Position numbers and translations under genes: made by a program
In this document: positions 1 through 54,370 of the stretch, piece after piece
Layout of the letters: each line of letters starts with the position of its first letter
Numbering within the stretch: position 1 is the stretch's first letter
The notes under the pieces: generated by a model
What the model was told of the DNA's origin: nothing
The model's database searches: none
Seen by the model: the letters and a program-made list of their open reading frames with translations, nothing else
Assembly (NCBI GenBank): GCA_019310525.1
Contig: JAFDEE010000007.1
Location: 1-54,370, forward strand
Length of the DNA stretch: 54,370 nucleotides
Source of the DNA: Deltaproteobacteria bacterium
Lineage (GTDB): Bacteria > Desulfobacterota > DSM-4660 > Desulfatiglandales > HGW-15
Direction: 5' to 3'

Positions 1-117
1 GGATTAAAATTTGAGTCTGACCTGTCTGCCGTGCCTGCCTGCCCCTTGGAATGGCAGATAGGCCCGGCACAGGCAGGCGCAGAAATTGAGCAAAAGGGGG
101 CGTTTTTCAAAGGTCTC
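1..117 (+). repeat. Partial copy of dispersed repeat A (right part)
   Basis: This is the right-hand part of the repeat seen whole at 9313-9502 and, with other ends, at 49437-49596. It opens inside the core's 3' stem arm (ggattaaaatttgag), runs through a long variable hairpin rich in CTGCC/GGCAG, and ends in the terminal repeat gcgtttttcaaaggtctc at 100-117. The left end lies outside the window. The reading frame of the kinase gene remains open through this element, so residues encoded here should not be taken as kinase sequence. Confidence 0.8.
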
Positions 118-129
118 AAAGAACCTTGG

Positions 130-1761
130 ATGCAGTTCATCACCTCAAGGACCCGTTTGCTGGATGGCCTCATGAACACCGACGTTTCGGAATTTCCACC
201 CAAAAACCACGAGAAGTTGAAGATTGAAAATCGGCGTATCAGGGAAAAATGCGCCTCGCTCAAAAAGGCTCTCAAAAATCTTGAACGGGAATTTAAAGCC
301 CAGAGTGCGCTCTTCGATGCCCTTCCCATCGGCATTGTCCTGGTCCATGACAAGAAAATAGCCGCCATCAACGAAACCGCATTGAGGGAACTGGGATATG
401 AAAGGAAGGATTGCCTGGGAAAAAATGCCTTTGATTTCGTCAACCCCGAAAAAGCGGGATTTGTGGAGAAGTACCACAGGAACCGCCTTTCCGGCCGACC
501 GGCCCCTTCCCAGTATGAAGTACCCATCTTGAAAAAAGGCGGAGGCATTGTGGAATGCAAAATCCGCATACAGAAAGTTCGATATAAAGGGGGAAAGGGT
601 TTTCTCGTCCTCATAATCCCGGTGGCGGAACGGAAGAGAAAAGAAAGGGAAAGAGAGCTTAAGCAGAGAATGGAGATCATGAGAGCCTTGGTGGCCGGTC
701 TGAATCGCCATCTCGGCCGCGATCTGGATATTCTCACTCAACACGCCCGGCAGATGAAGAAGATCTCCGATCCCGCCCGTTCCGAACACCTTGAAAGCCT
801 GAAGGGCATAGAAGAGGCCGCCGAGCGGATTTCCGGGACCGCAAGAGTTCTCAACCTCCTCTCAAGCCCGCAACAGGATCCCCACCACAGGGTGGTTTTC
901 AAATTGAACGACGTGATCCAGCGGGTTGTGAACCGTGTACAACCAAAATTGCGGGATGTAGGGAAAAGAAGAGGCGTTTCCTATCGCCTGAAAACATACT
1001 TGAGGGCGGACTCTACACTCCAGGGGAATCCGGATGAGATATGCGACGTAATCCACCACGTGATGCTGAACGCCGTCGAAGCCATGCCCGATGGAGGTGA
1101 TATCTACTTGAGCACGGAAGAAAATGGGGGATACGCCGACATATACGTCCAGGACAGCGGAGTGGGCATCCCGGAGCATTTAAAAAGCAGAATCCTGGAT
1201 CCCTTTTTCACCACGAAGGAAGAAGGAAGAATCGGATTGGGATTGAGCGTCGCCCATGCCATCCTTCAAAGGCACGGAGGGGATATCGAACTGCTCAGCA
1301 AGCCGGGACAGGGAACCATCGTGAGCGTCCGAATGCCCGTGGCGGAGCGTCCCTTGGATGGAAACAAAATCCGCGGAAGGAGAAAGACCGGAAAAGCACA
1401 TATCTTGATAGTAGAACCAATTGATATCATGCGTGAACTACTGGCCCAGGCCCTGGCCGGCAAGGGATACCGCACTACCAGGGCCGTCTCCGGCAGGGAA
1501 GGACTCCATTTCCTGACCAAAAGGCCGGTCGATCTCCTTATCGCCGATGATGCACTCCCGGACCTTGAAAGTGCGGCCCTTTTTCGGAAGGCAGGGACCC
1601 TCTCCCCACAACCTGCCCTCGTCCTGATCCAATCGGTAGGGGAAGGCCCTCATCCTCTGTCTTCAACAGCACCGCACGTGGACCTACTCTTTCGAAAACC
1701 CTTGTTGATTGATCAATTGGTCCGGGAAATTTCATCCCTTCTACGAGGCAAGGGATGGTGA
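130..1761 (+). CDS. Hybrid PAS-domain sensor histidine kinase with C-terminal receiver
   Basis: A two-component signalling protein that should sit in the cytoplasm, as no membrane segment is visible. A coiled coil near residues 20-60 leads into a PAS domain (about 60-170; LPIGIVLVHDKKIAAINETA). A dimerisation/phosphoacceptor region with QHARQMKK-like helices follows, then an HATPase domain with N box (HHVMLNAVEAMPDGG), G1 (DSGVGIPEHL) and G2 (GLGLSVAHAI). The C-terminal receiver-like domain (HILIVEPIDIMRELL, then LLIADDALPD) has its acidic pocket partly replaced, so phosphotransfer there is uncertain. The canonical H-box is not obvious: the segment has GLNRHLGRDLD where H-E/D-x-N-P is usual. 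The frame is open back to position 31, but that stretch is repeat DNA ending at 117. ATG 130 or ATG 172 is therefore the likely start. The stop overlaps the rarA start. The stimulus is unknown. Confidence 0.8.
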   Translation: MQFITSRTRLLDGLMNTDVSEFPPKNHEKLKIENRRIREKCASLKKALKNLEREFKAQSALFDALPIGIVLVHDKKIAAINETALRELGYERKDCLGKNAFDFVNPEKAGFVEKYHRNRLSGRPAPSQYEVPILKKGGGIVECKIRIQKVRYKGGKGFLVLIIPVAERKRKERERELKQRMEIMRALVAGLNRHLGRDLDILTQHARQMKKISDPARSEHLESLKGIEEAAERISGTARVLNLLSSPQQDPHHRVVFKLNDVIQRVVNRVQPKLRDVGKRRGVSYRLKTYLRADSTLQGNPDEICDVIHHVMLNAVEAMPDGGDIYLSTEENGGYADIYVQDSGVGIPEHLKSRILDPFFTTKEEGRIGLGLSVAHAILQRHGGDIELLSKPGQGTIVSVRMPVAERPLDGNKIRGRRKTGKAHILIVEPIDIMRELLAQALAGKGYRTTRAVSGREGLHFLTKRPVDLLIADDALPDLESAALFRKAGTLSPQPALVLIQSVGEGPHPLSSTAPHVDLLFRKPLLIDQLVREISSLLRGKGW

Positions 1762-3161
1762 CAGAATTTGAATCAAATACGGGGAGGAAGGACAAAGGAC
1801 CAACGGGATCAGGGGCCCAAGGAGGGATTTTGGAACAACCGAATGAAAAATGGGAAGGCCCCCTTGCGGAGAGGATGAGACCCAGGGACCTGGGTGACTT
1901 GGTCGGCCAAGACCACATCGTCGGTGAGGGATCTCCTCTCAGGAGGGCCCTTGAGTCAGGCCGCATCTTTTCGGTGATCTTCTGGGGACCGCCGGGTTCC
2001 GGAAAAACCACATTGGCCAGGCTCATGGCCGATTACACCCGGTTCCCCTTCCGGTCCTTTTCCGCCGTTACATCGGGTATCAAGGATCTTCGCAAGGTGA
2101 CCGACGAGGCTGAGAAGACCTTCGAAGGTTCCGGAAAACCGACCATCCTCTTCGTGGATGAAATCCACCGGTTCAACAAGGCCCAGCAAGACGCCTTCTT
2201 GCCTTACGTGGAAAAGGGCCTCATCATCCTGGTGGGAGCCACCACAGAGAATCCATCATTCGAGGTGATCCCCCCGTTGCTCTCCAGGGCCCGGGTAATG
2301 GTATTACACCCACTCGGAGAGGATGCCCTCCGGGCCATCCTGGAGCGGGCCCTGCAGGACGAAAAATCGGGTCTTGGGAAGACGGGGGTCCGGATCCTGC
2401 CGGAGGCCCTGGATCATCTCATCCACGTCTCTTCCGGTGATGCCAGAGTAGCCCTAAACAACCTGGAGATGGCAGTTCAGTATGTCTTAGCCGCCGGGAA
2501 CAGCGAGCCCTTGCTGGATCTCCAGACCGTAGAAAAGGCCCTCGACAGAAAGGCCCTTCCCTATGACAAGGCCGGCGAGGAACACTACAACCTGATTTCG
2601 GCCTTTCACAAGAGCCTGAGGGGAAGTGACCCACAGGCCTCTCTCTACTGGCTCTACCGGATGTTGGAGGCGGGTGAGGACCCGCTCTTCATCGCCCGCC
2701 GAATGATCCGTATGGCCTCTGAGGATGTCGGCCTGGCCGATCCCCAGGCCCTCCCCATCGCCCTGGCTGCCTTTGACGCCTGGCGGAAGGTAGGTCCCCC
2801 TGAAGCGGAGCTGGCCCTCGCGGAAGCGGCCGTGTATCTGGCCTCGGCCCCGAAAAGCAATGCGCTCTATCTGGCCGAGCGGGCCGTGAAGGCCGAAATC
2901 CGAGAATCCGGCGCCCTACCCGTTCCCCTCCATATCCGCAACGCGCCGACCCGTCTCATGAAGCGGCTGGGTTACTCGCGGGGGTACCTTTACCCCCACA
3001 ATTATCCAGGGGCATGGATCCCCCAGGAATACCTGCCCAAAGGTATAAAAACCCGGACCTTCTATCGGCCGACCAACCGGGGGCATGAGAGGGAGATCCT
3101 AAGGCTGATTTCGGAGCGGAAAAAAAGAGTAAAAGGAAAGCCTTCACCAAGGGCAGGGTGA
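1755..3161 (+). CDS. rarA: Replication-associated recombination AAA+ ATPase RarA (MgsA)
   Basis: A cytoplasmic clamp-loader-like AAA+ ATPase that acts at stalled replication forks in the known family. Walker A is GPPGSGKT (residues 78-85). Walker B with the family signature [12 protein letters not shown] starts at 135. Sensor 1 is GATTENPSF, and the C-terminal MgsA/RarA domain follows, including [11 protein letters not shown] and the YPHNYPGAW segment. At 468 residues it is slightly longer than usual. The first 25 residues are low-complexity, and a TTG at 1830 preceded by AAGGAGGG would give a more typical 443-residue protein. ATG 1755 overlaps the kinase stop and would give translational coupling. 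The gene ends 12 bp from the convergent gene at 3174. Identity is firm; the start is not. Confidence 0.95.
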
Positions 3162-3173
3162 AGGGAGGGCATT

Positions 3174-4640
3174 TCAAAACTTCCATCCCATCGAAAAACC
3201 GTAAACAGTCTTGTCGAACTCATAGAGGGCCGTATTGGATTGGTTTTGGATCAGGTTCAGGGAGACGGAGAGGAACATGTGCTTTGATACATTCCGACTC
3301 AGTACCAGGTAAAAATTGTGCCTCTTGTCGCGTCGGAGATGACCTTCAGGCCAGAGGAGCGCCGGTGCCTTGTAATGCTTCCTGGTAAACTTGTACTTGG
3401 CGAAAAATTCCATATCCCAATCCTGCCAGGTGAATTGCTTGAAATAGGAAACCGCGAGGTTTAATGCGTCGTAACTGTACCTTCTCTCCCGGGCATTCAG
3501 GTTCTCGCCCGAACAGGAAAAGGAAAGGAACTCCCGCCGGCCGTTGAAATAGAAGTTGGGATTTATCTCCCAGGTTCGATTGATATTATCCTGGCCGTTC
3601 CGGTCATTGGTTGAGGTGGCTGTTTCATAAGTATCGCGGGAATAACCCACTGTCGTGCGGAGGCTGAAGGTCGGAGTAAAAAAAAACTCCAGGCTGGGCT
3701 TAAAGTCCACCGTGTCGTACAAGGAATCGTGTCCGAAAAGGTTGCCGGCATACCCAAGGGGAAGTTTTAAAATGCTCTTGGAGGTCGTGACCCAGGGCCC
3801 GGCAGAAAGGCGCCAGTGGGTGAAATCGAATTCGTGGTACTTCCACCCCCGTGTCTGGTACAGGGTGGCGCTGGTATTCCACAACCATCTTCCTTTCTCG
3901 CCCGCATCGTAGAGGACGTTTCCCGCCATACTGATACTCGTCACCCAATCCCTTAAGGCCTTCTGGGTATCGGTCAGAGGGCCGATCCTGCCCAGACCGC
4001 CGGGGATCTCAATGAATTCCCGGTCCGGACCCGCGCTTACGTTGGAATCACTTTGAATTCCCAGGGCGATCCGGGCATTGGTATAAAGCCGCTTCGTCCT
4101 TTCCACGATGGCGGAAAGCAGTTTCCTGATTTTCTCCTTGACCCTTTCCGGCGGGCCGTATCCGAGAACGGTCTCAAGCTCCTCCTCGGCCTCCTCGTAG
4201 CGTCCCAGGTTGAAATAGACCATGGCAAGTTCCAGTCTTACCCGGTGAAGGTGGGGATCGACCGCCAGCATCTGCCGGAACTTGTCGATGGCCAGGTCCG
4301 CCGCCCCAGCCTTTGCGGCACAGGTGGCCAGCCAGAACATGACGTCCATGGTCTCCACCTTTCCGGAGATCTCCTTGAAGATCGGGAGGGCCAGGGCATA
4401 TTTCCTATCGTAATAAAGGGTGAGGGCTTTCGTCAGAAGCTTGTCGAGGGCCTTGATCTCATCGGACGTCATCCCTTTCAGTTGATCAAGGGCCTTTCGG
4501 TCATGGGCCAGGACCCCAGGGCTCTTTTTCATCCCTCCCGAAGCACCGGCCGCGGCAGGTACACTCCACAAGGTCCAAAAAAAGGAAAAAAAACAGCAGA
4601 TGAAGAGAGAACTCCGAAGGAAAGCGCATCGGTGGTTCAT
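3174..4640 (-). CDS. TPR-containing outer-membrane beta-barrel protein (Slam/DUF560-like)
   Basis: An exported protein of 488 residues. A signal peptide of about 32 residues ends near SVPAAAGA. TPR-like helices follow at about residues 60-165 (LALPIFKEI, LAIDKFRQMLAVDPH, MVYFNLGRYEEAEEEL). The remaining 300 residues are alternating, aromatic-rich strands ending in phenylalanine (GFSMGWKF), as in outer-membrane barrels. The junction RIALGIQSDSNVSAG resembles the start of the barrel in surface lipoprotein assembly modulators. This layout (signal, periplasmic TPR, barrel) fits Slam-type translocons, but no substrate lipoprotein gene lies next to it, so a generic TPR-barrel protein is equally possible. 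It is read leftward, 194 bp downstream of the cysteine hydrolase, and ends just past rarA. Confidence 0.7.
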   Translation of the reverse strand: MNHRCAFLRSSLFICCFFSFFWTLWSVPAAAGASGGMKKSPGVLAHDRKALDQLKGMTSDEIKALDKLLTKALTLYYDRKYALALPIFKEISGKVETMDVMFWLATCAAKAGAADLAIDKFRQMLAVDPHLHRVRLELAMVYFNLGRYEEAEEELETVLGYGPPERVKEKIRKLLSAIVERTKRLYTNARIALGIQSDSNVSAGPDREFIEIPGGLGRIGPLTDTQKALRDWVTSISMAGNVLYDAGEKGRWLWNTSATLYQTRGWKYHEFDFTHWRLSAGPWVTTSKSILKLPLGYAGNLFGHDSLYDTVDFKPSLEFFFTPTFSLRTTVGYSRDTYETATSTNDRNGQDNINRTWEINPNFYFNGRREFLSFSCSGENLNARERRYSYDALNLAVSYFKQFTWQDWDMEFFAKYKFTRKHYKAPALLWPEGHLRRDKRHNFYLVLSRNVSKHMFLSVSLNLIQNQSNTALYEFDKTVYGFSMGWKF

Positions 4641-4834
4641 GGCTCCTCCGCGGCGAAGAGGTTCCTTTTGAAGGAAAACAACGAGTTCCGGTGGAGGGTG
4701 TACCCGGGAATCAAAAAGATCTGGATACCGATTGAAGGGAATCTAGTATAGAAATGCTGGTTTCGTCAAGACGGTTCCCGAGCAACCAAGGTGCCGCAAA
4801 ACGTTGCTCAATACGATATGGATCCTGCCCGCCT

Positions 4835-5413
4835 TCAACTAAGGGGCGATGAGTGAAGCCATTCTTCCGAGGTCATGATCCTGAAAAGGGGCCATAGGGC
4901 GTTTCTGCGATAGAGGCCCAGGGTATTGTGGTGAATCTCTTCGGTTACGGCCGCCGTGCAGTCCTCAAGGATGACTGTCTTGAAATCTTTTGAAAGGGCA
5001 TCCATGGCCGTGGCCAGTACACAGAAATTGGTCGTGATACCGGCAAGAACACACATTGTTACCCCCATCTCCCGTAACCGCCGGTCGAGCTCGGTCTGAA
5101 AAAAGGCCGAAAACCGGGGTTTGGGGAGCCAAAGGTCTCCTACTTCGCGTTCCAGTTCACCGATGACTTCCGCGCCCCGCGTCCCCGCCAGGGAGTGGGG
5201 CTTCATCTTGCCCCTGAAGATAAAGTCCTGCCGTTTAAAGGCATCCGTCGAAAAGACGACCGGCCACCCTTTCTTCCTGAAGGCCCGGGTCAACCGGTTG
5301 ATGGGGTCGATCAACTTCCTGGCCAAAGGGGTGATGGGCAGATTCTTGGTTTCGTCAAAGTTGTCCTTTACCATGTCTATGATAAGCATCGCTGGTCTTT
5401 CATCGCTTTCCAT
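4835..5413 (-). CDS. Isochorismatase-family cysteine hydrolase
   Basis: A soluble 192-residue hydrolase of the nicotinamidase/isochorismatase fold. The catalytic triad is visible: Asp13 in LIIDMVKDNF, Lys98 in LPKPRFSAFF, and Cys131 in GITTNFCVLATAMDA with the preceding cis-peptide region. The C-terminal half (VILEDCTAAVTEEIHHNTL) is typical of the family. The family splits C-N bonds in small amides such as nicotinamide, carbamoyl compounds or biuret; nothing here fixes the substrate. The start is supported by AAGGAGTTG just upstream. It lies divergently from ppsA and upstream of the outer-membrane protein gene on the same strand. Confidence 0.85.
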   Translation of the reverse strand: MESDERPAMLIIDMVKDNFDETKNLPITPLARKLIDPINRLTRAFRKKGWPVVFSTDAFKRQDFIFRGKMKPHSLAGTRGAEVIGELEREVGDLWLPKPRFSAFFQTELDRRLREMGVTMCVLAGITTNFCVLATAMDALSKDFKTVILEDCTAAVTEEIHHNTLGLYRRNALWPLFRIMTSEEWLHSSPLS

Positions 5414-5599
5414 ATCTCAACTCCTTGACGCGATCGATGATCATCGAGGCCGCTTTCTCCTTCATCCCTTTGCACTCTCCTTTCTTCGCCCGATTTGAAA
5501 TCCGTCAAGCCGCTCTTTCTTGAAAGGAGCGTTCCTGCGGGGAAACCATAGGCCAGAAAACCCCGAAGAGCAAGTCCTTCCTGATCCGCCCAGTACTGA

Positions 5600-5643
5600 T
5601 CACCATTTTGTTAATTGACAATAATAAGCTTTGGTGATATGTT
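5600..5643 (+). promoter_or_regulatory. Putative sigma70 promoter and operator of ppsA
   Basis: TTGACA at 5615-5620 is followed after 17 bp by TATGTT at 5638-5643. An inverted repeat TCACCA (5600-5605) / TGGTGA (5632-5637) brackets the -35 element and spacer, a good place for a repressor. The predicted start is about 80 bp ahead of the ppsA ATG at 5730. The remaining sequence between 5414 and 5599 shows nothing recognisable. Confidence 0.45.
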
Positions 5644-5729
5644 TTAGCTTTATTTTTGCCTGAAATCAGACACTTTGGATGTTCAAACGACCTTCTGACC
5701 AAGGCAGTCTCATATCGAGGAAGGGTGTC

Positions 5730-8204
5730 ATGGCATTAGAGAAAAGTAAGAATTTCATTCTGTGGTTCGATGAAATCGGTATCGAGGACGTCCCCATGGT
5801 GGGCGGGAAAAACGCCTCCCTTGGCGAGATGTACCAGAAACTCCATAAAAAGGGGATCAACATCCCTTACGGTTTCGCCATCACGGCTTACGCCTACCGC
5901 TATTTCCTGAAGTATGCCGGCATCGAGGACGAAATCAAGAAGGTCCTCAAGGACCTGGATACCGGAGACCTGAGCAATCTCATGCGAAAGGGCCGGGAGG
6001 TCCGGGATATCATCCACCATGCCGAGTTTCCCCCGGACCTGGTGCAGGCCATTTACACGGCCTATGACAAGCTGGCCGAAGGCTTCGGAAAGAAAGGCCT
6101 GGACGACCTGGACGTGGCCATCCGATCCTCCGCGACGGCCGAAGATCTGCCGGACGCCTCCTTTGCCGGCCAGCAGGACACCTATCTCAACATCAGGGGA
6201 AAACGGCGGGTCCTTGATGCCTGCCGAAAGTGTTTCGCGAGCCTTTTCACCAACCGGGCTATTTCCTATCGCCACGACAAGGGATACGGACAGTTCGACG
6301 TCTCCCTCTCCATTGCCGTGCAGAAGATGGTCCGGAGTGATTCGGCTTACTCGGGAGTCATGTTCTCCATTGACACCGAGACCGGATTCAAGGACGCGGT
6401 CTTCATCACCGCCGCTTACGGTCTGGGAGAGAACGTGGTCCAGGGTAACGTCAACCCGGACGAATACTACGTTTTCAAGCCGGCCCTCAAGGCGGGGAAA
6501 CGGGCCATCATCAGCCGTAAAGTCGGAGACCGTGACATCAAGATGGTCTATTCCCTCGAAGATGACGCCACGGTGAAAAATGTGGCCACAACCCTCACAG
6601 AAAGGCATCGGTACGTCCTGGACGACGACGAAATCCTAAAACTCGCGGAGTGGGCCTGCATCATCGAGGACCATTACAGCAAGGAAGCCGGTCACTTCAA
6701 GCCTATGGACATAGAATGGGCCAAGGACGGAGACGGGATCAACGTGGGAACGGGCGAACTCTTCATCGTCCAGGCCAGGCCCGAAACCATACACAGCCAG
6801 GGGAGTTCCAACAGTTATGAAAATTACCGGCTTCTCGAAAAGGGGGAAGTGCTCGCTGTTGGGACGGCCGTTGGCACAAAGATCGGCCAGGGGGTGGCCA
6901 ACCTCATTGAATCATCCGCCGACATGGACAAGTTCCAGGAAGGACAGGTGCTGGTTACAAGCATGACGGACCCGGATTGGGAACCCATCATGAAAATCGC
7001 CGCCGCCATCGTCACCAACAAGGGGGGGCGTACGTGTCACGCCGCCATCGTCTCCCGGGAGCTGGGGATCCCCTGTGTGATCGGAACAGGGAATGCCGAC
7101 GAGATCATCAAGAGCGGGCAGGAAATCACAGTTTCCTGTTGTGAGGGTGAGACTGGCTATGTCTACGACGGATTGTTGAAGTACGAGGTGGAAACCCTCG
7201 ACATGGATGATATTCCCCAAACCCGGACGAAGATAATGATGAACGTGGGGATGCCGGAGAAGGCCTTTGTCCAGGGGATGATTCCTAACGACGGGGTGGG
7301 CCTCGCCCGGGAGGAATTCATCATCTCTTCCCATATCGGGATCCACCCCCTCGCCCTCATCGAATATGACGAGCTGAGGAAAAAGGCCAAGAACGATCAG
7401 CGAATCGCGGGGGTCGTCTACCATATAGACGAGGTCACTTCGGTTTATGAGGACAAGACCCAGTTTTTCATCGACAAGCTGGCCGAGGGAGTCGCCCGGA
7501 TCGCCGCCGGATTTTACCCGAACGACGTCATCGTCCGCCTTTCCGATTTCAAGACCAACGAGTATGCGAACCTCATCGGGGGATTCCTTTACGAGCCCGT
7601 GGAGAGCAATCCCATGATCGGATGGAGGGGGGCTTCCCGGTATTACGACGAGAAATTCAAACCGGCCTTCGAGCTGGAATGCAAGGCCCTCAAAAAGGCA
7701 CGCAGCGAAATGGGGCTTACCAACATCAAGTTGATGGTTCCCTTCTGCCGGACCCCGGAGGAAGGGAAAAAGGTCGTTGCCCTCATGAAGGAATTCGGAT
7801 TGGTGCAGGGGGAGGAGGACCTGGAGATTTACGTCATGTGCGAGATCCCCAGCAACGTCATCCTGGCAGATCAGTTCGCGGAGATCTTCGACGGCTTCTC
7901 CATCGGCTCCAACGACCTGACCCAATTGGCCCTCGGGCTTGACAGGGACTCTTCTCTGGTATCCCACATCTACGATGAAAGAAGCGAAGCCGTCAAACGA
8001 CTCATCGCTGACGTGATCAAGACCGCCAAGGCAAAGGGGCGCAAAATCGGAATCTGTGGACAGGCGCCCAGTGACTTTCCCGAGTTCGCGGACTTCTTGG
8101 TGGAATGCGGCATTGATTCAATAAGCCTCATACCCGACTCGGTCGTAAAGACCCGATTGACCGTCGCGGCAAAGGAAAAAGCGCTGGGTATCCAACCGTC
8201 ATAG
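5730..8204 (+). CDS. ppsA: Phosphoenolpyruvate synthase
   Basis: Converts pyruvate, ATP and water to PEP, AMP and phosphate, feeding gluconeogenesis when growth is on acids. The N-terminal ATP-grasp domain carries GGKNASLGEMY and DLDVAIRSSATAEDLPDASFAGQQ (not quoted in full). The swivelling phosphohistidine domain has GGRTCHAAIVSRELG with His437. The C-terminal PEP/pyruvate barrel has CEIPSNVI, GSNDLTQLALGLDRD and the catalytic Cys776 in GICGQAPSD. At 824 residues it matches the family. The open frame extends to 5679, but ATG 5730 has a Shine-Dalgarno (GAGGAAGGG) and gives the usual N terminus, so it was chosen. fabH follows after 15 bp. Confidence 0.95.
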   Translation: MALEKSKNFILWFDEIGIEDVPMVGGKNASLGEMYQKLHKKGINIPYGFAITAYAYRYFLKYAGIEDEIKKVLKDLDTGDLSNLMRKGREVRDIIHHAEFPPDLVQAIYTAYDKLAEGFGKKGLDDLDVAIRSSATAEDLPDASFAGQQDTYLNIRGKRRVLDACRKCFASLFTNRAISYRHDKGYGQFDVSLSIAVQKMVRSDSAYSGVMFSIDTETGFKDAVFITAAYGLGENVVQGNVNPDEYYVFKPALKAGKRAIISRKVGDRDIKMVYSLEDDATVKNVATTLTERHRYVLDDDEILKLAEWACIIEDHYSKEAGHFKPMDIEWAKDGDGINVGTGELFIVQARPETIHSQGSSNSYENYRLLEKGEVLAVGTAVGTKIGQGVANLIESSADMDKFQEGQVLVTSMTDPDWEPIMKIAAAIVTNKGGRTCHAAIVSRELGIPCVIGTGNADEIIKSGQEITVSCCEGETGYVYDGLLKYEVETLDMDDIPQTRTKIMMNVGMPEKAFVQGMIPNDGVGLAREEFIISSHIGIHPLALIEYDELRKKAKNDQRIAGVVYHIDEVTSVYEDKTQFFIDKLAEGVARIAAGFYPNDVIVRLSDFKTNEYANLIGGFLYEPVESNPMIGWRGASRYYDEKFKPAFELECKALKKARSEMGLTNIKLMVPFCRTPEEGKKVVALMKEFGLVQGEEDLEIYVMCEIPSNVILADQFAEIFDGFSIGSNDLTQLALGLDRDSSLVSHIYDERSEAVKRLIADVIKTAKAKGRKIGICGQAPSDFPEFADFLVECGIDSISLIPDSVVKTRLTVAAKEKALGIQPS

Positions 8205-8219
8205 GAAAAACAGGGGGAA

Positions 8220-9209
8220 ATGGAACCGATACGGATTTTGGGGACGGGCTCCTACGTCCCGCCCAAGGTACTGAGCAATTTCGATTTACAGAAAATGGGA
8301 CTTGACACCACGGATGAGTGGATCACACAGCGGACGGGTGTCAGGGAAAGAAGAATCGCTGATCCCGATGTCACCACCTCGGACCTCTCCCTAGAGGCTT
8401 CCCGAAGGGCCCTGGAGATGGCGGGGATGTCCGCACGGGACCTGGATCTCATCATCATCGCCACCATTACACCGGACACTTGCTGCCCCTCGGCATCCAA
8501 CTGGCTCCAGGCCAAACTGGATGCCCCCCAGGCTGTCACCTTCGACGTTACGGCCGCCTGCTCCGGGTTCATCTTCGGGATCAACGTGGCCACCCAATAC
8601 CTCCACACAGGGGCCTGCCGGAACGTGCTGGTGGTAGGGGCCGAAGTCATGACCCGAACCTTGGACTGGACGGACAGGAAAACCTGCATACTCTGGGGAG
8701 ACGGAGCCGGTGCCGCGGTACTGACCAGCGGCAAGGAAGGGCACCTGATCCTTTCCACCCATATCCATACCGACGGAGCCAACGGCCAAGACCTGCTTCT
8801 GCCCGGAGGGGGTTCAAAGACCACCCCCATCTCTCACGAAAGCGTGGATAAAAAACTCCATACCCTCAACATGATCGAGGCCAACGCGAGCTTCAGGGTG
8901 GCTGTGAGACATTTCGTGGAGACCATCCGGGAGGCCGTTCAATACAACGGCTTGGAAGTGGAAGACGTAGACTGGTTCATCCCCCACCAGGCCAACCTCC
9001 GGATGTTCCAGTCCATGGCCAAAAGCCTGAAAGTCCCCATGGAAAAATTCTATGTCACCCTCCACAAGTACGGGAACATTTCTTCCGCTTCTTGTGCCAT
9101 CGCCCTGGACGAGGCCGTTCGGGACGGGAGTGTCAAGGAAGGCCAGATCATATGCATGCCCGTCTTCGGCGGCGGTCTCACTTGGGGCAGCGCCCTGATC
9201 CGATGGTGA
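8220..9209 (+). CDS. fabH: 3-oxoacyl-ACP synthase III (FabH)
   Basis: Condenses an acyl-CoA with malonyl-ACP to begin fatty-acid synthesis; cytoplasmic. The full catalytic triad is present: Cys114 (TAACSGF), His256 (PHQANLRM) and Asn286 (YGNISSASC). The thiolase-fold signature near the N terminus (TTDEWITQRTGVRERR) and the C-terminal FGGGLTWGSALIRW are standard. At 329 residues the length is normal. It sits 15 bp behind ppsA, so the two are probably cotranscribed. It is not inside a fab operon here, so a role with an unusual starter unit remains possible. The bidirectional hairpin at 9503-9536 is the likely transcript end. Confidence 0.93.
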   Translation: MEPIRILGTGSYVPPKVLSNFDLQKMGLDTTDEWITQRTGVRERRIADPDVTTSDLSLEASRRALEMAGMSARDLDLIIIATITPDTCCPSASNWLQAKLDAPQAVTFDVTAACSGFIFGINVATQYLHTGACRNVLVVGAEVMTRTLDWTDRKTCILWGDGAGAAVLTSGKEGHLILSTHIHTDGANGQDLLLPGGGSKTTPISHESVDKKLHTLNMIEANASFRVAVRHFVETIREAVQYNGLEVEDVDWFIPHQANLRMFQSMAKSLKVPMEKFYVTLHKYGNISSASCAIALDEAVRDGSVKEGQIICMPVFGGGLTWGSALIRW

Positions 9210-9270
9210 CCTAACTCCTTCCCGGTGAGCCGTTTTCAAAACGTTTCAGTCTGTTCAAGGTCAACCAAGA

Positions 9271-9307
9271 CGGTTTTTTTCTCCCATCCCCCGTTAGGGG
9301 CAATAAA
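9271..9307 (+). repeat. Short copy of repeat B (3' module only)
   Basis: A poly-T run, then ctcccatccccc, a short loop and aggggcaataaa, matching the 3' hairpin module of the repeats at 29146, 38463 and 47061 (consensus ctcccattccc - loop - gggacaataaa). The upstream gtcttcg hairpin of the family is not clear in this copy. It ends right at the target duplication of the next repeat. Confidence 0.5.
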
Positions 9308-9312
9308 GCAAA

Positions 9313-9502
9313 GAGACCTTTGAAAAACGCCCCCTTTTGCCCAATTGCGGCGTCAGGCTCAAACCGGGGACCCGCCCGAAGGGTGAGGAGTCGTCGCTTC
9401 GCGCGGACAAATTTCAATCCTCAAAATACTAAATGTATTCCTGCGGTTGAAATTTTCGCCTTCCTTGAACTTGACCAAAATTGAGCATTTTTCAAAGGTC
9501 TC
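9313..9502 (-). mobile_element. 190-bp MITE-like element carrying repeat-A core
   Basis: The ends are inverted repeats: gagacctttgaaaaacgc at the left and gcatttttcaaaggtctc at the right, one mismatch in 18. The element is flanked on both sides by GCAAA (9308-9312 and 9503-9507), a 5-bp target-site duplication. Read on the minus strand, the inside holds the repeat-A core: stem arms at 9445-9460 and 9405-9420 with an inner AATAC/GTATT stem. A GC-rich variable hairpin follows. It has no coding capacity, so it would need a transposase from elsewhere. Confidence 0.8.
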
Positions 9503-9536
9503 GCAAAAAGGCCGCAGCGAGGTGCGGCCTTTTTGC
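9503..9536. terminator. Bidirectional intrinsic terminator
   Basis: A perfect 14-bp stem, gcaaaaaggccgca (9503-9516) with tgcggcctttttgc (9523-9536), and a 6-nt loop. Runs of A on one side and T on the other let it work in both directions. It lies between convergent transcription from ppsA-fabH and from the TAXI transporter operon. Confidence 0.85.
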
Positions 9537-9617
9537 TTGTCCTGGATGCCTTCTTAACACGCCAGCCTGGGGCAGGCATTTTCCCCCAACTCAAACGCCG
9601 GCAATGGTTCACGCCTT

Positions 9618-11579
9618 CTATCCGGCCGCCCTTTCTCCTGGTGAAGGGGCCGTGGATCTTGAAAGACTCAGCTTCTGGAAGAAAAACACCGAGAGTAATA
9701 GGGCGAAGCCCACGGCGTTCCAGAAGATACCCGGCACAAGGAGCCCCGCCACTGCCAGGAAGAGAAGAAAACGCTCGATAATGCGTGTTTTTTTTATGAG
9801 ATAACCATCCCAGCAGGCTGCCAGGGCAATAAGTCCGAAGAAAACGGAGAGGATGGTTTCAACAATGTCACCGACTGAACCCTGGAGAAGAATCGCGGGC
9901 CGGTAGTAGAACATGAAGGGCAAGATATACAGGCCCTTGGCGAACTTGAAGGCCGTCAGCATCGTTTTCATGGGATCGGACCGGGCTATTCCTGCCGCCG
10001 TAATGGATGCGAGCCCTACCGGCGGCGTGATGGCCGAGTCGATACTGTACCAGATCATGATCATGTGAGCCACGAGAAGGGAAAAACCCATGTCCGTGAG
10101 GGCGGGACCCGCGGTAATGGCAAGGACGATATAGGCCGGACCCGCAGGCAGTCCCATCCCGAGCACCATGGAGATCAGGCCCACGAATATGATGGCCAGC
10201 AGGGGGACTCCGTGGGTCAAATCGGAAAGGAGCCAGGATACCTTGAGGCCGACTCCCGTGAGTCCCACGAGGGCGAGTACAATCCCGATGCAGGCAACGA
10301 TGCTCCCGATACTGAGGGAATATTGGCCGCCGAGTACAAGGCCCCGGTATATGAGACGGAGATCGATCCGCCGGGTCCTGATGGAATGGACGACCACCAG
10401 GGAAACGATCCCTGTAAGCGCCGCCATGGCAGGTGGATAGCCCAGGGCCATGGTAATGATAATGAGGGCCAGGGAAAGAAAAAAGTGCCACCCCGCCTTC
10501 AGCACCACCGGTATCGGTTCCGAGGACCAACTCTCCCCGATTCCGATACCCTCGCGCCGGGCCTCAAAGTGGATAAAGGCTCCAACGGTGAAAAAATAGA
10601 GAATGATCGGAGCTGCGGACACCGCCATGATAGTCAAGTAAGGGATCTGAGTGAACTCAACCATGATGAACGCGACGGCTCCCATGATGGGGGGCATGAT
10701 CTGACCGCCCGTGGAGGCGGCCGCCTCGATGGCCCCTGCAATATGGGGCCTGTAACCCACCCGCTTCATCATGGGAATGGTGAAAACCCCTGTGGATGAC
10801 ACATTGGCGATGGCGCTGCCGGAAATGGAGCCCATGAAGGCGCTGCCCACAACCGCTGCCTTGGCCGGACCACCTACGGTCCTACGGGTCAAAGAAAAGG
10901 CCAGCTTCATGAAAAAATCGCCCGCGCCCGTGATCTCGAGAAAGGCCCCCATTATGATAAAGGGAACCACATACAGGGTCATGAACTTGGTGGCCATGCC
11001 GTAGTAGCCCTCCAGGCCGCAAAAGACCTGGCTGACGATCGTCGCAAGGTCGAAACCGGGGTGCCCGAAACTCCCCGGCACATAGTTACCGAAATAGGCA
11101 TAGAGAATCGTTGCGGACGCCACCACTGTCAGGGACCACCCGATGACCCTCCTCCCAGTATCCAGCCCGATCAAGATCATGGTGATGCCGAAGAACATGT
11201 CCCAGCGGTTTGGGGCGCTGAGCCGCACGAAGCGCCCGTTGTAATCCACCATGATGTAAAGGGAACCGCATACGGCCAGGAGCACGATAACCGCGTCGAT
11301 CACGGCCGCAACCCGGGATGAAGACCTCCGGTTGAAGGGATAGACTACGGCGCACAGCACAAGGGTCAGCATCAAATAGAGGGATCTCTTGATCACGATG
11401 TCGGCCATGACGTTGACGGTCCAGTAAATCACCAGGCCGGAGGTCAGGGCCATCCCCAGCTGCACGACACGGTGCCAGACACCTTCGAATTTTCTCTCTA
11501 CCGCCCCGGATACGGCCGCCTGAGGCTGTCCTGCACCGCTCTCATTCCCGCTGTTTTCCGAAGAAGCATTTCCTCCCAT
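9618..11579 (-). CDS. TRAP transporter fused permease (DctQ-DctM, TAXI type)
   Basis: The integral-membrane part of a Na+/H+-driven TRAP uptake system. The first 200 residues hold about five hydrophobic spans equivalent to the small subunit. The rest is the large 12-span DctM-like subunit, with GSAFMGSISGSAIANVSSTG, GYRPHIAGAIEAAASTGGQ and GLPAGPAYIVLA, all typical of fused TAXI-class permeases. At 653 residues it is a normal size. The start is backed by GGGGAAGGA. It lies 174 bp downstream of the TAXI binding protein and is the last gene of the leftward operon. The substrate is unknown; the neighbours suggest an organic acid that is later decarboxylated. Confidence 0.92.
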   Translation of the reverse strand: MGGNASSENSGNESGAGQPQAAVSGAVERKFEGVWHRVVQLGMALTSGLVIYWTVNVMADIVIKRSLYLMLTLVLCAVVYPFNRRSSSRVAAVIDAVIVLLAVCGSLYIMVDYNGRFVRLSAPNRWDMFFGITMILIGLDTGRRVIGWSLTVVASATILYAYFGNYVPGSFGHPGFDLATIVSQVFCGLEGYYGMATKFMTLYVVPFIIMGAFLEITGAGDFFMKLAFSLTRRTVGGPAKAAVVGSAFMGSISGSAIANVSSTGVFTIPMMKRVGYRPHIAGAIEAAASTGGQIMPPIMGAVAFIMVEFTQIPYLTIMAVSAAPIILYFFTVGAFIHFEARREGIGIGESWSSEPIPVVLKAGWHFFLSLALIIITMALGYPPAMAALTGIVSLVVVHSIRTRRIDLRLIYRGLVLGGQYSLSIGSIVACIGIVLALVGLTGVGLKVSWLLSDLTHGVPLLAIIFVGLISMVLGMGLPAGPAYIVLAITAGPALTDMGFSLLVAHMIMIWYSIDSAITPPVGLASITAAGIARSDPMKTMLTAFKFAKGLYILPFMFYYRPAILLQGSVGDIVETILSVFFGLIALAACWDGYLIKKTRIIERFLLFLAVAGLLVPGIFWNAVGFALLLSVFFFQKLSLSRSTAPSPGERAAG

Positions 11580-11753
11580 GGTCCTTCCCCAAATCGTTGG
11601 ATTTCAGCGGCCCCTTCCCCGACCCTTCAAGTCAAGACGAGCCCGCCCCGGCCCACCTATTTCTCACCCCGGGCCCATGAAATCACCAAACAAGCCGTTC
11701 CCCGGGTTTCTCAGGCCAAGGCAGGGCCGGAGAACACCCGGGGGGAAACCTGT

Positions 11754-12713
11754 CTATTTCAAAACCCCCGCTTCTCTGAAAAACTTCTCCGCACCGGGGT
11801 GAAAGGGGATAGGGGCCCACTTAGCGGCGTTTTCGAGCTTAATGCCCTTTCCCGCCGGGTGGACTTTTCCCAGGTAGGTGAGGCCCTCGGGACTGTAAAT
11901 GGACTTGACCAGCTTATAGACGAGATCATCGGGAAGATCGGCCCGGCAGGCCCAAAGGGCGGCCATACCCACGGTTTCGATATCCTCATTGATCCCCCTG
12001 TAGGTCCCGGCCGGAATGACCATGGGCAGGTACTTCGGCATGGCCTTCACGAGCTTTTCCCGGTAACCCGGAGCAAAACGAATGATCTCTATTTTATGGG
12101 TCAGGCTGAGTTCGGTAAGGTTGGGGGTGGGAATGGCGGCGATCTCCATTGCAGCGTCGATGCGCCCCATCTTCAGGGCCTCCACAGCGGCCTTTCCGGG
12201 AAGAAACACAATCTTCATGTCTTTTTCGGGGTCCAGGCCGTGGATCCTGACCCAGTCAAAAAAAAGCTTGTGCATCGATCCTCCAGGCGCCCCTCCACAG
12301 ACGGTTTTTCCTTTCAGATCCAGATAGGTCTTGATCCCGCTCTTTTTCAGGGTGTAGGGCTCCCCCCAATTGGCAAAGAGTATCCCCATACCCCGCATCT
12401 TATTGTACTTCTTCTTGTAAGGTTTCATACCCCTGAAGGCCATGTGTGAATCACCGGTGCTGACAAGACCGATGTCGGCCTTTCCCATGTCCAAGCGGTT
12501 GATGTTTTCGTCCACGCCCCCGGAAGTCACGGCGGTGCAGCGAACCCCCGGCACGTGTTTGGAGATGTATTCGGCCATGCCACCGCCTATGGCGTAAAAT
12601 CCACCCCCCATTGAACCCGTGGAGATGGAAAGGTTTGCTGTTCCCGCCGACGCGACGGCAGCGAGACACAGGATCGCAAACAATATTGTCCCTACGGCAA
12701 AACCTTTCTTCAT
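11754..12713 (-). CDS. TAXI-family TRAP solute-binding protein
   Basis: The periplasmic ligand receptor for the fused permease next to it. From ATG 12713 it has a clear signal peptide (MKKGFAVGTILFAILCL ending ASAG). The TAXI-type N terminus follows: NLSISTGSMGGGFYAIGGG, then VTSGGVDENINRLDMGKADIG and LKGKTVCGGAPGGSMH. The frame is open 60 codons further upstream, but that stretch is not signal-like, and GAGGAGGG lies just before ATG 12713, so the shorter 319-residue form was chosen. TAXI proteins carry acids such as glutamate or 2-oxoglutarate in studied cases. Here the link with UbiD and redox genes points to a different carboxylate, by inference only. Confidence 0.92.
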   Translation of the reverse strand: MKKGFAVGTILFAILCLAAVASAGTANLSISTGSMGGGFYAIGGGMAEYISKHVPGVRCTAVTSGGVDENINRLDMGKADIGLVSTGDSHMAFRGMKPYKKKYNKMRGMGILFANWGEPYTLKKSGIKTYLDLKGKTVCGGAPGGSMHKLFFDWVRIHGLDPEKDMKIVFLPGKAAVEALKMGRIDAAMEIAAIPTPNLTELSLTHKIEIIRFAPGYREKLVKAMPKYLPMVIPAGTYRGINEDIETVGMAALWACRADLPDDLVYKLVKSIYSPEGLTYLGKVHPAGKGIKLENAAKWAPIPFHPGAEKFFREAGVLK

Positions 12714-12829
12714 TTTTTCCCTCCTCAATGAAATGTTAAAGAATGAAAACGAGTCTGGATTGAATACAAACCGATTTTCACCTCCTTTCCCTGTCGGTCT
12801 ACCTACAAGGGGCCCTGAGAAGACGGGTT

Positions 12830-13048
12830 TTACCAGGGTAAAACCGCCCTTCTTTCCCGGTAAGGCGTGACTTGGATCGCCTTTCCAGGGCACTCCAACT
12901 CACACAGAAAACAACTCTGGCAGTCTCTGAGATAGGCGATCATCGCCTTCTTGGTATCAGGGTGCAGGCGAATGACATCCTGGGGACAAATCTTTTCGCA
13001 AATCCCGCAACCGTTACAGGCCTGATGATCAATCCAGTGGATACCCAT
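12830..13048 (-). CDS. Small 2x[4Fe-4S] ferredoxin-like protein
   Basis: A 72-residue protein with two cluster motifs, CNGCGICEKICP near residue 11 and CQSCFLCELECP near residue 43, each CxxCxxCxxxCP. The spacing resembles AprB-like and fumarate-reductase-associated ferredoxins. It probably passes electrons to or from the flavoprotein immediately upstream on the same strand, 57 bp away. It is far shorter than true AprB (about 150 residues) and lacks its tail, so it is a partner of similar design rather than APS reductase beta. Confidence 0.88.
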   Translation of the reverse strand: MGIHWIDHQACNGCGICEKICPQDVIRLHPDTKKAMIAYLRDCQSCFLCELECPGKAIQVTPYRERRAVLPW

Positions 13049-13105
13049 TATCTCTCCTTAGGCAGGGGTAGCCATGGAACCTTGATCCCAAAAGCGGGCG
13101 ACTTC

Positions 13106-14857
13106 TTAACGCCAGGGCATTTCCGAATCCCGGTGTCCTTCCATCACACGGATGATAGGATGAGTATAGCGCTCCTTAGGGGGTTTCATGGGGTAGCGGT
13201 CAATAGGAATATTCCGGGTCGAAACCGTGATACCGCCCTTCTCTTTCCGAAGGATGACCCATTTCAGCCATCCCTTGTTATCGGTATCGGGAAAGTCCTC
13301 CCTTAGATGAGATCCGCGGCTTTCCGTCCTCGCGAGGGCGGCCCGGAGGAACAACTCGCCGCATGTGACCATGTTGGCGGCTTCGACGGCCATTCGCAGG
13401 CAATGGGGATCGTGGGCTTTCAAGTGCGGGACGACATGATCCCGGATATCCATGAGACGGTTCAGGCTGGCTTCCAGCCTTTCACGGTGGCGGAGGATGT
13501 AGATATCCATGGGAAAGAGAAGTTGCTGAACCTCCAATACGGCGTAATCGGGATCATATCCGCTGGACCTTCTTAGTGGCAGGACCAGCTCTTCTGAAAA
13601 GACCCCGATCTCTTCCCTGCTAAGAACCGGGTCCCCGATTTCCCTCACATATCGGGCGGCCGCCCACCCGCTCCGGGCTCCGGAGGTCGTCGCGAAGGGA
13701 ATAGCATAGGCACAAAACCCTTCCACCCCGGAGGCGGGCCCGCAGGTGGCGTCCCCCGCCGCATAAAGTCCCTCAACAGTGGTCTCGCAATCGGTGTTGA
13801 TGGTAAGTCCTCCTCCATACCCCACATTTCCCATGTTCACACTGACCCACTCCACCCGTTCCCTTATCTTGCCGTCTCGAATATACCCCGCCCTCTCGAA
13901 GGCACGATACATGATGGGGAGGGTCTTCTTGAAATAGGAGAGGGTTTTTTCGTCAAATTCACTGAAATCAAAATAAATGGGACCGTTTCCGAGACGGACT
14001 TCACAGGCCATGCCGGCGGAAAGTCGGTTCATGGCCGCATGGTCCCCGTATTCCGGGTCGTACTTTCTCATGTAAGTCTCACCCCGGGCATTGACGAACC
14101 GAGCGCCCACTCCCTGGAGGACATTCATGCCCGTTGTGTCGAAATCCGCGCAGGAAAGGTGATGGCAGCAAAATTCATAGTTCGACACCTCCGCCCCGGC
14201 GCGAATGCCCATACAATGGGCATCCCCGGTCACCATCTTCTGGTAGGCGTAATGGGACTTAAATGCCTGGGCGCCCGCAGCCAGGATAACGGCCTTTGCC
14301 TTGAAAAGGCTCACTTCCCCGCTCTTAATATCGAAACCCAGGGCACCGGCGACCCGTTCCGGGTGTGAGGCATCATGGATCAGGTGGGTCACCATGGTCT
14401 TGTCAAGGATCTTCACCCCATGGCCGCGGGTCGTCTTTCGGAGGACATCCATGAGCGCGGGCCCTTCAAACATCATGGTCTTGATGGGTCGTTCGTCCGA
14501 GGATCCCTGGCCTTCCAGCCTGTCGAAACGGCCCTGTCCGTCCTTGAGAAAGGGAACTCCCCAGGCATCCAGTTCAAGGGCCCGCTGGTAGACCTCTTGT
14601 AGGTGAATCCGGGTCCAATCCTGGTCGTTCATGTAACAGCCTTCCTCCACGGCCTTACCGAACCAGAGATCATAGTCGTCTTCATGGGGGATGAAACACT
14701 TGAATGATCCTGCTGCGAACTTGCTGCAGCCGCTTTTCCCAACATACCCTTTGTCTACGAGAAGAACAGTCGCCCCCGAATCACGGGCCTTGATGGCTGC
14801 GAAACAACCCGCAGCACCACCGCCTATCACCAAAATATCGGATTGGAACTCCTGCAA
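13106..14857 (-). CDS. FAD-dependent fumarate reductase/AprA-like flavoprotein
   Basis: A soluble FAD oxidoreductase of the succinate dehydrogenase/fumarate reductase/AprA superfamily. The N-terminal dinucleotide fold (SDILVIGGGAAGCFAAIKA) is followed by KGYVGKSGCSKFAAGS, and the second FAD segment is GLYAAGDATCGPASGVEG. The C-terminal helical domain is present. TTG at 14857 was chosen because GGGAGGGAGAG precedes it and the FAD fold then begins at once; an ATG at 14881 and an upstream start at 14929 lack such a site. The small ferredoxin follows, suggesting a two-subunit electron-transfer enzyme. Its substrate could be a double bond in the imported acid or its decarboxylation product. No signal peptide is seen, so it acts in the cytoplasm. 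Confidence 0.85.
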   Translation of the reverse strand: MQEFQSDILVIGGGAAGCFAAIKARDSGATVLLVDKGYVGKSGCSKFAAGSFKCFIPHEDDYDLWFGKAVEEGCYMNDQDWTRIHLQEVYQRALELDAWGVPFLKDGQGRFDRLEGQGSSDERPIKTMMFEGPALMDVLRKTTRGHGVKILDKTMVTHLIHDASHPERVAGALGFDIKSGEVSLFKAKAVILAAGAQAFKSHYAYQKMVTGDAHCMGIRAGAEVSNYEFCCHHLSCADFDTTGMNVLQGVGARFVNARGETYMRKYDPEYGDHAAMNRLSAGMACEVRLGNGPIYFDFSEFDEKTLSYFKKTLPIMYRAFERAGYIRDGKIRERVEWVSVNMGNVGYGGGLTINTDCETTVEGLYAAGDATCGPASGVEGFCAYAIPFATTSGARSGWAAARYVREIGDPVLSREEIGVFSEELVLPLRRSSGYDPDYAVLEVQQLLFPMDIYILRHRERLEASLNRLMDIRDHVVPHLKAHDPHCLRMAVEAANMVTCGELFLRAALARTESRGSHLREDFPDTDNKGWLKWVILRKEKGGITVSTRNIPIDRYPMKPPKERYTHPIIRVMEGHRDSEMPWR

Positions 14858-15133
14858 TGGATCTCTCCCTCCCCTAAACATGAAACCGCCGGGACCAGTC
14901 CCGGTTGCACTCCCCTTCGTTCCATCCACATTTGTACCGACCCCCCGGGGAGTGTCCCGGTCGCTTGTGACCCCACCCCTCTTACCCTAGCAGGATTCAT
15001 AGAGTACAACAATATGCGGGAATGGAGACACCCGGATATGAAAACATCGTCTCCGGCCAGAAATCCTGTTGGTATATCCCGAGAAAGGGCCGCTAAGATC
15101 GGAAGCAACTGAAAGTGTGATGGAACAGCCCCA

Positions 15134-15162
15134 TTGTCTTATTGTCTGATTTATAATATAAT
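15134..15162 (+). promoter_or_regulatory. Sigma70 promoter for the UbiD-molybdoenzyme operon
   Basis: TTGTCT at 15134-15139, a 17-bp spacer, and a perfect TATAAT at 15157-15162 place transcription start near 15169, about 65 bp before the UbiD gene. The remainder of the divergent gap 14858-15133 must hold the leftward promoter; no clear one was picked out. Confidence 0.6.
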
Positions 15163-15234
15163 AGATTCTAAATGCGGTGTCCATATTTTTCCCGGCCTCC
15201 GATAAATCCAACCCTAAAGTAAGGTGAAAAGCCC

Positions 15235-16581
15235 ATGCAACAGGGAATTCGAGACTATATTGACCGCCTTCTCTCGGCCCGTCTCCTCATGAGCGTGGAT
15301 AGGGAAGTCGATCCGCGCCTGGAAATCCCGGCCTGGATGAAGGCGGCGGAAAGAACGGGAAAGGCCGTCATGTTCAACCAGGTGAAGCACCCTCCTTTCA
15401 GGATGATCAACAATCTCCTGGGATCCAGGAATGCGGCCGCCCTACTTTTCGGGGTAACGCCCGAGGAGGTCACCCGTACATGGGTGGAGCGTGTAAGACA
15501 TCCCTTTGATCCAAAGCTCGTCCGGTCAAGCCCGGTGAAGGAAGTCATCAAAAAGGGAAGCGAGGTGGATCTGGAAACCCTTCCCATCGTAACCCATTGT
15601 CTGAAGGATGCCGGGCCGTTCATCACCGCCGGCATCGTCATTGCGAGGGATCCCGACACAGGGATCCGGAATGTCTCGGTAAACCGTATGCAATTGAAGG
15701 GCAGGAACAGGCTCGGGATCCGCATGATGCCTCCCCAGCATCTGGGGATCATCCACCAGAGAAGCGAACAGAGGGGTCACAACCTGGAAGTGGCCGTAGC
15801 CATAGGAAACCACCCCTTCGAATTTCTCGCCGCAGCCGCCAGCGTGCCATTTGAAACGGACGAGTTCAGCATCGCAGGCGCCCTGCGGGAAGAACCCCTC
15901 GAACTCGTCAAATGCGAGACCGTAGATCTCGAAGTTCCGGCTTGCGCGGAGATCGTCCTCGAAGGAGAAGTCCTCGCCGGAGTACGGGAGCCTGAAGGGC
16001 CCTTCGGGGACTTCATGCAATACCATGTCCCTGTGATGGACAACCCCGTCTTCGAGGTCAAGGCCATGACCCACCGGGCCGATCCCATCTACCAGACCGT
16101 TCAGGCCGGATCCCTGGAAGACACACACTATTTGGCCCTCTCCAGAGAGGCCAGGATCTATGAGGCCGTGGCGGGAGTGGCCGATGTACGGGCGATCAGC
16201 CTGGTTCCCACGATCCTGGGGTGTGCAATATCGATACGCAAACGTTTTGAGGGTGAACCGAAGAATGTCGCCGCCGCTGCCTTCGGGGCCTATTCCTGGC
16301 TCAAGTACTGCGTGGTGGTGGACCACGATGTTGACGTATTCGACATGAACGACGTATGGTGGGCGATGGTGACCCGGAACAGGCCCGACAAGGGCCTCCT
16401 CATCATGGAAAACGCCCTCGGTTTTCCCCGGGACCCTCACGACATTCACCGCTCAAAATTAGGCATTGATGCCACGGCTCCCCTTAACCAATGGGATGAA
16501 TTCGAACGAAAAACCATCCCGGAAATCGGAGAGTTCGACGAACGGGACTCTTGGGCGAGCCTATGGAAGGGTTCAAGTTGA
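15235..16581 (+). CDS. UbiD-family decarboxylase
   Basis: A prenylated-FMN-dependent (de)carboxylase of aromatic or alpha,beta-unsaturated acids. The UbiD core is present: DLETLPIVTHCLKDAGPFIT, then RNVSVNRMQLKGRNRLGIRM with the cofactor-contacting Arg, and REPEGPFGDFMQYH near residues 251-264 with catalytic acidic residues. It has 448 residues, slightly short of E. coli UbiD and typical of anaerobic catabolic members. No UbiX (prenyltransferase) gene is in the window, so the cofactor must come from elsewhere. It heads a rightward operon with a molybdopterin oxidoreductase and faces the TAXI importer operon. A role in breaking down an imported aromatic carboxylate is the best inference. Confidence 0.9.
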   Translation: MQQGIRDYIDRLLSARLLMSVDREVDPRLEIPAWMKAAERTGKAVMFNQVKHPPFRMINNLLGSRNAAALLFGVTPEEVTRTWVERVRHPFDPKLVRSSPVKEVIKKGSEVDLETLPIVTHCLKDAGPFITAGIVIARDPDTGIRNVSVNRMQLKGRNRLGIRMMPPQHLGIIHQRSEQRGHNLEVAVAIGNHPFEFLAAAASVPFETDEFSIAGALREEPLELVKCETVDLEVPACAEIVLEGEVLAGVREPEGPFGDFMQYHVPVMDNPVFEVKAMTHRADPIYQTVQAGSLEDTHYLALSREARIYEAVAGVADVRAISLVPTILGCAISIRKRFEGEPKNVAAAAFGAYSWLKYCVVVDHDVDVFDMNDVWWAMVTRNRPDKGLLIMENALGFPRDPHDIHRSKLGIDATAPLNQWDEFERKTIPEIGEFDERDSWASLWKGSS

Positions 16582-16689
16582 AACCGGCGGTCCGGACGTA
16601 TTTTCACTTGGATCTACCTGAAAACCGCTCAAAAGCCCCCCATCATCTCGGATCACAGATCGAGAAGTTGATGGGCTATGGATTAGATT

Positions 16690-18756
16690 ATGGAGAAAAA
16701 GTATACCACTTGTCATCTATGCTCAGGCGGCCGCCCGATCGTGGCCAATGTATCCCGGGGAAGGCTCGTGTCAGCCGGGATGCGTCCCGGAGCATCCAAA
16801 GAATACCATTATTTCTGCCCGAAATTGAGGGCCGCGCAGGACATCGTTTATTCTCCCGATCGATTAAAAACACCCCTCCTTAAGGTGATCCGTGAAGGAA
16901 CACCTTCGTGGAAGGAAGTCTCCTGGGATGAGGCCCTGGACTTCGTGGCCGAAAGGCTCGAATCCATCCGAACTCTATACGGTCCCCAGGCCCTTTGCTG
17001 GCTCACAGGACAGGTCCCGGACTACGGAGCACCCTGGGATTATGCGAATCGATTCATGAGCGCCTTCGGATCCCCCAACGTCATCGGGAACGGATCCATC
17101 TGCCACGCCGCCAGGGAGATGGGCCACGTCTTCACATACGGCGCCATGACCTACCCCGATTACAGGAATGCAAGGTGCATTTTTATCTGGGGAAAGAACG
17201 ACAGAAATTGCAATCCCGCAGGCTACAATCTCATCCTCGAATCCAGGAAAAAAGGGGCCAAGCTCATCGTGGTGGATCCGATCCGGACCCGACTGGCTTC
17301 CCGGGCCGATCTCTGGCTGCAGATCAAGCCGGGATGTGACGGACTCCTGGCCATGGCCATGATTCACGTCATGTTGGCCGAGGGGCTTTACGATCAGGAA
17401 TTCGTCAGGGAATGGACAGTGGGTTTCGATTTGCTGGAAAGGGCCGCCCGTGAATATAGCCCCGAGGCGGTGGCCCGCCGAATCTGGCTGGAACCCGCAC
17501 AGATCAGGGAGGCCGCCAGGCTTTATGCCGGGAGTAAACCTGCATGTCTTGCAGACGGAAACGGTCTGGACATGCACCTCTGCGTCACCCAGGCCGTGCG
17601 TGCGATTTGCATCCTTCGGGCCCTCAGCGGAAATCTCGACAAGAAGGGAGGGGATCTCATCCCGACCCCCTTGCCCGTGAGGGACATCAAACTAAAGGAA
17701 AGGCTTCCCGATAACCTTGAACCGATCAGTTCCGGATATCCTCTTTTCAGGGCCTATCACGGTGCAAGGGGAGATCACACCCTTGGAGCCGTGCTGGATG
17801 CCATACTGGAAGAACGTCCTTACCCGATCAAGTCCCTCATCCTCCAGGGGACCAATCCCGCCGTCACCATGGCCCATTCAGCGAGAGTGCTGGAGGCTCT
17901 CAGGAAGAGTGAATTCACCGTAGTGATGGACCTCTTCATGACCCGCACCGCACGGTTCGCCCATGTGGTGCTTCCGGTGACCACACCATTTGAAACGACC
18001 CAGCTCAATCTCAAGGCCATGGACGGCCATCACGTTTACCTCCAGCAACAGGTCGCGGACTGGTATGAAAACTGCTGGCCCGACTGGAAGATCGTCTTTG
18101 AACTGGGCAGAAAAATGGGCTTCAAGAAAGAATTCCCCTGGGCCGAGGTCGAGGAGGCGATAGATTTTCAGCTTGAGCCTACCGGCCTGAGCGTGGACCT
18201 CCTGGGGAAGCACCCGGATGGGGTGGTGTACGAAGAGATACGATACGAAAAGTATAAGACCGGGGGATTTCACACCCCGACGGGCAAGGTGGAGCTTTTT
18301 TCCGAGAGATTCAGGGAGCAGGGCTATCCTCCCCTCCCTGAATTCAGTGGATTGGCGGACAATCCCATGAGCTTTTCAGATCAAGGAGACGATTTTCCCT
18401 TTATCGGCATCAGCGGCGCTCGTTCCAAGGCCTTCGTTCATTCCCAATACAGGAACATTCCTTCTCTCTTAAAATACGACCCGGAACCCTTCGTGGACAT
18501 CCACCCCGGGGATGCGGAAAGATTAGGTATATGCGACGGGGAACGGGTCAAGATCGAATCCCCCAATGGATCCATCAAAATGCGCGCGAGGATCTCCGAC
18601 GTGGTCCATCCCGGTTCAGTACGCATTGCCTGGGGCTGGGGAGAACTGGATCCGGAATACAGCATCAACAATTTGACCGACGACTCCCAGTGTGATCCGG
18701 TTACGAGCACAACCTCGAACCGCTGTTTCATGTGCAGGGTGGTTCGGGAGGCATGA
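16690..18756 (+). CDS. Molybdopterin oxidoreductase (DMSO reductase family)
   Basis: A large Mo/W-bisPGD enzyme of 688 residues. The N-terminal cluster site has Cys8 (TTCHLC), Cys11 and Cys43 (YFCPK), but the third cysteine of the usual CxxCxxxC is Arg15, so a normal [4Fe-4S] cluster is doubtful. The likely metal ligand is Cys138 in NGSICHAAREMG. Cofactor-binding stretches include IFIWGKNDRNCNP, LIVVDPIRTRLA and LQGTNPAVTMAHS, and the C-terminal domain (DIHPGDAERLGICDGERVKI) is complete. There is no Tat signal, so it is cytoplasmic. It lies 108 bp behind the UbiD gene. Members of this branch hydroxylate, dehydroxylate or hydrate substrates; which applies here is unknown. Confidence 0.9.
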   Translation: MEKKYTTCHLCSGGRPIVANVSRGRLVSAGMRPGASKEYHYFCPKLRAAQDIVYSPDRLKTPLLKVIREGTPSWKEVSWDEALDFVAERLESIRTLYGPQALCWLTGQVPDYGAPWDYANRFMSAFGSPNVIGNGSICHAAREMGHVFTYGAMTYPDYRNARCIFIWGKNDRNCNPAGYNLILESRKKGAKLIVVDPIRTRLASRADLWLQIKPGCDGLLAMAMIHVMLAEGLYDQEFVREWTVGFDLLERAAREYSPEAVARRIWLEPAQIREAARLYAGSKPACLADGNGLDMHLCVTQAVRAICILRALSGNLDKKGGDLIPTPLPVRDIKLKERLPDNLEPISSGYPLFRAYHGARGDHTLGAVLDAILEERPYPIKSLILQGTNPAVTMAHSARVLEALRKSEFTVVMDLFMTRTARFAHVVLPVTTPFETTQLNLKAMDGHHVYLQQQVADWYENCWPDWKIVFELGRKMGFKKEFPWAEVEEAIDFQLEPTGLSVDLLGKHPDGVVYEEIRYEKYKTGGFHTPTGKVELFSERFREQGYPPLPEFSGLADNPMSFSDQGDDFPFIGISGARSKAFVHSQYRNIPSLLKYDPEPFVDIHPGDAERLGICDGERVKIESPNGSIKMRARISDVVHPGSVRIAWGWGELDPEYSINNLTDDSQCDPVTSTTSNRCFMCRVVREA

Positions 18757-18837
18757 CCCGCCTCTTCCTGCTCCGGCGGGTAGAACCGGAAGGGAACGAA
18801 ACCGCTTCATATTTTGACCTGTAAGGATCAAGGCAGG

Positions 18838-20622
18838 TCATCGGGCCTTGGCAGTCTCCCCCAACAGATGCCTGGCCCGTGAGAGGAAAACCGCCTTGTC
18901 CACGTAAGACTCGATACGGAGGGATCGCCTTTCCCTGCCCTCCCGGTCCAAGAACAATACTGTGGGTACCCCTTTGATACCATACCTGGACAGGACCTCT
19001 TCCTGGAAGGGACGGCGTCTTGTGAGGTCGAGGCGCATAAAGACGATATCCCGACTCAGTTCCCGCACCTCCGCATCCTGGAACACGGTCCGATCCAGGG
19101 CCTTACAGGGGCCGCACCAGTCCGCATAAAAATCCAGGATCACGGGACGGCCCTCCCGGGCAGCCTGCAAAATCTTCTCGGGATCATAGGGGATCCATTG
19201 GACACCTGTCTTTTCCGGTACGGCCCACAGGGTGTAAAACAGCGCCGCCGCCACCAGTGCCAGGCCCATCCCCCGCTTGATCCACGGAAATCCCCTGAGG
19301 GATCTCCCGGTCCGGTCCAGCCACCCGAGATGGATCCCTGCCAGGACCCCGATCAACCCCATGAGACCCGCCTGGAACCTTCCCGGGGGCACCAAGGGAG
19401 TCAGCACATAAGCCGCCGTCCCGATGAGCACCCACCCCAAAAATTTTTGTATCCAGACCATCCAGTCCCCTGAAACGGGGAGTTTCTTCGAGGCCCCTGA
19501 AAAAAAGGCCAAGACGGAAAGGGGGAGCCCCAGCCCCAGGCTGAGCACGAAAAAGTAAAGGAACCCCAGGAAGGGATCCCCGGTTTTACCCACGTAAGTG
19601 AGCAACCCCAGGATGAAGGGCCCAAGGCACGGAGCGGCCAGGACTCCGAGGGTCAATCCCATGAAGAAAGCCCCCCAGGATCCCCCGTAATTCCTGGAGG
19701 CCAACCTGCCAAAGGAGGCAGGCAGCCGGAATTTCCATAATCCCAGGAAACTCAGGCCCATGGCCAAGAGGACGCCGGCGACGAAAATGAGCGTGAAGGG
19801 ATTTTGCAGCGCTGAACCCAGCAGGCTGCCGGAGAGGGCGGCAGAAACCCCGAGAACGGAGTTGGTAAGGGCCAGTCCTGCGATGTAACAGATCGAGTGC
19901 AGCAGGGGATTTCCCCCGGCCGAACGGTTCCTCCCCCCGAAATAGGAGACCGTGATAGGGATCAGGGGGTAGATGCAAGGAGTCAGATTAAGGGCGAGCC
20001 CACCCAGGAATACCCCCAGGAGAGTCCAAAAAAGACCCGCCCCAGCCCTACTGACACCCATTCCGGCCGGATACCATCTTCCCTCCCCTTTCTTCATCTC
20101 AGCCTGAAACAGGTCTCCGTTGAGAGCCCGGGAAGGGGCCCCCGGGGCCGCTACATGAAGGGGAACGGTCAGGGAGATCATCTCTGGAGGAAGGCATGCG
20201 ACGGAGGAACAAGGCTGATAGGAAAGGGACACCTTTAGATTCTTGAGACCGGGTTCGGTCCCTTCGCCGATCCGGAGCGTGGCCCTGACGCGGACCTCTC
20301 CGGAATAAAGCTCCACGGGTTGAGGCGAAAATTCAAGTTTTCTCCGCTCCGGCTCTGGGAAACGGATTTCCTCCACCATGAGGCCGGGGGGGGCGGAAAA
20401 AGTCAGCGCCGTTGGAATTACCCCGTCCTCCGCCCGCCGGGGCCCATGGATGGACCAGGGTTTCTTGATATCCAGCCTGACCAGGATGGGGTACCGTTCC
20501 CCGGCCGGGTACCGGTCCCGGGAATGGAGGATCTCCACCCGAACGGTCCGCTCCGAGGCAATGCATACTGCGGTCAGGGAGAAAACGATCAGCAGGACAA
20601 AGAGTAGAGTGCGGCGTATCAC
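18838..20622 (-). CDS. dsbD: Thiol:disulfide interchange protein DsbD
   Basis: Carries reducing power across the inner membrane to periplasmic thiols. From GTG 20622 a signal segment (RRTLLFVLLIVFSLTAVCIA) precedes the N-terminal DsbD-alpha domain with a cysteine pair (QPCSSVACLPP). About eight membrane spans follow with cysteines in LNLTPCIYPLIP and APCLGPFILG. The C-terminal thioredoxin domain has WCGPCK (Cys503 and Cys506). The frame is open upstream to 20856, but that part overlaps the coiled-coil gene at 20744-20950. GTG 20622 has GGAGGG before it and gives a signal peptide and the usual 594 residues. Confidence 0.93.
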   Translation of the reverse strand: MIRRTLLFVLLIVFSLTAVCIASERTVRVEILHSRDRYPAGERYPILVRLDIKKPWSIHGPRRAEDGVIPTALTFSAPPGLMVEEIRFPEPERRKLEFSPQPVELYSGEVRVRATLRIGEGTEPGLKNLKVSLSYQPCSSVACLPPEMISLTVPLHVAAPGAPSRALNGDLFQAEMKKGEGRWYPAGMGVSRAGAGLFWTLLGVFLGGLALNLTPCIYPLIPITVSYFGGRNRSAGGNPLLHSICYIAGLALTNSVLGVSAALSGSLLGSALQNPFTLIFVAGVLLAMGLSFLGLWKFRLPASFGRLASRNYGGSWGAFFMGLTLGVLAAPCLGPFILGLLTYVGKTGDPFLGFLYFFVLSLGLGLPLSVLAFFSGASKKLPVSGDWMVWIQKFLGWVLIGTAAYVLTPLVPPGRFQAGLMGLIGVLAGIHLGWLDRTGRSLRGFPWIKRGMGLALVAAALFYTLWAVPEKTGVQWIPYDPEKILQAAREGRPVILDFYADWCGPCKALDRTVFQDAEVRELSRDIVFMRLDLTRRRPFQEEVLSRYGIKGVPTVLFLDREGRERRSLRIESYVDKAVFLSRARHLLGETAKAR

Positions 20623-20743
20623 GTATGCCCTCCGGAAACCCCGAATCCTTTCCCGGGGGATCGGATCTCCCCCATCATCCAAAAGGGTTGGCGGCCTGTG
20701 GCACCAGGGCGGTAAAGATCTGAGAAAAGGGCTGCCCAAGGGG

Positions 20744-20950
20744 TTATCGGGGTTTTCGATAGGGGGGCGGTTCCTTGTGTCCGTCGAGGATTTTTCGGAT
20801 TCGGTCCTTTTCCGCCCTGGCCTTGCGCAATTGGTCTTCGATTCTTTCCTTTTCATCCGGGGAGGCGGTCTTCAGTAAGGATTCCAGCCTGTCCACTTCT
20901 TGGCTGAGTCTGTAAAGTTCCCTTGCAATATTTTTAAGGGGAGCCGACAT
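20744..20950 (-). CDS. Small coiled-coil protein, unknown function
   Basis: A 68-residue, highly charged and almost fully helical protein (ELYRLSQEVDRLESLLKT, then RIEDQLRKARAEKDRIRKIL). It starts at ATG 20950, or GTG 20953, behind GAGGAAAAG. It has no cysteines, signal or membrane segment. Strong heptad character and a good ribosome-binding site argue that it is real, and that the overlapping upstream extension of dsbD is not. It lies between the exported helical protein and dsbD on the same strand. No function can be assigned. Confidence 0.6.
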   Translation of the reverse strand: MSAPLKNIARELYRLSQEVDRLESLLKTASPDEKERIEDQLRKARAEKDRIRKILDGHKEPPPYRKPR

Positions 20951-20983
20951 CACCTTTTCCTCTCATATCGCGGCCGTGGATGC

Positions 20984-21367
20984 TTACGTCCGGACCGGCG
21001 CGTCGGCCTCCTTTTCCGGACTCACATTACGAAGCCACTCCCGAAGCCGCTGGATTTCCCGTCTGATCCGGGGAAGGATTTCCTTCCGGACCTTCTCCTT
21101 TACCCCTCTCTCAAGTCTCTTGAGTTCCTCGGTGAGGGCTTTCAACTGCCTCTGGAAATCCTCGGCGCCCTCATCAAAGGATTCCCCCCCGGCCACCTCA
21201 CACGCGACAAGGGGCCCCTTCAAAATGATGGGGTCCTCCTTCAATAAAATGAGGCTACGGGCCGATGGAAGACCCTTCATCTCACTTAAATCACGGGCCT
21301 GTGCGGTCATTGAGTAAAATGCCAATCCGAGGAACGCAGCCAGGATCATCATTCGTATCTCTTTCAT
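20984..21367 (-). CDS. Exported helical protein, unknown function
   Basis: A signal peptide (MMILAAFLGLAFYSMTAQA) is followed by about 30 residues with one cysteine (LVACEVAGG). A long charged coiled coil then runs from about residue 65 to 110 (EDFQRQLKALTEELKRLE). It is probably periplasmic. ATG 21367 has AAGGGA at good distance; an in-frame ATG two codons earlier is possible. It lies just upstream of the small coiled-coil gene and dsbD, so an envelope role is plausible but unproven. Confidence 0.6.
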   Translation of the reverse strand: MKEIRMMILAAFLGLAFYSMTAQARDLSEMKGLPSARSLILLKEDPIILKGPLVACEVAGGESFDEGAEDFQRQLKALTEELKRLERGVKEKVRKEILPRIRREIQRLREWLRNVSPEKEADAPVRT

Positions 21368-21451
21368 TCCCATCCCTTACTTTGACCTAAAAGGTCTCAT
21401 CAAGATTTTGAAACGCTCAGTTTGGGTTTGGAGTTAAAGGCCGTCCTTGTC

Positions 21452-22057
21452 CTAACCCTTAGAAACCGGATGAGCGGACCAGGGAAAAGGATCCACTTCC
21501 CTTGAACCAGGCCGTTCTTTGATCAAGGTTTCCACATCTTCAGGGGCGAAAGGCAACCGGGCAAACAATTTGTCCTCCACCCTCCTTGCCAGGTCTATGT
21601 TGGCCCGGATACGCTTCTGAATGGTCCCATTGTTTCGACCATAACGGCGAAGGAGGTATTCCAGCCTTTCATCGAGGCTTACGATCTTGTCGTGATTGAC
21701 CCTCTTGTCGGCGTAGTAAACGATTTCACCCCCCCTGATCCCCTCCCTGGGATCAAAGGACCTTAACACAACATGCTCCCCCACAATAGCGGCGATCTCC
21801 TCCAACCCGTTCTCCCGGCAAATACGCGCCCCCAGGGCGGCATGATCTTCCCCGGTCTCAAGGCATCGGGTCTTGGCGATATCATGCATCAACGCCCCTG
21901 CACACACCTTTTCCAGGGAGACATCAAAACCTTCCTCCCGAAGACCCCGCGCTATGAGGGAGGCCACCTTTTCCACCATAATGGAATGGTTTCTGATATT
22001 GTCTCTCATCCGGTAGGCATCCATGAACCTGTAACACTGCTCTCTCGAGGGTATCAT
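21452..22057 (-). CDS. HD-domain phosphohydrolase-like protein
   Basis: A soluble 201-residue HD-superfamily protein. Metal ligands are visible as His24 (IRNHSIMVEKV), His58-Asp59 (GALMHDIAK), His72 (GEDHAALGA), a His in VGEHVVLRSF, and an Asp in KRVNHDKIVSLDERLEYL. The order fits small YqeK/HDIG-type hydrolases that act on nucleotides or phosphorylated metabolites. It stands alone, read leftward, ahead of the dsbD group by 85 bp. The substrate is unknown. Confidence 0.82.
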   Translation of the reverse strand: MIPSREQCYRFMDAYRMRDNIRNHSIMVEKVASLIARGLREEGFDVSLEKVCAGALMHDIAKTRCLETGEDHAALGARICRENGLEEIAAIVGEHVVLRSFDPREGIRGGEIVYYADKRVNHDKIVSLDERLEYLLRRYGRNNGTIQKRIRANIDLARRVEDKLFARLPFAPEDVETLIKERPGSREVDPFPWSAHPVSKG

Positions 22058-22092
22058 TTTCCGCTCTCAGTACAAAATCTCCTTCCGTTTTT

Positions 22093-22141
22093 ACAGGCTG
22101 TTGAAAAACTATTGCGCTTGCTACATTTTTCAACAGCCTGT
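22093..22141. repeat. 16-bp inverted repeat with 17-nt loop
   Basis: acaggctgttgaaaaa (22093-22108) pairs perfectly with tttttcaacagcctgt (22126-22141). It sits upstream of the HD gene, in a divergent gap where a terminator is not needed, so a solo MITE-type palindrome is more likely. No convincing target duplication was found. Confidence 0.6.
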
Positions 22142-22896
22142 CAATCCCACATTATGCATGAAATAAGCGACAGGAGCTTCCGGCTCTCCCGTCTGTGCTA
22201 TTTTGGGGTCTATCCCCCTCCAAGTCAATGCCCCTTTCCTTCCGGGGCGCGATTTCCCGGAAAGATCTGAATGCTGCAAAGTCCACTGCCGGTCCCAAAA
22301 GGGCTACTCCTGCATTACCACTCAAGTAATTCCCGAGAATGCCGATCTTATCTCTTGAATACCCGGCGCTTCCATAGGTCTCGAGTCCTAACCATTGGGG
22401 TTGGAATCTCAAGGTTGTATCTCAAGAGAACACTTTTTGCCTTGACTTGTCTGAAACATTGAGTAATACTGAAGTTTTGCTTAAACAACCTTGAACCGCC
22501 AAAGGTTTAATAAAAGTTCACCCTGTTAGGTCATAACCCAGGTAGGATGGAAGTTTAACTCGAGGGGTAAGAACAACACAATTGAGTAATATTTCAAGGC
22601 TGTTTACCCTTCGGGAGTGTCGATTTCACCGAATCCGCTTCGTAATGGACCGGTTGCGGTAGGAGATTACAGCTTCGCAGATGATGCTCTGCATCTTCGG
22701 CAAACTTGACACCTGCAAAATGCAGGTAATATCAAGCGGTTTTCCGAGGAGGATGAATGTTGACCCTGACCCTTCAAGGCATGCCGGGCTGGGGAGACCT
22801 GCGTGCTTTACTGATTTGATTTTTCGGGGGTCCCTTTTTCAAGATCCGCCCGACCTGCCCCCCAGGGCGTAAAACAAACATCCAGGTTCGTATATC
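22142..22896. other. 755-bp gap without a supported gene
   Basis: No open frame here has a convincing start, ribosome-binding site or family resemblance. A possible sigma70 promoter (TTGACT - 16 bp - TAATAC) lies near 22442-22469 on the plus strand, some 430 bp ahead of the secretion ATPase gene. A long untranslated leader or a small RNA is therefore conceivable. A minus-strand frame at 22152-22412 looks faintly protein-like and may be decayed coding DNA. Confidence 0.3.
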
Positions 22897-25158
22897 ATGG
22901 CCAGACCTGCTCCAACTGATTCATCCAGAAATCTCCACTCTGTTTCTTCAAAGAAATCGAGCCTAAGAGCCACCGTCAAGGATCAATCCGGCGCCGGGAA
23001 GACCAGAATCGGCGAAATCCTATGCAAGGAAGGTCATATCACCAGCACCCAGCTCCAGGAGGCTCTCAGTTACCAGAAAAAGAACAACGGCCGGCTGGGT
23101 TCGATCCTCCTCAAGCTCGGTTATATCGAGGAGGAGACGATCGTCAATGTCCTGAGCCGGATACATAATTATCCCGCAGCGGTCCTCTCCAAGATAAACC
23201 CTTCTCCAGAGGCCCTGAAAGCCCTGCCTTACGAGATGGCCAAGAAACACATGGCCTTTCCCATCGCTCTTAACGGGAACAATCTCGAAATCACCATGGC
23301 CGAACCCACCGATACCACCGCGGTGAATGAGCTGCAGACGGCCGTCCAGAAATCCCTGAGCCTGTATGTTTCCACGGAAAAGGACATCATCGAGGCCTAC
23401 CGGAAGCATTACAAGATCAGCGACGAGGAGTACAACAGTTTCTTCGCCCAGCAGGAAAAAGAACTCGATGAAGATGAAGAGGACTTACCCGTCACCCAGA
23501 TCGAAGACATCGGATCCCTGGTATCAGAGGCCGCGGGAGAGATGGAACTGGAGAGCGGGGAGGAGGAAGAGGTCCAGGATGAGTTCTCTGCCGGTGACGC
23601 GCCCATTATCAAGCTGGTAAACGGCATCATGCTCAAGGCCGTTCATGATGAGGTGAGCGACATCCATATCGAGCCTTTCGAAAAATCCTTGCAGGTGCGC
23701 TACCGGCTGGACGGATCCCTGTACAAATCCATGAACCTGCCCCTCAGCATAAAAAACGCCCTTGTCTCAAGGATCAAAATCCTGGCAGGTCTTGACATCT
23801 CGGAGCGCCGTGTTCCCCAGGACGGCCGAATCAAGCTCAAACTGGGAAAGAGGCGGGCCATCGACTTTCGTGTTTCGACCCTGCCCACCCTCTTCGGGGA
23901 GGCCATCGTCATGCGAATCCTCGACCCGGCCGCCCTGAACGTGGATTTGACCAAACTGGGATTCGAACCGGAGACCTACGAGGCCCTGAAAAGGTGCATC
24001 TACCGTCCATACGGACTTCTCCTTGTCACCGGGCCTACCGGGAGCGGTAAGACCACCACCCTTTACAGCATCCTGAACGCCCTGAACAAGGAGGACACAA
24101 AAATCCTCACGGCCGAGGACCCGGTGGAGTTCAACTTCAGGGGTATCAACCAGGTCAACGTGAGAAACGAAGTGGGCATGACCTTCGCCGCCGCCCTCAA
24201 GTCATTTCTGCGGCAGGACCCGGACATCATCATGGTGGGCGAGATCCGGGACATGGAGACGGCGGAGATCGCTATCAAGGCGGCCATGACTGGACACCTG
24301 GTCTTCAGCACCCTTCATACCAACGACTGCCCTTCCACCATAGGGCGTCTCGTGGATATCGGGATTCCCTCATACATGCTTGCTTCTTCCGTTACCATGG
24401 TCCTCTCACAGCGTCTTGCCAGAAGACTCTGCCCCAAGTGCAAGGTCAAGGTCGAGGACCTTGATCCCGCCGAACTCGAAACCATAGGGTTCCGCCGGGA
24501 AGAAATCCCGGATCTCACGGTTTACGGCCCCATGGGCTGCGCTGCATGCAACAAGGGCTACAAGGGCCGGGTAGGACTTTATGAACTCATGGAGGTGACC
24601 GACGAGGTCTCGAAGGCCATTAATGCTGGAGTCCCTGAGGATCAACTGAGAAAGACGGCCATTCAGGAGGGCATGGTGACCTTGCGGGAGGCCGGGATCG
24701 AGAAAGTCCGCCAGGGGGTCACCTCCATCGAAGAGGTATTGAAACGCACCGTGATCACCAAGGAGGCCATGCCCGCCTATCTCGTCAATCCGGATATCGA
24801 AAGATATGAAGACAAAGACGTGATCATCCGGGAAGGCAACCGAGACAAAGATTTCTTCAAGCTTGTCCAGGGGGCCCTCATGGTGGTCAAACAGGGCAAG
24901 AAGATAGCGGAAATTACAGAGCCCGGGGAATACTTCGGGGAAATGGCCGCCATATCGGGTGAACCCCGCTCAGCCTCCATCATTTCCAAGGGCCGCTCCG
25001 TGATCAAGCGCTTTCCGGGAGACAAGCTCGACGAAGTCATCCAGAAATATCCGGAGGTGGCCAAACACCTCTTCGAGGTGATAGTAGGCCGACTGGAGAG
25101 CGCTAACAGGATCAACGTGCGGCTCGTCTCGGAATTAATGCAGAAAAAACCCGGCTGA
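22897..25158 (+). CDS. PilB/GspE-type secretion ATPase with C-terminal cNMP-binding domain
   Basis: A hexameric traffic ATPase of the type IV pilus/type II secretion class. An MshEN domain (about 45-150; GEILCKEGHITSTQLQEALS) is followed by an acidic linker. The GspE core has Walker A GPTGSGKT from residue 379, an Asp box (KILTAEDPVEFN), Walker B (QDPDIIMVGEIRD) and a His box (GHLVFSTLHTNDC). The tetracysteine zinc motif is CPKC ... CAAC. It then continues about 130 residues beyond the normal end into a cyclic-nucleotide-binding fold (FFKLVQGALMVVKQGKK, EPGEYFGEMAAISGEPRSAS). The total is 753 residues against about 570 for PilB. No other pilus gene is nearby. The fusion suggests that motor activity responds to a nucleotide or to a docking partner. 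Confidence 0.9.
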   Translation: MARPAPTDSSRNLHSVSSKKSSLRATVKDQSGAGKTRIGEILCKEGHITSTQLQEALSYQKKNNGRLGSILLKLGYIEEETIVNVLSRIHNYPAAVLSKINPSPEALKALPYEMAKKHMAFPIALNGNNLEITMAEPTDTTAVNELQTAVQKSLSLYVSTEKDIIEAYRKHYKISDEEYNSFFAQQEKELDEDEEDLPVTQIEDIGSLVSEAAGEMELESGEEEEVQDEFSAGDAPIIKLVNGIMLKAVHDEVSDIHIEPFEKSLQVRYRLDGSLYKSMNLPLSIKNALVSRIKILAGLDISERRVPQDGRIKLKLGKRRAIDFRVSTLPTLFGEAIVMRILDPAALNVDLTKLGFEPETYEALKRCIYRPYGLLLVTGPTGSGKTTTLYSILNALNKEDTKILTAEDPVEFNFRGINQVNVRNEVGMTFAAALKSFLRQDPDIIMVGEIRDMETAEIAIKAAMTGHLVFSTLHTNDCPSTIGRLVDIGIPSYMLASSVTMVLSQRLARRLCPKCKVKVEDLDPAELETIGFRREEIPDLTVYGPMGCAACNKGYKGRVGLYELMEVTDEVSKAINAGVPEDQLRKTAIQEGMVTLREAGIEKVRQGVTSIEEVLKRTVITKEAMPAYLVNPDIERYEDKDVIIREGNRDKDFFKLVQGALMVVKQGKKIAEITEPGEYFGEMAAISGEPRSASIISKGRSVIKRFPGDKLDEVIQKYPEVAKHLFEVIVGRLESANRINVRLVSELMQKKPG

Positions 25159-25224
25159 GTCTCCCGCGCCGGGGTTGAAGGACTTGTCCGGAAGCCGCGA
25201 AGCCCTGGTTTCGAAAAAGGCGGG

Positions 25225-26319
25225 CTAATTCTTCTGGTGCCTGTCTTCGCCAAACAATTTGATCTGGCCCAGGAATCTCAGGGTCAAGATATCGGTGAAC
25301 AGGGAACCGATCGTTTCAATCGCCTTCCTGAAAGGAGTATTTCTCACGTATTTCCACCGGGAATCCTCCACTCCCTGCTCGGGCATGCCGCTGTTCAAAA
25401 TGATCGGGGGTTTTCCCTTCTTCAAGTCCCATGAATGCACCCGAACCCAGGCCTCTCCCGAGGGCAGGATATCCGTGAGGTAGTCCAGGATCACCTGCCC
25501 ATCGTCGAAAACCCGGGTCGTGAGTTCCTTGCCGGCCTTGAAATTTCCAATGGTGGCATCCGGAACGGTCTCAAGAAGGTTCCAGCCCGCGAACAAGAGA
25601 TCCTCCCCCATGTGAATCACACTTCCCATGCCCCCCTGGAGCAGGTCGCCGAAAACAGCCTCCTTCAGTTTGCTGAAAAAGAAAACCACCCTTTTCCCCG
25701 CCCCGCCGGGGCTCTCTTCTCCATCAGGACGCCAGGCCCCGAAGCTCAGGGCACTGCCCAAGTCCTTGAAAAAGTCCACCACTGAACCCAGAAGCCCCCG
25801 CTGGGTGGCCTCCCGGATCCTTCCTTTTTCATCCCTGTAGTGGATCTTGGATCCGAAAAGAAGGTTCTTGAAAAAATTTTTCACGTTGCCGAAAGCATCC
25901 GATAGGTCCTTCCCGATCCGCCCCCAGAAGGATTCCTGTTTCCTGTCGTCGGGTAACACTTCCTTTCGGTCCAGGTAATAGGCATCCCCTCCTGGATTGC
26001 TCAGGAGTTGATCATCCTTGTATTTCTGGATATCAGTCATTCCCTGGAGCCGGGCTCCATTGTCCTGGTGTTTTCTGTATGCACTGGCGGCGGCCATTGC
26101 GACCGGTTTTTGCCGTACGGGCGGGGTGTTTTGCGCCCCGGGGGAGAACGGGATAGATGAAAGACCTTGAGGCTCCTTTCCCGGCCCGATGAAAAACTTC
26201 GGATCATCTTTTCCAAGAAAGGCCTTAAAGGAAGAGGACCCGTCTTCCGGAAGCGGACGGAAAACCTTTCCTTCCCTCTCCAGGATGTATGTTCCGCTTG
26301 AAATGGGTTGTGATTCCAC
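25225..26319 (-). CDS. Unrecognised protein
   Basis: A 364-residue protein that I do not recognise. It begins at GTG 26319 behind a GGGGGA site. The first 130 residues are polar and low-complexity (proline and glutamine rich). The rest has repeated amphipathic or hydrophobic stretches around phenylalanine, such as DFFKDLGSALSFGAW and FFFSKLKEAVFGDLLQGG. There is no signal peptide, cysteine cluster or known catalytic motif. It converges on the secretion ATPase gene, 66 bp away. Codon use is like its neighbours, which supports it being expressed. Confidence 0.6.
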   Translation of the reverse strand: MESQPISSGTYILEREGKVFRPLPEDGSSSFKAFLGKDDPKFFIGPGKEPQGLSSIPFSPGAQNTPPVRQKPVAMAAASAYRKHQDNGARLQGMTDIQKYKDDQLLSNPGGDAYYLDRKEVLPDDRKQESFWGRIGKDLSDAFGNVKNFFKNLLFGSKIHYRDEKGRIREATQRGLLGSVVDFFKDLGSALSFGAWRPDGEESPGGAGKRVVFFFSKLKEAVFGDLLQGGMGSVIHMGEDLLFAGWNLLETVPDATIGNFKAGKELTTRVFDDGQVILDYLTDILPSGEAWVRVHSWDLKKGKPPIILNSGMPEQGVEDSRWKYVRNTPFRKAIETIGSLFTDILTLRFLGQIKLFGEDRHQKN

Positions 26320-26610
26320 TGTCTTCCCCCAGGAGGCCGGACATTCCTTATTCCCTGCATCCGATCTCTAATTATGCAAAAGAGATGCCACACTCCCGCT
26401 TTTTACCTTTTCCCCGAATGAAGCCCCCCGCTGCAACAAGCAATGTATCTTGAGGGGAATCAAGACGGACTCGCCCGGCTGTTCCGCCCCAAAATTTCCC
26501 TCCTGCTGACCCTGACCGGGCAAAACTTTCCTCCCCTCCTGCCTCCACTTCAGGGACCCCGGACTTTTTCCAGACATGCCCTCGCCTCTGTGAGCCCCCC
26601 AAAAAGGCCC

Positions 26611-26637
26611 TTGACAGCCCTTATTTTGTGGTATAAG
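26611..26637 (+). promoter_or_regulatory. Putative sigma70 promoter of the GntR-TRAP-Hyu block
   Basis: TTGACA at 26611-26616 and TATAAG at 26632-26637 have a 15-bp spacer, shorter than ideal. The predicted start is about 30 bp ahead of the regulator's ATG. No clear TGGT-N-ACCA operator was found. The stretch 26320-26610 shows nothing else. Confidence 0.4.
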
Positions 26638-26671
26638 GTTAGTCCAAAAATCAGAGCAAAAAAGAAAATCC

Positions 26672-27430
26672 ATGGCAATTCCGGAGAAAAAATCCTCACA
26701 CCCTTTCAGGTCTATAGCCGAAACCAAACTGGCCCACGAAAAAATCGTCGATCAGATCCGAAACGCCATATTCGAAAGAAAACTCCGACCCGGGGAAAAG
26801 CTCCCCACTGAAAGACAATTGGCTGACATCTTCAAAACAAGCCGGGTGACGGTCAGATCCGCCCTCTTAACCCTCAAAAACGGGGGGCTCCTGGAGGTAA
26901 AGCAGGGGAAGAACGGGGGAGCCTTCGTAGCGGAGGATATCGGAGAGGCGGAACTGGCCCGTGTCCTGAGGGACATCATCGGCCTAAAGGGTATCAGCAT
27001 CGATCATGTGATCGAGGTCAGGCTCATGATCGAACCCCAGATAGCTTACCTTGCAGCCAAAAACGCAGATCAATCAGACATTGAGACTATTTGGGCAACG
27101 ATTCAAGAACTCGACCACCTCTTCAGAGAAAAAAGCACCTTTCGCAGTTCGGACGAAAATTTTCACAAGGCCCTTGCCCGAGCGGCCAAAAACCCCATGT
27201 TGACCGTATTCCAGGCTTCTCTCATCGACGTATTGTTCAAGTTCATCTACACCATCGCCTGGAAGCGGGAACACAAGGAAAACATTCTCAATCACCACAG
27301 GAAAATCGCGGAGAAGATCGAGGAGCGTTCCCCGGAGGCCGCTAGGGAGGCCATGGTGGAACATCTCTCCGACATGAAGCGCATTCTCTCACAGTTGCCC
27401 ACCGCCAAGACCCTGGAATGGTTCCGTTGA
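26672..27430 (+). CDS. GntR-family (FadR/FCD) transcriptional regulator
   Basis: A DNA-binding regulator of 252 residues. The N-terminal winged helix (about 18-85) has the GntR signature: LRPGEKLPTERQLADIFKTS, then VTVRSALLTLKNGGLLEV. The all-helical FCD effector domain (100-240) has metal/ligand residues in RSSDENFHKALARAAKN and NHHRKIAEKIEERS. FCD regulators usually bind an organic acid and repress an adjacent catabolic operon. It leads directly into the TRAP and hydantoinase-type genes, so it is the probable regulator of that block. Confidence 0.9.
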   Translation: MAIPEKKSSHPFRSIAETKLAHEKIVDQIRNAIFERKLRPGEKLPTERQLADIFKTSRVTVRSALLTLKNGGLLEVKQGKNGGAFVAEDIGEAELARVLRDIIGLKGISIDHVIEVRLMIEPQIAYLAAKNADQSDIETIWATIQELDHLFREKSTFRSSDENFHKALARAAKNPMLTVFQASLIDVLFKFIYTIAWKREHKENILNHHRKIAEKIEERSPEAAREAMVEHLSDMKRILSQLPTAKTLEWFR

Positions 27431-27645
27431 GGGCCAGGGCTCTCCTCCTGCGCGCGTCACTCTATCCAGGCTCGACCCTCACACCATCCGAGACCGTCTC
27501 CGCCGATTGTCCATCATCGTTGCTCCCTCTTTACCCTGATTCAGAGAGAAAGGGGGTGAAGAAGACCACGGGAAAGGGGGAGACGGCCCTGTCTTCAAGG
27601 CACGGTTCAATTAAGTTTCCAACCTTCAGCGGAAAGGAGTTGAAA

Positions 27646-28617
27646 ATGAGGAGGCATGTTTATTTCCTGTTTGCGGCCCTGTTCCTGGTCCTCTCTTCAG
27701 CGCCGGTTCATGCCAAGGGCCCCGTGAAACTCAAGATGGTCTCCTTCCTCCCCAAAGGTGACACCAACATGACCGCCTGGATGGCCTACATCAAGGATGT
27801 CAATGAGAAGGCAAAAGGGGAACTCGAGATCGTCTTTACCGGTGGCCCGGAGGCCATTCCCGGCTTCAAACAGTTCGAGGCCTTGCGAAACGGTGTCGTG
27901 GATATGATCTTCGGGTGTGAATCTTACTACGGACGGCAAGTGACTGGAGCTGCATATTCCCACCTCACCCGTCTCGACCCCATCAAGGAGCGTGAGAACG
28001 GCTATTACGATTTAAGGGTCAGTCTATTCAAAAAACACAATATTCATTACCTTGGAAGGGCTGAATTCGGCGTGTGGTTTCAAATCTTCACCAACAAGCC
28101 CGTAAAGCGGCCCCAGGAATTGGCGGGGCAGAAAATCCGCGTCTCCGCCACTTACGAACCCTTTGTAAAAAAATTGGGGGCTGTCCCTGTCACCCTTCCC
28201 GGTTCGGACATTTACACGGCGCTTGAGCGGGGCACGATAGACGGTTATGCTTGGTCCGCCCTTGGAAACGTCCAAGCGGGATGGTGTGACGTATGTCGCT
28301 ATATAATTGAGCCCAGGATTTACCAGATGAACATCGAGGGGCTTGTCAATCTCAAGACGTGGCAACGCCTTCCCGCTCGCCTCCAGAAAATCATGACCGA
28401 TTGCATGATCGCTAACGAAAGAAAATACAGCCGGGTTATGGCCGACATCGCCGAGAAAGAATTGCAGGAGATGCAGAAAAGGGGAATGAAGCTGATCAAG
28501 TTCTCTCCCGAAGATTCCCGGTGGTACGTGGACCTAGCCTACGAGGCGGGCTGGGAGGAAGTCATCAAGCAGAATCCGGAACTGGGTACCAAGCTCCGCA
28601 AATTACTCAGTCCATGA
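27646..28617 (+). CDS. TRAP solute-binding protein, DctP family
   Basis: The periplasmic receptor of a tripartite ATP-independent transporter. From ATG 27646 it has a signal peptide (RRHVYFLFAALFLVLSSAPVHA). The DctP fold follows, with FKQFEALRNGVVDMIFGC, VKRPQELAGQKIRVSATYEP and YTALERGTIDGYAW. The specificity region after the conserved strand lies near EFGVWFQIFTNKP. An upstream frame extension to 27418 is not signal-like, and GGAAAGGAG precedes ATG 27646, which was therefore used (323 residues). The small permease starts 3 bp after its stop. Confidence 0.92.
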   Translation: MRRHVYFLFAALFLVLSSAPVHAKGPVKLKMVSFLPKGDTNMTAWMAYIKDVNEKAKGELEIVFTGGPEAIPGFKQFEALRNGVVDMIFGCESYYGRQVTGAAYSHLTRLDPIKERENGYYDLRVSLFKKHNIHYLGRAEFGVWFQIFTNKPVKRPQELAGQKIRVSATYEPFVKKLGAVPVTLPGSDIYTALERGTIDGYAWSALGNVQAGWCDVCRYIIEPRIYQMNIEGLVNLKTWQRLPARLQKIMTDCMIANERKYSRVMADIAEKELQEMQKRGMKLIKFSPEDSRWYVDLAYEAGWEEVIKQNPELGTKLRKLLSP

Positions 28618-28620
28618 GGC

Positions 28621-29154
28621 GTGCGAAGAGTGGGATTCCTTTCAACCACCGACCGCATCTTTGACGTCCTGCTGAAGGTCCTTGCCTGGCTTGCGGGCAT
28701 CCTGATGATGTTCGCCCTTGCGAGCGTCAGCGTCGACGTCGTGCTGAGGTACTTTTTCAACAAACCCATAGGGTGGGTGCTCCAAATCAGCGAGTACATC
28801 CTTCTCTACATCCCTTTTCTGGCGGCAGGCTATGTCCTCAGGCAGGAAAGCCACATCCGGATCGATATCGTGCTGAACCGGGTCAACCGGAGGTTACAAA
28901 ACAAGATCAACATGATCACCTCTCTTCTCGGAGCCCTTGTCCTCCTGATTCTCGCTTATTACGGCGCCTATGTTACCTACGATTTTTATCAAAGGGGAGT
29001 ACCCACTCTAAAATACCTAAAAATCCCTGAATTCCTTGTCATCATGGTGATTCCCGTGGGTTGTTTCTTCTTCGCCGCCGAATTCGTGAGAAGGGCCTGC
29101 AAATTATACAAAGAGGGCCGTACTGGAACCCTTTCGGGAAAAAACTCGAACTGA
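28621..29154 (+). CDS. TRAP small permease, DctQ family
   Basis: A four-span membrane protein of 177 residues (LLKVLAWLAGILMMFALASV, ISEYILLYIPFLAAGYVL, a third near LLGALVLLILAYYG, and a fourth near FLVIMVIPVGCFFFAAEF). The family motif is HIRIDIVLNRVNRR. It starts at GTG 28621 just after dctP with GAGG close by; GTG 28630 is an alternative. Its last codons and stop lie inside a copy of repeat B, so the C-terminal residues KNSN may derive from that insertion. Confidence 0.9.
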   Translation: MRRVGFLSTTDRIFDVLLKVLAWLAGILMMFALASVSVDVVLRYFFNKPIGWVLQISEYILLYIPFLAAGYVLRQESHIRIDIVLNRVNRRLQNKINMITSLLGALVLLILAYYGAYVTYDFYQRGVPTLKYLKIPEFLVIMVIPVGCFFFAAEFVRRACKLYKEGRTGTLSGKNSN

Positions 29155-29207
29155 AGTCTTCGTTCGAAGGCGAGGGTTTTTCTCCCATTCCCCGAGAGGA
29201 ACAATAA
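29146..29207 (+). repeat. Copy of repeat B between dctQ and dctM
   Basis: Matches the 3' half of the copies at 38463 and 47061: tcgaactgaagtcttcg, a hairpin around gttcgaagg, then tttttctcccattcccc and ggaacaataa. In the other copies the last loop reads agtat or agaat followed by GGGACA. Here it reads cgagaGGAACA, which forms the Shine-Dalgarno of dctM, and the element ends exactly at the dctM ATG. Confidence 0.7.
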
Positions 29208-30521
29208 ATGGATTGGTGGCTCGCACTAATTCTCATGTTGGGCGTCATGGTCATCCTGATGTTATCGGGCATGCCGGTCGCCGTTTCCTTCCTCCTGGTC
29301 GATATCCTGGGGGCATTTCTTTTTCTGGGGGGGGATGCAGGCATCGTTCAATTGATCCTGAACATGATGGAAAGCCTCACCTCCTTCAGCCTTCTTCCGG
29401 TCCCCCTTTTCATACTCATGGGGGAGGTGATGTTTCATTCCCGCTTGGGCTTCAAGGCCATCGACGTCGTGGACCAGTGGATTGGGAAGGTCCCGGGGCG
29501 CCTCTCCCTTCTTGCCATTCTGGGCGGAGCCATTTTCTCCACCATGAGCGGCTCGACTATGGCCACTACTGCCATTCTGGGCTCCATGCTGGTGCCGGAC
29601 ATGCAGAAAAGGGGTTATCACAAGACCATGAGCATCGGCCCCGTCATGGGGAGCGGCGGGCTTTCGATGCTCATCCCGCCGAGCGCACTCGCCATCCTCC
29701 TTGCAGCTCTTAACCAGATATCCGTTGGGGGGCTCCTTATCGCAGGCATCCTTCCGGGTTGCCTCATCGCCTTTTTCTATGCCGCTTACGTGGTGATCCG
29801 CTGCCTGCTCCAGCCCCATCTTGCTCCGCCCTTCGAGGTTCCAAACCTTTCCTTGAGGGAAAAGTTGAAGGGCACCCTTCTCCACGTCCTGCCCCTCGGT
29901 CTCATCATCTTCCTGGTCATCGGTCTGATATTCTTGGGAATCGCCACCCCGTCCGAGGCGGCGGCCCTCGGAGCCCTTGGGACCATCCTCCTGGCTTCGG
30001 CATACGGGAAATTGGGTACCGAAACTCTGAAGAAAAGCATTATCGGAACGGTTCGGGTCACCTCCATGATGTTCATGATCATCGTCGGCTCCATGACCTT
30101 CAGCCAGATCATGGCCTTCTCGGGGGCCAGCGCAGGTCTCATTCGGGTGGTTACGGACCTGGATCTGCCGCCCATCATGATCCTGATCGCCATGCAGGTC
30201 CTCCTTCTCTTCCTGGGCTGCTTCATGGACAACCTTTCCATGGTGATGATCGCCATCCCTATCTTCCTCCCCATTGTCAATGCCCTTCATTTCGACACCC
30301 TCTGGTTCTCCCTGATCATGCTCATCAACATGGAAATGGCCAATACGACCCCGCCTTTCGGTCTCTTGCTCTTCGTCATGAAGGGAGTTGCACCGCCAGA
30401 TACCACCATGGGTGACATCTACAAGGCGGGAATTCCCTTTCTCCTTTGCGACGCCATGGTGATGGTCCTGGTGATGATTTTTCCCCAGATCGCGCTTTAT
30501 CTCCCGGGGCTCATGAAATGA
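29208..30521 (+). CDS. TRAP large permease, DctM family
   Basis: The 12-span channel subunit of the TRAP transporter, 437 residues. Typical segments are ILGGAIFSTMSGSTMATTAI, GPVMGSGGLSMLIPPSALAI, GIATPSEAAALGALG and NMEMANTTPPFGLLLFVMKG. Together with dctP and dctQ just upstream it forms a complete importer. The start codon is fixed by GAGAGGA seven bases upstream, inside repeat B. The position next to hydantoinase and CoA-ligase genes suggests it imports the substrate of that pathway. Confidence 0.93.
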   Translation: MDWWLALILMLGVMVILMLSGMPVAVSFLLVDILGAFLFLGGDAGIVQLILNMMESLTSFSLLPVPLFILMGEVMFHSRLGFKAIDVVDQWIGKVPGRLSLLAILGGAIFSTMSGSTMATTAILGSMLVPDMQKRGYHKTMSIGPVMGSGGLSMLIPPSALAILLAALNQISVGGLLIAGILPGCLIAFFYAAYVVIRCLLQPHLAPPFEVPNLSLREKLKGTLLHVLPLGLIIFLVIGLIFLGIATPSEAAALGALGTILLASAYGKLGTETLKKSIIGTVRVTSMMFMIIVGSMTFSQIMAFSGASAGLIRVVTDLDLPPIMILIAMQVLLLFLGCFMDNLSMVMIAIPIFLPIVNALHFDTLWFSLIMLINMEMANTTPPFGLLLFVMKGVAPPDTTMGDIYKAGIPFLLCDAMVMVLVMIFPQIALYLPGLMK

Positions 30522-30749
30522 TCCGAAATCCCGCATCGATGAATTCCTCTGTAGGCGGTGGTGAAACGAGCCTCTTGTTTCGGGGGAAAGGCCCGGGGCC
30601 TGTTCTCCGCTACGAGAGACCTGTTGGTTCCTTCAGGGAGAGGCCCCGGCGGGGCCCTTACCGCTTTCCCGGTCTTCCGGATACCTTGAAAAACACGACA
30701 TCTTCGGACTTTGAATTATCTCGGATTCTGACCTCAAGGAGCGAGAAAC

Positions 30750-32825
30750 ATGACTTTTAAAATCGGAGTGGACGTCGGAGGGACCTTCACGGATTTTCTG
30801 CTCGTGGATCCCGAGGGAAACGCGGAAATCTACAAGGTCCTTTCCACCCCGGACGATCCGGCCACAGCGGTGATGTCTGGATTCGCCGAGATGGCCGAAG
30901 GAAAAGGCCTGAGTCTTTCATCTTTTTTGAAGGATGTAGGCATCATTGTTCACGGCACCACGGTAACGACCAATGCCGTTCTCACGGGAAAGGTGGCCAA
31001 AACGGGACTTCTGACGACCAAGGGTTTCAGGGACGCCCTCCAGATGCGGCGGGGGATAAGGGAGGAACTTTACAACAACAAATACCTCCCTCCTCCACCC
31101 GTCGTACCCAGGTATCTGCGCATCCCGGTTGAGGAACGTGTTGATTATTCCGGGAAAATCGTGAAACAGGTTCTCCTTCAAGACGTTGAAAAGGGGATCG
31201 AAATTTTCAAAAAAGAGGGAGTCGAGGCCATAGCGATCTGCTTCATGCACGCCTATGCAAATCCCTGGAACGAACATCGGGCCGCGGAAGTGGTCCGCCA
31301 AGGCCTTCCCGAAACCTACCTCTCGGTTTCATCACAGATCCTGCCCCAGATCAGGTTTTACGATAGGGTAAGCACCACAGTCCTCAATTCCGCAGTGGGA
31401 CCCCTCCTGAGAAATTACCTTACGGCCCTGACCGGCAGGCTTAAAAATGAAGATTTTTCAGGGATCCTGCTCATTATGCAGTCCAACGGCGGAGTCACTT
31501 CTCCAGAGACGGTGGTGGATTTGGCCGCCAGTACCCTGCTCTCGGGACCCGCCGCCGCCCCCATAGCAGGAGCCGCCTACGCCGGTCTTCACGGCGAGGA
31601 GAATTTCATCACCATCGACATGGGTGGAACCAGTTTCGATGCCGCACTCGTAAAGGATTCAAAGCCCATGGTCACGACCAACGGAAAGGTCAATCGGCAT
31701 GCCCTGGCCTTACCCATGATGGAGATCAACACCATCGGGGCGGGAGGGGGGAGTATCGCCTGGATCGACGAAGGGGGTCTCCTCCGAATGGGGCCTCAAA
31801 GCGCCGGAGCGCGGCCCGGTCCGGCCTGTTACGGGCTGGGGGGATCGGAGCCCACATGCAGCGACGCCAACCTGCTGCTGGGGTACCTGAACGAAGAGTA
31901 TTTCGCGGGTGGAAAAATGAGGCTGGATACACCGGCGGCGGAACGGGCCATCCGCAACAAAATCGCCGATCCCCTGGGCATGAGCGTGGAGGAGGCCGCC
32001 TACGGCATGTTCCATATCATGAACGTGAACATGGCCTCTGCCATTAGGGAAATTTCCGTGCAAAGGGGTTACGATCCAAGGGAGTTTCTCCTGGTGTGCG
32101 CCGGCGGAGCCGGCCCGATCCACGCGGCCATGATTGCAATGGAGCTGGAAATTCCAAGGATCCTTATCCCTAAGGAATCCTCTATTTTCTGTGCCGCGGG
32201 GATGCTTCTCTCCGACCTCAAGCACGACTTCGTAGGGACCTATCACGTGGTCCTCTCGGAGGAGACGATCGATCGGACCAGGTTCCTGTCCCTGTTTGAA
32301 AAACTCCAAAAGGAGGGGGAGGAGGTCCTTTCAAGGGAAGACATCCCAGCGCCGGACCGCGCATATCGCTATTCCCTTGACCTCAGGTATGTCGGGCAAT
32401 ACCACGAAGTTAATGTCGCCATACCCCGTGAGGAGCTCCAAAAACTCCGCCTGGAGGACATCAAAGAACGCTTTCACCAGGCCCATGACCGGCTCTACGG
32501 TTACTCTCTGAAGGGAGAGGGCAGAGACATCGAGATGGTAAACCTAAGGATGACGGCCATCGGCACCACCCAGAAACCGCACTTCAAGAAAGAGGCTTAC
32601 CGTGGCAAGGACCCAAGGAGTTGCTTACGTGGAAGAAGGCGGGTCTTTGTGCCATCGGAGAGGGATTTCCTGAGTGTCGAGGTTTACGACGGAGATCGGA
32701 TGGGGTACGGCCACCATCTCAAGGGCCCGGCCGTCATCGAACAGGTGAACACGACCATTTTCGTCCCCCCGCAATGGGAGATCGAATGTGACGAGTACGG
32801 CAGTTACCTTTTGACCCTCGTATGA
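30750..32825 (+). CDS. hyuA: Hydantoinase/oxoprolinase/ketone-carboxylase A subunit
   Basis: The ATP-using subunit of the hydantoinase-oxoprolinase family, 691 residues. It has the N-terminal phosphate loop GVDVGGTFTDFLLV, THGTT-like VHGTTVTTNAVLTGK, the second ATP motif DMGGTSFDAALV, and NTIGAGGGSIAWID. In the family this subunit phosphorylates an amide or ketone oxygen so that the B subunit can hydrolyse or carboxylate it. ATG 30750 follows AAGGAGCGAG. hyuB follows after 19 bp. Relatives include 5-oxoprolinase, N-methylhydantoinase, and acetone and acetophenone carboxylases. The sequence alone does not choose between amide opening and ketone carboxylation. Confidence 0.9.
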   Translation: MTFKIGVDVGGTFTDFLLVDPEGNAEIYKVLSTPDDPATAVMSGFAEMAEGKGLSLSSFLKDVGIIVHGTTVTTNAVLTGKVAKTGLLTTKGFRDALQMRRGIREELYNNKYLPPPPVVPRYLRIPVEERVDYSGKIVKQVLLQDVEKGIEIFKKEGVEAIAICFMHAYANPWNEHRAAEVVRQGLPETYLSVSSQILPQIRFYDRVSTTVLNSAVGPLLRNYLTALTGRLKNEDFSGILLIMQSNGGVTSPETVVDLAASTLLSGPAAAPIAGAAYAGLHGEENFITIDMGGTSFDAALVKDSKPMVTTNGKVNRHALALPMMEINTIGAGGGSIAWIDEGGLLRMGPQSAGARPGPACYGLGGSEPTCSDANLLLGYLNEEYFAGGKMRLDTPAAERAIRNKIADPLGMSVEEAAYGMFHIMNVNMASAIREISVQRGYDPREFLLVCAGGAGPIHAAMIAMELEIPRILIPKESSIFCAAGMLLSDLKHDFVGTYHVVLSEETIDRTRFLSLFEKLQKEGEEVLSREDIPAPDRAYRYSLDLRYVGQYHEVNVAIPREELQKLRLEDIKERFHQAHDRLYGYSLKGEGRDIEMVNLRMTAIGTTQKPHFKKEAYRGKDPRSCLRGRRRVFVPSERDFLSVEVYDGDRMGYGHHLKGPAVIEQVNTTIFVPPQWEIECDEYGSYLLTLV

Positions 32826-32844
32826 GGCGGTTTGGAGGAAACCC

Positions 32845-34593
32845 ATGGCCAAAAAGATCGATCCAATTCTCGCATCGGTTCTCCAGCGAAGACTCAAGTC
32901 AATCACGGAAGAGATGGGCCTTACCCTGCTGAGGACCACACGTTCCCCCATATTGAACGAAGCCCGGGATTTTGTCACCGGTCTCTACGACCCAAAAGGC
33001 AGGATGCTGGAGCAGACGGAGTACATCCCGGTTCTCGCCTTCGCCATCCAGCCCGCCTGCCAGCACATTGTCGATTATTTCGGAGAAGACATCCATCCCG
33101 GCGATGTCATACTCCACAACGACGTCTTCACCGGAGGAAACCAAAACGCGGACGTGGCGGTCTTCAAGCCCATTTTTCACGGGGACATTCTGGTGGCATG
33201 GGCCGCCTGCAAGGGTCACCAGGCTGACATCGGAGGAGCGGTTGCCGGGGGGTACAACCCGGAGGCACGGGAGGTCTGGCAGGAGGCCCTCCGGATCACC
33301 CCCGTCAAGATTTATGACGGGGGGATCTTCCGAAAGGACGTATGGGACCTGATCTTCGCCAACATCCGGTACGACATCGTGGCCGAGGACATCAAGGCCC
33401 AGATGGGAGGCTGCGTGGTCGGGGAGCGCGGTGTCAAGGCCCTCCTGGAAAGGTACGGCATTGAGACCTTCAACCATCACGTCGAATACCTCTTCGATGT
33501 CACGGAAAGAATGGTCCGAAGCGAAATCCGCGCCATACCGGACGGAACCTACCACGGGGAAAGCATCGTGTTCTATGACGGAATCCACGAAGATTCCAGG
33601 ATGAAAATCAACCTAAACGTTACGGTTGAGGGGGACGGGATCACCTTCGACTTCACCGGGTCCTCACCCCAGACCGAAGGGTTCGTCAACGCCCCATACG
33701 CGGCCACGGCGTCCGCCGTACTTCTCACCTTTCTCATGCTCATCAATCCCGATATCCCACACAACGACGGGATCCTTCGCCCCATCAAGATCATCAACCC
33801 CGAAGGCTCCTTTCTCAATGCCCGGTTTCCCGCAGCCACCACCTTCGGCAACAGCATCACGGGCCCCAACGCGGACGCCATTTTAAAGGCCATGTCCCAG
33901 GCCCTTCCCAAGCGTGTCACCGCCGGGTGGAACCGATTCCTGGGATTCACCTTGACGGGCATGGACCCCAGAAAAAACAGGCATTATGTGGACATCCTTT
34001 TTCTCGCCCTGAAGGGAGGATCGGGTGCGACGTGGATGGCAGACGGTTACGATCACATCGGGCTCATCAACTGCGCCGGGGGCATCCTCGCCCAGGATTA
34101 TGAAATGTTCGAAGTTCACGATCCCCATATCCTCATCAAGCACGAGTACCTGCCTGACTCGGCCGGGGCCGGCCGATGGAGGGGTGGACTGGGGGTGGAG
34201 ACGGAATTCATTATCCAGGGCGAAAATGTTACGGGGATCGCCTTTGGAGACGGTATCGAGGAAGAGGCCCGGGCCTTCGGTTTTTTCGGGGGCAAGGCGG
34301 GGAGCCTTAACAGGATCGAGTTGCGTTACCCCGATGGAACCGTAAAGGTGCCCAAATCAAAGGAGATCATCCGCGATATCCCGAAGGGAACCGTTTTCTA
34401 TGAAATGGCCGGAGGAGGGGGCGGATACGGTGACCCCCGTGAAAGACCCGTTGAAAGGGTCCTGGAAGACGTTCGGAACGGGGTCGTCTCCCCCAGGAGC
34501 GCCCGGGACGATTACGGTGTCGTCGTAGACGCCGAAACACTGAGAGTGGACGAGGCTGCCACTAAAAGATTGCGGGGAGAATCACATGAATGA
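32845..34593 (+). CDS. hyuB: Hydantoinase/oxoprolinase/ketone-carboxylase B subunit
   Basis: The partner of HyuA, 582 residues. Family markers are the N-terminal EEMGLTLLRTTRSPILNEAR, DVILHNDVFTGG, CKGHQADIGGAVAGGYNPEA, GFVNAPYAATASAVLL and the C-terminal glycine loop EMAGGGGGYGDPRERP. The start has TTGGAGGA upstream. Its last 8 bases overlap the VOC gene, so the two are coupled. No gene like the small third subunit of acetone carboxylase is found in the block. Hydrolysis or carboxylation of a compound brought in by the TRAP system is inferred. Confidence 0.9.
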   Translation: MAKKIDPILASVLQRRLKSITEEMGLTLLRTTRSPILNEARDFVTGLYDPKGRMLEQTEYIPVLAFAIQPACQHIVDYFGEDIHPGDVILHNDVFTGGNQNADVAVFKPIFHGDILVAWAACKGHQADIGGAVAGGYNPEAREVWQEALRITPVKIYDGGIFRKDVWDLIFANIRYDIVAEDIKAQMGGCVVGERGVKALLERYGIETFNHHVEYLFDVTERMVRSEIRAIPDGTYHGESIVFYDGIHEDSRMKINLNVTVEGDGITFDFTGSSPQTEGFVNAPYAATASAVLLTFLMLINPDIPHNDGILRPIKIINPEGSFLNARFPAATTFGNSITGPNADAILKAMSQALPKRVTAGWNRFLGFTLTGMDPRKNRHYVDILFLALKGGSGATWMADGYDHIGLINCAGGILAQDYEMFEVHDPHILIKHEYLPDSAGAGRWRGGLGVETEFIIQGENVTGIAFGDGIEEEARAFGFFGGKAGSLNRIELRYPDGTVKVPKSKEIIRDIPKGTVFYEMAGGGGGYGDPRERPVERVLEDVRNGVVSPRSARDDYGVVVDAETLRVDEAATKRLRGESHE

Positions 34594-34990
34594 ACCCTAT
34601 GTGGATCACATCGGCATCATTGTAGAAAACCTGGAGGAAGCCCTGAGATTGTTTGAGGAGATCTTCAATCTGAAGGCTACGAAAGTCGTGGATATGGCCG
34701 AAGTGGGGTTGAGGGTCGCCACCCTGAAGGCGAGTAACATCGACCTGGAGTTGATTCAGTATCTGGAGGAGAAAGAGGGGATCGCCCGCAAGGCCATGGG
34801 GGTCCGGAAGGGCATCAACCATATTTCTTTCAGGGTAAAGGACGTTGTCACCTCGCTCGTAGAACTTAAAGGGAAAGGCCCGGAAGTGACGGAGGGTTTC
34901 CCCAGGCAGGGAAGCCATGGGCCGGTGGCCTTTTTTCGCCCTGAGACCACCCAAGGAATTCTGCTTGAAATCTGCGAGGGTGACGGCTGA
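34586..34990 (+). CDS. VOC-superfamily protein (methylmalonyl-CoA epimerase-like)
   Basis: A 134-residue metalloprotein of the vicinal-oxygen-chelate fold. The paired beta-alpha-beta modules show the metal ligands: His8 (VDHIGIIVEN), Glu (IDLELIQYLEE), His (GINHISFRVKD) and Glu (ILLEICEGDG). The length and ligand order match methylmalonyl-CoA epimerases and related lyases. Sitting between HyuB and a CoA ligase, it may epimerise or isomerise an intermediate. Its start overlaps hyuB by 8 bp and has GGGGAG upstream. Confidence 0.82.
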   Translation: MNEPYVDHIGIIVENLEEALRLFEEIFNLKATKVVDMAEVGLRVATLKASNIDLELIQYLEEKEGIARKAMGVRKGINHISFRVKDVVTSLVELKGKGPEVTEGFPRQGSHGPVAFFRPETTQGILLEICEGDG

Positions 34991-35086
34991 ACCGAAGGAC
35001 GGCTCCCCATACGGAAGTCATCAATCCCGGATACGCTAGTGTGGAAACCGGGCCATGACATGCCAATTCATTCCAGGGAGGGAAAC

Positions 35087-36460
35087 ATGACGAATCTTTC
35101 GCAAAGAAGACTCTGGAACGAGAGGATAGAAACGCTCTCACGAGACGAGATCAGGGCCCTGCAACTGAAAAGACTCAAGGAGCAGGTTCGTTACAACTAT
35201 GATCGCTCTCCCTTTTACAGGGCAAAATTCGATCAGGTAGGTGCAAGGCCTGAAGACATCCAAAGCTTCGAGGATTTCACTAAGATTCCCGTCATGACCA
35301 AGGATGAACACAGGAGGATCCAGGAAGAATCCATAGAAAGGTACGGAAACCCTTATGCCCTCTTGGCCTGCGCCCCGAAAGAGAAGATCATAAGGATCAA
35401 CTCCACTTCCGGCACCACTGGGATGCCTACCCTCTATACCCTGACCCGCCACGATGTGGAGATCGTCAACGAGATGCATGCCAGGAAATACTGGCGGGCA
35501 GGTATCCGGCCGGGAGACGTGATGCTCCAGGCCCTCTCCCTCAGCATGTTCACCGGAGGACTTCCCCTGTCCCAGGGAATTATGCACATGGGGGCCTGCG
35601 TGGTTCCCGTGGGAATCGAGGGCGGAACCAAGAGGGTGCTGGAATTCCTGAGGCTCACCTCCCCGGTGGCAATCATCGCAACACCTTCCTTCGGCCAGTA
35701 CCTCATTGAGAAATGCCCCCGGCTTACGGGGAAACCCGCAACGGAACTCGGCCTCAGGTGGTTTTTCTGCGCCGGGGAACCTGGAGGGGGAAACCCGGAA
35801 GTCCGGAAAGTTTTGGCGGAGGGCTTCGGGGCCAAGGTGTTCGACCACACCGGCGGAGGACACGCCTTTCACGGCATTTCCTGTGACGAACCTCCCGAAC
35901 GATTCAGCGGAATGCATTTCGTCTCCGAAGACCACTGTCTGCTGGAACTCGTGGACCCGGGCACCAAGGAACCCGTAAAAATCGAGGATGGGGCTGTAGG
36001 GGAAATGGTCTTCACATTCCTCGACTGGGAGGGAGGCCCTTTCATGCGCTATGCCCTCGGGGACATGCTCCAGGTCTTTACGAAGCCTTGTACCTGTGGG
36101 ATGCCAGGCATTCGGTTCAAGATCATCGGGAGGGCCGACGACATGCTCATAGTAAAGGGGGTCAACGTATACCCCGAGGCAATCCGAACCGCCGTCCTCA
36201 AGTTCACTCCACGCGTCACGGGGTTCTTCCGGATCCTTCTCGATAAGCCTGGTCCCCTTGTCCCACCCCCCTTGAATATCAGGATCGAGTACGGTCCGGG
36301 AGTGAAGGAGACGGACCTTTCCGAGCTCGAGGAACAAATGGTCCGCTACTTCAAGGAAGAGATAAGAATCACTCCCCGATTCCAATGGGTTCCTCCTGAA
36401 ACCCTCCCCAGGGAGAAGAAAAAAACCCGATACGTCGAAGTCCTCGGGGAAAATGACTGA
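35087..36460 (+). CDS. Phenylacetate-CoA ligase-family (PaaK-like) AMP-forming enzyme
   Basis: An ATP-dependent acyl-CoA ligase of 457 residues. The adenylation loop is STSGTTGMPTLYTLTRHD. Later motifs are FFCAGEPGGGNPEV, DHTGGGHAFHG and the hinge/C-terminal region IIGRADDMLIVKGVNVYPEA. PaaK-type ligases activate aromatic or small carboxylic acids to CoA thioesters. ATG 35087 (GGGAGG seven bases before) was chosen over the open frame from 35039. Its stop overlaps the next gene's ATG. In this block it would activate the acid released by HyuAB. Confidence 0.9.
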   Translation: MTNLSQRRLWNERIETLSRDEIRALQLKRLKEQVRYNYDRSPFYRAKFDQVGARPEDIQSFEDFTKIPVMTKDEHRRIQEESIERYGNPYALLACAPKEKIIRINSTSGTTGMPTLYTLTRHDVEIVNEMHARKYWRAGIRPGDVMLQALSLSMFTGGLPLSQGIMHMGACVVPVGIEGGTKRVLEFLRLTSPVAIIATPSFGQYLIEKCPRLTGKPATELGLRWFFCAGEPGGGNPEVRKVLAEGFGAKVFDHTGGGHAFHGISCDEPPERFSGMHFVSEDHCLLELVDPGTKEPVKIEDGAVGEMVFTFLDWEGGPFMRYALGDMLQVFTKPCTCGMPGIRFKIIGRADDMLIVKGVNVYPEAIRTAVLKFTPRVTGFFRILLDKPGPLVPPPLNIRIEYGPGVKETDLSELEEQMVRYFKEEIRITPRFQWVPPETLPREKKKTRYVEVLGEND

Positions 36461-36962
36461 CTGCGAGGCAGATTTCATGCAGAGGGAAGACATTCTTAAA
36501 GGCATAAAGATCCTCATCGTCGATGACGAGCCCGATATCCTTCGAACGCTTCAGGAGGTGCTCGATTCATCCATCCTGGACCCTGCGACAGATTTTGAAG
36601 CGGCAAAGGATCTTCTCGAAAAAAACACTTATGATGCCGCCATCCTTGATATTATGGGAGTCAGGGGGTATGAGCTCCTGGCTCTGACGAGGAAAAAAGG
36701 AATCCCCACCCTGATGCTGACGGCACATGCCCTCAGTCCGGAAAATCTGGTCGCCTCTCTCAAGAAGGGAGCGAACGCCTATATCCCCAAGGACAAGATT
36801 GCCGACATCCGCATGTTCTTGGAGGACGTCCTGGAAGATCGGGGGAAGGGTCACAAGAAGCTGGGAAGGTGGTTTTCCAGGCTGGAACCATTTTTTGAAG
36901 AAAAATTCGGTGCCTACTGGAAAGAGAAATCCGATCCCGAGTTCTGGAAGAAGTATTACTGA
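36453..36962 (+). CDS. Stand-alone response-regulator receiver protein
   Basis: One receiver domain (ILIVDDEPDILRTL, phosphoacceptor Asp in AAILDIMGVRG, Thr in LMLTAHA, Lys in YIPKDK) with about 45 further residues (GRWFSRLEPFFEEKFGAYW ... EFWKKYY) and no DNA-binding or enzymatic output domain. It begins at ATG 36453, overlapping the ligase stop; ATG 36477 is an alternative. A single receiver inside a catabolic operon is unusual. It may act by binding a partner, perhaps through the aromatic tail. No cognate kinase is adjacent; the hybrid kinase at 130 is too distant to link. Confidence 0.85.
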   Translation: MTDCEADFMQREDILKGIKILIVDDEPDILRTLQEVLDSSILDPATDFEAAKDLLEKNTYDAAILDIMGVRGYELLALTRKKGIPTLMLTAHALSPENLVASLKKGANAYIPKDKIADIRMFLEDVLEDRGKGHKKLGRWFSRLEPFFEEKFGAYWKEKSDPEFWKKYY

Positions 36963-37078
36963 CGACTTCAATCCCGGGAAAACCCGCTCGATGCAGTCTC
37001 CGTCATTCATCGTTCCCTCTTCGAATCGGGCGGATTTCCGAGATCCCAACCCGTTAACGGCCGGAGGAGGTTGGTATC

Positions 37079-38344
37079 ATGAATGATATCCCGGATCTGA
37101 GCGTGTCCGTCGCCGGAGTTCGGTTCAAGAGCCCCGTACTGGCCGCCTCCAGCGAATGCAGTTCAGATGTTCCACTGATTGAAAAACTTGCCGGGACAGC
37201 GGCCGGAGGGATCGTCACCAAGACCTTCACAAGTAGAGAGGAACACAAGGTCCGGGTCCGCCCCTACCAGTTTCCTCTGCAGGTATTCGGAAAAGATTAC
37301 AAGGAAGGGAATTGCCTTCTCTCCCTGGCGGCCCCCCACGTGGAGGATATCGGGCCATGGCTCGACAAGATTTCGAGGATGGCCGAAATCTGCCGTGCCT
37401 CATCCATGCCGTTGATCGCCAGTTACTTCGAGGTCCCGGAGAACCTTCCCCTCTGGATCCGCAGGGCGAGGGCCTTTGAAAAGGCGGGGGCCGACATGAT
37501 CGAGTTGAATTTCTCCTGCCCCCATACCTCCAGGGTCTTCCACCAGGGGTTCGAAGTCCCGATAGAAATCATCTCGAGGGTCAAGGAGCACACTTCCATA
37601 CCGGTCGGTCTTAAAATCGGCCCGACGCTTGAACCCCTGGAATCGTTCATAGCGTCCTTACACCGGGCATCCCCGGATTTCATCACCGCCCACAACGCTC
37701 CAGGGGGGATCCTCATCGACGTGGAAAAGGAGGTGCCCTTCGGGGCTCCCGCCATCGAGGGCTACGTCATGGGCCGGGCGTTTCTTCCCTATTCCCTCGC
37801 CAGGATCGTTCGTATACGAAGGGAATCGGACATCCCGCTCATCGGGATAGGCGGAATTGGAGCCCCCCGGGATGCCTTGCAATACCTCCTGTGCGGGTGC
37901 CACCTGGCGGGCATCGGATCCGGGCTCTATTTCGGCGGGTTCGAGATCCTGGACAGGATCCATCGCGGTATTTCAGCATGGATGAAAAACAAGGGATATC
38001 GCTCTATCGACGAATTCAGGGGAAAGGTACTCCCTCTTATCACGGACCCCGCGACCCTCGGCGCAAAGGAGAAGTATCCCTTCGTCATGCCGCCGGAGTG
38101 CCCTTACGTCCCGGTCGTGGATGAAAGCAAGTGCAATCTCTGCCGCGCCTGCGAAAAGGCTTGCATCTACGACGTATTCAGGATGGAGGCCGAAAAGGAG
38201 GGTATCAGCGTTGATGAAAGCAGATGCTGGAGCTGCGGGTTCTGTGTCGGTATCTGTCCCGGGGGCGCCATCGAGCTGAGGGACCGGCGGTACAGGGAAA
38301 GGGTCATCTGGAACAACCAGGGGACGGCGATCCCTTTCCAGTGA
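37079..38344 (+). CDS. Dihydroorotate/dihydropyrimidine dehydrogenase-like flavoprotein with ferredoxin domain
   Basis: A 421-residue FMN beta/alpha barrel fused to a two-cluster ferredoxin, as in PreA. The barrel begins LSVSVAGVRFKSPVLAASSE and has GGIVTKTFT, the active-site loop ELNFSCPHTS and the phosphate site GIGGIGAPRDALQYLLCG. The C terminus carries CNLCRACEKAC and CWSCGFCVGIC. Family members reduce or oxidise a ring C=C bond of pyrimidines or similar compounds. With HyuAB nearby, a ring reduction followed by ring opening, as in reductive pyrimidine breakdown, is one reading. The start has GGAGGAGG upstream. No PreB-like partner is present. Confidence 0.87.
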   Translation: MNDIPDLSVSVAGVRFKSPVLAASSECSSDVPLIEKLAGTAAGGIVTKTFTSREEHKVRVRPYQFPLQVFGKDYKEGNCLLSLAAPHVEDIGPWLDKISRMAEICRASSMPLIASYFEVPENLPLWIRRARAFEKAGADMIELNFSCPHTSRVFHQGFEVPIEIISRVKEHTSIPVGLKIGPTLEPLESFIASLHRASPDFITAHNAPGGILIDVEKEVPFGAPAIEGYVMGRAFLPYSLARIVRIRRESDIPLIGIGGIGAPRDALQYLLCGCHLAGIGSGLYFGGFEILDRIHRGISAWMKNKGYRSIDEFRGKVLPLITDPATLGAKEKYPFVMPPECPYVPVVDESKCNLCRACEKACIYDVFRMEAEKEGISVDESRCWSCGFCVGICPGGAIELRDRRYRERVIWNNQGTAIPFQ

Positions 38345-38423
38345 AAGGCCGGGTGGACCTTTTCCCTTCCATGTGGAAACTCCCGGGGGCGAGAAAAACG
38401 TTTACCAAGCGGAGACTAAACTA

Positions 38424-38443
38424 CTATCGGCTGAAGCCGATAG
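38424..38443. repeat. Perfect hairpin ahead of repeat B
   Basis: ctatcggct and agccgatag form a perfect 9-bp stem with a 2-nt turn, preceded by gactaaacta. This is the shape of an IS200/IS605-type subterminal hairpin. With the hairpins of repeat B downstream it could mark the two ends of a roughly 190-bp non-autonomous element. It is absent from the 47061 copy. Confidence 0.5.
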
Positions 38444-38462
38444 CTTTAAGGGCCAAGGGGCC

Positions 38463-38612
38463 AAGTGAAAATCATTTTTCCCTTAAATCCCGATTTCTCA
38501 CTCGAACCCTGGACCCCTTGAATCCTTGAACCCTACTCAAAAAAACAATCAGACCAAAGTCTTCGCCTGAAGGCGAGGGATTTTCTCCCATTCCCAGTAT
38601 GGGACATTAAAA
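38463..38612 (+). repeat. Repeat B, long copy
   Basis: About 150 bp aligning along its length with 47061-47197: aagtgaaaatcatttt, a tctcactcga block, ccttgaatccttgaa, acaatcag, the hairpin tcgcc-tgaa-ggcga, and the final ctcccattccc-agtat-gggacattaa. It fills most of the gap after the PreA-like gene. No coding capacity. Confidence 0.75.
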
Positions 38613-38691
38613 GGGGTCTCATCCCCGAAATATCCCTCGGAAAGATATGAAAATCCTTGCTACTCAAAGAATCGGGAAAAGGACCCACCGC

Positions 38692-39651
38692 TTAGTCAAG
38701 GATGAATCTGGACCCCACGCTGTTCAGGATAAAGGCCTCGGGGAAGGCCTCTGAAAACCTTCCGACGGCCTTCCATCCCGTGCAGTGCATAGGGACCAAG
38801 ACTTTCGGGTCCATGGGCTTCATAGCCTCGACGGTCTTCTCGATGACGGGTTCAAAGACCGGACCTGAAAGGTGAAAACCCCCGATGATCGTATGGATCG
38901 TCTCGATGCCCGTGATCTTTTTTCCATAAAGAACCGTATTGATAATCCCCGAGTGGGCGCAACCCGAGACCACGACCAGTCCCTTGTCCTTCAAATGGAT
39001 CACCAGGGACTGGTCGTCCCGAATGGGATCTTGTTCTTCTTTTCCTTCCCTCTCGATGACCGCAGCGGGGAATCCTTTCTCGAAATCGGTAGTCCTCTCC
39101 ACCTCCCCTGTAACCAGGATCATGTCTCCCGCCAGCAGAACGGGGGCTTCGGATTCCTGGATGCGGGCCCCTCTCTTCTCTAATTCATCCCTCTTCAGGG
39201 TATCAGGGAAGAGAAGTCTGCGCCCGTCCTCGAGTTTCAGGTACCGGGGGGCATAAAAGGCTGCGGGATGCACCACCAGGGGCACGGGGCCAGGATGATC
39301 TTCGAGGATGGGATAAAGGGCCCCGGTATGGTCCATATGCCCATGGCTCAGGACGATGGCCTCCACCTCCCCCAGGTCGACCCCCAGGAGCCGGATATTG
39401 TGTGGAACCCCTATGGCCGTGTGTCCGGTATCAAAGAGAACGGTATGTCTCTCTCCTTTCCCAAACACTGTTACGAGCAGAGAGAGACCGTGCTCGGCCA
39501 CCAGGGTGTCTTCAGAAATCATCCCGTCCCTCTCTGTGGATGGCCTAGTCACCACATCCCCGCTCCTCAGAAGCAGGTCCACATAATTGTCCATAAGGGT
39601 CAGGATTTCTACACGCTCCGCCGCCTTTAGAGAGAAATGGCCTTGGTTCAT
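38692..39651 (-). CDS. Metallo-beta-lactamase-fold hydrolase (DHPMRA-P synthase-like)
   Basis: A soluble beta-lactamase-fold metalloprotein, 319 residues. The metal motif is SHGHMDHTGAL, with further ligands in SGCAHSGIINT, GGFHLSG and the late MHCTGWKA. The opening (ILTLMDNYVDLLLRS) and AEHGLSLLV match the branch that includes the archaeal methanopterin enzyme forming ribofuranosyl-aminobenzene phosphate compounds; bacterial relatives have no settled function. The start was set at ATG 39651, where AAGGAGG has good spacing; an ATG two codons earlier overlaps the site. Confidence 0.82.
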   Translation of the reverse strand: MNQGHFSLKAAERVEILTLMDNYVDLLLRSGDVVTRPSTERDGMISEDTLVAEHGLSLLVTVFGKGERHTVLFDTGHTAIGVPHNIRLLGVDLGEVEAIVLSHGHMDHTGALYPILEDHPGPVPLVVHPAAFYAPRYLKLEDGRRLLFPDTLKRDELEKRGARIQESEAPVLLAGDMILVTGEVERTTDFEKGFPAAVIEREGKEEQDPIRDDQSLVIHLKDKGLVVVSGCAHSGIINTVLYGKKITGIETIHTIIGGFHLSGPVFEPVIEKTVEAMKPMDPKVLVPMHCTGWKAVGRFSEAFPEAFILNSVGSRFILD

Positions 39652-39840
39652 TCCCATCCTCCTTTCATCCCAAACTATGCATTAATAATGAAATTGATCT
39701 TTATTGCAATATGTTAAAGCATTCTGACAGCACCCGATGGGTGAAGGGTAAAGGGATGTTCCCTCCGCTACGTTCGCGCCAAACAGCCGGCGGGCAAGCG
39801 TTCATGCAAATTTGGGTTCATCTCAGGATTTCTCCCGGTT

Positions 39841-41280
39841 TCATTTACCCTTTATTTTACGCGCCTTCTGCTTTTGAATCCCGGTCAATTCTTCCCAGAG
39901 GGCATCAACCTGCCTCCGGGTCTCCTCCAGGCTGTGTTCGTTGTGAATGACATAGTCGGCATACCCCACCTTCTCTTCGATAGGAAGCTGGGCCTTGAGG
40001 ATGTTTTCGGCCTGCTCCACCGTGATTCCGTCCCGTTCCACCAGCCGCTCGATCTGCTTCTCTCTGGGGGTGTAAACAAGCAGGACCTTGTGGTAAAGAT
40101 ACTGGAGGTTCAACTCGATCAGCAACGGGATCTCCACCTGGATGACCGCCCCCGGGTTTTCTCTTGCCAACCGGTTGACCTTCTCCCGAAAGGCCTCATC
40201 GATCCTGGGATGGGTAAAGCTTTCCAGCTTCTTTCGCTTTTCCATGTCCCTGAATACAATATCCGACAACTTCTTGCGGTCAATGGTCCCGTCCTCCCCC
40301 AAAACCTGCTTCCCGAAGTAGTCCACGATGTCCCTCCAGGCCGGTCTTCCCGGGCGGACTACTTCTCTTGCCAAGTCGTCGAAGTTAATGAGGGGCGCCC
40401 CCTTCTCCTCCAGCATCCTCGTCACGGTGCTCTTTCCCGTGGCGATACCGCCCGTTACGGCCAGGAGCAGCCGGTCGTCCTTTCCCCTCACCTCTTCCAG
40501 CTTCTCCAGGGCCCCGTATGCCGGAGGAAAGGCATCGGTGAGATCCATTTCAGGACCCGCGTAGCTGATCGGGTACCTGACGCCTCTGCGGTAGAGGGCT
40601 TCCATCCCCCGGAGGGCCTTTTCCATCATCCCGGCCGGCAGTGCCATGACCAGATCCTCGTCCCGGGCATGGCCGTACCTCCGCTCCCCGTAACAAGGGA
40701 TGGCCAGGGAGGGCCGGCCGGTCAAGTAGCAACGGGCGATGGCATCGGAGCAGGAAGACTCCCCCACGCAATGAAAAGTCATGACTTCGTAGTTTTCAAA
40801 CTGGAGGGAATTGATGAGGAGCATGATTTGGGCCGGATTGGCGTATATCAGCACGATGTCCGGGTCAAAGGGATTGTAGACAAGGGGCGCCAGGGCCACG
40901 GCCTCGTAACGTCCCAGCGGAAGGCGGGGAATGGACTCCTCGTATTTCCTACCCTCTTCCTTGGTCCGGGTCCAGACGATACTCCGGAAAGTGCCGTCCT
41001 TGTAATAGTCCGGTGTATCCGCCAGCCCTATAACGGACGGGCACATGGGGGAGGGAAAGTCGTCCCGCTCCGCCCCGACTGTCCAATCGGCATTTCGGAC
41101 CAGGGTGATCATCTGGCAAAGCGTCACCTTGTGCTTCATACGCCGCATGAAGGGAATCTTCTCAAGATCCCCTTTCTTCTCAAGCATTTTGAAGGCAACG
41201 GGGAAGGAGGTCAGCCTCATCAATTGCTCCATCCTTCTGATAAGCGTTCCCCAATCCGGGCCTTTCAACCCCTTCGCCAT
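39841..41280 (-). CDS. coaE: DUF169 domain fused to dephospho-CoA kinase (CoaE)
   Basis: Residues 1-260 form a DUF169 domain (LTSFPVAFKMLEKKGDLE, CPSVIGLADTPDYYKDG, CVGESSCSDAIARCYLTG, YGHARDEDLVMALP). Residues 265-479 form a complete CoaE kinase: Walker A GGIATGKST near 277, the DDLAREVVRPGRPA segment, SFTHPRI and the lid EIPLLIELNLQ. CoaE makes the last step of coenzyme A synthesis and is normally about 200 residues and separate. DUF169 is common in anaerobes and of unknown role. The join is in one uninterrupted frame with GGAGGAAAGGA at the start. It may be this organism's only CoaE; the window cannot say. Confidence 0.88.
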   Translation of the reverse strand: MAKGLKGPDWGTLIRRMEQLMRLTSFPVAFKMLEKKGDLEKIPFMRRMKHKVTLCQMITLVRNADWTVGAERDDFPSPMCPSVIGLADTPDYYKDGTFRSIVWTRTKEEGRKYEESIPRLPLGRYEAVALAPLVYNPFDPDIVLIYANPAQIMLLINSLQFENYEVMTFHCVGESSCSDAIARCYLTGRPSLAIPCYGERRYGHARDEDLVMALPAGMMEKALRGMEALYRRGVRYPISYAGPEMDLTDAFPPAYGALEKLEEVRGKDDRLLLAVTGGIATGKSTVTRMLEEKGAPLINFDDLAREVVRPGRPAWRDIVDYFGKQVLGEDGTIDRKKLSDIVFRDMEKRKKLESFTHPRIDEAFREKVNRLARENPGAVIQVEIPLLIELNLQYLYHKVLLVYTPREKQIERLVERDGITVEQAENILKAQLPIEEKVGYADYVIHNEHSLEETRRQVDALWEELTGIQKQKARKIKGK

Positions 41281-41422
41281 TTCCTTTCCTCCATTGGATT
41301 CTGTACTTTTATTCCCTTCCGGAACGGTGCCCGGAAAAACTTGCGCTTCCCCGGCCCTTTGGGTGTTCCCGGAACCTGTTGCTGCCCTGTTTCTCCGGGC
41401 CTCACCCCCCCCGGCAACCTTC

Positions 41423-42553
41423 TCATGCTTTACAGGCGGCGGCCAAGCCTTTTCGGTAGGCTACGGGAGAGAAATCCCCCTCCCTCAAGGCCCGGACCAG
41501 GTCCTTCTCGTTACGAATCGAGCGGCCGAATCGCGTCGCGTAAAGCCCCACCTCCTCCACCTCGTGGGCATCGCTCCCCCCCGTAACAGGAAGCCCGATC
41601 ACCTCCGCAACACGGGATGCCAGGGCGTTCTCCCTTTCCGTAACCTTGCCGTTCAGGGTCTCCAGGGCATCCACGAATTGAAAAAGCCTTCGTTTTCCAG
41701 CCTCTTCCGGCGTCAGGCCGAGATCCCCGGCCCCGAAGACCAGAAAACCCCTGAAGGGATGGGCGGCCACCATGAACCCGCCGGCCTCTCTGACCTTTTC
41801 CCGCAAGGCCTCCAGTGTGATGAGTCCCCGGATGTCCTCATCGAGTCCGAAGACCAGGATGTCCCCCTGCTCCGTGGTGATCTCGTTCCCTCTCAAGACC
41901 ATGAAACCGTGTTTCCGGGAGAGGGCTTCACATTCTTCCGCCCGCCAGAGATGATTGTGGTCGGTCAGGCAAATCCCGTCCAGCCCGATCCGACGCGCCT
42001 CTTCTATGAGGGCATCCACGGATGCCGAACTGCAGGGAGAGCCCTGGGCGGTGTGAACGTGAAGATCGATGATAGTTCCCCCGACCGTATCCTTCAGGGT
42101 TTTCCCAGGGGAGACCGTCCCTGGGACACCCCCTTCAAGAGTGCCCGAATCCGCTCCCCCGGATGACTCCGAGGTCTCCCCGGCCTTTTCCTCCACCGGA
42201 TCCCCTCCGGCTTGCCCCACGGCCTCCCGGGCGCAGTGGCAACATTCGAGGAGCAGGTTGGCGAAATGGCGACAGGCCTTCCGCCCGATCACCTTCTGGA
42301 CCCTTCCCTTGAATCCCTCTTCCATGATCCTGAAACCCACCGCCCCTTCAAGGAGTGGAATCGCCCTGTGACACTCCGGCGTCGTCCAGCGGGTCCACCT
42401 GCCCTTGATGGCAAGGATTTCCATCTGGGGGATCCCCACGGAGAGATCCAGCTCCAGCCCGTAGATATCATCCTCCAGGACCCCGTGAACTTTCAGGCTC
42501 CCTTCTCCTTCCCTGGTGACCGTGACCAGCTTGTTCCTCATGAACCTGAGCAT
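41423..42553 (-). CDS. DUF2889-like domain fused to PHP metal-dependent phosphoesterase
   Basis: The first 115 residues (NKLVTVTREGEGSLKVHG, GLELDLSVGIPQMEILAIKG, FANLLLECCHCAREAV) resemble DUF2889 and the separate protein encoded just upstream. After a 40-residue polar linker comes a PHP domain with all metal motifs: DLHVHTAQGSPCSS, CLTDHNHL, GNEITTEQG, VAAHPFRG and GGSDAHEVEEVG. PHP proteins hydrolyse phosphate esters such as ribose cyclic phosphates or nucleoside bisphosphates. The open frame goes back to 42628, but that overlaps the upstream gene; ATG 42553 with GGGAGAA was chosen, leaving a 22-bp gap. Confidence 0.82.
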   Translation of the reverse strand: MLRFMRNKLVTVTREGEGSLKVHGVLEDDIYGLELDLSVGIPQMEILAIKGRWTRWTTPECHRAIPLLEGAVGFRIMEEGFKGRVQKVIGRKACRHFANLLLECCHCAREAVGQAGGDPVEEKAGETSESSGGADSGTLEGGVPGTVSPGKTLKDTVGGTIIDLHVHTAQGSPCSSASVDALIEEARRIGLDGICLTDHNHLWRAEECEALSRKHGFMVLRGNEITTEQGDILVFGLDEDIRGLITLEALREKVREAGGFMVAAHPFRGFLVFGAGDLGLTPEEAGKRRLFQFVDALETLNGKVTERENALASRVAEVIGLPVTGGSDAHEVEEVGLYATRFGRSIRNEKDLVRALREGDFSPVAYRKGLAAACKA

Positions 42554-42575
42554 GGTGTTCTCCCGGCACTCCTCC

Positions 42576-43079
42576 CTATCTCTCGTCGACGGGTTCAAGC
42601 CCTTCAACCAGTGAACTACCCGGTGCATAAGCAGCGCATCGATTGACCAGCCTCAGGTTCTCCCTGGCCATCCCTGCATAGAACTTCCGGGCTTCCTCGA
42701 CGTCTTGGGGGGCCTTTTTCAGGGTCTCCTTGGTGAAGGTCAAGATCACCCCGTGGCAGCATTCTTCCACCATAAAGGCCAACTGTTTCACCCCCTCGTC
42801 CTCTCCCAGCAATCCCCTGATGATCTTTCCCATTCCTGGGCCCACACGGATTCCCACCACCTTCTTTAAGGTTCCCACAGCCTCTGAAAGGGCTTTCCCA
42901 TCACTCCTATAAACTTCCCCCTTGGCGGCCAGCACCTCCAGGTCCGGAAGCTTTACCCTGATCTCCACGAAGACGTCCAAGCCCGTGTCCTGAAGGCGGC
43001 ACCAGGCCCTCAGCATCTTCTCATCTACTTGCTCAACACTCGTGCAGCGGTTCCTGCAAAAAGCCACCAAGCCACCCAT
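42576..43079 (-). CDS. DUF2889-like protein
   Basis: A 167-residue protein whose middle (VFVEIRVKLPDLEVLAAKGEV, VGIRVGPGMGKIIRGLLGE, FMVEECCHGVILTFTKE) parallels the N-terminal domain of the PHP fusion 22 bp downstream: both have a strand pair ending in a lysine-glycine turn, a short charged loop, and an E-C-C-H helix. The ECCH motif could bind a metal. The two genes look like a duplication in which one copy gained a phosphoesterase. Function unknown. Confidence 0.7.
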   Translation of the reverse strand: MGGLVAFCRNRCTSVEQVDEKMLRAWCRLQDTGLDVFVEIRVKLPDLEVLAAKGEVYRSDGKALSEAVGTLKKVVGIRVGPGMGKIIRGLLGEDEGVKQLAFMVEECCHGVILTFTKETLKKAPQDVEEARKFYAGMARENLRLVNRCAAYAPGSSLVEGLEPVDER

Positions 43080-43186
43080 GAGGCCGAACTCCTTTCATTC
43101 GTCTTTCCTCGGGAACGCCACTCCCGGACGCTATCCCAGCCTCCGGCCGGCAGGAAAGACCATTTCAACTGGTGCCCATCCACGAA

Positions 43187-43969
43187 CTAACGCCCCTTCC
43201 ACACAGGCTTCCTCTTTTCAAGAAAGGCCAGGACCCCTTCCTGGGCATCCTCCGTCATACAGAGACTTGCGAACACCTCGTTTGTATATTCCAGCGCCTT
43301 GGCGAATTCAAGGTCGGACATGCCATAAAAGGCCTGTTTACCCATTTGAAGGGCCACAGGGCTTTTCGAGGCCAGCTTTTCCGCCAGGGCCATGGTCTCC
43401 TCCTCAAGCCTGTCCTTGGGGACCACTCGGTTCACCAGTCCCCAGCGTTCCGCTTCCTCGGCATCGATCAAATCTCCGGTCATCAGCAACTCTAGGCACC
43501 GCTTCCTGCCGAGGGACCGGGAGAGGGGAACCGCGGGTCCCATACAGAAAAGTCCCACGTTTACGGCCGTGGCTCCGATCTTTGTTCCTTCCGCCACGAT
43601 CGCCAGGTCGGCGGCGGCCAGCAGCCCCACCCCGTTTGCAACGGCATAGCCCTGGGCGGAGACGATCACCGGTCTTTTCATCCCGGCAATGACCAGGAAG
43701 ACCCGTTCCATGGCCCGGATCCACTCCCTGTATTCCGGGAGCGATTTTCCGAAAAAATCCTTGAGATCGATGCCCGTGCAAAATGCCTTGCCAGTACCGT
43801 TGACGACCACGACCCGAACCTCTTCCCTCCGGTCCATTTCTTCCAGGATCCGGCATAGCCCCTCCGCCAGGGACCGGTCAAAGGTGTTGAACTGCTCCGG
43901 CCGATTGAGGGAAATCACGCCCACATGGCCCCTTGTCTCCACCAGAATACTTTCATCGGACATCATCAT
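43187..43969 (-). CDS. Enoyl-CoA hydratase/isomerase (crotonase) family protein
   Basis: A 260-residue crotonase-fold enzyme. The CoA-binding and oxyanion-hole parts are clear: ISLNRPEQFNTFDRSL, GKAFCTGIDLKDFFG, GYAVANGVGLLAAADLAIVA. In hydratases two glutamates follow at fixed places. Here the corresponding segment reads TKIGATAVNVGLFCMGPAVP, with no glutamate, so simple hydration is doubtful; an isomerase, thioesterase or decarboxylase activity on a CoA ester is more likely. AGGAGGGGGAAGG precedes the ATG triplet series. It is not closely packed with other beta-oxidation genes. Confidence 0.85.
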   Translation of the reverse strand: MMMSDESILVETRGHVGVISLNRPEQFNTFDRSLAEGLCRILEEMDRREEVRVVVVNGTGKAFCTGIDLKDFFGKSLPEYREWIRAMERVFLVIAGMKRPVIVSAQGYAVANGVGLLAAADLAIVAEGTKIGATAVNVGLFCMGPAVPLSRSLGRKRCLELLMTGDLIDAEEAERWGLVNRVVPKDRLEEETMALAEKLASKSPVALQMGKQAFYGMSDLEFAKALEYTNEVFASLCMTEDAQEGVLAFLEKRKPVWKGR

Positions 43970-43993
43970 GACCTTCCCCCTCCTGGTCTACCT

Positions 43994-44033
43994 AGTGTCC
44001 ATCCATAAATGAGAACATTTATGGATGGACACT
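43994..44033. mobile_element. 40-bp perfect palindrome with 4-bp target duplication (collapsed MITE)
   Basis: agtgtccatccataaatg (43994-44011), a 4-nt centre agaa, then the exact reverse complement (44016-44033). Both sides carry ACCT (43990-43993 and 44034-44037). The arms are identical to the ends of the 160-bp element at 49437-49596, so this is the same terminal repeat pair with no interior. The centre agaa also follows the left end of the long copy. Confidence 0.85.
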
Positions 44034-44097
44034 ACCTAAAATTACCGCTTCCTTGTACCCGTGCGGTTCTAATGCCCCCCCGGAAATCCTTCCGCCG

Positions 44098-45165
44098 CTA
44101 CAAGGGAACCAAACACATGCGCCGCGCCCGCAGGTAATGTTTCGGGATCCGGTCCTGGGCGGCACCCCATGCCCCCAGGAAAGGAAAGACAAAAACGTCC
44201 CCCGCTTTGATCCCCCCATAAGCGCCCGCAAAAGGTCGGCCTATTCCTCCAGTAGGACCCCGCCCGGCCCATTCAAGGATCCCAAAGGGATCGCCGCCCC
44301 CTTCTTTTATATCCCCTTCCCGTACCAAGAGCAATCCGGAGGCTTCGAATGCCCGGATTCCGGGATCGAGCCACAGATCGAAATCCGGGAAGATTTCTCT
44401 CACCATTTCAAGGACCTCGGCCGTTGGGGCCTGGGCCACCCTTCCCGTTTCATCCTTTCGCAAAACCACCGCACCCTCCCCCAAAACAATGAGTCGTTCT
44501 CCTGGAACAGCGGAAGACAGGTCCGACATCCAATCGACCGTCTCCCTCGGGATTCCCTCCCTCAAAACCCCGTCCAAGCCTTTCAGGTAAAAACCCATCC
44601 AGGAAACGGGAAACTCCTTCAGGCCCCGGATCACCCTTTCTACGCCCTTTCTTACCGACACCCCCGAAATATCCTCTTCGCGCCGGGATCCAAGATCCAA
44701 GCTCACGAAGATCCAGGCACCTTCAGGACCACCGGAGAGATCTTCGAGTCGAACGGCCTCATCCAGGACCCGGCAGATACAGGCGGTGAGAAGTTCCGGG
44801 ACCGGCCCGTCCATCTCGCCCCCCTGGACCAGGAGAACCCGGCTTCCCCCAAGATTCGACAGGGACATTGAGAGTCGCTTGGTTTCCCGGGTGGAGGTGC
44901 AGGTGAAGCCGGCGCCCATACGAAGGGCCTTGTCCAGGATATCCGGGTGAAAGCCGATCCCACAAGGGAAGAAAACCTCCTTTACATCTTCTAAGTATAG
45001 GAAATCAAACAGGATGTCATTGATAGTCTCCTCGTTGTATACCATACAGGGTGTAGTACTACGTCCCGCAATTTCCAGGAGTTCATCGTATCTCTCTCTC
45101 CACCAAGCGCCCCTTTGGGCAACAGAATGCAAAAGATTTCCAGAGTCAGGGTGTTTTTCATTCAT
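44098..45165 (-). CDS. LysA-like PLP-decarboxylase-fold protein lacking the PLP lysine
   Basis: The order of segments follows group IV decarboxylases such as diaminopimelate decarboxylase: TTPCMVYNEETINDIL, VFFPCGIGFHPDIL, GAGFTCTSTRETKRL, ISGVSVRKGVERVIRGL, DPGIRAFEASGLLLV, and KAGDVFVFPFLGAWG. In true enzymes the second segment reads YAxKAN, with the lysine that holds PLP. Here that position is Gly69 (FFPCGIG). The C-terminal substrate-binding tyrosine region is also altered (GAWGAAQDR). It is therefore probably a non-catalytic relative, or one with a different cofactor. The start is weakly supported (ATG 45165, poor Shine-Dalgarno). It lies 64 bp from the palindromic MITE. Confidence 0.65.
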   Translation of the reverse strand: MNEKHPDSGNLLHSVAQRGAWWRERYDELLEIAGRSTTPCMVYNEETINDILFDFLYLEDVKEVFFPCGIGFHPDILDKALRMGAGFTCTSTRETKRLSMSLSNLGGSRVLLVQGGEMDGPVPELLTACICRVLDEAVRLEDLSGGPEGAWIFVSLDLGSRREEDISGVSVRKGVERVIRGLKEFPVSWMGFYLKGLDGVLREGIPRETVDWMSDLSSAVPGERLIVLGEGAVVLRKDETGRVAQAPTAEVLEMVREIFPDFDLWLDPGIRAFEASGLLLVREGDIKEGGGDPFGILEWAGRGPTGGIGRPFAGAYGGIKAGDVFVFPFLGAWGAAQDRIPKHYLRARRMCLVPL

Positions 45166-45340
45166 GGTCAAGATAAGGGACCTTGGATCCAGCAGAGCCG
45201 GGACTCCCCGATCTCTCCGACCCTCCCGAAAAAGCAGGAGATCCCATCCAGTTTCGGGAAGATGCAGGCACGGGCCCCATGCTGTCTCCTTGAAAAAGAA
45301 TCTGTATGGGTTTTTTCAGGCTAATACGTAGCCCCGATCC

Positions 45341-45483
45341 TGTCAAAGGATCATGTTTGACATGTCTTATCAAGAAGGGCAAGCGGATCAGACATGCGCT
45401 CCCCTTTGCCTTAACAACCACCCACGGGAACAATTTTGGGGTCCTTGCATCTGACCAAATTTTGCCATGGTCGGACAAAATTT
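45341..45483 (+). promoter_or_regulatory. Candidate activator sites upstream of the sigma54 promoter
   Basis: Two inverted repeats lie 90-230 bp ahead of the -24/-12 element, a normal distance for an enhancer-binding protein. The first is TGTCAAA (45341-45347) / TTTGACA (45356-45362), overlapping CATGT-ttg-ACATG (45352-45364). The second is AAATTTTG (45457-45464) / CAAAATTT (45476-45483). No activator gene lies nearby. Confidence 0.4.
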
Positions 45484-45572
45484 TTCTAAAAATGCAGTTT
45501 CAGTGCATCCCATTTTCTCTCTGTGATTCTTCATCCCATTGATTGAACCGGGTATCAGGCCTCTTCCAGTCC

Positions 45573-45588
45573 TGGCATATCTCTTGCT
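45573..45588 (+). promoter_or_regulatory. Sigma54 (-24/-12) promoter of the reductive-dehalogenase gene
   Basis: TGGCATATCTCTTGCT fits the sigma54 consensus TGGCAYRNNNNTTGCW at every position, with GG and GC ten bases apart. Transcription would begin near 45600, about 78 bp before the start codon at 45678, and the strand is right. It is the only full match noticed in the intergenic parts of the window. Confidence 0.65.
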
Positions 45589-45677
45589 CATCCAGGCTTT
45601 TTGCCAGTAAACATGTCCCTTTCAGGCGATATGAGCTGGAAGGGGCTGGCACACAGGATCCAGAAGGAGGAATATGA

Positions 45678-46913
45678 ATGACCAGAATTTTCAATTCCGA
45701 CCTAAGAGACAGTGCGACCCTTGAACATCCAGATCCCTTTCCTGTTCATAAGCTTAAGAGGGTGGACCGGCCTACAACTTTTATTGACGAAGCCAAGGTT
45801 CAACGGGTATCAGAGCGGGATGGGGGGTTTTACAGGGCCGGACACGGAGAATTCGGCCCAAGGCTTGAAAAGGAGTACAAGCGCTTTGTAACAAAGCACC
45901 CCCTCTCAGGTGCCCTTGATGCCATGACGGGCTATCTGGGTGAACTCGTTGAACCCCCGAAAGAAGAAATAGACTATTCAGGCACCGCGTGGGGCGCCTC
46001 ATCCTGGGCGCCTATGCCTCAAGTGGCGAAGAAACAGGCCCCCGGCACGGATGATCCGCAGAGGATGGCAAGGCATATAAAGGAAGTCTGCTACTTCCTG
46101 AGGGCGGACCTGGTCGGCATTTGCAAACTCCCACCCTATGCCGTTTTCAGCCACCGGAAGGCTGACGGTGCACCCGTGGAATGTAACCACAAATACGCCA
46201 TCGCCGTCCTGGTGGATCAGGACTGGCGAACCTCTTCGGCCACCAATGGGCATGACTGGATCAGCAATTCCATGAGTTTCCTGTCCTATTCCACGACCGC
46301 CTTCATCACCTGTATCGTGGCTGACTATATCCGGAGGCTAGGCTATCCCGCGAGGGCCCATCACGCCATGAATTACCAGGTGGTGGTCCCCCCGATCCTC
46401 CTCTGGGCGGGTCTGGGAGAGATGTGCAGGATTGGGGATATCGTCTTGAATCCTTTCCTGGGGCCCCGCTTCAAGGCAGGGATTATAACGACTGATCTTC
46501 CTTTGGCCGTAGACAAACCCATCGATTTCGGTCTCCAGGATTTCTGTTCCAAGTGCGGGAAGTGCGCCCGGGAATGCCCGTCCCAGGCCATCAGTTACGG
46601 CGATAAGGAGATGTATAACGGGTACATGAAATGGATGAACGACGTTGAGAAGTGTACCGCCATGAGGGTCGGTAACCCTAACGGTTCCGGTTGCGGGACC
46701 TGCATTAAGGTGTGCCCGTGGAACAAACCATATACCTTGTTCCACAGGGCCATAAGCTGGACCATGACCCATGTGCCCTTTGCCAGGCGTTTCGGAATAT
46801 GGGGTGACGATCTTATGGGTTATGGGAAGGCGGACAAGAGAAGGAAATGGTGGCTTGACTTTGAAGAAATAGATGGGGAACTAAGGGTGCCGTCCCCTCC
46901 GCATGAGGAATGA
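45678..46913 (+). CDS. Reductive dehalogenase-family corrinoid Fe-S protein, cytoplasmic type
   Basis: A 411-residue homologue of the RdhA catalytic domain. The corrinoid-domain segments are RMARHIKEVCYFLRADLVGI, NHKYAIAVLVDQDW, ARAHHAMNYQVVVPPILLWA and GDIVLNPFLGPRFKAGIIT. Two cluster motifs follow: Cys290-x2-Cys293-x2-Cys296-x3-Cys300, and Cys326-x12-Cys339-x2-Cys342-x3-Cys346. There is no Tat signal and no RdhB membrane anchor gene beside it, unlike respiratory dehalogenases, so it is likely a soluble enzyme. The start has AAGGAGGAA upstream. It is preceded by a consensus sigma54 promoter. Substrate unknown; an organohalide or an electron-poor ring is possible. Confidence 0.87.
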   Translation: MTRIFNSDLRDSATLEHPDPFPVHKLKRVDRPTTFIDEAKVQRVSERDGGFYRAGHGEFGPRLEKEYKRFVTKHPLSGALDAMTGYLGELVEPPKEEIDYSGTAWGASSWAPMPQVAKKQAPGTDDPQRMARHIKEVCYFLRADLVGICKLPPYAVFSHRKADGAPVECNHKYAIAVLVDQDWRTSSATNGHDWISNSMSFLSYSTTAFITCIVADYIRRLGYPARAHHAMNYQVVVPPILLWAGLGEMCRIGDIVLNPFLGPRFKAGIITTDLPLAVDKPIDFGLQDFCSKCGKCARECPSQAISYGDKEMYNGYMKWMNDVEKCTAMRVGNPNGSGCGTCIKVCPWNKPYTLFHRAISWTMTHVPFARRFGIWGDDLMGYGKADKRRKWWLDFEEIDGELRVPSPPHEE

Positions 46914-47060
46914 ACAGGCTTTACTCGGAACACCCTGATTTTCCCGAAACAAAAGGGAGACTGAATCGCAATTTCCCAACAGAATCAAATCAGATGTTCA
47001 CCCACCCTCTACTACTACAACACCCTCCGGCCCGGCCAAGGGTTCAGGGTTCAAGGGTTC

Positions 47061-47197
47061 AAGTGAAAATCATTTCAGCTCAAATCCGTTTTTCTCACTC
47101 GATCCCTTGAATCCTTGAATCCTATTGAAGAAACAATCGAACTGAAGTCTTTGTCTGAAGACGCAGGTTTCTCCCATTCCCAGAATGGGACAATAAA
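47061..47197 (+). repeat. Repeat B, long copy
   Basis: Aligns with 38463-38612: aagtgaaaatcattt, tttttctcactcga, ccttgaatccttgaa, aaacaatcgaactgaagtc, a hairpin around gtctgaagac, and ctcccattccc-agaat-gggacaataaa. Upstream at 47038-47062 is a short tandem of ggttca(ag). The copy occupies the gap between the dehalogenase homologue and the AOR gene; the rest of 46914-47288 shows nothing recognisable. Confidence 0.75.
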
Positions 47198-47288
47198 TTC
47201 CTTGCCTTCACTTGAGATGCCGTCTGTGTTAGAGATAAATTAAGAGGTCCCTGATTGAGATTTTCCTTTCGATAATGGAGGAATCATC

Positions 47289-49193
47289 ATGGCCGGGGGG
47301 TATACGGGAAAGCTTGGGTTTATCGACCTTTCCACCGGGAAGGTCCGGGTCGAACGGGCGGATCAAAGTCTATACCGTGATTTCATCGGTGGCTACGGCA
47401 TTGGAGTCCGCATTCTTTACGAGCGTCAGGAAAAAGGCGCGGATCCCTTGGGACCCGGGAACATCCTGGGTTTCACGACCGGGCCCCTCACAGGAACAAG
47501 GGCCCCCAGCGGCGCGCGCTATATGGCCGTCTGCAAATCTCCTCTCACAGGGGGGTGGGGAGATGCCAATTCGGGGGGATACTTCGGAAGTGCCTTAAAG
47601 GCCGCTGGATGGGATGCCCTCTTTTTTACGGGGCAAGCCACAGACCCCAAGTTTCTCCTAGTCACCGATGATCGGCTCGAACTCATGGACGCGTCCCATC
47701 TCTGGGGAAAGGACACGATCGAAACCGAGGAGTTCCTCCAGGGGGAATTCGGCGGCCCCGGGACAAGGGTCGCCTGCATCGGGCCCGCCTCCGAAAAACT
47801 CTCCCTGATCAGCGGAATCGTCAACGACAAGGGCCGGATAGCCGCGCGCTCCGGTGTTGGAGCCGTGATGGGTTCCAAGCGCCTCAAGGCGGTGGTCGTA
47901 CGGGGCACAGGGAAGGTCGCTGTCGCCGACGCCGGGGCCTTGGATCGGTTGCGCCGCCGGTTCTTGGAGAATCTTCGTGAGGCCCGTGGTTTTCCCTCCG
48001 CACTCACCCAATACGGCACGGGGGGGCTTACCGGCCCGCTGGTGTCCAGCGGAGCGACCCCCATCAAGAACTGGCTCGAGGCCGGGGAAAAGGCCTTTCC
48101 AGGGGTTGAAAGGATCGCAGACGGCGACAGGCTGATCCAATACCAGAAGAAGCGGTATGGATGCGCCAACTGCCCGATCGCCTGCGGAGGTATCCTGTCC
48201 GTTTCTGATGGCCCCTATCCCCTGGAGCACCTGCACAAGCCGGAGTACGAAACCCTGGCTGCCCTTGGAGCGATGTGCCTCAATGACGATCTTCACGCCC
48301 TCTTCAAGATGACGGACATGTGCAACCGAAGCGGACTGGACACCATTTCGGCAGGCACCGTGCTCTCCTTCGCCATGGAGTGCTTCGAGAAGGGAATCCT
48401 GACAGAGACCGATACCGATGGAATCGGGCTCAGGTGGGGAGACGCGGAGGCCATGATCCAAATGCTCCGGAAAATCATAGCACGCGAGGGCATCGGTGAT
48501 ATCCTGGCAGACGGGGTGCGCGTGGCGGCCGAAAAGATCGGGAAGGGATCCGGGGTCTTGGCCGTCCATGTGGGGGGACAGGAGCCCGGCATGCACAATC
48601 CCCTCTTCCTGCCCGGCAGGGGAACGGGTTACCTGTGCGATCCCACACCGGGGAGGCACACCGCCACTCCCATGGCCCGCATCGATGCGGGACCGGGGGC
48701 CATTGCGCCCTATCCAGAGCTGGAATTTCACGGTCACGAGCGGTACGAATATCGGAGCAAGGGCAAGCCCAGCGCCGTGTCCTCCTGTTACTGGCAGGTG
48801 GGGACCTGCGCCGGGGCCTGTCTGTTTCCGGTCATCTTCTTTGGAAATTTTCCCCTGCTGGAGTACTTAAACGCTGTAACGGGGTGGGACATGGACATCC
48901 CTGAGGTCCTCGAGACCGGCGCCCGAATTCAAACCCTGAGGCAATGCTTCAATCTGAGGGAAGGTGTGGAGCCTTCCCGCATACGGTTGCATCCCAGGAT
49001 GATGGGAGACCCACCCCACCGGGAAGGCCCGTTGACAGGGGTTGTTATTGATGCCGATGCTCTTGCCTCGGAATACCGCAAGGCCATGGGATGGGACCCT
49101 GAAACCGGTCGTCCCCTAAAGGATACCTTGGACAGGCTCGGCCTGGGAGACCTGGTGTCTGAATCTGATCTCGACACAGGACAGAGCTCATAA
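47289..49193 (+). CDS. Aldehyde:ferredoxin oxidoreductase (AOR) family tungsten enzyme
   Basis: A 634-residue tungstopterin enzyme that oxidises aldehydes to acids with ferredoxin, or works in reverse. The N-terminal domain is typical (GYTGKLGFIDLSTGKVRVE, FIGGYGIGVRILYE, TRAPSGARYMAVCKSPLTGG). The [4Fe-4S] ligands are in CANCPIACGG and in the later TCAGACLF. AGVG-like cofactor loops and LADGVRVAAEKIG are present. The start has ATGGAGGAATC upstream. No separate electron-transfer subunit gene is attached. It is a single-gene unit lying after repeat B; the natural aldehyde is unknown. Confidence 0.92.
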   Translation: MAGGYTGKLGFIDLSTGKVRVERADQSLYRDFIGGYGIGVRILYERQEKGADPLGPGNILGFTTGPLTGTRAPSGARYMAVCKSPLTGGWGDANSGGYFGSALKAAGWDALFFTGQATDPKFLLVTDDRLELMDASHLWGKDTIETEEFLQGEFGGPGTRVACIGPASEKLSLISGIVNDKGRIAARSGVGAVMGSKRLKAVVVRGTGKVAVADAGALDRLRRRFLENLREARGFPSALTQYGTGGLTGPLVSSGATPIKNWLEAGEKAFPGVERIADGDRLIQYQKKRYGCANCPIACGGILSVSDGPYPLEHLHKPEYETLAALGAMCLNDDLHALFKMTDMCNRSGLDTISAGTVLSFAMECFEKGILTETDTDGIGLRWGDAEAMIQMLRKIIAREGIGDILADGVRVAAEKIGKGSGVLAVHVGGQEPGMHNPLFLPGRGTGYLCDPTPGRHTATPMARIDAGPGAIAPYPELEFHGHERYEYRSKGKPSAVSSCYWQVGTCAGACLFPVIFFGNFPLLEYLNAVTGWDMDIPEVLETGARIQTLRQCFNLREGVEPSRIRLHPRMMGDPPHREGPLTGVVIDADALASEYRKAMGWDPETGRPLKDTLDRLGLGDLVSESDLDTGQSS

Positions 49194-49243
49194 TCCCGGC
49201 GTCCATACCTGATAAAAACCCACTTTTGGCTCTCGCGCGACCC

Positions 49244-49378
49244 ATGGTTCTAGAAATCCCGAAAGGGAATGAGTTCCTCATGAGAATCTGGGCTGACATT
49301 GTGGAAGTCGAAAATTTCCAAGACCATGACTTAAAGCCAGAGAAAAGGCGGTTCCACTTCGGCACCCCTATACTCTGA
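49244..49378 (+). pseudogene. Possible gene remnant (44 codons)
   Basis: A short open frame beginning MVLEIPKGNEFLMRIW and ending KRRFHFGTPIL. The frame stays open to the left into the end of the AOR gene. Its composition looks protein-like, but there is no ribosome-binding site and I do not recognise a family. It may be the tail of a lost gene or chance. Confidence 0.22.
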
Positions 49379-49436
49379 CTGACAGCCGCAGCGTTATTAT
49401 CCATAGTCTTAACGATTCCCAATATCGATTTTAAAT

Positions 49437-49596
49437 AGTGTCCATCCATAAATGAGAAAATTTGTGCAAGGTCAAGGAAGGCGAAAATTTTAACCGCAGG
49501 AATACATTGAAGTATTTTGAGGATTAAAATTTGAGCCTGACCTGTCTGCCGGCAGGCGCAGAGATTGCGGAAATTGGCCATTTATGGATGGACACT
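49437..49596 (+). mobile_element. 160-bp MITE with perfect 18-bp ends, carrying repeat-A core
   Basis: The ends agtgtccatccataaatg and catttatggatggacact are exact inverted repeats, flanked on both sides by AAAT (49433-49436 and 49597-49600), a 4-bp target duplication. Inside is the repeat-A core: stem arms 49480-49495 and 49521-49537, inner stem AATAC (49501-49505) / GTATT (49512-49516), and then a short CTGCCGGCAG hairpin. It has no coding capacity. It lies just ahead of the AT-rich DUF3795 gene. Confidence 0.88.
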
Positions 49597-49722
49597 AAAT
49601 AATGTTCAGTCAATAACTGCTTTGAGAGGAAGGCGTGTTACGTCTCCCCTTTACACGCATCCTCAAGCTGGCTGTTATACATTTGCAATATTAACAATTT
49701 GACAAACAGGAGAATTGAAACA

Positions 49723-50214
49723 ATGAAAGTAAATCCGGATTTTATCGCACCCTGTGGCCTTTATTGCGGAGTTTGTGCGATTTATATTGCACACCGCGAT
49801 AATAATCAAAAACTAAAAGAGCGTTTAGTGAATCTTTACAAAGGAGGAGTTCCAGACAAGGGCACTCTCCCTAATAGTGAAAATCTTTCAGCAGAAGATA
49901 TACGATGCAATGGGTGCCTGTCTAACGATCGGTTTATGCATTGCGAGCAGTGTGAAATCAGGGCCTGCACAAGGGAGAAAGGTTACACCGGATGTCATCA
50001 ATGCGATGAATTTCCTTGTCAGTATATTGAAAATTTTCCCATGGCTGTTGGCAAAAAAGTTATTTTGCGGGCCATTCCGTATTGGCGAGAGGTGGGTACT
50101 GAAAAATGGATTCAAGATGAAGAAGCCCGCTATATTTGTCCGGAATGCGGTAATAAAGTTTTCCGGGGCGTTGTAAGATGCAATCAATGTAAAACGAAGC
50201 TGGATCTGGACTAG
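49723..50214 (+). CDS. DUF3795 cysteine-rich protein
   Basis: A 163-residue soluble protein with many cysteine pairs: APCGLYCGVCAIY, CNGCLSNDRFMHCEQC, CHQCDEFPC, and a C-terminal zinc ribbon (YICPECGNKVF ... RCNQCKTKLDLD). The first block is the DUF3795 signature. The cysteines suggest zinc or Fe-S binding; the role is unknown. The frame is open to 49699, but ATG 49723 follows CAGGAGA at good distance. The gene is clearly more AT-rich than the GC-rich genes to its left and sits beside a MITE, which suggests later acquisition. Confidence 0.85.
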   Translation: MKVNPDFIAPCGLYCGVCAIYIAHRDNNQKLKERLVNLYKGGVPDKGTLPNSENLSAEDIRCNGCLSNDRFMHCEQCEIRACTREKGYTGCHQCDEFPCQYIENFPMAVGKKVILRAIPYWREVGTEKWIQDEEARYICPECGNKVFRGVVRCNQCKTKLDLD

Positions 50215-50590
50215 TTTGCTGTTTCTTCCCGGATCAGTTTCGCTCGCTTATTTCTTTTGGGATAATTTGCTCACGAGATGAACCACTTTCTTCTCTAATG
50301 CTTTTATCCGGGGGGTTTTCTTTTTCTGAAAACAAGAAGGGCCGAGATTTTCAAAGAACGCCTTCTTTCAGTGATGAAATACTGAAGGGCAATACCCATC
50401 CTGGTCCCATAAATCCGAGACCCACGCCTTATCTTGCCTAAATCCCTTTCTCAGGTTATGAACGGCGCGGTCTCCTGCCGGGTCCTGACAACCCGATTCG
50501 TTCCGTTGGTGAGCGAAAAGGGAGCGCGCGTTAAAGGCCATCCATTAAAAAGCACCCCCATCATAAAAATTCATTATTCTAAAATTTTCC
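50215..50590. other. Gap without a supported gene
   Basis: About 375 bp between the DUF3795 gene and the XRE-cupin promoter. It contains T-rich and G-rich runs but no frame, hairpin or repeat that I could support. Some loss of an older gene is possible. Confidence 0.3.
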
Positions 50591-50619
50591 TTGACATATG
50601 TTTGCTGTGAGTGTACGGT
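50591..50619 (+). promoter_or_regulatory. Putative promoter with operator half-site for the XRE-cupin gene
   Basis: TTGACA at 50591-50596, a 17-bp spacer, and a weak TACGGT at 50614-50619. The spacer includes gtttgctg (50600-50607), the left half of the palindrome at 51249-51265. The predicted start falls within a few bases of ATG 50629, so the mRNA may have almost no leader. Confidence 0.4.
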
Positions 50620-50628
50620 GCTTTTACT

Positions 50629-51225
50629 ATGAATCAGGTGGAACAGATAAGTCGGGAGTTAGAAAAGACGATAGCCCGCAAGGTTAGGGAACTTAGAAGC
50701 GCCAAAAATTGGTCTTTGGATAAGCTTGCCTCCTTGACGGGTCTCTCCAAAAGCTATCTATCACAAATTGAAAACTGCGAGAAGACTCCTACGATATCGA
50801 CATTAACCAAGATTGCCTATTCGTTGAAAGTGAATGTCCAAACCCTTATGGGAGAGGAAACCACAACCCCAAAGCCTGTAAAGCTCTCTATTATCAAACC
50901 TTCGCAGCGACGTACTATTATTCGCAACGGCACACCCATGGGCTATGAGTATGAATCCCTGACCCATAAAAAAACAGATCGAATCATGGATGGATATTTA
51001 CTAACGGCAGGCTTTGATCTGCCTGAGGAGCCTTTTGTCCATGAAGGACAGGAATTGGTTTTCATGCTGGAAGGGACCCAGGAATTTATCTATGACGGCC
51101 AATCCCACATCGTTTCTGCGGGCGATTGTCTTTATTTCGACTCGGACCGACCGCATATGTCCCGAAGTATCGGCGATCGTCCGGCGCGGTTTTTGGTGGT
51201 CTTCTGCAACCCTCGCAATTTCTAA
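50629..51225 (+). CDS. XRE-cupin transcriptional regulator
   Basis: A helix-turn-helix of the XRE type (about residues 15-70; NWSLDKLASLTGLSKSYLSQ, then TPTISTLTKIAYSLKV) followed by a cupin sensor domain (110-198; EEPFVHEGQELVFMLEGTQE, AGDCLYFDSDRPH). This class binds a small metabolite in the cupin and controls neighbouring catabolic or uptake genes. ATG 50629 fits the HTH N terminus; GTG 50611 in the same frame would lie upstream of the predicted transcript start. It precedes, in the same direction, an isocitrate-lyase-family enzyme and a TRAP transporter, which it probably controls. Confidence 0.88.
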   Translation: MNQVEQISRELEKTIARKVRELRSAKNWSLDKLASLTGLSKSYLSQIENCEKTPTISTLTKIAYSLKVNVQTLMGEETTTPKPVKLSIIKPSQRRTIIRNGTPMGYEYESLTHKKTDRIMDGYLLTAGFDLPEEPFVHEGQELVFMLEGTQEFIYDGQSHIVSAGDCLYFDSDRPHMSRSIGDRPARFLVVFCNPRNF

Positions 51226-51248
51226 GGCTAATTTTTTTTGCCGATAGC

Positions 51249-51265
51249 GTTTGCTGACGGCAAAC
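51249..51265. promoter_or_regulatory. Palindrome, candidate XRE operator
   Basis: GTTTGC - TGACG - GCAAAC, a perfect 6-bp inverted repeat in the 65-bp gap between the regulator and the lyase gene. Its left half with the next two bases (gtttgctg) recurs in the regulator's own promoter spacer. Confidence 0.45.
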
Positions 51266-51290
51266 ACAATCCAACACGAAAGTTCTTATC

Positions 51291-52184
51291 ATGAAAAACA
51301 CGATCCTTTTGCAAAAGTACATCAAAGAGCCAGAGATTCTCGTTATGCCGGGAGCCCACGATGCCCTGAGCGCCCATATAATCGCCCTTTGCGGTTTCAA
51401 GGCGTTCACAATCGGAGGCTATTCAGTCAGCGCTTCTCTGCTGGGCAAACCGGATGTATCCCTTTTGACGCTGACTGAGATGGCGGATTGTGTCGCGCGT
51501 ATGGTGGAGGCCGCTAATTTGCCTGTGTTGGCCGATGGGGACACTGGCCACGGCGGCGTGCTGAACGTAATCCGGACTGTCAAGGAAATGGAGAGGGCCG
51601 GCGCGGCGGGTCTGTTCATCGAAGACCAGCTTTTCCCCAAACGCTGTGGACACATGGAAGGTAAACAGGTCGTGGCCCGGGAGGAAATGGTTGCCAAGAT
51701 CAAGGCAGCGGTGGATGCCAGGGTAGATGATAACCTGGTGATCATGGCCCGCACCGATGCCTTGGCAACCCACGGTCTGGATGAAGCCATTGAACGGGGA
51801 AATCTTTACAGGGAAGCAGGAGCTGATCTCATTTTCGTGGAGGCTCCACGCTCGGTGGAAGATATGCGGCGAATAAATCGAGAAATCGATGCCCCGACCC
51901 TGGCCAACAACCTGGAAGGGGGCAAAAGCCCTTTGCTGCCGGCAGAGGAACTGGAAAAAATCGGGTACAACGTGGTGGTGTTTCCGGTCTCAGCCACCTA
52001 TGCGATCGCCAAGGTGATCCGGGAACTAATGCAAGAAATCAAACGCCTGGGAACAACTGCAAACTTTTTGAAGCAAATGACCACTTTCACAGAATTCAAT
52101 CAACTTATCGGCCTGGAGTCTTTGCGAAACCTGGAACGTGAATACGAAAAGCGAGCACTGACGGTGTTTGACCGTGACAAGTGA
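51291..52184 (+). CDS. Isocitrate lyase/PEP mutase-family lyase (methylisocitrate or dimethylmalate lyase-like)
   Basis: A 297-residue beta/alpha barrel enzyme that cleaves or forms a C-C bond next to a carboxylate. It has the Mg-binding DGDTGHGG (83-90 region), and the catalytic loop EDQLFPKRCGH with Cys119, as in true lyases (KKCGH) and not in PEP mutases. RTDALATHGLDEAIERG and the C-terminal helices are normal. Methylisocitrate lyase, 2,3-dimethylmalate lyase and oxaloacetate decarboxylase all fit. No prpC or prpD gene lies nearby, which speaks against the methylcitrate cycle. The TRAP genes follow, suggesting use of an imported dicarboxylate. Confidence 0.85.
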   Translation: MKNTILLQKYIKEPEILVMPGAHDALSAHIIALCGFKAFTIGGYSVSASLLGKPDVSLLTLTEMADCVARMVEAANLPVLADGDTGHGGVLNVIRTVKEMERAGAAGLFIEDQLFPKRCGHMEGKQVVAREEMVAKIKAAVDARVDDNLVIMARTDALATHGLDEAIERGNLYREAGADLIFVEAPRSVEDMRRINREIDAPTLANNLEGGKSPLLPAEELEKIGYNVVVFPVSATYAIAKVIRELMQEIKRLGTTANFLKQMTTFTEFNQLIGLESLRNLEREYEKRALTVFDRDK

Positions 52185-52285
52185 AAAGATGCCGTGTGGG
52201 CCTTTATATGATAGCAACCGAGCATTCGGTGCAAATCATGACGAACAGAAATTGTTTGCCGAATAGAAACGAAAGGAGGGTTGAT

Positions 52286-53347
52286 ATGTTGAAAAATATT
52301 TTTAAATGGAAAAACCCAGTCAGTATACAGGTTCTGGTTGTTGTGGTCATCATTCTGGCCACATTCAGCTTGCCTGCTCAGGCTTCGGATGTCGTTAAGC
52401 TTCGCTTCTCGACTTACAACCCACCTCGAGGCATGGAAGGCCAGATGGCTCAATGGCTGGCTGAAGAAATCAAGCAACGTAGCAAGGGGCGGATCACTTT
52501 TGAAATGTATTTCGGTGGATCCTTGATGAAAGCCAGGGAAACCCTTAGAGGAATCCAGTCCGGCATAGCCGACATGGGTTTCATTTTCGTGCCTTATTAC
52601 CCCCGCGAACTGCCGGCCTGGACCGTGGCCGAACCGTTCCTGCGGGGACCGGTGGCGCCGGAAAAACGTGCCGCCTTTTTCTGGGAACTTTATGCCGAAG
52701 CTCCCGAGTTGAAACAGGCCCTGGACAAATGGAACCAGCGTCTGGTCGCAGTGCACGTATTCGGCAAACATAGCGTGGGCGGCCCCCGGCCCCTCAAAAG
52801 CCTGGCGGACTTGAAGGGCCTTAAGGTCCGCTGTGCCGGCGGCTATGATGCTTTGCACATGGCGGCTCTGGGGGCCAATATCGTATTCTGCAAGGGCAGA
52901 GAAGTATATTCAGCCATGCAAAAAGGAGCCATCGACGCTAACTATACTCCTCTGACCTCATACTTCAAATACAAACTATATGAGATCGGGAAAAATCACC
53001 ACTTGCTGGTAATTCCCCAGTTTATAGGGTCGGTGGCCCTTATCACCATGAACCTGGACAGTTTCAACAAATTGTCGCCGCAACAACAAAAAGCTCTCCA
53101 GGAAGCCGGACGGAAGTACAGCAAAGTAGAAAGTAGAGAAATACAAGAACTTGAAAAACAATATTCCACCAAGATGACCCAGGCCGGCCTGAAAATGGTT
53201 TCTATTTCAAAAAGTGAAGTACTGAAATGGGCTCAAGACTGTGAAGCTAGAAGCAAAGACAAATGGCTCGAAAAAACCAAGGGCAAAGCCGGCGGGCAGG
53301 CGCTCCTGGACAAAGCTGAACGCCTATTGAAAAAATATCAGGACTAA
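52286..53347 (+). CDS. TRAP solute-binding protein, DctP family
   Basis: The periplasmic receptor of a second TRAP system. From ATG 52286 (AAGGAGGG upstream) there is a signal-anchor-like leader (PVSIQVLVVVVIILATFSLP ending AQA). The DctP fold follows: KLRFSTYNPPRGMEGQMAQW, LRGIQSGIADMGFIFVP, LADLKGLKVRCAGGYDALH and YSAMQKGAIDANY. The open frame from 52181 overlaps the lyase stop, and its first 35 residues are not signal-like. It is 353 residues long. It differs clearly from the DctP at 27646. Confidence 0.92.
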   Translation: MLKNIFKWKNPVSIQVLVVVVIILATFSLPAQASDVVKLRFSTYNPPRGMEGQMAQWLAEEIKQRSKGRITFEMYFGGSLMKARETLRGIQSGIADMGFIFVPYYPRELPAWTVAEPFLRGPVAPEKRAAFFWELYAEAPELKQALDKWNQRLVAVHVFGKHSVGGPRPLKSLADLKGLKVRCAGGYDALHMAALGANIVFCKGREVYSAMQKGAIDANYTPLTSYFKYKLYEIGKNHHLLVIPQFIGSVALITMNLDSFNKLSPQQQKALQEAGRKYSKVESREIQELEKQYSTKMTQAGLKMVSISKSEVLKWAQDCEARSKDKWLEKTKGKAGGQALLDKAERLLKKYQD

Positions 53348-53354
53348 AATTCCC

Positions 53355-53888
53355 ATGTTAATCAAAATGTTAGGCACATTGGGTGGCTTGGCTATCGGGG
53401 CCATGATGCTGCTTATCCTGGCAGAAGTGCTAAGTCGGTTGTTCCTGGGTAGCTCCATCGAAGGTACCATCGAGATCGTGGGGATGTCCCTTGCCTTGGC
53501 CGTTTTTTTGGGGTTTGCTCCTTGCGAGCAAAGTCATGACCATGTGCGGGTTGAATTGTTGCGGTCGCGCCTCAAACAGCGTCCTCAACTGGCTCTGGAT
53601 ATAGCGACCTATCTGCTTGCACTCTTAACTGTCGGGGTGATGACCTGGCAGGTGGGGCTGGACGCTTATTCCTCCTTATTGGCCAGGGAGGTTTTACCGG
53701 GAGCCGAATTGGAAGTACCCGTTTACCCGGCCAAAATCAGTGCCTTTATAGGATTTATGGCCTTTGGCGGACAACTTTTGATCAACCTTTGCAAACTTTT
53801 TCGTAACGTTCAAAAGTTGTGGCATGGCCCTGATGGGCAGTATTATTTCAGGCCCCGGAACCGAGCGGTCCTTTTCGGCACGGCGTGA
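53355..53888 (+). CDS. TRAP small permease, DctQ family
   Basis: A four-span membrane protein of 177 residues (LGGLAIGAMMLLILAEVLSR, SLALAVFLGFAP, ATYLLALLTVGVMTWQVGL, and a last span near ISAFIGFMAFGGQLLINL) with the family's EQSHDHVRVELLRSRL motif. It starts 7 bp after dctP. A large permease gene (dctM) should follow, but the next 480 bp hold a hairpin and the start of a transposase gene. The transporter may be broken, or dctM may lie beyond the window. Confidence 0.88.
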   Translation: MLIKMLGTLGGLAIGAMMLLILAEVLSRLFLGSSIEGTIEIVGMSLALAVFLGFAPCEQSHDHVRVELLRSRLKQRPQLALDIATYLLALLTVGVMTWQVGLDAYSSLLAREVLPGAELEVPVYPAKISAFIGFMAFGGQLLINLCKLFRNVQKLWHGPDGQYYFRPRNRAVLFGTA

Positions 53889-53939
53889 GCAGGGGGGCGT
53901 CATGTGCGAGAATCGTCGGAGCACATGACGCCCCCCTGC
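53889..53939. repeat. Perfect 19-bp inverted repeat directly after the dctQ stop
   Basis: gcaggggggcgtcatgtgc (53889-53907) pairs exactly with 53921-53939, with a 13-nt loop. It begins at the base after the TGA. No T run follows, so it is not a classical terminator. It may be an insertion-sequence end or an mRNA-stabilising stem. Confidence 0.7.
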
Positions 53940-54001
53940 GGCGTTTGACCCATCGGCGTTGTCTTTTGGGTGCGCAGCCGAAATTTTCCTTGCAAAAAAG
54001 T

Positions 54002-54060
54002 CACGGTCTCCTTCATAGGTTTATATCGGCAAATATGAACCTGAACGAAGAGAGACCGTG
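54002..54060 (+). promoter_or_regulatory. Inverted repeat masking the transposase ribosome-binding site
   Basis: cacggtctc (54002-54010) is the exact complement of gagaccgtg (54052-54060), which ends right at the ATG. Transcripts entering from dctQ would fold this stem and hide the GAAGAGAG site. Transcripts starting inside would lack the left arm. Confidence 0.5.
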
Positions 54061-54370
54061 ATGGAACAACAAATTCATATTACACTCCAGTTCGATCTTG
54101 CAATTGGAAAAGTGAACCTCAATGAAATCGTCTACCGATTGGAGCAGTTGAAAAACCCCTTGATGCTGGAAATACTTAAAGCGATATTAACAGGTTATGA
54201 CGATCTGATCGCAGACCGGTTAAGCCCTCAGCGCGGTGTCATGACTCCGAGCAAAATGCGCAAAGGTCTCGGACGTCATGTACGAAAGGGGGATCCGGAA
54301 AAGCGCTTCTGTCATGGCCGCTGCATCCGCAAACGAGGCTATCGCAACGATCCGCGCGTGGTCTCCACGG
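54061..54370 (+). CDS. Insertion-sequence transposase, N-terminal part (cut by window end)
   Basis: An open frame of 103 codons from ATG 54061 to the window edge, beginning MEQQIHITLQFDLAIGKVNL and ending CHGRCIRKRGYRNDPRVVST. A helical N terminus (IVYRLEQLKNPLMLEILKAI) is followed by a basic region with a Cys-rich RKRGYR motif. This pattern suits transposases of the ISLRE2/ISKra4-like groups, whose N termini precede a zinc-type motif; the family is not certain. The catalytic residues would lie beyond the window. It starts where dctM is expected. Confidence 0.5.
   Translation, partial: MEQQIHITLQFDLAIGKVNLNEIVYRLEQLKNPLMLEILKAILTGYDDLIADRLSPQRGVMTPSKMRKGLGRHVRKGDPEKRFCHGRCIRKRGYRNDPRVVST

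Follow-up and report, generated by a model that had tools for sequence, protein, structure and literature searches.

Short non-autonomous transposons with several types of ends share a conserved folded core whose stem pairs change together

The repeat analysed here occupies the middle of a family of MITEs, short non-autonomous DNA transposons of approximately 142 bp plus optional inserts. The central ~66 nt of these elements adopt a conserved fold whose paired positions change jointly and whose internal loops stay fixed. The same interior lies between different terminal inverted repeats and appears to have been moved by several types of transposase, at least three, and the hairpin is probably a functional folded module rather than junk. 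The elements are assigned to MITEs because they have inverted ends with exact target duplications, are dispersed in hundreds of copies, lack coding capacity and fold over their whole length into a hairpin.

Complete elements of two end types in the window

In the window, that is, the whole 54,370-nt stretch of DNA that was analysed, the plus-strand copy lies in a type-1 MITE (49438..49595, +) with GTGTCCATCCATAAA and its reverse complement as inverted ends at both boundaries. This element folds as one hairpin and is flanked by the target-site duplication TAAATA on the left (49432..49437) and on the right (49596..49601). Its conserved 66-nt folded core (49474..49539, +) matches the R1 covariance model at 94.5 bits. 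Specifically, the left arm (49480..49495, +) consists of GGC, the GA of a tandem G.A mismatch and AAATTTTAACC, whereas the right arm (49521..49537, +) consists of GG, a bulged A, TTAAAATTT, the GA of the tandem mismatch and GCC, and the two arms enclose an inner hairpin, GGAATAC-loop-GTATTTT (49499..49518, +). The minus-strand copy lies in a type-2 MITE (9313..9502, −) with ends GAGACCTTTGAAAAA, flanked by the target-site duplication GCAAA at 9308..9312 and 9503..9507. This element comprises a conserved folded core (9402..9466, −; 85.7 bits with the R1 covariance model) and one inserted hairpin module, part of which (CACCCTTCGGGCGGGTCCCCGG) lies at 9364..9385 (−).

An earlier note had described a nested stem with a compensatory base change in these two copies, and re-reading of the sequence bears this out. 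The outer arms of the plus-strand copy are GGCGAAAATTTTAACC (49480-49495) and GGATTAAAATTTGAGCC (49521-49537), the inner stem is AATAC (49501-49505) paired with GTATT (49512-49516), the pair T49491:A49526 corresponds exactly to the C:G pair 9449:9415 of the minus-strand copy, and the loops differ as claimed (ATTGAA versus ATTTA). The note was right about the repeat copies and their fold, but it overlooked the terminal inverted repeats and the target duplications of two kinds that bound them, and with these the fact that the hairpin forms the middle of a transposon, a setting in which complementarity of the ends is to be expected for a separate reason. The 72-nt core has a fold energy of -24.7 kcal/mol, against -9.6 kcal/mol (sd 2.8) for its shuffles (z -5.3), while the whole elements fold at z -5.9 and -10.6, and the ~142-nt element as a whole forms a single long hairpin. 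Additionally, a 27-nt core pattern with up to three mismatches allowed has one match in the window, with 0 expected.

A third copy of type 2 at 1..117 (+), cut by the contig start, retains the right-hand part of the element, with the right arm alone of the core, together with another hairpin module; the module CTGTCTGCCGTGCCTGCC...GGCACAGGCAGG, which is common to both end types, is nested in this copy. A solo palindrome at 43993..44034 consists of two type-1 ends with no core between them. Other hairpin modules, at least four in number, are also present within elements, each of them in both type 1 and type 2, and the module of the copy at 9313 has an identical right-hand junction in the two types, at the same insertion site. 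By appearance, these inserted modules are small repeats within the larger MITE. Another dispersed repeat, unrelated to the first and consisting of TTTCTCCCATTCCC...GGACAATAAA with a AAGTCTTCG...CGAAGGCGAGGG part, is intergenic in the window (9278-9307, 29123-29211, 38445-38614 and 47043-47197) and could be a leader or a mobile repeat of another kind.

The same core lies between at least six types of ends

Six or more different terminal inverted repeats flank this one core at an unchanged spacing. Exact target duplications were counted for four of these end types: 6 bp for type 1 (34 of 73 copies, 1.7 expected), 5 bp for type 2 (78 of 142, 1.1 expected), 4 bp for GAGCCAGTTTCAAAA (12 of 20, 0.6 expected) and 6 bp, often TAnnTA, for GTGCCCGAACGAAAAC (11 of 24, 2.0 expected). 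In all four measurable types the core lies 37 nt from the left end, and the median element length is 141-143 nt. Both ends were assigned, as scored within 50-60 nt of the core, in 233 copies, and in every one of these they belong to the same type. Identical 56-nt cores are shared between end types, types 1 and 2 of the source genome among them. At one locus near a contig end (L014), a type-1 left end is combined with an apparent type-2 right end, which is either a real hybrid or a misassembly.

Because different duplication lengths imply different transposases, as is established for DDE transposases, duplications of 4, 5 and 6 bp indicate that the interior was apparently mobilised by at least three of them. 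In the loci examined for an autonomous transposon, no pair of these ends surrounded a transposase gene. Between paired ends that lie 600-3000 bp from each other there are ordinary host genes or two neighbouring MITEs, and the candidate at C10:887-2493 encloses an unrelated PHP-domain-like gene. Likewise, the IS4-like element at L367:104-1612 (G000:C62), with a 467-aa ORF and an 11-bp flanking repeat (GGATGGACACT / GGATGGGCACT), was rejected as a partner, as it is merely inserted into a type-1 end. Pfam searches with PF01609, PF05598, PF04754 and PF01797 yielded no partner; in the high-copy genomes that were searched, the first three are seldom present or missing altogether. Insertion sequences are often lost from metagenome-assembled genomes (MAGs). 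At 3 of 25 loci a Y1 transposase gene is close to the core, which we judge to be about what copy density predicts. At L457:1-720 (G000:C146), an IS200-like Y1 transposase gene with its end hairpins is inserted inside a type-2 core.

The core is abundant in several genomes and spread over the phylum

Covariance model searches find at least 150 core matches in the 3.8 Mb assembly, in which the end motifs of types 1 and 2 occur 234 and 310 times, respectively, with one mismatch allowed. The core is present in 18 of 41 related genomes and, in a phylum-wide sample, in 40 of 297. Its carriers include many genomes of the sulfate-reducer type. Two relatives besides the source genome are rich in it, with at least 121 matches each (140 and at least 150 in a further count). 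A pattern scan of named genomes gives at least 120 loci, among which the carriers with informative titles are Desulfobacterales, Desulfobacteraceae, 'Deltaproteobacteria' MAGs and Candidatus Tharpella. The core was absent from the viral contigs, phages and plasmids searched. MAG assemblies break at such repeats and may form chimeras, and the ORF calls used in this analysis are crude.

Stem partners change together

A sequence-only alignment (nhmmer) of 216 distinct cores was used to build a tree, on which substitutions were placed by parsimony. Alignment A2, which includes reverse-complement matches, was left out of the results. In 25 branches a stem pair is altered on both sides and still forms a standard pair, spread over 13 of the 21 pairs; double changes that abolish pairing number only 2. 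If the substitutions are instead placed at random, 5.4 such coincidences result (sd 2.2), and none of 2000 placements reaches 25. When the register is shifted by 1-3 columns, 0-3 double pair-keeping changes are left. An enlarged set of 250 distinct cores gives 26 double pair-keeping branches over 13 pairs, a tree built from the unpaired columns alone points in the same direction (82 versus 17, sd 4), and an independent count also agrees with the fold. Among copies, the paired arms occur as AAATTTTAACC/GGATTAAAATTT, AAATTTCAACC/GGATTGAAATTT, GATTTTAACC/GGATTAAAATC, ATCTTAACC/GGATTAAGAT and GGATCGTAACC/GGATTACGATTC.

The compensatory reading that the earlier note had drawn from a single pair is thus supported across many copies, in which the two arms do not change independently. 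The covarying-pair analysis bears out this reading in part: 7 of the 8 top covarying column pairs are stem pairs, but no individual pair is significant at E<0.05 (best E ~0.5; R-scape-like per-pair G-statistic with a redistribution null), so that we limit the claim to the pooled test and to the structure as a whole. The copies are young, related and non-independent within a genome, and gene conversion between them, which the null model does not include, is likely. One-sided changes that leave a pair unmatched occur often, as 64 transversions and 38 A.C, which makes the constraint moderate.

A mutational origin of the paired changes would be copying of one hairpin arm from the other during replication (quasi-palindrome correction). 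Long hairpins are known substrates of this process, and all of the listed double changes end as Watson-Crick pairs. On the other hand, one-sided changes outnumber double changes, which counts against this process.

Internal loops stay fixed

The core contains three fixed internal loops, namely the tandem G.A mismatch, RCA/GA and a bulged A. The GA of the tandem mismatch is conserved at 98% in columns 10-11 and at 91-92% in columns 60-61, and A25, G46 and A47 of the internal loop and the bulged A50 at 98-99%. By comparison, conservation is 78-86% in stem columns 13, 18, 53 and 58 and ranges over 38-87% in the terminal loop, which varies freely. Internal-loop bases are therefore conserved at least as well as the stem, the less strict exceptions being loop columns 23-24. 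A kink-turn was considered and rejected, as its register does not match. Under quasi-palindrome correction, mismatches in the middle of a palindrome (tandem G.A, RCA/GA, the bulged A and G.U) should vanish, yet they are 91-99% conserved except at columns 23-24, and G.U is favoured over A.C. We consider this origin of the paired changes quite improbable.

The elements might also be ordinary MITE relics, whose old interior has no role and is alike in its copies through recent bursts and gene conversion. Many copies are indeed near-identical, and hairpin MITEs are common (PMC2229807). However, the same core is found in many genera and with six or more end types, and a relic would diverge in both loops and stems, whereas here the internal loops are conserved as much as the stems or more and the core covaries. 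The relic reading is disfavoured, and we regard it as very improbable. Taken together, these findings suggest that a selected folded module within a MITE superfamily is the most likely reading.

One strand probably folds

On the modelled strand, one-sided changes give G.U more often than A.C (74 versus 38, p=0.0009), also when the two inner pairs are removed (62 versus 37, p=0.015). Because G.U is favoured over A.C, the asymmetry points to folding of one strand, either as RNA or as a particular DNA strand. In the source and related genomes, type-2 elements are co-oriented with their flanking genes at approximately 2.7:1 on both sides. With exact element boundaries, type 2 follows gene direction both downstream (69:26) and upstream (71:26) of genes, as well as between co-directional genes (37:8), whereas type 1 has no orientation bias (12:13, 39:33 and 7:7, respectively). 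A gene-orientation bias of the core as a whole, which initially looked strong, was therefore rejected as proof of an RNA role, as it is confined to type 2 once exact boundaries are used.

One alternative is that the core acts as single-stranded DNA or as a cruciform, as an accessory site for a host factor or for the transposition complex that joins the ends and suits several transposases. The fixed geometry across four end types (37 nt to the left end and 142 nt overall), the folding of the whole element into one hairpin, the location of every match examined in a mobile element and the lack of a link between type 1 and transcription direction are consistent with such a site. However, the 74:38 wobble asymmetry requires one special strand, a requirement not expected from DDE-type transposition, which acts on double-stranded DNA, and type-2 elements follow gene direction. 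We consider a DNA site of this kind unlikely, albeit a serious competitor.

For the selected folded module, we propose that different transposases would recognise the ends in trans, and that selection would keep the core through a fold of one strand that is read by something in the host cell. Reading would most likely occur as RNA, in transcripts of neighbouring genes that run through the element, and may stabilise or process the transcript, so that insertions would be tolerated; reading as one DNA strand during transposition or replication would be less likely. Run-through transcription is favoured because of the wobble asymmetry. Since the orientation bias is strong in type 2 and absent in type 1, the core as such does not entail it, and we therefore give an even chance to the view that the fold is selected because a host-cell factor reads one strand, probably as RNA. 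A broader view, to which we hold tentatively and with less than even confidence, is that the core may be a folded module capable of transfer, either a structured RNA or a domain of single-strand DNA, that has spread phylum-wide inside several unrelated transposon types and would benefit elements or hosts regardless of the transposase.

Relation to known systems

By the definitions tested, namely terminal inverted repeats, fixed-length duplications and short, non-coding, high-copy elements, and leaving aside an autonomous partner, the elements described here are MITEs. Usually MITEs are defined by their ends, and their middle is regarded as disposable; in these elements it is the middle that is conserved, folded and covarying, and the ends vary. 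If the fold is selected, it would represent an abundant undescribed structured element, with more than 100 copies in several genomes of bacteria that matter in the environment, and would offer a concrete example in which to ask about the gain that a structured interior brings to a non-coding transposon. A literature search, which mostly excluded subscription journals, returned nothing matching on MITEs with structural covariation or on MITEs in these bacteria.

Covarying stems with fixed internal loops are also a feature of the structured RNA families in Rfam; no Rfam family matched the window at gathering scores, and none matched the two elements credibly at relaxed thresholds. Small dispersed repeats nested in other repeats are known from cyanobacteria as SDRs, and the hairpin modules inserted at fixed MITE sites may be comparable secondary elements. 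REP, REPIN and BIME sequences with RAYT (PMC3116915, PMC2817692) likewise form hundreds of dispersed intergenic hairpins per genome, but the core elements differ in their inverted ends and target duplications, and with Y1 linkage in 3 of 25 loci these features rule out membership of REP/REPIN with RAYT.

The closest in kind to the core-bearing elements, whose hairpin transcripts are predicted, are Correia/NEMIS and ERIC. For mRNA-acting MITEs of the Correia/NEMIS kind, marked by RNase III processing of their transcripts and by an orientation or placement tied to transcription, the orientation counts of the core-bearing elements are split, with a bias in type 2 and none in type 1. Correia/NEMIS, ERIC and RUP are non-coding MITEs of 100-200 bp with inverted ends, target duplications and long hairpin transcripts, mostly without a known mobilising transposase, and Correia elements have size variants with internal inserts (PMC2229807). 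Distinct from all of these, the elements described here combine one folded core with six or more kinds of ends, with duplications of 4, 5 or 6 bp, and compensatory change in the fold has been tested across many genera.
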